From IMG/VR virus record IMGVR_UViG_3300048690_000251, positions 1 through 22,574 of that record: DNA of 22,574 nucleotides. One strand, written 5' to 3'. Shown here one piece after another: positions 1 to 22,574 of the stretch. This DNA comes from a virus. Both the position numbers and the translations under genes were made by a program. The notes under the pieces were generated by a model, which was not told the DNA's origin, did not search any database, and worked only from the letters and a program-made list of their open reading frames with translations. How positions within the stretch are numbered: position 1 is the first letter of the stretch; each line of letters starts with the position of its first letter.

Positions 1-704
1 CTCCCTGTTGCAACCAAATGATCTCTCCAGCCACCCTGGAGATAGTCGTATTTAGAGGGATGTGTTGAAAGCTGATGGATGAACAAGCCATCGCTAGGAT
101 TTAGCAATACTCCAACGTGAGAACTGTTCGCACCGCTGATGTTAAAGACCAAGATATCCCCTCGCATCAACTCCGATCGAGGAGATAGAAGTTTAAACCC
201 CGCGCGATCGACATTATCCATAAAAATATTCCAGCCAGGGCGATCGATCTCATTCCAACCTCCTTTTATTAGTTCAGTTCGATCGAATTCCGGCAAAATT
301 ATCTGCATCTCGAATCGATACCAGTGATCTATCAGGCTCCAACAATCATTAATCCCTGGTGCTGGCTGTCGATCGAGGTATGTCGAGTTAGCGCGAGGAT
401 CGTAGTATTTGAAAGTATTGGATTTTATATCGTACAAATAGAATGGTATTTGATGCTTAGTACACGTCAAAATATCTTGAGGAGACAAAGTATTGTTGCC
501 ATTAATATGGCTATGCCAAATTGCTTGAATGCCTTCATCAATTAAATATTTCCCATCTATTTGAAAGTTTTCTGATGGTATTTGCGATGTATTTTCAATG
601 TGAATACACTGATTGGATTTAATCAGTCCACAAGCTTCGCGACTTCTCTGGAATTCACTAATTGATATTTTTCTAATTTTTGCTTGAATTTCTTCGCCGA
701 ACAT
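1..704 (-). CDS. Lambda gpK-like tail tip protein, JAB/MPN + NlpC/P60 peptidase (partial)
   Basis: The gene reads from an ATG at 704 to the window edge, giving 234 complete codons with no stop, so its C-terminus is missing. I translated it by hand. Residues 1-100 form a JAB/MPN metalloprotease domain: Glu23 in a REACGLI motif, then His64-Ser-His66, seven residues, Ser74 and Asp77, which is a complete JAMM zinc site. Residues 115-234 look like NlpC/P60, with a candidate Cys121 (NDCW), a GDILVF strand at 182-187, His196 (SHVGVLL) and a possible third catalytic His210. This JAB plus NlpC/P60 order is that of lambda gpK, a tail tip assembly protein thought to act on tail proteins and/or cell-wall peptides. 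The ATG lies 3 nt after the gpL-like stop, matching the lambda order M-L-K. Confident on family; whether both sites are active is inferred. Confidence 0.9.
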   Translation of the reverse strand, partial: MFGEEIQAKIRKISISEFQRSREACGLIKSNQCIHIENTSQIPSENFQIDGKYLIDEGIQAIWHSHINGNNTLSPQDILTCTKHQIPFYLYDIKSNTFKYYDPRANSTYLDRQPAPGINDCWSLIDHWYRFEMQIILPEFDRTELIKGGWNEIDRPGWNIFMDNVDRAGFKLLSPRSELMRGDILVFNISGANSSHVGVLLNPSDGLFIHQLSTHPSKYDYLQGGWRDHLVATG

Positions 705-707
705 ATA

Positions 708-1301
708 TTAAACCTTGAATTGATCTATAAGTGGGAATCCACCAAATGGCAGTATGCCAGAGCCAAATCTAGCGCGGCATCCAGCTAAAGTATTTGGACA
801 ACTTGAAAATGCTGTCCCTTTGTAACCACAATCTCCATCTTTGAACACCCAGGGACAATTATCTCGATAAAACTTTCTACCAGGAATCTGGATCTTCTGA
901 AGCTCTAGGATTGATTTAAGTTCTAAAGTTATCGAAATTCCTGTTACCTTAGACGGGCGATTTACACTATACGTTTGCTCATAGCCAACTACTTTTTGTT
1001 GAGCTGATGGTAGTGACAAGTATTGTGCCCTTGTTTGGATCCTAGTTATCTCGGCCGCTCGAATACCATATCTGCGAATATAGCTAGATATCAATCCGTT
1101 GGTGTTTCCAAACGCTATCTTAGGCTCTGGCGATGCACCGCTAATGCGATCGAATCCTTCTACCTTAATGCTAATAGGCTTATAAACATTGCCCTTGAAC
1201 GCTATTTCCCCCGCTTCTTCGCCGTGATAATACTGAATTATCGGCACATTTAAGGGGTTCAAATCGAGTTTATATAGATCAATTAGAGTCTCTTCTGCCA
1301 T
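708..1301 (-). CDS. Lambda gpL-like minor tail protein (Fe-S tail tip protein)
   Basis: This encodes a 197-aa homologue of phage minor tail protein L, a structural component of the siphovirus tail tip. The diagnostic region is C-terminal: Cys residues in NCPW, GDCGY, SSCPN and LAGCRARFG followed by LPFGGFPLI. These four cysteines match the set that binds an iron-sulfur cluster in lambda gpL. The open frame extends upstream to a TTG at 1346, but I chose the ATG at 1301. It overlaps the stop of the gpM-like gene as TAATG, a classic coupling arrangement, and it avoids a 46-nt overlap. The N-terminus MAEETLIDLYKLDL also fits the family. The next gene (gpK-like) begins 3 nt after this stop. Family call is strong; the metal cluster is inferred from the conserved cysteines. 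Confidence 0.9.
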   Translation of the reverse strand: MAEETLIDLYKLDLNPLNVPIIQYYHGEEAGEIAFKGNVYKPISIKVEGFDRISGASPEPKIAFGNTNGLISSYIRRYGIRAAEITRIQTRAQYLSLPSAQQKVVGYEQTYSVNRPSKVTGISITLELKSILELQKIQIPGRKFYRDNCPWVFKDGDCGYKGTAFSSCPNTLAGCRARFGSGILPFGGFPLIDQFKV

Positions 1302-1663
1302 TACGATCTTCCAAAAGTTTGTTTTATTTTGAGAGTCCAAATCCACTCTTCCACCTTTGGATCTTTTCTATATCTATACTCGTAGCTGTATTCATCGATA
1401 AACCATGTTTTCGGCACATTACTCCTAGGAGATGTCCAATAAAACGGGCTGTGCTTACCGACGGAATCTATGAAAGTGTTGAAGCTAACTAATAAAGCAT
1501 TGCTAATTACCAACCTAATCGTCCATTTTTCCACGCTCGAATTTATCCCCGATTTGCGGCGCATTTCGTACCCGTCGTCAAATTGCGCGATCGCTACTCG
1601 TTCGATAGGCTCGGCGACGACATCACGTAATATTGGAAATCCTGTCAGTGTAGGTAATGGCAA
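1301..1663 (-). CDS. Lambda gpM-like minor tail protein
   Basis: The 120-aa product resembles the phage minor tail protein M family (lambda gpM), which joins the tail tip complex. Features seen are the FDDGYEMRRKSGIN segment, equivalent to the FGDGY..R..GiN motif of the family, a central W-T-I-R-L strand, FYWTSP, and a C-terminal EEWIWTLKIKQTF that mirrors the family's final beta strands. The length is close to lambda gpM (about 109 aa). No ATG exists in frame after the upstream stop, so the start is a TTG at 1663; an ATT about 27 nt further upstream is a less likely alternative. The stop overlaps the gpL-like ATG (TAATG), so the two are translationally coupled. Family assignment is good; the exact N-terminus is uncertain. 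Confidence 0.82.
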   Translation of the reverse strand: MPLPTLTGFPILRDVVAEPIERVAIAQFDDGYEMRRKSGINSSVEKWTIRLVISNALLVSFNTFIDSVGKHSPFYWTSPRSNVPKTWFIDEYSYEYRYRKDPKVEEWIWTLKIKQTFGRS

Positions 1664-1725
1664 GGTTTTTTCAAATAGTGGGATATTAATATTTTAGCAA
1701 AATATTTCGAGTAACTAGGTGCCGT

Positions 1726-2022
1726 TTAAAATCCGCCCTCTATTAAATCAGCAAACTTCTCCATTACTGCCGATATATTTTCTTCAGTTGACCACGGAAT
1801 ATCGCAAAGAAAATCTATCTCCAATCGATCCATTGATATCGAAAATTGTTGTAGTGTAACAACCTCGTGAAAGATTGGGTTAATAATGTTGAGTAAATTA
1901 TTGATCTTAGAAAATCTGCCAAGAACGAGGATTTTAACAAGTATTAATTCATCAACAGGATTATGAGTCCAAATTTCAATTTTAATGTGCTTGCGTGTCG
2001 TGTTGCGATGAAGTGTTTTCAT
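1726..2022 (-). CDS. Hypothetical tail-region protein (98 aa)
   Basis: I do not recognise this protein. The 98-aa sequence alternates basic, hydrophobic and acidic stretches (KHIKIEIW, VDELILVKILVLGR, NNLLNIINPIFHE, ENISAVMEKFADLIEGGF), with no signal peptide or membrane helix. The same frame can be opened from a TTG at 2106, but that would overlap the 60-aa gene upstream by 68 nt and add a residue run that looks like antisense noise. The ATG at 2022 starts 16 nt after the preceding stop and is preferred. It sits between the Rha-like gene and the gpM homologue, where lambda-like phages have no fixed gene. Its order in the cluster suggests a minor tail or assembly role, which is inference from context only. 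Confidence 0.6.
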   Translation of the reverse strand: MKTLHRNTTRKHIKIEIWTHNPVDELILVKILVLGRFSKINNLLNIINPIFHEVVTLQQFSISMDRLEIDFLCDIPWSTEENISAVMEKFADLIEGGF

Positions 2023-2038
2023 GTGCGATTTTTTAGAA

Positions 2039-2221
2039 TTATTTACGATCGTCAATCCTTGCGCGAACAATGACATTGATTTCCATGATAACGTTCTCGA
2101 TCGCAATTGAGCGGCTCATTGATTGGGCACCCATCGCATAGAGATGCTGCACTAGATCCTTAATGGCTTGTTCGCCGCGTTGGATTTCTTCGGCTAGTTT
2201 TGAACTATCGTTGTTCGACAT
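2039..2221 (-). CDS. Small hypothetical protein (60 aa)
   Basis: The 60-aa product has an ATG start and is predicted to be mostly alpha-helical and charged (SKLAEEIQRGEQAIKDLVQ, then SIAIENVIMEINVIVRARIDDRK), with no membrane segment. No family is recognised. It follows the Rha-like gene after the hairpin at 2246-2288 and precedes the 98-aa gene by 16 nt. No clear Shine-Dalgarno sequence is visible upstream of the ATG, which is common in cyanobacteria. The short helical sequence would suit an assembly adaptor or a component paired with the 98-aa protein, but nothing in the sequence proves it. Confidence 0.5.
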   Translation of the reverse strand: MSNNDSSKLAEEIQRGEQAIKDLVQHLYAMGAQSMSRSIAIENVIMEINVIVRARIDDRK

Positions 2222-2245
2222 ATAGGTAGTATTTGAATTTAATTT

Positions 2246-2288
2246 ATTGATGACAGCGATTGACTAAGCATCGATCGCTGTCATCAAT
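2246..2288. repeat. 15-bp perfect inverted repeat just downstream of the Rha-like gene
   Basis: Left arm 2246-2260 (ATTGATGACAGCGAT) and right arm 2274-2288 (ATCGCTGTCATCAAT) pair perfectly across a 13-nt loop that contains GACTAA. It begins immediately after the Rha-like TAG stop in the direction of transcription. The sequence after the stem on the minus strand is AAATTAAATT, with no U-run, so it is not a standard intrinsic terminator. It closely resembles the hairpin at 3065-3100 on the other side of the same gene. Confidence 0.8.
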
Positions 2289-3038
2289 CTAAATAAGCTG
2301 TTGTTGGCGATTGCTAATTAAAACGCGACAAGCTTCGTCGAGATTTTCCTTGCTGACAAACGGCTGTAGAGCTTTGCAAGGAACGGTATCAATTAGATCG
2401 CCTCGCCCAATACGACTCAACTCACGCTCTAATTCTGCACCAGATTTAAAGCTACGCCCACCATTCTTGTTGAGGTAGTCGGCTAATTGTTTGGTCGTTT
2501 GTCCACTGAATTTGACCCCTGTTTGCTGGTCAATTACTTCTAGAATGGGTCGATCGATCTCAACTACCGAATCTGCTTTACTCTCCAGTAGTAGTGTGGT
2601 AGCGATACCATGAGCGGCAATGCGGAAATCTTGGCGATCGTTCTCCCTTCCACGCAACTCCAAGGCACGGACTTCTAGCTCTAACTCTCGGATGCGATCG
2701 CTCTGGACGGGGATGATTTCTTTAGCAATTGAGAAACCTTTGACGAGATTCAGCTTAAATACTACAGCTTTTTGCGTGTTGCGTGCTAAAGTACCAGCGA
2801 AATTAACTTGGTCTTGGTTTAAGTACCACACAATCTCGCCATTCGCGAGGGTCATTTTAAAAATGACCCCTAATTCTACGAACGTTGATTCGTACTTCAT
2901 TAGCACATTAGATCGATAGCTTGTATGATTTGATATGCCAAATCCATCAGCAACTATACGTGAGTCTAGACGCAGTTCGCCATCTCGATCTTCCAACGAT
3001 ACTGAAATCTGTTTTGGTGTTAAAATCAATGTAGACAT
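2289..3038 (-). CDS. Rha-family phage regulatory protein
   Basis: The 249-aa product has an ATG start. Residues about 22-110 resemble the Rha domain (Phage_pRha): SRIVADGFGISNHTSYRSNV, a mid-domain F..L..IFKM segment, G.IVWYLNQDQVNFAGTLAR, and KAVVFKLNLVKGF.IAKE. These correspond to the family's recognition-like N-terminus, Y.LT.D.F strand and helix-rich end. A short coiled coil (RIRELELEVRALELRGREND) follows at about 114-133. A C-terminal helical region with QTTKQLADYLNKNGG may be a second DNA-binding or partner domain. Rha proteins of lambdoid phages are regulators that interfere with growth in some hosts. Such a gene does not belong to a tail operon, so it is probably a moron. It is flanked by related hairpins at 2246-2288 and 3065-3100. 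No strong SD or promoter is visible. Family call moderate; function inferred. Confidence 0.65.
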   Translation of the reverse strand: MSTLILTPKQISVSLEDRDGELRLDSRIVADGFGISNHTSYRSNVLMKYESTFVELGVIFKMTLANGEIVWYLNQDQVNFAGTLARNTQKAVVFKLNLVKGFSIAKEIIPVQSDRIRELELEVRALELRGRENDRQDFRIAAHGIATTLLLESKADSVVEIDRPILEVIDQQTGVKFSGQTTKQLADYLNKNGGRSFKSGAELERELSRIGRGDLIDTVPCKALQPFVSKENLDEACRVLISNRQQQLI

Positions 3039-3064
3039 GTCGATCGTTAGTTGATTAATATGTT

Positions 3065-3100
3065 GACAGGCGCGATCGGACTAAATCGATCGCGCCTGTC
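3065..3100. repeat. 14-bp perfect inverted repeat upstream of the Rha-like gene
   Basis: Left arm 3065-3078 (GACAGGCGCGATCG) and right arm 3087-3100 (CGATCGCGCCTGTC) pair perfectly across the 8-nt loop GACTAAAT. It lies in the 124-nt gap between the tape measure stop and the Rha-like start. On the minus strand the stem is followed by AACATATT and on the plus strand by GTTATTTTAT, so neither side has a strong U-tract. Arms and loop can be aligned with the hairpin at 2246-2288 in the same orientation (GACAG..CGAT..GACTAA..ATCGATCG..CTGTC). Confidence 0.8.
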
Positions 3101-3113
3101 GTTATTTTATCAC

Positions 3114-3144
3114 TCTGATTGCCAATACTTTGGCAGCAATCAGA
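3114..3144. repeat. Inverted repeat just after the tape measure stop
   Basis: Arms TCTGATTGC (3114-3122) and GCAATCAGA (3136-3144) are perfect complements around a 13-nt spacer. The inner TGCCAA/TTGGCA can pair as an alternative. It follows the tape measure stop by about 18 nt in the transcribed direction. There is no U-run after it, so it may be an RNA-stabilising 3' structure or a weak attenuator rather than a canonical terminator. Confidence 0.6.
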
Positions 3145-3162
3145 ACAAAGCTGCTCAAAGTA

Positions 3163-6100
3163 TTAATTAATATACCCTTGCCGCTTCAACCTCGAGATCA
3201 AATCCATCACCTCACTGCGAACAAAATCTCTCGCTTGAGTCGTTTTACCAACATCGCCTTTACTTTCGCCATTGTTATTCATCGTGAAATTGTAGCTATT
3301 AGAATCACCAAATCGAGTGGTATTGCTCAAACTATTAGTGAACGATGAACTCGCCGCGCCAGATATTGATGGCATTCCCCCCTGAATTCCCCCATCTTCG
3401 TACCGAGGGATATTTGCCATATTCATCATCAAAGATCGATCGATCTCTTGCTGAAATATCTTGGGCATTTTCCCTTTATTGAGGTCATCAATTCCATCCC
3501 GACCAAATTTGGCTGTAGCTGGCTTATTAAGAATAGCCTCGCCTTTCATGATAATAGCTAAAGTATCATCCTTGGATGAATATCCTGGCACGATACCTTG
3601 CTGGAAACGAGTAGGGCGGCCTTGGACACCACCAAAGGCATAGGCTGGGATATCCAGAGTGTCATCATCACCCATGACCCCACCCATTTTGTAAGCGGGG
3701 AGCATCACAGGAATCATTGGATCGTCCCCCATAATTCCACCATCGGCATAAGCGGGGAGGAGTACGGGGATAGATGGTCGATCGCCTGCAATACCACCAT
3801 CGGCGAAAAATCCAGAGATTAAACCTGTTAGAATGCTCATCGGATTAAAACCGCCCTTACTGCCAGCCGATCCAGCCGCGCCTAGTACTGCGGCTCCCAA
3901 ACCTTTAGTCAATTTTCCGCCAAAATCACCACCAGCGACACCGCCGCCAATACCACCACCCTCGACGGTGACATTGACGGGTTTCTCAGGGGTTAAATCC
4001 GAAACCAATGAGACTGGTACAGGATTGCCGTCCGCGCCAGTAAATCCAAAGGGGATGGGAGTTTGTTCGGGGAGGATATCGGGGATTAAAGGTAATGGTG
4101 CATCTCTGAAGCCATACGGTGGGATGGGAATAGTTTCGGAAGCTTTTGACACTCCGAGATCTCCAGATCCAATCACCGTTACCGGAACTGGATTATTGGT
4201 AGTCGGCTGGCTAGGGGTAATCGATCGATCCTGAAAGCGATCGATCGGCAACTCTGAAGATAAACCATACCGAGTGTTGCCAAGTGATGGGATTTTAGCC
4301 TGCTTGTACTCTGGCAGTTTACGGCGATCTACAATTTGATTACCATCAAGGATTAGATTCTCTTGAGGAGTGGTAGATCCAATTGGCGGGAATTGAGCGG
4401 ACGATCGAGGGTATCGAGGTAGATCAATTGATCCTGGTGCAGTTGTTGGGATTTCAGGTGAAATCTTGATGATTCTCCCCGTGAAATCAGGCCGAGGAGG
4501 AATAGCCGGAAGCCCATTGACTTCGGGACTAGGTGAGGGGATGGGGGCGGGTGCTGGTAGTGCTTCAGCCTTCGGTGCCTCTGGTGGAGGAGGTGGGGGT
4601 GTTACTACTGCTGAAGATTGAGCGATCGGCAACGCTTGCGAGGTTGACTGAAAATCCTTTCGGGAGCCGCCGACTTCAGCTACTTTTCCAGGATCTACAG
4701 GGGTGATTTTAGTTAATAGAGGCTTGAATAAATCGCTGATTTTTTGATTAATGTATGAATTAATCAGTTTATTAGCCTCTGCCTGGATAGCTCGAAAAGG
4801 TGAGGCTAACAAATCTTTAAAAGCTTTATCAATGTTCGCTGCACTGCCTTTTACACTACCCGTCAATCCTTCCAGAACTGTGTCAGACAACGTGGTAGCT
4901 GCTGTGGATACCGTTTTAATAGCATCAGTCATTGGGTCAAACTGACGAGCTAAACTATCGAGTTTAATCTCGTTAAGCTTGATTAATTCAGTGTTCAGAT
5001 TTTGGAACTGTTCAACCGTCAGCACCCCTGCTCGTTGAAGATCCTCTAGTTCCTTAGTCTTTGATCGAAACTCCTGATTTTGCCCAACGACAGCCGCTTG
5101 ATAATTTAGCTTTTTAGCATCAAAAGTATTGCCCGCCGCCTCAGCTCGTTGCCCACCAACGGAGAGTAAAGCGGATCGACTGCCGACCAGTTGAGTGCCT
5201 TGAGTGAAATCACGCTCTCTATCGCGAGTAAACCTACCTGCATCAATAGCCGTGTTGTCTGTCTGCAATTTGCGGTATAGCTGTTGTACATTGGTCGCGA
5301 AAGCTTCAGCTACTTTAGGGTCATTGGGTGCCCTCTGCTTGATTTCTACTTGCTCTTGGATTGCCTTCTCATATTCTGATCGATTCCGCTGCTTGGCGGT
5401 TGTATCGTCGATGAGTTCAGCATCTCTCTGCCGTCCTTGCGCCCTGGCTAATGCGCCTAGGCTAGAATCCGCAGATAATCTAGTATCGGTGCCAAACTTT
5501 TTGCGATCGAACACAGTCCGCCGCTCTGCAAAATCTCGCTCAAAGATGCCAGTATTGTATTCATCGGTAGTGTTTGCGATCGATCGCGCTTCACTATCTT
5601 CAAGATTACGAGACTGGGCATCAATTTTAGCTTTATTAGCTGGGTTGGCAACTCGTTTTTTCTCGATTAATTCTTGGCGTTTGGATAGATTATTTTGACG
5701 AATACGAAGGATGGAGATCTCTTTTTTAATCTCCAACGGATCGCCTTGCGAATTATCGAAGAGGTTGAATTTTTGATAAGTTTCAACCTCTTTCAGTTTT
5801 TCTTCTCTGATGGCAATTTCCGAGCCGATCGTATTAACATCAGTTGAGGTGTTGAGAGCTTGAACTCGATCGGCTGATTTAATAGCTGTATCTTTCTTGG
5901 CATCTACCCCAGCTTGTTTGGATTTAGCCAAGAAGAATTCATCTTTAGCTATTCTTCTCTTGAGTTCATTAATTTGATACTCTTGCTCCTTCTGAAGCTT
6001 TAATAAGTTTTGCTGCTGTAGTGGTGTACTTGCATTGAACTGAGGCTTATTGGCTATTTGAGCGGATGTTTCCTCCCTTGCTAATTGAACTGCTCCTAGT

Positions 6101-9100
6101 GTGCGTTTATCGTCTTCCAGTCTTCTGGTAATGCCTAGATTTCGCTCGAATGTCTTGCGATCGTCTGCGAATTGTTCTCGGCGATCGAGGTTTCCAGGAG
6201 TGGCATATCCAGTGGCTAAATTTGAATCAGAAATAGCGTTGTAAGAACCAGTTAATCGATCGTTACTTTGACGTTTGATATCAATCTTTTGCTTTTGAGC
6301 TTTCCGAGTTAATCCGACTACTTTAGATCTTGCCTCACGCTTATCCTGTTCGGCTTTCGAGTCAATTAGAGTTCGATCTTTCTCATCGTTCTGGATGATA
6401 GTTACTTCAGATTCATCCAATACTTTCCGCTGAGTTTTTCCCGAACTATTGGGAGTTAATCGGGTGCGATTTGGATCTGTACTTGAAATAGCTGGAGTTG
6501 AAGCACCAGGCTTTAAGCCAGATTCACGCAAATAAAGATCGTAAAGTTCGCGATCGGTTAACCCTTGTTTTGCCAGGAAATTGACATTAGTAGAATTGCG
6601 ATCGTACTTAATCATACCATCGCGCTTGCTCTCATACTCCGCACCCAAAGCTTGGCGCAAAGTCACAAAGTTTTTGAAACTAGGATCTTGCTTGAACTGT
6701 TCGTTCGCGGTATACCCTTTATCACCGCCTCGCGCGGCTGGATTTCGCAGCCGCATTTTCTGGATTTTATCCTGAGACGCTGGGCTAAAATCTCTGATGC
6801 TGGGATCGCGTTTTGCCGCTTCCTCGTAGTCAACTCGATGGAATTGATAGCGTCCTGCTGGTTTATCTCCAGCAGATGTGGGAAATCCTCGGCTTGCTTC
6901 TTCTGGCGAAAAATTGCTACCGCCATATTTGTAATAATAGCTTTTTGCAGATAGGGGATTTGGAGTTTCACCCATCGCGATTACTGCTCTCAATCCTCGA
7001 TCGTAATCGACACGATCCTTGGTTGGAGTAGCAGTAGGTTCGGTTTTACGGGTGCGTTTGCGAGTAAGCGCGGGTACTGGGGTCGGATCGATCGATGGAG
7101 TGGGATCGAGATTTGCGCCTAGCCGATTTTCTAGTTCATTTGTATTTTTTACTAATTTCCGCCGTGCCTGGGGTGAGTCGGGAGTATTGTAAAATTGACT
7201 CAGCGCGTATTTGCGACCATTGAGGGTGACGATTCCAGTGTTTCCCAAGCTCTGGCTATTATTGCCAATTTTTCCCCCTTGTTCCCCTTTGTAGCCAAAC
7301 TTATTAGGGCTGGTTGCAAGCGATTGATTAATTATTTTAGCCGATGGATCTGCGGAGTTGGAAACATCTATCAAACCTGCGTTCAGATCTTTCGCTGTTG
7401 TTTTATTCTTGAAACCTGTAGCTCCAGGTAGGCTAAAATAATTACCTAATTTACTACCTGTATAGCCAAGTGACTTGAAGCCTGCATTGACAGTATCTAC
7501 CCCCCCCAATGATTTGATTAGAGCGTTGGAAGCGGTATTATTGCTATCTCTCAATGATAATTTCAGCAGCGACGCTATGTCAAAGGTCTTACCTGCCATA
7601 GCTTTGTCACCAGTGGCGACAATTGACGGGTCGATCGTTACCTTATCGCTCAAATTAAGAGTTTTCGCATTTGCCTTGTATCTCACCATTTGAGCCACAA
7701 GTAGCTTGAGAGTAGATGCGGAACTAGCGGGTTGAACTTGAGAATTGTACTCTGAAACAACCTTACCAGTTTGAAGATCTTGAAGAATCGACGATTGATA
7801 TCCTCGTTGCTGATAAAATTCAGCCGTGACGGGTTTTATTGGAGTGGCAACTCGCTTACTTTGACTAGGTTGGCGAACTAGTCCATCGGTGGCCTCACCA
7901 ACCGATGGAGTACCAACAGCTCCTCTCTTCCGCTGATATTCATCATTTTCGCGGAAGAATTTCTGAGGATCCATTTTCCGACCATTTTGACTCATATCAA
8001 AATGCAGGTGCGGATCGGATCCGGTGTGATTTTCGACAACACTCCCGACGGGCTGACCAGCTTTAACTCGATCGCCAGACTTCACACTAGATTTAACATG
8101 TACTAATCTAGCAGTAGTTGGAACGCCCTTTGCATCAACTCCTTTGATGGCAACAATTCGACCCATGCTTTTGCCAGAACTGCTTTTGCCAGAATCATAT
8201 TCACTGACGACTCCAGATATTGGAGCCTGGACGGTAGCCCCAAGCCCACCCGCCGCGCGCCTATCGTAATCGATCCCACCATGATCCTCCCATCCACTGC
8301 GCCGCCTTCTTTTGGAGTCAAACGCTTGGTTGTTGATGCCTTCTCTGCGCGGCTTATAGCCGATAACTTGAGAGAGTGATGCGCCCGACAGTGGGCTTAC
8401 AACCGCACCCGGATTATCACCACCACTAGCCCCAGTAGTCTCAGGGGGGAAACTAACCCCACTATCGTCAGTGCGGGCTTGCTGCCTCCGCTGCTCGTTA
8501 TCTTGCCGTGCTTTCGTAGCATTCTCATTGCGCTGACTTTGAGCTTTTTGCCGCTGCGATTCAATATCTAGTTCTTTCCCTGATTCATTGATGATCTCGA
8601 TCCAAGTATTAAAATAGCTAGAGAACTCATCGGCCGCACCCGATAAAGCTGTTTGAAGACGTTGGTTGAATCCCTGATTTTTAATGCTATTCTCGGAGGC
8701 TTTAACGTCGATCGAGGTGCGTTGAGCTTGATAGAGTAACGACTGGTTGTAGTCGCGGATCGATCGAGCATTCTCAGCAACTGCCTGTTGATACTCTCTG
8801 GTGCTACTAGCTGCTTCTGCGTCTTGGGATTTAAGCTGGTCATTGAGGTCGCGAGATGCTTTAATGCGCCCAGCTAGGTCATCTTTTGCGCCCAAAGACT
8901 TTATATTAGCTAATTGCTCATCAGATGTATTGCGGATATCTTTTGGTAAGTCACCGGATTTTTGATAAAGTTCAACCTGTTTTTTCAGGATTGGATCGCG
9001 TAAAAATCCCTCATTTTCACCGACAGCTTTTTTGGTGACTTTTTGCCGATCGAGAATATCTTTTTGCAAGCTGGCGTAAAGCTGAGTCGCCAATGCACCA

Positions 9101-12100
9101 GCCTCAAGCGGATTCAAGCTAGCATTTTTATTGATACTAGTTTCTCTAGTTGTTCGGGTATCCTTCAACTGATTTAAAGACGCGCCCAAATTTCCCGACG
9201 ATCGTTTGATTGCTAGATCTAAATCTGTCAGCCCATCACGAACTGTGCTAATTACTTTCTCAAGTTCGTTAGCTCTATTACCTAGTAATTGAATATAGTT
9301 TTGCGCTTGGGCTAATATCTTGGGATTGTCTGCATATGTGCCAGAATCAGTAATTTCTTGTTGCCCTTTCTTCTGATTTTGAATAATTGCTAACTGAGTA
9401 GTTAGTGGCTCGGTGAGTTCAGTTGAGTCAGTAATTAGCCCTTGAATTTCCTTTTGAACTCTAGTAGTGCCTGCTCGATCGCTAGCAGGCAACAACGATT
9501 GTTCTTGGCGTAGAACAATTAACTTTCGATCGATCTCTGCCTTCTGCCTGCCGATCGCATACGGATCTATTTCCGTGCCTACCTTCTCTTTGCCTAGTGG
9601 TTTTTTGAGCGCTGACCCAAGATCGCTTTGTGCAATCTCTACCTCTAGAAGTTCTTGCTGTTGTTTTCTGGCGACAAAATCAGGTTTTTTATCTTTGAAT
9701 TTATCAGGAACTTTACCTTGGAAAAGATTGCTCGTGCTTTTCTCGCTTTCAGATTGAAAAAGGTCTCCCCATGACTCAAAAAAAGTTCTCTTCGGTAAAA
9801 ATTTCTCTTCCTGAGCTTTCCGAGCTGGAGATTTTAAACTATCATTAGTTTTGTCGGATTGATCTTTGAGATCTGATAATCTACCAGATAACTTTCCAGC
9901 TTCATCCGCATATTTTTTAAAAGCAGATGGTTCAGCACTAGCATTCAAAGTCTTGAAAGCTTCGATCGCTAGATAAATCCCACCTGTCAATAGAGCGAAT
10001 TGACCGATCGCTGGAGCTACAGCCAACATAGCACCCCCAAAATTTACAACCCCCGCCGCCGCCATTGCCATCTTCCCCGCAAAAACTAAGCCAGCAGCAC
10101 CAGCCGCCGCCATCACCGCGATGAATACAGTAGCAAAAGTTTCGGCGTTGGCAGAAATTCCGTCAAGAGCGCCCCCAGCTAATTTAGCTCCGGTAGCTAG
10201 AGGCGCAAGCAGTCCGTCACCTACAGCCTTTTGTAGGTTGGTCATCGCTCCCTGAGTACGTCCCAAGGCGGCCGATGTAGAGTTCAACGCCTCATCCATC
10301 TGGCTACCAGATGTTGCGGAGGATAGCCCCACGTTCAACGCCTGAATGGCATCAACACCCGATAGGGTGCCCGCGTTCGTCTGCTTTCTCAGTCCCGTGA
10401 CTGTGGTACCCAATCCTCGCGCTAGTAATGCACTGAAGCCAGGTAAGTTTTCCTCAGCTTGCCCAATATCCTCTTGAGTGGCGTTTGCTTTGCCCGCTAA
10501 CTGGATTACTTGTCGCTGAACTCCACTCAGACTTTGAGGATTTAACCCTACTAGCCGAGCATACTTAGTTGTGTTGGCAACGGTGGCATCACCAATCCCT
10601 TCCAAATCCGTTCCGAGAGTCGCAGACTTGAATCCCTGAACGCTTTGAGTTACATCCAAGGGGTTGAATCCTAGTTTATTCGCCAATGCTCTGGAGCTAC
10701 CGATCGATCTAGCAGCAGTCGAATCACTACTACTAACAGCTTTCGCCGCGATCGATAAATTATCAAAAGCAATCGCTGTTTGAGCCGCACCCGCCCCCCA
10801 TGAGCTTAGCAATCCCCCGACAAACTTCAGTCCCTGAAAAGCGAAAAATGCTCCGCCCGCTGTTTTTGCCGCTCCCCCAAGAGACTGTAGTGGATTAATA
10901 GATTCGATGATTTTTTCTTTATCGCCTGCACTACCCACGCCAAAACGCGGGATTTCATCAAGGTTTAAGCCGTCGCCATCATTTCCGCCCCCGTCACCGC
11001 CATAGAATCCAGGAATTTGTCGAGCTGCTCGGTTAAATCTTCGAGCCGATCGACGGATTCGTTCCTCGGCTTCTCCGAACTGATTAGCAGGTCTGGTGGT
11101 GCCGGACTCTAACTCGATTCGATCAAATTCATTGAGCTGCTGTCCGATTTTCTTGGATGTCCGTCCAAAATTGCCAAACTGATCATTGATTTCATTACCA
11201 GCACCAGCCGCGACATTAATGCTCCGTTGTTGCGATCGCTTATCACTTTCAAAATTCTGTTTTCTAACTTCTTCGGCTTTTTTTCTCCGATTTCTAACTT
11301 TTAATAGAGATTCACTACTCTGTACTTCTTCAAAATTAGAACTGGCTGAATTAAAGCTTTCTTCTAATTCATCTAACTTGTTCGCGGATTCTCGCGACGC
11401 TTGCTCTGATGCCGTTTCTCTTCTAAAGAATGGTTTTCTACGCTTATTTCTGCGTTGAAATGGACTTAGGGATGCGAGTTGGCCATCTTCTCCCAATAGA
11501 TTGGCATCTGCATTGGTGCTACCTGACTGGAAAGGTTGAGGATTGTAATATTTCGGTTTTCTAGTATCTACACTTAGTGATTTAAGCGAGTCATCTGAAA
11601 AATTTGGAACTTCAATAATTTGCTCGATCTTTTTAGCTCGATCCGCTTGAACTTTGCGCCAATTTCCGACAACCCCTTTGTTCGTAGCTGAATCACTTTG
11701 ACCAATGACATTCGGATCGATGAACCTCTGAAATTCATCTACTTGCCGCCCAAATTTCTCGAATAATTCAGCCGCTACTTGCTTACTGCCATTCTTGATA
11801 GCTGCATCTAATTTTCTGCGAGTGCTGACAATGCCTTGCCGTGCAGTGGCTTTCCAGTCATCATTGACTGGCATAGCCTCAACAATTGGCGAGAGTTCAC
11901 CTGTACTAGTCAACTGCAACTTTTGAGCATTAGCTGATGCACCTTTCAATTGCTTTTTATTGGGTACTCCTGGCAAAGCTGGGCTTTCTGATGGCAATGG
12001 CTCATAATCAACCTGTACTAAATTTTGAGCCGCTGACAAGGCTTTTGTCGCCACCTGCTGCCCAGCGGAAACATAGTCTAGCTCGGATTTTTTAGAGGGG

Positions 12101-14688
12101 AGAGCTAGCTTTGCTCCTCGATCGGCTAATTGTAGTGCAACTTTACCAGCTAATATAGGGGTAAGTGCTGCAGCAAAAGCCTCCATTCCTACCGTTGCTA
12201 GGGTGCCCGCTCCAGATGATAAAGCTGGGCCAATTAGCGGAACACTACCAAATGCAGAGCCAACCGAACCAGCCACCGCTTCCGCGATGCCCGCACTTGG
12301 CAGTGATAGCAGACCATTCATCGCTCCTCCGACTGCCGACTGTGCCGCAGCACCACCGGGTAGTAATCCTATTCCACCATAAATGGCTGCTGGGAGAGCA
12401 ACATTCTTCCCTACGGATTTGATTTGCTGCCCGAATGGAACGATGGGTAAAACCGCGTTTTCAACGCCTTGCAAAGCATCATAGCTATTACGAAGGAATT
12501 GAGCCACTGGCGCACCAACCTTTTGGGCCGTAGACCCAATTTTCTGAGCATAGCCGATCGATCCTTTGAGCGACTGCCCTAATCTTTCAACAAGAGGTGC
12601 CTTTACTATTTCAGGGGTAATTGCTATCTCTTGAGCCGCAGGTGATGACTTTGATCGAGGCGGGGCAGAAATTAAATCAGGAATTTTAGATCCTAATGCT
12701 TTCGATCGACTTTTCAGCGACTGAATCTGCTGTAGATTTTTATCTAGCTCCAGCTCGATTTTCTTGAATTCACCGCCATCAATATCACCTGCTTGCGCTG
12801 ATTGAATTTTAGCTAGAAGATTATTTCGCTCAGTGGTGAGCAATTGTTGCTTCTCCTGGATTCTTCCTAATGATGGAATATCCAGATTTTTGGTATTAGC
12901 AATCCCTGCTATCAGATTTGAAGTTTTTCCGATGTCAGATAAATCTTTATTTGTAGATTTAAAATAGTCAACTCCACTACCACCAGCTACTTCGGTGATT
13001 TTCTCTAGAGTTTGTTGCTCTACGTACTTTTTCTGACTTCGATCGCGCTTAATCTTAGCTTGCCTCTCGATCGGTCGAACGCTTTTATCGTACAGCCTTA
13101 ATTCATTCTCGATCGCCAACTCTTCAACAGGAGTGGCTTTGATTTTTGGATCTATCAGTCTTTTCTCATTGACCGCTTGAACTCCTTCAAACCTCCCAAA
13201 GCGAAAATCTGAACTATGCTGCGCTTCTTCAAATAAGATATCTCGATCGATCTTTGATAATGGCTTCCCAGACTGAACAGCTTTGTAAGTATCGGGATTT
13301 AATGAGATTGTATTAGACGCTGCATTGTATGCCCCTCTAGTCCCCTCCGTCTTGCCGAGGCTTTGATCGGACTTTAATTTGGGAACTAATGAGGGATCTA
13401 ATCCTGGCGCAATTTCATCGAGAATGTCTTGATACGCCGCTGGTTGTTGCTGTCGTTGCAATGCGTCGGATTGCCGCTTGGCTACTTCAGCTCGTTCTCT
13501 GGCAACTCTGAAGTCAATTTTTCGAGATTTGGCTTGTGTATCTAAATAATCTAATTTCTGTCCCAATAACTCCCTAGGAGCATAGATGCTAGTCTCAGAC
13601 TCATCCAATTGGCGCAGTTTTCTAGATGCTAATGGTGCGCGCCCAACTCGATCGACCTTTCGATTGATCGATGCCAGTACCGGATCGCTAGCACCTGCTC
13701 GACGTGATTCTAATTTGGCCAATTGCGCCTGACGAGCTTTTTCCAGCCGCTCTTTCTCGATTGCTCTCCGCTCATCAACATACTTCTGATTTTTCTCTTC
13801 TCTTGGAGCTAAATCTATTAATTGCTGATTAACTTGAGATCGTTGAGATTCGATGTAGTCTAACGCAGCTTTCTTTTCCTGGTAGTTTGCGATCGCTGCT
13901 TGCCGTTCGACTACTACTCCTTCTTGTGCTAATTTTAGGTCTTTCTTTTTGGTTCGATCGCTAGTTCCCCGCCCTTTGTTAGCTTCAACAGCAATATCTC
14001 GTTCGCCAACAAAGCCTCTAATCTCACCACTAGCTGATTTAATAAACTCATCAACTACAGGAAATTGCTCTCTTGCTTTAACTACAGAAGTTTGAATTTT
14101 CTGAGTCGAAGCTTTCGATAATTTATCCAGTATTAACTTTGGAGATCCAATAGTACCTGATGTTAATTGGCTAATTTGATTGCCAACAAAACCAGTTAAA
14201 CTTGTCTGAAGATTTTTACCGATATTCTCAAAAGCACCTCGACTAATACTAGCAAGTATACTTGAAGGATTTGATGCCTTCATCCCTTTCTCGATCGCAG
14301 ATTGGATCGATCGAGACAGACCATCTCCGTCAACGTCGGTTTTAATCTGAGTCGAACGCCCGTTGACTGAAATATCCCGACGCGGCTGCTGTAACTTATC
14401 TAATTTTCTTGAATATTCGTCAAGGGAGGTGTAGTCCGCCTTTACCATCAAAGGCTTGGCAAAATCAGCCCGAACCTGGGCTAAGTGAGCCTGCTTGAGG
14501 CTTAGGTGCTTGTTTAGCGCAGTCAGTTGAGAGTCATCAACAATCGGTCTGATTGGAACAGAATTTTGCAAGCTTTGCCATTTGGCTTTATACTTCTCAA
14601 TCGATCGATCGGCCGCAACCAATGCAGATTCCAAACCAGGTAGATCGACACCGAGTCCTAACTCTAACCGCCCTAAACTGTCACTCAC
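3163..14688 (-). CDS. Giant tape measure protein with M23, beta-lactamase-like and GH104 domains (3841 aa)
   Basis: This protein sets tail length and is ejected into the host at infection. It has a GTG start with GAGG 7 nt upstream. Residues 1-430 are helical and charged. About 425-530 hold a degenerate zincin-like segment (E487-E-A-Q-H491). Hydrophobic stretches lie at about 755-855 and 1515-1578, on either side of a tape-measure core (about 1260-1520). Residues 2113-2250 are an M23 endopeptidase: His2136 and Asp2140 in HGGID, and His2227-Leu-His2229. Residues 2290-2515 are a class A beta-lactamase-like serine hydrolase with S2325-T-L-K2328, S2382-N-N and K2473-I-G. Residues 2558-2690 resemble lambda endolysin R (GH104): candidate Glu2574, AGRYQF at 2611-2616 and DFSPASQD at 2633-2640. 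About 2800-3320 resemble the lambda tape-measure C-terminal region. A proline-rich linker (about 3363-3403) and GGI/GGV repeats end the protein. Domain order is seen in the sequence; enzyme activity is inferred from the conserved residues. Confidence 0.95.
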   Translation of the reverse strand: MSDSLGRLELGLGVDLPGLESALVAADRSIEKYKAKWQSLQNSVPIRPIVDDSQLTALNKHLSLKQAHLAQVRADFAKPLMVKADYTSLDEYSRKLDKLQQPRRDISVNGRSTQIKTDVDGDGLSRSIQSAIEKGMKASNPSSILASISRGAFENIGKNLQTSLTGFVGNQISQLTSGTIGSPKLILDKLSKASTQKIQTSVVKAREQFPVVDEFIKSASGEIRGFVGERDIAVEANKGRGTSDRTKKKDLKLAQEGVVVERQAAIANYQEKKAALDYIESQRSQVNQQLIDLAPREEKNQKYVDERRAIEKERLEKARQAQLAKLESRRAGASDPVLASINRKVDRVGRAPLASRKLRQLDESETSIYAPRELLGQKLDYLDTQAKSRKIDFRVARERAEVAKRQSDALQRQQQPAAYQDILDEIAPGLDPSLVPKLKSDQSLGKTEGTRGAYNAASNTISLNPDTYKAVQSGKPLSKIDRDILFEEAQHSSDFRFGRFEGVQAVNEKRLIDPKIKATPVEELAIENELRLYDKSVRPIERQAKIKRDRSQKKYVEQQTLEKITEVAGGSGVDYFKSTNKDLSDIGKTSNLIAGIANTKNLDIPSLGRIQEKQQLLTTERNNLLAKIQSAQAGDIDGGEFKKIELELDKNLQQIQSLKSRSKALGSKIPDLISAPPRSKSSPAAQEIAITPEIVKAPLVERLGQSLKGSIGYAQKIGSTAQKVGAPVAQFLRNSYDALQGVENAVLPIVPFGQQIKSVGKNVALPAAIYGGIGLLPGGAAAQSAVGGAMNGLLSLPSAGIAEAVAGSVGSAFGSVPLIGPALSSGAGTLATVGMEAFAAALTPILAGKVALQLADRGAKLALPSKKSELDYVSAGQQVATKALSAAQNLVQVDYEPLPSESPALPGVPNKKQLKGASANAQKLQLTSTGELSPIVEAMPVNDDWKATARQGIVSTRRKLDAAIKNGSKQVAAELFEKFGRQVDEFQRFIDPNVIGQSDSATNKGVVGNWRKVQADRAKKIEQIIEVPNFSDDSLKSLSVDTRKPKYYNPQPFQSGSTNADANLLGEDGQLASLSPFQRRNKRRKPFFRRETASEQASRESANKLDELEESFNSASSNFEEVQSSESLLKVRNRRKKAEEVRKQNFESDKRSQQRSINVAAGAGNEINDQFGNFGRTSKKIGQQLNEFDRIELESGTTRPANQFGEAEERIRRSARRFNRAARQIPGFYGGDGGGNDGDGLNLDEIPRFGVGSAGDKEKIIESINPLQSLGGAAKTAGGAFFAFQGLKFVGGLLSSWGAGAAQTAIAFDNLSIAAKAVSSSDSTAARSIGSSRALANKLGFNPLDVTQSVQGFKSATLGTDLEGIGDATVANTTKYARLVGLNPQSLSGVQRQVIQLAGKANATQEDIGQAEENLPGFSALLARGLGTTVTGLRKQTNAGTLSGVDAIQALNVGLSSATSGSQMDEALNSTSAALGRTQGAMTNLQKAVGDGLLAPLATGAKLAGGALDGISANAETFATVFIAVMAAAGAAGLVFAGKMAMAAAGVVNFGGAMLAVAPAIGQFALLTGGIYLAIEAFKTLNASAEPSAFKKYADEAGKLSGRLSDLKDQSDKTNDSLKSPARKAQEEKFLPKRTFFESWGDLFQSESEKSTSNLFQGKVPDKFKDKKPDFVARKQQQELLEVEIAQSDLGSALKKPLGKEKVGTEIDPYAIGRQKAEIDRKLIVLRQEQSLLPASDRAGTTRVQKEIQGLITDSTELTEPLTTQLAIIQNQKKGQQEITDSGTYADNPKILAQAQNYIQLLGNRANELEKVISTVRDGLTDLDLAIKRSSGNLGASLNQLKDTRTTRETSINKNASLNPLEAGALATQLYASLQKDILDRQKVTKKAVGENEGFLRDPILKKQVELYQKSGDLPKDIRNTSDEQLANIKSLGAKDDLAGRIKASRDLNDQLKSQDAEAASSTREYQQAVAENARSIRDYNQSLLYQAQRTSIDVKASENSIKNQGFNQRLQTALSGAADEFSSYFNTWIEIINESGKELDIESQRQKAQSQRNENATKARQDNEQRRQQARTDDSGVSFPPETTGASGGDNPGAVVSPLSGASLSQVIGYKPRREGINNQAFDSKRRRRSGWEDHGGIDYDRRAAGGLGATVQAPISGVVSEYDSGKSSSGKSMGRIVAIKGVDAKGVPTTARLVHVKSSVKSGDRVKAGQPVGSVVENHTGSDPHLHFDMSQNGRKMDPQKFFRENDEYQRKRGAVGTPSVGEATDGLVRQPSQSKRVATPIKPVTAEFYQQRGYQSSILQDLQTGKVVSEYNSQVQPASSASTLKLLVAQMVRYKANAKTLNLSDKVTIDPSIVATGDKAMAGKTFDIASLLKLSLRDSNNTASNALIKSLGGVDTVNAGFKSLGYTGSKLGNYFSLPGATGFKNKTTAKDLNAGLIDVSNSADPSAKIINQSLATSPNKFGYKGEQGGKIGNNSQSLGNTGIVTLNGRKYALSQFYNTPDSPQARRKLVKNTNELENRLGANLDPTPSIDPTPVPALTRKRTRKTEPTATPTKDRVDYDRGLRAVIAMGETPNPLSAKSYYYKYGGSNFSPEEASRGFPTSAGDKPAGRYQFHRVDYEEAAKRDPSIRDFSPASQDKIQKMRLRNPAARGGDKGYTANEQFKQDPSFKNFVTLRQALGAEYESKRDGMIKYDRNSTNVNFLAKQGLTDRELYDLYLRESGLKPGASTPAISSTDPNRTRLTPNSSGKTQRKVLDESEVTIIQNDEKDRTLIDSKAEQDKREARSKVVGLTRKAQKQKIDIKRQSNDRLTGSYNAISDSNLATGYATPGNLDRREQFADDRKTFERNLGITRRLEDDKRTLGAVQLAREETSAQIANKPQFNASTPLQQQNLLKLQKEQEYQINELKRRIAKDEFFLAKSKQAGVDAKKDTAIKSADRVQALNTSTDVNTIGSEIAIREEKLKEVETYQKFNLFDNSQGDPLEIKKEISILRIRQNNLSKRQELIEKKRVANPANKAKIDAQSRNLEDSEARSIANTTDEYNTGIFERDFAERRTVFDRKKFGTDTRLSADSSLGALARAQGRQRDAELIDDTTAKQRNRSEYEKAIQEQVEIKQRAPNDPKVAEAFATNVQQLYRKLQTDNTAIDAGRFTRDRERDFTQGTQLVGSRSALLSVGGQRAEAAGNTFDAKKLNYQAAVVGQNQEFRSKTKELEDLQRAGVLTVEQFQNLNTELIKLNEIKLDSLARQFDPMTDAIKTVSTAATTLSDTVLEGLTGSVKGSAANIDKAFKDLLASPFRAIQAEANKLINSYINQKISDLFKPLLTKITPVDPGKVAEVGGSRKDFQSTSQALPIAQSSAVVTPPPPPPEAPKAEALPAPAPIPSPSPEVNGLPAIPPRPDFTGRIIKISPEIPTTAPGSIDLPRYPRSSAQFPPIGSTTPQENLILDGNQIVDRRKLPEYKQAKIPSLGNTRYGLSSELPIDRFQDRSITPSQPTTNNPVPVTVIGSGDLGVSKASETIPIPPYGFRDAPLPLIPDILPEQTPIPFGFTGADGNPVPVSLVSDLTPEKPVNVTVEGGGIGGGVAGGDFGGKLTKGLGAAVLGAAGSAGSKGGFNPMSILTGLISGFFADGGIAGDRPSIPVLLPAYADGGIMGDDPMIPVMLPAYKMGGVMGDDDTLDIPAYAFGGVQGRPTRFQQGIVPGYSSKDDTLAIIMKGEAILNKPATAKFGRDGIDDLNKGKMPKIFQQEIDRSLMMNMANIPRYEDGGIQGGMPSISGAASSSFTNSLSNTTRFGDSNSYNFTMNNNGESKGDVGKTTQARDFVRSEVMDLISRLKRQGYIN
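3580..3804 (-). repeat. Four degenerate 17-20-residue tandem repeats in the tape measure C-terminus
   Basis: Within the tape measure gene (residues about 3629-3703), four units share the pattern x-x-G-G-[IV]-x-G-[DR]...[IV]P-A/G-Y: ADGGIAGDRPSIPVLLPAY, ADGGIMGDDPMIPVMLPAY, KMGGVMGDDDTLDIPAY and AFGGVQGRPTRF...VPGY. Units 1 and 2 differ at only three positions, and their DNA is also similar, which points to recent duplication. The last unit runs into DDTLAIIMKGEAILNKPA, a motif common near the C-termini of tape measure proteins. Confidence 0.8.
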
Positions 14689-14697
14689 CTAACTACC

Positions 14698-14865
14698 TCA
14701 ATTTTGAAAATACCACAAAAAGATCGCACACAGCATGAAGAGACAAGCAAATATTACTTTCGATCTTTGATTCAAGACGTAGATATCTTTGCTTTGGATC
14801 ATTAGCGAGATCGAAATTACCCAAAAGCTGAATATAGTCATTAAAAAAATATCAATTAGTAACAT
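14698..14865 (-). CDS. Small two-helix membrane protein (55 aa) directly upstream of the tape measure gene
   Basis: I found this short gene by translating the apparent gap before the tape measure gene. It starts with ATG at 14865, has GAGG 9 nt upstream, and encodes 55 residues. Two hydrophobic helices are evident: about residues 2-23 (LLIDIFLMTIFSFWVISISL) and 38-53 (VIFACLFMLCAIFLWYF). A short polar loop QSKDIYVLNQRSK joins them. It overlaps the 121-aa gene by 14 nt and ends 9 nt before the tape measure GTG, so it fits tightly into the operon with its own ribosome binding site. The family is unknown. A hairpin-shaped inner-membrane protein here could be a holin-like, superinfection-exclusion or ejection-related factor; position alone cannot decide. 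Confidence 0.7.
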   Translation of the reverse strand: MLLIDIFLMTIFSFWVISISLMIQSKDIYVLNQRSKVIFACLFMLCAIFLWYFQN

Positions 14866-15217
14866 TTAATTTTTCCTCAACTTGCTGATCCGGTTGCAGC
14901 GACTCAATCGCATTTACCACTAAGACGAGAAACTCATTCAACCGATCGTTTAGATCGACTGGATAACCCCATGGATCGAATTTCACTAAAATCGATGTGG
15001 GGTTAATTTCGATTTTTGTTATTGATTCCAATCCTTGCTCAAGTGCGCTAACAAGCAGCCCCGATCTCAAACTGCAAGCATTTCCGCAGATATTTAAAGT
15101 TGCTTGTAAAATATTTTCACTACGATTGGTCGCAATCTGATAATAAAACCCGTTTTGAGTTGCTGAAACAATCAAATCGGGCTGCTCACTACTAGTGTAA
15201 AGCTCGTTATTTGCCAC
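14852..15217 (-). CDS. Hypothetical protein between the GT-like chaperone and tape measure (121 aa)
   Basis: No family is recognised. The product appears soluble and mixed alpha/beta, with a Cys pair in NICGNACSLRSG and an acidic C-terminus. The frame opens at a TTG at 15262, but that gives a 56-nt overlap with the preceding gene. I chose the GTG at 15217, which has GGAAG 7 nt upstream and overlaps the preceding stop by 11 nt. The 3' end overlaps the small membrane protein gene by 14 nt. The location between the G/GT-like chaperone and the tape measure suggests a role in tail assembly; this is inference. Confidence 0.7.
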   Translation of the reverse strand: MANNELYTSSEQPDLIVSATQNGFYYQIATNRSENILQATLNICGNACSLRSGLLVSALEQGLESITKIEINPTSILVKFDPWGYPVDLNDRLNEFLVLVVNAIESLQPDQQVEEKLNVTN

Positions 15218-15665
15218 TGTTTTTCTTCCACTGTGTAATTTGCGGACTGAGATTGGCGACAACCCATCCAGGCACCCTACGCGCTTCTAATTCAGCCAAA
15301 AATAGAGCAGTAGTTTCGGCATCTAGATCGAATTCTTTACCCTTTTCCTGCTCATCCTTGGGCGGGTAGGGAAGGAATACAGCAGGATTGTACCCTGATT
15401 CTTTGCTGCCACCAAATGATTTAGCAATCAACCGTAACGACTCGACCATGTGAGCCGATGTAATGCTATTTTGATTGGCGGTAGACTTTTCCTGCTCGAT
15501 TAATTCGTTGGCGATTTCGAGAACAAATTTACTCGGCAATTGCCAGAAATTATTAAGGTGGAAAACAGGATCCGAAAAAGCGCGATTAATGCGAACATAG
15601 AGCGATCGCCAGTAACCCTTATTTGACTGATAGGCGGCTGCTTGCTCGATTAATCTCAGCTCTCC
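15207..15665 (-). CDS. T-like segment of tail assembly chaperone, reached by -1 frameshift
   Basis: This frame is open from 15674, just after an in-frame TAA, to a TAA at 15207, and it continues the G-like gene in the -1 frame. After the G-run its residues read G-E-L-R-L-I-E-Q-A-A-A, followed by a helix-rich 150-residue region that includes FWQLPSKFVLEIANELIEQ. The only internal start is a TTG at 15539 without a convincing SD, and it would discard a clearly coding stretch (GYWRSLYVRINRAF, VFHLNNFW). I therefore read this as the T half of a GT fusion (185 + 152 = 337 aa), as in lambda. In lambda gpGT the T domain binds the tail tube protein and the G part binds the tape measure. An independently translated 110-aa protein from 15539 remains the alternative. 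Confidence 0.72.
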   Translation of the reverse strand, partial: GELRLIEQAAAYQSNKGYWRSLYVRINRAFSDPVFHLNNFWQLPSKFVLEIANELIEQEKSTANQNSITSAHMVESLRLIAKSFGGSKESGYNPAVFLPYPPKDEQEKGKEFDLDAETTALFLAELEARRVPGWVVANLSPQITQWKKNSGK

Positions 15666-16219
15666 CCCACTGTTTTAGGTTGCTCAATTACTTCTGGTGC
15701 GTCGTCCTCAATTTCTTGCACTTCTTGGCGCAAGAGTTTACGAATTGGAAGATAAACTTCAGCAAACAATGGGCTGATTAAATCTTCGTACAACCATGCA
15801 CCGCTCCACTCTTTTTTGAATATAGTTTTGTACTTAGTTTTGAGCACTTCATCAACGATCAATCTCTGATTCATGAGATACAGGATCCATGTGGTATTGA
15901 TATTAGCTTCGTCGAGATCCTCGAAAAACCCCTCGTAATCTACTCGTAACTCGATCGATGCAGCTACATCACTATCGCTTGCGGTTAATTTCCCTGATTG
16001 CCACTGGCGGTAAATCGATAAAGCCGCAGCTCTAGATTCAAGCTTATTCTCGGATGCGGTCGCATCAAATAATATTAGCTCTTTAGTTTTCAATGCCTTG
16101 TCTCGATTCTTGATGTTATTGTCATTCCACTCAATTTCTTCGAGCGTAAGGCATCCGAACTTTTTAAAATTAAATCCACCAACATCGACAATCTTTGGTT
16201 CAGTTTGAAGATTAGACAT
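15656..16219 (-). CDS. G-like tail assembly chaperone (187 aa, frame 0 product)
   Basis: The 187-aa protein has an ATG that overlaps the end of the preceding small gene by 8 nt. The sequence is acidic and helix-rich (KKFGCLTLEEIEWNDN, SRAAALSIYRQW, AEVYLPIRKLLRQEVQEIEDDAPE). No motif is diagnostic. The assignment as the tail chaperone rests on its place upstream of the tape measure gene and on the -1-frame extension. It ends ..PKTVGES at a TGA; just before, a run of five G on the coding strand lets ribosomes shift into the T-like frame. In lambda, G and GT chaperones coat the tape measure protein and are made in a set ratio. Name inferred from synteny and frame structure. Confidence 0.7.
   Translation of the reverse strand: MSNLQTEPKIVDVGGFNFKKFGCLTLEEIEWNDNNIKNRDKALKTKELILFDATASENKLESRAAALSIYRQWQSGKLTASDSDVAASIELRVDYEGFFEDLDEANINTTWILYLMNQRLIVDEVLKTKYKTIFKKEWSGAWLYEDLISPLFAEVYLPIRKLLRQEVQEIEDDAPEVIEQPKTVGES
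15662..15668 (-). promoter_or_regulatory. Candidate -1 ribosomal frameshift site (G GGG GAG) in the chaperone gene
   Basis: On the coding strand, frame-0 codons GTG GGG GAG AGC TGA end the G-like gene. The -1 frame is open only from 15674, so the shift must occur in this 18-nt window. The run of five G lets the P-site glycine tRNA re-pair perfectly on GGG one base back; the A-site fit (GAG to GGA) is poorer. It is a variant of the X-XXY-YYZ pattern (lambda uses GGGAAAG). I see no strong downstream stem, only a weak GCTG/CAGC pairing. Confidence 0.6.
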
Positions 16220-16424
16220 AGAGTAAAAATATATTTTTAGCGAAGGTTGCGATCGGTTGATTGTTGAGGTCGGGCGGAAGGCTAATATGCCTTATTTCCT
16301 CACCAAGACTAATTTGAATAGGGCTTTTAGTTTGAGGACGAACGCCTAGGAAATTAACTTGTAGACCATTTGGGGATGGTCTACAAATAATGTATAAATC
16401 TGAACTACTGCAAACGATAATCAT
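16212..16424 (-). CDS. Small hypothetical protein (70 aa)
   Basis: The ATG at 16424 follows the 74-aa gene's stop by 16 nt; the frame also opens at a TTG at 16451 with a short overlap. The product has beta-rich character (MIIVCSSSDLYIICRPS, GLQVNFLGVR, PIQISLGEEIRHISLP). No family is recognised. The gene ends in an 8-nt overlap with the chaperone start, so the two are probably translated together. It contains a perfect 11-bp palindromic stem at 16359-16386 within the coding sequence. Confidence 0.6.
   Translation of the reverse strand: MIIVCSSSDLYIICRPSPNGLQVNFLGVRPQTKSPIQISLGEEIRHISLPPDLNNQPIATFAKNIFLLYV
16359..16386. repeat. 11-bp perfect hairpin inside the 70-aa gene
   Basis: Arms TTGTAGACCAT (16359-16369) and ATGGTCTACAA (16376-16386) are exact complements with the 6-nt spacer TTGGGG. 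The stem lies inside a short coding gene, about 140 nt upstream of the tail chaperone start. In the transcript the loop reads CCCCAA. There is no U-tract, so a terminator is unlikely. Confidence 0.65.
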
Positions 16425-16440
16425 TGACAGAATACCAGTC

Positions 16441-16665
16441 TTACGTTCCAATTTTTGGCATTAATTCCGAGAGTATTTTCTTGGCTTCTGCTGAATCATC
16501 ATTAATCCATCCCTTTTTTGTGAATCGAGGTAATTTCCCACCACCGACAATTGAACTTGATGGCAGTGGAGTAGTTGTGTATTTTATATCGTCGATGACG
16601 ACATCTTCTTTCACGAAATCGTAACCAAAGAAGAAAGATTGATTGAGTTTGATGACGTTTTTCAT
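16441..16665 (-). CDS. Small hypothetical protein (74 aa)
   Basis: ATG start 4 nt after the esterase gene's stop. The product starts with MKNVIKLNQSFFFGYDFVKE, is beta-like in the middle (VVIDDIKYTTTPL), then has a Gly/Lys-rich loop (SSIVGGGKLPRFTKKG) and a C-terminal helix (DSAEAKKILSELMPKIG). No known domain is recognised. Its position right behind the esterase could mean it works with that protein or with tail assembly; the sequence does not show which. Confidence 0.65.
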   Translation of the reverse strand: MKNVIKLNQSFFFGYDFVKEDVVIDDIKYTTTPLPSSSIVGGGKLPRFTKKGWINDDSAEAKKILSELMPKIGT

Positions 16666-16669
16666 TTTA

Positions 16670-17848
16670 TTATTTTTTCTTTAAAGTAAGGGTGAAATAC
16701 TGATCGGCGAGTAGTACGCCAGCGTCTGAGCGGAGATAAATGGCATTGCCCACACAGTAAGGATACCCTTTGTTGGCGGTAAGGGCAAAATTATCCTCAA
16801 CTTGTACTGGGATAGCACAGATCATGTTGTTCCCACCAGGATAATTCATTCCTGTAACTGTTAAAATAATTTCGGTCGCATATTCCAAGCATGTTACCGA
16901 AGCCGCTGTTGCTCCGCCGAATAGCGTCACAGTAAGAGGATTCGAGGTTTTCAACATTCTATCTATGAGTGCTTTCAGCCCTAAATCAGTTAGCAATTTT
17001 TCGCCTAATGCGAGATTTGGCTTGCCAACTAACGCAGCTATTTCATCACTAATAGTAATCGATGGAAGTGGATTATCAAAACTTCCAGGAAATTTTTCGG
17101 TGCTTGCGCCTTGCAGTATGTTGCCCATTTTTTTGCCTTTGTTATAAAGTTCAATAGTTTTTTCAAAAAATCTAAAAGCTATTAGCTTCATTCCTTTGTA
17201 ATCCCAGTGATTAGCATCCCAGAAAGTTGCATTTTTCACTGAAATCAAGCTGTACCGATTGTTTGTTTTAACAATTCTAGCAATTGAATCATTACGAGCA
17301 ATTTGTATTTCTGGCAATGCAGAAAATAATATTGGCAATTCAAGGCCAATATCAGCTATTAATCGATTGTGGTATTCGATCGTTTTTTGTCGCCAAATAT
17401 CTTCGGCAACACTGCTAGCATCGTTAATCCCTTGGGTATACCAAACGATCGGGAAAATATCTGTTCCCAGCAAAGCCATAGCCGCCTTAATCCGAGTGAT
17501 GGCAGTAGTGTAATACCCCGAATCTCCCCCCCAGTCCGCGATCTTGCTCCCACCTTGCCCTGTTTTTACAAGATAAACTTCACCAAGCCAAGAATTTAAA
17601 AGTACTGAGCGAAGCAGCCCAACTTCCCATCCGTGTCGTCCTTCAATTACCCCAGAGGGGTAAGAACCAGAGATCTCGGTGTGGCCAAGTAAATTGTTAA
17701 TACCTATGGCTAAATCTTCAAATAACATGGTATTGTTATTTAGGATTTTCACAGCTCGGTTTGGCTTTAGTTCAAATGGATTGCAATCAGAATTGAATGC
17801 AAGGCCACCAGAATTAGATTCTCCATTAAAAATGATCAGTATTTTCAT
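16670..17848 (-). CDS. SGNH/SASA-type carbohydrate esterase in the tail operon (392 aa)
   Basis: Residues 1-230 carry the SGNH hydrolase blocks in the form typical of sialate/acetyl-xylan esterases (SASA, DUF303): Ser11 in FNGESNSGG (nucleophile), Gly99/Gly100 in KTGQGGSKIADW, Asn142 in YTQGINDA, and the Asp211-Ala-Asn-His214 pair in FWDANHWDYKG. These would remove acetyl groups from polysaccharide. A linker at about 240-300 precedes a beta-rich C-terminal domain (about 300-392; VTLFGGATAASVTC, ILTVTGMNYPGGNN, DQYFTLTLKKK), which may attach the enzyme to the tail. There is no signal peptide, as expected for a virion protein. The gene lies between the putative tail tube and chaperone genes, an unusual place for receptor-degrading enzymes. 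Catalytic blocks are clear; substrate and virion location are inferred. Confidence 0.85.
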   Translation of the reverse strand: MKILIIFNGESNSGGLAFNSDCNPFELKPNRAVKILNNNTMLFEDLAIGINNLLGHTEISGSYPSGVIEGRHGWEVGLLRSVLLNSWLGEVYLVKTGQGGSKIADWGGDSGYYTTAITRIKAAMALLGTDIFPIVWYTQGINDASSVAEDIWRQKTIEYHNRLIADIGLELPILFSALPEIQIARNDSIARIVKTNNRYSLISVKNATFWDANHWDYKGMKLIAFRFFEKTIELYNKGKKMGNILQGASTEKFPGSFDNPLPSITISDEIAALVGKPNLALGEKLLTDLGLKALIDRMLKTSNPLTVTLFGGATAASVTCLEYATEIILTVTGMNYPGGNNMICAIPVQVEDNFALTANKGYPYCVGNAIYLRSDAGVLLADQYFTLTLKKK

Positions 17849-17856
17849 GGATTAAA

Positions 17857-18411
17857 TCAAGATTTAAGGACAATGCCACAAACGAACACGCCAGATCCTT
17901 TGAGCTGGAAAGTGCGCTCTTGTTGTCCAGCAGAAGCAACGTTATTTGCTTTGCTGCTAATTTTAACATTAGCAGCTCGACGCTCATATACAGCGTCTCC
18001 ACTAGCAGTTATTTGATTCATATAAGTATCCATAACTACAAGGCGATCTGTATTAAGTTCGTTACTTGCTTGGATCAATAAATCATAAGGCAAATCATAG
18101 CCAGTAGGAGTAGTTGCTGCTGCCATGTCTACTGCGATTTGCCCCATTATAGTAGCAGTAGACTCGTTAGTTTGACCACTGTCAGAACCGCCTAGGTAGT
18201 AGCGAGTGTCGGCGTTTTTATCTAGCCCTAATTCGGCAGTCGTCGCCGATTCGATCAAATTTGCATTAGTCAACGCAGGCATTCCCGCAATATTGGTAAT
18301 CAACTTCTGCCCTCCAGCATTAAAAGCTGCTCCATAAGTAGGTACTAATAAGCTCCCTAAAAACACCCACACAAGACAATTTCTACCCTGTAAAATAATC
18401 TCTCCAGCCAT
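17857..18411 (-). CDS. Putative major tail (tube) protein
   Basis: The 184-aa product with ATG start has Gly/Ala/Thr/Asn-rich beta-type sequence without membrane helices except a mildly hydrophobic N-terminal strand (NCLVWVFLGSLLVPTYG). Segments such as NANLIESATTAELGLDKNADTR, GYDLPYDLLIQASNELN and ERTFQLKGSGVFVCGIV resemble the alternating beta/loop structure of siphovirus tail tube subunits. There is no unmistakable motif, so the call depends on its place: after the neck/terminator-type genes and before the chaperone and tape measure. A major capsid-associated protein is less likely given its size and position. Confidence 0.55.
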   Translation of the reverse strand: MAGEIILQGRNCLVWVFLGSLLVPTYGAAFNAGGQKLITNIAGMPALTNANLIESATTAELGLDKNADTRYYLGGSDSGQTNESTATIMGQIAVDMAAATTPTGYDLPYDLLIQASNELNTDRLVVMDTYMNQITASGDAVYERRAANVKISSKANNVASAGQQERTFQLKGSGVFVCGIVLKS

Positions 18412-18444
18412 TGATAACCTCTATACCTGTAAACTCAACTTTTT

Positions 18445-18861
18445 TTAAATCGCTGTGTTGTTGATCGAGTAAGTCAACTGCTCCTCTCGATCGATCTCCG
18501 CTTCCAGATGCGATTCCTCAATCGCCGCTGATAGCTGTCTAATAATCCATTCCTTTACGAGATTTAGATCCTTAGATCGATCGTGCTGAATCAATCTAAA
18601 CCGATAACCAGTAATTACACCATTGCTGGTAAGATATTGGCGCGGCTTTAAATTGGGCTTGAAAATCAAGCATTCAATCCCCGATCGCTTCCATTCGGTG
18701 GGCGGATCTTTATCCCGATTTTTGACGATGTAAATTGCGGGGATTTCAACAGGGAGTTTGTTCACCGTGTAAGCGTATTTGCCCAAATAATCCTGCAAAA
18801 CTACTAACTTTAAATGCGAGTACAGATCGCCAGTACCGCTAAATAGATCGCGCAAAGGCAT
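18445..18861 (-). CDS. Putative tail terminator/completion protein (138 aa)
   Basis: ATG at 18861 with a good GGAGG about 9 nt upstream; it overlaps the preceding gene by 23 nt. The sequence resembles the mixed alpha/beta layout of small tail terminator proteins: an N-terminal helix (DLYSHLKLVVLQDYLGKY), strands (EIPAIYIVKN, IECLIFKPN, GYRFRLIQH), a helix (LVKEWIIRQLSAAIEES) and a C-terminal strand (EQLTYSINN). No diagnostic motif. Its position one gene before the tail tube fits lambda gpU-type proteins. Inference from order and shape. Confidence 0.45.
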   Translation of the reverse strand: MPLRDLFSGTGDLYSHLKLVVLQDYLGKYAYTVNKLPVEIPAIYIVKNRDKDPPTEWKRSGIECLIFKPNLKPRQYLTSNGVITGYRFRLIQHDRSKDLNLVKEWIIRQLSAAIEESHLEAEIDREEQLTYSINNTAI

Positions 18862-19249
18862 TTTTGAAAACCTCCGAGGGATTGCACAAAGCGCGGGAAT
18901 TCTGCCAGCCGATAGATCCGCTAGAACTAGCCGTGATTGCTTCTTTCAGCCACGGGGAACCAGGATCGCTCCCAATCCCCATGTAGACATCGAGAGCATA
19001 ATCAGCATCATTTATCAGCACGGCGTTGAACGGTGTAAGTCGTTCCAACCGTTGTTGACGGTAGAGATTGCCAGTATCGTATTTATCACGGGGGGATGTA
19101 ACAGTTGCGCCCGTCGATCGCACGGTAGTGCGCGGCCATGTGTATCGCTCTAGTTTTATCGCTGCTGGAGATGCTGTTTTCACAGCATCAAACACAGCAT
19201 CGGTGGCAACTTGAGCGCGGCGCATAATTGAAGCAATGTCGATCGTCAT
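18839..19249 (-). CDS. HK97 gp10-like tail completion/neck protein (136 aa)
   Basis: The protein contains a segment like the HK97 gp10 / neck family: DTGNLYRQQRLERLTP, then NDADYALDVYMGIGSDPGSPWLKEAI. The DTG.L motif, the YA..V..G strand and the aromatic PW..A ending are typical. Such proteins join head and tail. The annotated frame can start at a GTG at 19252, but I chose the ATG at 19249, with a near-perfect GGAGGTG SD and a TGATG overlap with the preceding stop. The C-terminus overlaps the next gene. Family moderate. Confidence 0.6.
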   Translation of the reverse strand: MTIDIASIMRRAQVATDAVFDAVKTASPAAIKLERYTWPRTTVRSTGATVTSPRDKYDTGNLYRQQRLERLTPFNAVLINDADYALDVYMGIGSDPGSPWLKEAITASSSGSIGWQNSRALCNPSEVFKNAFARSI

Positions 19250-19653
19250 CACTCACCTCCTGGGATAAAATAGCCCTCGACTGGATATCCGGTTAAATGG
19301 CTCAAATCGTAGCAGTAAATTGAGGCTTCCTGGGGGACGGGATCTAGATAAAGTCGCCCGTCAATTCCGCTAATTATCGCTCGATGGTTAACCTTAGTAG
19401 TTGTGCAGATTGGTAGATCGGCGAATCCCTTAATCTGCTGTTGAAACGGGGCTTCTTTTTGGATGTATCGATCGCCAGCTTTAGTCCGGTTGTCGATCTC
19501 CAAAAAAGCTGCGATTTCCGTCTCCATATAATTCGGCACATCATGCCCTCGCTCCGCATCAAATACCATGCCAGATTGAGTCTGAATATAAATAGTCGAA
19601 TTGGCGGTGAGGGGAACAGCTAGAGTCACGATCGCTAGTATATCAGCAAACAA
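19249..19653 (-). CDS. Putative neck/head-tail adaptor protein (134 aa)
   Basis: The product is small and beta-rich with a Gly/Asp-rich body (STIYIQTQSGMVFDAERGHD, YMETEIAAFLEIDNRTKAGD, HRAIISGIDGRLYLDPVPQEASIYCYDL). No ATG is available; the start is a TTG at 19653, the only plausible start after an upstream TAA. No clear family match. It is the first gene after the large terminase and is coupled to the gp10-like gene (TGATG), which suggests a head-tail joining role. A possible promoter (19690-19698) lies ahead of it. Confidence 0.5.
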   Translation of the reverse strand: MFADILAIVTLAVPLTANSTIYIQTQSGMVFDAERGHDVPNYMETEIAAFLEIDNRTKAGDRYIQKEAPFQQQIKGFADLPICTTTKVNHRAIISGIDGRLYLDPVPQEASIYCYDLSHLTGYPVEGYFIPGGE

Positions 19654-19689
19654 TATATTAGCGTTTTTACTGTCAATATATTAACAATC

Positions 19690-19698
19690 ATTCTAGCA
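19690..19698 (-). promoter_or_regulatory. Candidate extended -10 promoter before the neck/tail genes
   Basis: In the 83-nt gap after the large terminase stop, the minus strand reads TGCTAGAAT, an extended -10 element (TGnTAGAAT). No matching -35 hexamer lies at the right distance (TTGAAG is 21 nt away). It would allow the neck and tail genes to be made separately from the terminase. Confidence 0.3.
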
Positions 19699-19736
19699 CT
19701 TGGATAGTTATTTAGTCTTCAAATTTAATGAGGTAG

Positions 19737-21203
19737 TTAATCTCCGCCGAAAGCAGGGGCGTAAATTTCTTGGGGCTTCTCTCTCCGGGTTACCAAGCAG
19801 ATGTATCTCACTGCATCGGCAATGTGATCGTTAGCGTTGGTATCCACATCCGCCGGGTGGCTTTCGTCTCGCGGAACTGTTGGCATCATCGCCCAAAACT
19901 GCGTGCAGCGGGGCGATACATATAGCCCTGGATGCTCAAAATTACCCGCTCGAAACATCATCGTCCGTAAGTGCTCCCAGCCAGAAATCCGATCGCCCTT
20001 TTTGGCGGGGGAAAACCTTACGCCAGCTTGGAGAAACAGAGCTGCGATCGAGTCTCTGCCATCATTTGCAAAGCAGGCATCATCGGCAATATTATCGATC
20101 GACATTGGGTTGAATCCCCACAGCCCGCAAAATGATTTGATCCGATCGGCTGCAACGTCGATCGTCAAGTTCAGCCCCTTGATGGGATTGTTCGACTGTG
20201 CTAGATACAGCTCATCCAATAACGCGATCGAATCGCGCGAATAAAAAGTATCATTAACGGTAGAGCCAGGTGATATCGCCGCCAAATACACCGCGCATGG
20301 TGCAGCCGTGCCGTAATCCATGCCGATAAATGGCCTCCATCCTTGGGGGATAGCGTTCCAGTTGGGGGTGATGGAACGATCGCGATCGAGTACGGTAGCG
20401 AAGTAGGCACCACGAGCGATATTCCAATCGCCTTTAACATATGCCTTTTGCAGCTCCATGTCCGTAATTGTGGAGGATAGTAACAATGACAGGTATTGCT
20501 CTCGATCGAGGGTTGTATTATCCAAGTACGTGGATAAAATCGTCACTACCGTTCGTTTCGACTCTTCCTCTAGATAGGACTCCCCCGATATGCGCTGGTT
20601 GATATATCGCTTGTAAATCCACCCGTGACCAACATCGCCAGGGTTAGCGAGAATTGTTCGCCGCAATGGTACGCCCTCATGTCCGCGCAAGTTGGAAAGT
20701 AATCGATCGAGCAGCACCGGGCTAGAAAACTGCCCAGCTTCATCAATATACAGATCGATAAAAGTTTTGCCCTGAAATTTCCGATAATCTCGATCGTGTT
20801 CGAGTTGGGAGAATTTTAGAATTCCACCGCTCTTAAATCGCCAAAGTTTCTTGGTAGAGTTGTACTCGCCAGGACAATGAATCGCAAACACGTCGCGACA
20901 TACTTCCTCGAAATCTTCGATCCCATCATAGGATTTGCGAATATATAGCCCACGATATCGCTTCTTGTACTTATTCGCCCTTGCTGCAATCCTAAAAGCC
21001 ACCCCGTAAGATTTCCCACCTCCCCGCCCTCCCATCAGCGCAAGATCGTCCTCTGTGTCGATGATTCTTTTCTGCAAAGGTGTTGGCGGTCTGAGGTTAG
21101 ATGTTGATGCCAAATCTAGTCTATATGCTTTTTCGAGCCGCCCGATCGCCGCCCTAGCTGTTGGTGTTCTTGATCGAACATTGCCATATCTTTTCGCTAC
21201 CAC
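19737..21203 (-). CDS. terL: Phage terminase large subunit
   Basis: This is the ATPase/nuclease motor that packages DNA into the head. The ATPase domain has Walker A GGRGGGKS (58-65), an adenine-binding-type Q motif before it (PTPLQKRI), Walker B IDLYIDEA (Asp154-Glu155) and coupling motif ILANPG (184-189). The RNase-H-like nuclease has Asp296 in GMDYG, a middle acidic region (IDVAADRI near 350, DNIADDA near 372) and NDHIADAVRY with Asp459 and Asp463. The length of 488 aa is normal. The GTG start is preceded by GAGGAGG; the terminase small gene ends 7 nt earlier. Family certain; DNA-packaging mode (cos or pac) cannot be read from this. Confidence 0.97.
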   Translation of the reverse strand: MVAKRYGNVRSRTPTARAAIGRLEKAYRLDLASTSNLRPPTPLQKRIIDTEDDLALMGGRGGGKSYGVAFRIAARANKYKKRYRGLYIRKSYDGIEDFEEVCRDVFAIHCPGEYNSTKKLWRFKSGGILKFSQLEHDRDYRKFQGKTFIDLYIDEAGQFSSPVLLDRLLSNLRGHEGVPLRRTILANPGDVGHGWIYKRYINQRISGESYLEEESKRTVVTILSTYLDNTTLDREQYLSLLLSSTITDMELQKAYVKGDWNIARGAYFATVLDRDRSITPNWNAIPQGWRPFIGMDYGTAAPCAVYLAAISPGSTVNDTFYSRDSIALLDELYLAQSNNPIKGLNLTIDVAADRIKSFCGLWGFNPMSIDNIADDACFANDGRDSIAALFLQAGVRFSPAKKGDRISGWEHLRTMMFRAGNFEHPGLYVSPRCTQFWAMMPTVPRDESHPADVDTNANDHIADAVRYICLVTRREKPQEIYAPAFGGD

Positions 21204-21209
21204 CGATCG

Positions 21210-21836
21210 CTATGCCTCCTCGGTCATTTGCTGCTCGTGTCTCGCCAGCATCTCAGCTACGCCATAGATGCGATCGTTAGCTGTCATAATCAATCCCTCG
21301 ATCTCAAAGGTCGCCTTATCACACGATCGAACTTCTCTCAATGCACTGGCAATGATTTTAACCTGCGATACTTGCCATTGCAGTTTCTCAATGTGCTCGG
21401 CATATTCTTTTTTCGTCTGGCAATCTTTGACCTTGCAACGATTGAGAAGATGCTCAATTAAGCTCTGAGTTATTTGAGTTGACTGAATATTATTAGCACG
21501 CCCACCCTTGTTTAATTGAGCGACAATTCTCGAATCTTCTTCGATCGCTGCATAAACTTCATCAGTTGCGAGATCGGCTAATTTTTCCGCCATTGCTTTA
21601 GTCGATCGCGACTCGTCAGATGCAATTCTTTCGTCCCAAAAATGCTCTCTGCGCCACTTACAGAAGTGACTAGAGCTACTTTTCGCTCTTCTCCGCCCTT
21701 TCTGCTCTCGGTATATGTTCTCAGCCTCTGTCATTGATCGTGGCGAAGGCATGTCTCGATAACAGCAAAAAGCCAGCCAAGCACTATCCGACTTGATTTC
21801 ACCTAGTATGCGTTCATGAGCTGAGTAGTCCGTCAT
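21210..21836 (-). CDS. Putative terminase small subunit (208 aa)
   Basis: The gene lies directly upstream of the large terminase, the usual place for the DNA-recognition subunit. The N-terminal part (SDSAWLAFCCYRDMPSPRSMTEAENIY) resembles the helix-turn-helix region of small terminases, where Y.d....RS...a is common. Basic KGRRRAKSSSS and a coiled-coil-like middle (EKLADLATDEVYAAIEED, HIEKLQWQVSQVKIIASALREV) follow. The ATG start overlaps a short upstream ORF (ATGA). Small terminases diverge widely, so a diagnostic motif is not expected. Assignment from position and general architecture. Confidence 0.65.
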   Translation of the reverse strand: MTDYSAHERILGEIKSDSAWLAFCCYRDMPSPRSMTEAENIYREQKGRRRAKSSSSHFCKWRREHFWDERIASDESRSTKAMAEKLADLATDEVYAAIEEDSRIVAQLNKGGRANNIQSTQITQSLIEHLLNRCKVKDCQTKKEYAEHIEKLQWQVSQVKIIASALREVRSCDKATFEIEGLIMTANDRIYGVAEMLARHEQQMTEEA

Positions 21837-21916
21837 GATTTTAGTTTAGCGCGATCGCCAGTGCTCAAGCCAAGATATTTGCTAATCGCCTCGATCGCTT
21901 CGTCTTCAATAATCAT
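21833..21916 (-). CDS. Possible 27-aa leader ORF coupled to the small terminase
   Basis: A short frame, ATG at 21916, encodes a 27-residue acidic-to-basic peptide (MIIEDEAIEAIS...LKS) whose TGA overlaps the terminase small ATG as ATGA. The arrangement would allow termination-reinitiation. It also contains a HIP1 site. No SD is seen and it is too short to judge by composition, so it may be chance. Confidence 0.35.
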   Translation of the reverse strand: MIIEDEAIEAISKYLGLSTGDRAKLKS

Positions 21917-21966
21917 TTATTTGTGTACAAAAATCATTAAATTACCAATAAATCCCAATGATTTTC

Positions 21967-21996
21967 ATTTTACTATGTCACAGGTTTTGTCGTCAA
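21967..21996 (-). promoter_or_regulatory. Candidate sigma70-type promoter for the terminase/tail operon
   Basis: On the minus strand, TTGACG (-35, 21996-21991) is followed by an 18-nt spacer and TAAAAT (-10, 21972-21967). Each hexamer differs from consensus at one position. It lies in the 213-nt gap before the small terminase, about 130 nt upstream of its ATG, and would be suited to late-operon transcription. Confidence 0.5.
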
Positions 21997-22049
21997 TCGA
22001 TTTCTCCAAGTAGCAGGCATAGATTTCAAGAATTCAAAATATTACGCAA

Positions 22050-22448
22050 TTAGCTAAACCCAAATCCAATACCGCTAGTCGAAGCACAGTCGCAAGCATC
22101 GGGAGGTAAACTGCATAGAAATTCATTCTTACCAACTAAATTGATTAAATATCCCAACCATCGACCATACAAATCATTAGACTCAGATAGAATCTTCCCT
22201 TCGTAAAATTCGACATTGTTGGCTCGTCTCAATCCTGGCACATAAATATTTTTCTGGGCAGTGGTGCTTGTCGCCGTAATACTGGTCGGGTCGAGGTCGG
22301 CCGCAATCAATCGATCGACGATCTGCATTAGCTCATCTTCCCAAACTGAATCGATAGCCAGAGTATCTAGGTGTTTCCAGAAAAGCTCTTTCCCACGCTG
22401 GGGAATCTTGAGTAATCGAAAAATCTGCCATTTTTCCTTGTCAGTCAT
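22050..22448 (-). CDS. Hypothetical protein (132 aa) upstream of the terminase
   Basis: ATG start; the product is helix-rich in the first half (EKWQIFRLLKIPQRGKELFWKHLDTLAIDSVWEDELMQIV is one long helical region; only part is quoted here: LIAADLDPTSIT follows). A mid-section (KNIYVPGLRRANNVEF) and a Cys-rich tail (FLCSLPPDACDC) end it. I recognise no family. It precedes the terminase gene by 213 nt in the same orientation. Phages often place small regulatory or packaging-related genes here, but no specific function can be given. About 126 nt upstream, to the window edge, hold no identified gene. Confidence 0.65.
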   Translation of the reverse strand: MTDKEKWQIFRLLKIPQRGKELFWKHLDTLAIDSVWEDELMQIVDRLIAADLDPTSITATSTTAQKNIYVPGLRRANNVEFYEGKILSESNDLYGRWLGYLINLVGKNEFLCSLPPDACDCASTSGIGFGFS

Positions 22449-22574
22449 TGGTGATATTTATGTTTGCCAGTATATTTTAAGCTTTCGATCGATAGTAGTT
22501 GCCAATATTTTACTTGAAACAGGCTCAATATGCACTCAATAGAGTAAAATATATTAATCCATCGACATGGCAGC

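Follow-up and report, generated by a model that had tools for sequence, protein, structure and literature searches.

A tape measure protein of a probable cyanobacterial virus carries M23, penicillin-binding-protein-like and GH104-like domains side by side

The largest open reading frame of a 22,574-base virus record, analysed here over its whole length and referred to as the window, encodes a tape measure protein (TMP) in which three wall-enzyme-like domains lie side by side within a 518-residue stretch (residues 2136-2653). These are an M23 metallopeptidase domain, a serine hydrolase domain resembling penicillin-binding proteins (PBP-like), and a GH104-like domain (Table 1). Judging from profiles and motifs, we consider it fairly probable that this stretch is a peptidoglycan-cutting cassette within a siphovirus TMP, in a slot that follows the TMP core towards the C-terminus. 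The trio appears to be a real but rare cell-entry kit. The initial annotation had called the combination unusual, and it is indeed rare among the TMPs sampled, but it is not unique, since a database search for the same trio found one further TMP, that of a cyanobacterial prophage (L118). What is unusual is this trio in a TMP; multi-enzyme virion kits have already been described (the A-1(L) hub and CwlP).

Table 1. Features of the window that bear on the tape measure protein and its wall-enzyme-like domains
Feature	Position in window	Strand	TMP residues	Basis or remark
Tape measure protein gene	3163..14688	-		single open frame, 3841 aa, GTG start
TMP_3 core	10225..10791	-	1300-1488	PF20155 match; blastp to cyanobacterial prophage TMPs
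M23 metallopeptidase domain	7966..8283	-	2136-2241	PF01551; phrog_7767 metallo-endopeptidase; lysostaphin matches
Class-A/PBP-A-fold serine hydrolase domain	7198..7785	-	2302-2497	PF13354; AlphaFold2; VIA-align; residue check
GH104-like domain, N-terminal half only	6730..7002	-	2563-2653	8kea hub match; profile match
Lambda gpL-like minor tail protein	708..1346	-		PF05100 79 bits; phrog_18
Lambda gpK-like tail protein, NlpC/P60 domain	3..704	-		PF00877 34.4 bits; phrog_30 minor tail protein; runs off window
Large terminase gene	19737..21203			upstream of TMP gene

The Pfam model PF20155 (TMP_3) scored 38.5 bits against the frame (cut-off 41) and TIGR02675 scored 18.7 bits over residues 1376-1443 (cut-off 21.35), each slightly under its threshold, and blastp aligned the protein with clear cyanobacterial prophage tape measures at E-values as low as 4e-12. 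The gpL- and gpK-like genes lie just downstream of this very long frame in a tail module. Based on these matches and on the gpL, gpK and terminase neighbours, we concluded that the frame is a lambda-type tape measure protein, and its strand, coordinates, length and start codon had been correctly annotated at the outset. No match to phages was found for its N-terminal half. Tape measures scale at 0.15 nm per residue, so the tail could be about 570 nm long if the whole TMP counts. The protein contains no cysteine in any of its 3841 residues, which fits passage through the tail tube but is not distinctive, since cysteine is scarce in other TMPs of this kind too. A possible fourth wall peptidase in this tail module is the NlpC/P60 domain of the gpK-like protein. 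In the long N-terminal extension, residues 463-495 (window positions ~13200-13310, minus strand) include FEEAQHSSDF, which resembles a degenerate metalloprotease motif; a metalloprotease at residues 400-700 (EEAQH) was considered and rejected, with no match in Pfam and nothing meaningful in the PDB.

The host is probably cyanobacterial, as the initial annotation had supposed. The palindrome CGATCG, whose abundance is a hallmark of many cyanobacterial genomes, occurs 98 times in the window, where base composition predicts about 4, and the near relatives that were found are mostly cyanophage or cyanobacterial proteins.

Of the three domains, the M23 metallopeptidase was borne out as first described: PF01551 scored 47.3 bits (cut-off 28.7), and both ligand motifs are complete, HGGID at residue 2136 (HxxxD) and HLHFD at residue 2227 (HxH). 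The third domain had been described as a lambda-R-like GH104 muramidase. Its relationship to GH104 and its motifs stood, namely candidate catalytic E2574, GRYQF at 2612 (within AGRYQF) and DFSPASQD at 2633 (SPxSQD), but the detectable match is confined to the N-terminal half; the likeness to R-type enzymes also stood, but lambda R is a lytic transglycosylase and not a hydrolytic muramidase. The region matched the lysozyme domain of the A-1(L) baseplate hub (8kea) with E=6e-7, and a GH104 profile built from the hubs, lambda R and two cyanobacterial GH104 proteins matched the TMP with E=4e-15 over residues 2581-2648 (best of 200 shuffles, 0.11). The C-terminal half of the family (AID..S..WASxPG..GQ) was found neither in the TMP nor in neighbouring frames, and Pfam gave no match to the GH104-like part. 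In the phage collection it matched only hub, VgrG-like or 'lysozyme' genes of seven Nostocales phages. Genome contigs gave no match to it, and tblastn against viral contigs returned nothing closely related to either the trio or its GH104-like part; a DNA-pattern search of the viral contigs for GH104 gave a single contig, which proved unrelated. A single-sequence model of the region was too poor to use (pLDDT 43.7) and was discarded. The third domain would thus be GH104-related but either truncated or very divergent.

The strongest alternative to a three-enzyme cassette is that only the M23 and PBP-like domains are catalytic, with the GH104-like piece surviving as a relic or as a remnant that binds peptidoglycan, a reading that we regard as possible but lean against. 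The missing C-terminal half speaks for it, being undetectable in the window yet present in L118 and in the hubs of A-1(L) type, as does the account of the A-1(L) hub, in the accessible part of which cell hydrolysis is reported for the endoglucanase and peptidase domains and none is stated for the lysozyme domain. Against it, Glu2574, GRYQ and SPxSQD are all retained, which is unexpected in a drifting relic.

For the middle domain, PF13354 scored 70.2 bits (cut-off 22), and an AlphaFold2 model built from 47 sequences reached a mean pLDDT of 90.1. Foldseek searches with this model scored PBP-A and class A beta-lactamases alike, and PBP-A headed the VIA-align ranking (Z 27.3 and 27.2; 231 residues, rmsd 2.5), level with LRA-5 and others, with other class A enzymes close behind. 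Initially described as class A beta-lactamase-like, the domain does have the fold and the motifs reported for it (S2325-T-L-K2328, S2382-N-N2384 and K2473-I-G), and residues S2325, K2328, S2382, N2384 and K2473 align with Ser61, Lys64, Ser122, Asn124 and Lys219 of PBP-A. All 82 aligned homologues, viral rows included, share the first four of these residues with the window domain. Glu166 and the Thr of KTG are, however, absent. The Glu166 column, located through PBP-A Leu158 with the L158E mutant (2j9o) as a marker, holds F2418 or L2420 depending on gap placement and in neither case a Glu, while the equivalent of PBP-A Thr220, a Thr in 79 of the 82 homologues, is Ile. Because both residues are absent, a DD-peptidase-like enzyme fits better than a beta-lactamase, and our best guess at function, by analogy, is a DD-peptidase that is not a typical beta-lactamase. 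The third motif reads KIG in the window, KID in L118 and KVG in a related viral contig (L085), so catalysis or specificity may differ from those of PBP-A. PBP-A of Thermosynechococcus elongatus (tll2115, 2j7v), for which DD-carboxypeptidase and DD-endopeptidase activities with a preference for amidated stems have been demonstrated (PMC11189452), shares with the window domain the fold, SxxK, SxN and the absence of Glu166; unlike the window domain, it is a stand-alone, membrane-anchored host enzyme with KTG intact and falls in a separate tree clade.

It is also conceivable, though unlikely, that the PBP-like domain is non-hydrolytic and binds host peptidoglycan or its D-Ala-D-Ala stems, anchoring or steering the TMP. 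Such a role would accommodate the changes in the third motif across the viral lineage and the replacement of Glu166, with which beta-lactamase-style fast deacylation is not expected; but the nucleophilic Ser, the Lys and SxN are retained in every viral row, and PBP-A is an active DD-peptidase although it too lacks Glu166 (PMC11189452). A phage-borne class A beta-lactamase giving protection from beta-lactams was rejected as extremely improbable, for although PF13354 and the class-A fold match, the NCBIfam class A model reached 39.7 bits where 200 are needed, the two residues named above are missing, and the domain is located within a tail protein and adjoins other wall enzymes.

The prophage L118 (G304:C53) encodes a 2127-residue TMP with M23 at residues 806-851, the PBP-like domain at 896-1125 and GH104 at 1193-1336. 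Like the window, it has a TMP_3 core followed by the three domains in equal order, and a lambda-type tail module. The two proteins share 32% identity across window residues 2155-2541, the M23/PBP-like part, and at E < 0.01 blastp aligned them at just one other place, weakly, near the C-termini (E=0.004); from this we take the M23/PBP-like part to be better conserved than the rest. There are differences. The M23 domain of L118 falls below the Pfam cut-off with no clear HxxxD in the aligned stretch, whereas that of the window scores above it with motifs complete, which suggests that the M23 module can decay; the GH104 domain is complete in L118 and half present in the window; and L118 alone has a weak YkuD-like match upstream of the trio (15.4 bits, below cut-off). 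That two divergent TMPs have retained one domain order suggests joint action of the M23, PBP-like and GH104 domains. An assembly artefact joining the TMP to unrelated wall enzymes was likewise rejected as scarcely credible: residues 452-3841, trio included, are covered by the window contig alone, a second contig (L003), 100% identical over residues 1-451, ending at residue 451, but the 3841-aa frame is single and open and the domain order recurs in the independently sequenced L118 TMP, to which a protein of IMGVR_UViG_3300035007_000011 is itself identical. A further record, L121, was discounted as an independent case, being identical to L118, and L122, found with the cassette alignment, matched the M23 part only.

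To place the trio among tape measures, we used a sample of 386 cyanobacterial genomes, in 46 of which PF20155 had a match (above cut-off in 19), and compared 17 TMP frames drawn from the matches listed. With our own profiles run on all 17, the PBP-like and GH104 domains were present in one (L118) and in none of the other 16. Pfam identified M23 and DPBB_1 (RlpA-like lytic transglycosylase) in one prophage TMP (L117:5390-9985) and DPBB_1 alone in another (L113:5783-10561), in both after the TMP core, and none of the three domains in the other Pfam-scanned frames; four frames (L100, L115, L119 and L120) were covered by our own profiles and by blastp with the window M23 only. The M23 plus RlpA-like DPBB of the first and the lone DPBB of the second suggest that wall enzymes can be exchanged in the region following the TMP core. 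Among 391 genomes from the order of the L118 host, the PBP-like matches listed, besides L118 itself, were in frames of at most 623 aa, which appear to be stand-alone host proteins. Two giant TMPs (L098:570-12131 and L114:2784-13025) have long N-terminal extensions, with marginal matches to an ABC1-kinase-like domain (23.0 bits, cut-off 22.9) and, below cut-off, to a SprT-like domain.

In two trees, the window domain grouped with the PBP-like domains of L118, Microcoleus phage My-WqHQDG and the IMG/VR contig L085 (support 98/88 and 96/87), followed by a bacterial protein (L005), with cyanobacterial PBP-A apart. Based on this grouping, the PBP-like domain likely belongs to a virus-associated lineage and not to the cyanobacterial PBP-A clade sampled. 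Because the tree tool issued a long-branch warning and the pairing of the window and L118 TMP domains was weakly supported, we regard it as likely, and not as proven, that the window domain is not nested within the sampled host PBP-A. In My-WqHQDG (WOL31302.1, 31% identity to the window domain) and L085, the domain is C-terminal on a non-TMP protein of 653-665 aa, with amidase and M23 on separate neighbouring genes. A viral structure model (A0A510E7V3_3, a 1191-aa piece) matched the PBP-like domain with TM 0.89 and 33% identity and looks like another large viral protein carrying it. We tentatively propose, with almost as much inclination to accept as to doubt, that cyanobacterial phages have their own lineage of PBP-fold serine DD-peptidases, marked by KIG/KID/KVG and distinct from host PBP-A and from beta-lactamases, carried on entry machinery, in TMPs and in one further protein that is not a TMP, next to metallopeptidases and glycan-cleaving enzymes. 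The middle module likely belongs to a viral branch of the penicillin-binding/beta-lactamase fold that has attracted little notice. The L005 protein (L005:324-2192; OMIW01000075.1, 'Proteobacteria bacterium isolate AM_0729') is the nearest non-viral relative of the window domain, with 622 aa, PF13354 at 92 bits and YkuD/Tlde1-like domains, thus two wall-acting folds in one bacterial protein, which may be an antibacterial effector.

A plausible role for the trio is in crossing a thick wall during ejection. This scheme starts from what is observed (the domains with their folds or families and motifs, their equal order in a second TMP, and the gene context), and from it we infer activities, timing and biological need. 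The TMP would exit the tail tube before the DNA, and its three domains, once out of the tube, would fold or gain activity in the host periplasm. There, the M23 domain would cut peptide cross-links or stems, and the PBP-like domain would act through an acyl-serine on D-Ala-mDAP cross-links (as a DD-endopeptidase) or on D-Ala ends. Glycan would be cut by the GH104-like domain, should it be catalytic. The likely outcome would be a local hole in the host peptidoglycan, made while the TMP is leaving the tail.

Among analogues tested by experiment, the closest is the baseplate hub gp15 of Anabaena phage A-1(L) (8kea), whose endoglucanase and peptidase domains attack Anabaena cells (PMC10966104). As in the window, several wall enzymes are combined in one cyanophage virion protein; among solved structures, the gp15 lysozyme domain is the one most closely related to the GH104-like part, and a peptidase domain lies at the gp15 C-terminus. 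Unlike the window protein, gp15 is a myophage hub and not a TMP, has an endoglucanase in place of the PBP-like domain, and has its domains in a different order; its relatives are found in N1, A1, Elbi, YongM, YongM2 and Dfl-JY23. Wall hydrolases in tape-measure-associated proteins are also known from mycobacteriophage TM4 and from CwlP of the Bacillus subtilis prophage SP-beta. In the TM4 TMP, the wall hydrolase motif mt3 helps DNA to be injected into stationary cells, and tails are shorter when it is removed (PMC1796659), which suggests, by analogy, that such domains lie stretched along the tail tube. CwlP has two domains, a muramidase and a DD-endopeptidase (Sudiarta 2010 as cited in PMC9662197), TM4 has one, and a PBP-like domain is reported for neither in the accessible parts of these sources. 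In an enterococcal survey, TMP lysins were lytic transglycosylases only (PMC10194240). No description of a PBP or beta-lactamase domain in a tape measure was found in the literature searched, from which subscription papers were largely absent, making this weak evidence. If our reading is right, a PBP-type enzyme in viral DNA-entry machinery would be a seemingly undescribed use of the fold, and beta-lactams acylating the domain might slow entry. The trio also offers a test case for the passage of folded domains of this size through a narrow tail tube.

Elsewhere in the window, a SASA-type carbohydrate esterase (PF03629, 41.7 bits) is encoded at 16670-17848 in the virion gene region. Between the TMP and gpL genes of the tail cluster, a 249-aa frame (2289-3038) has a weak phage Rha-like N-terminus, based on phrog_2657 and a match to PF09669 below its cut-off.
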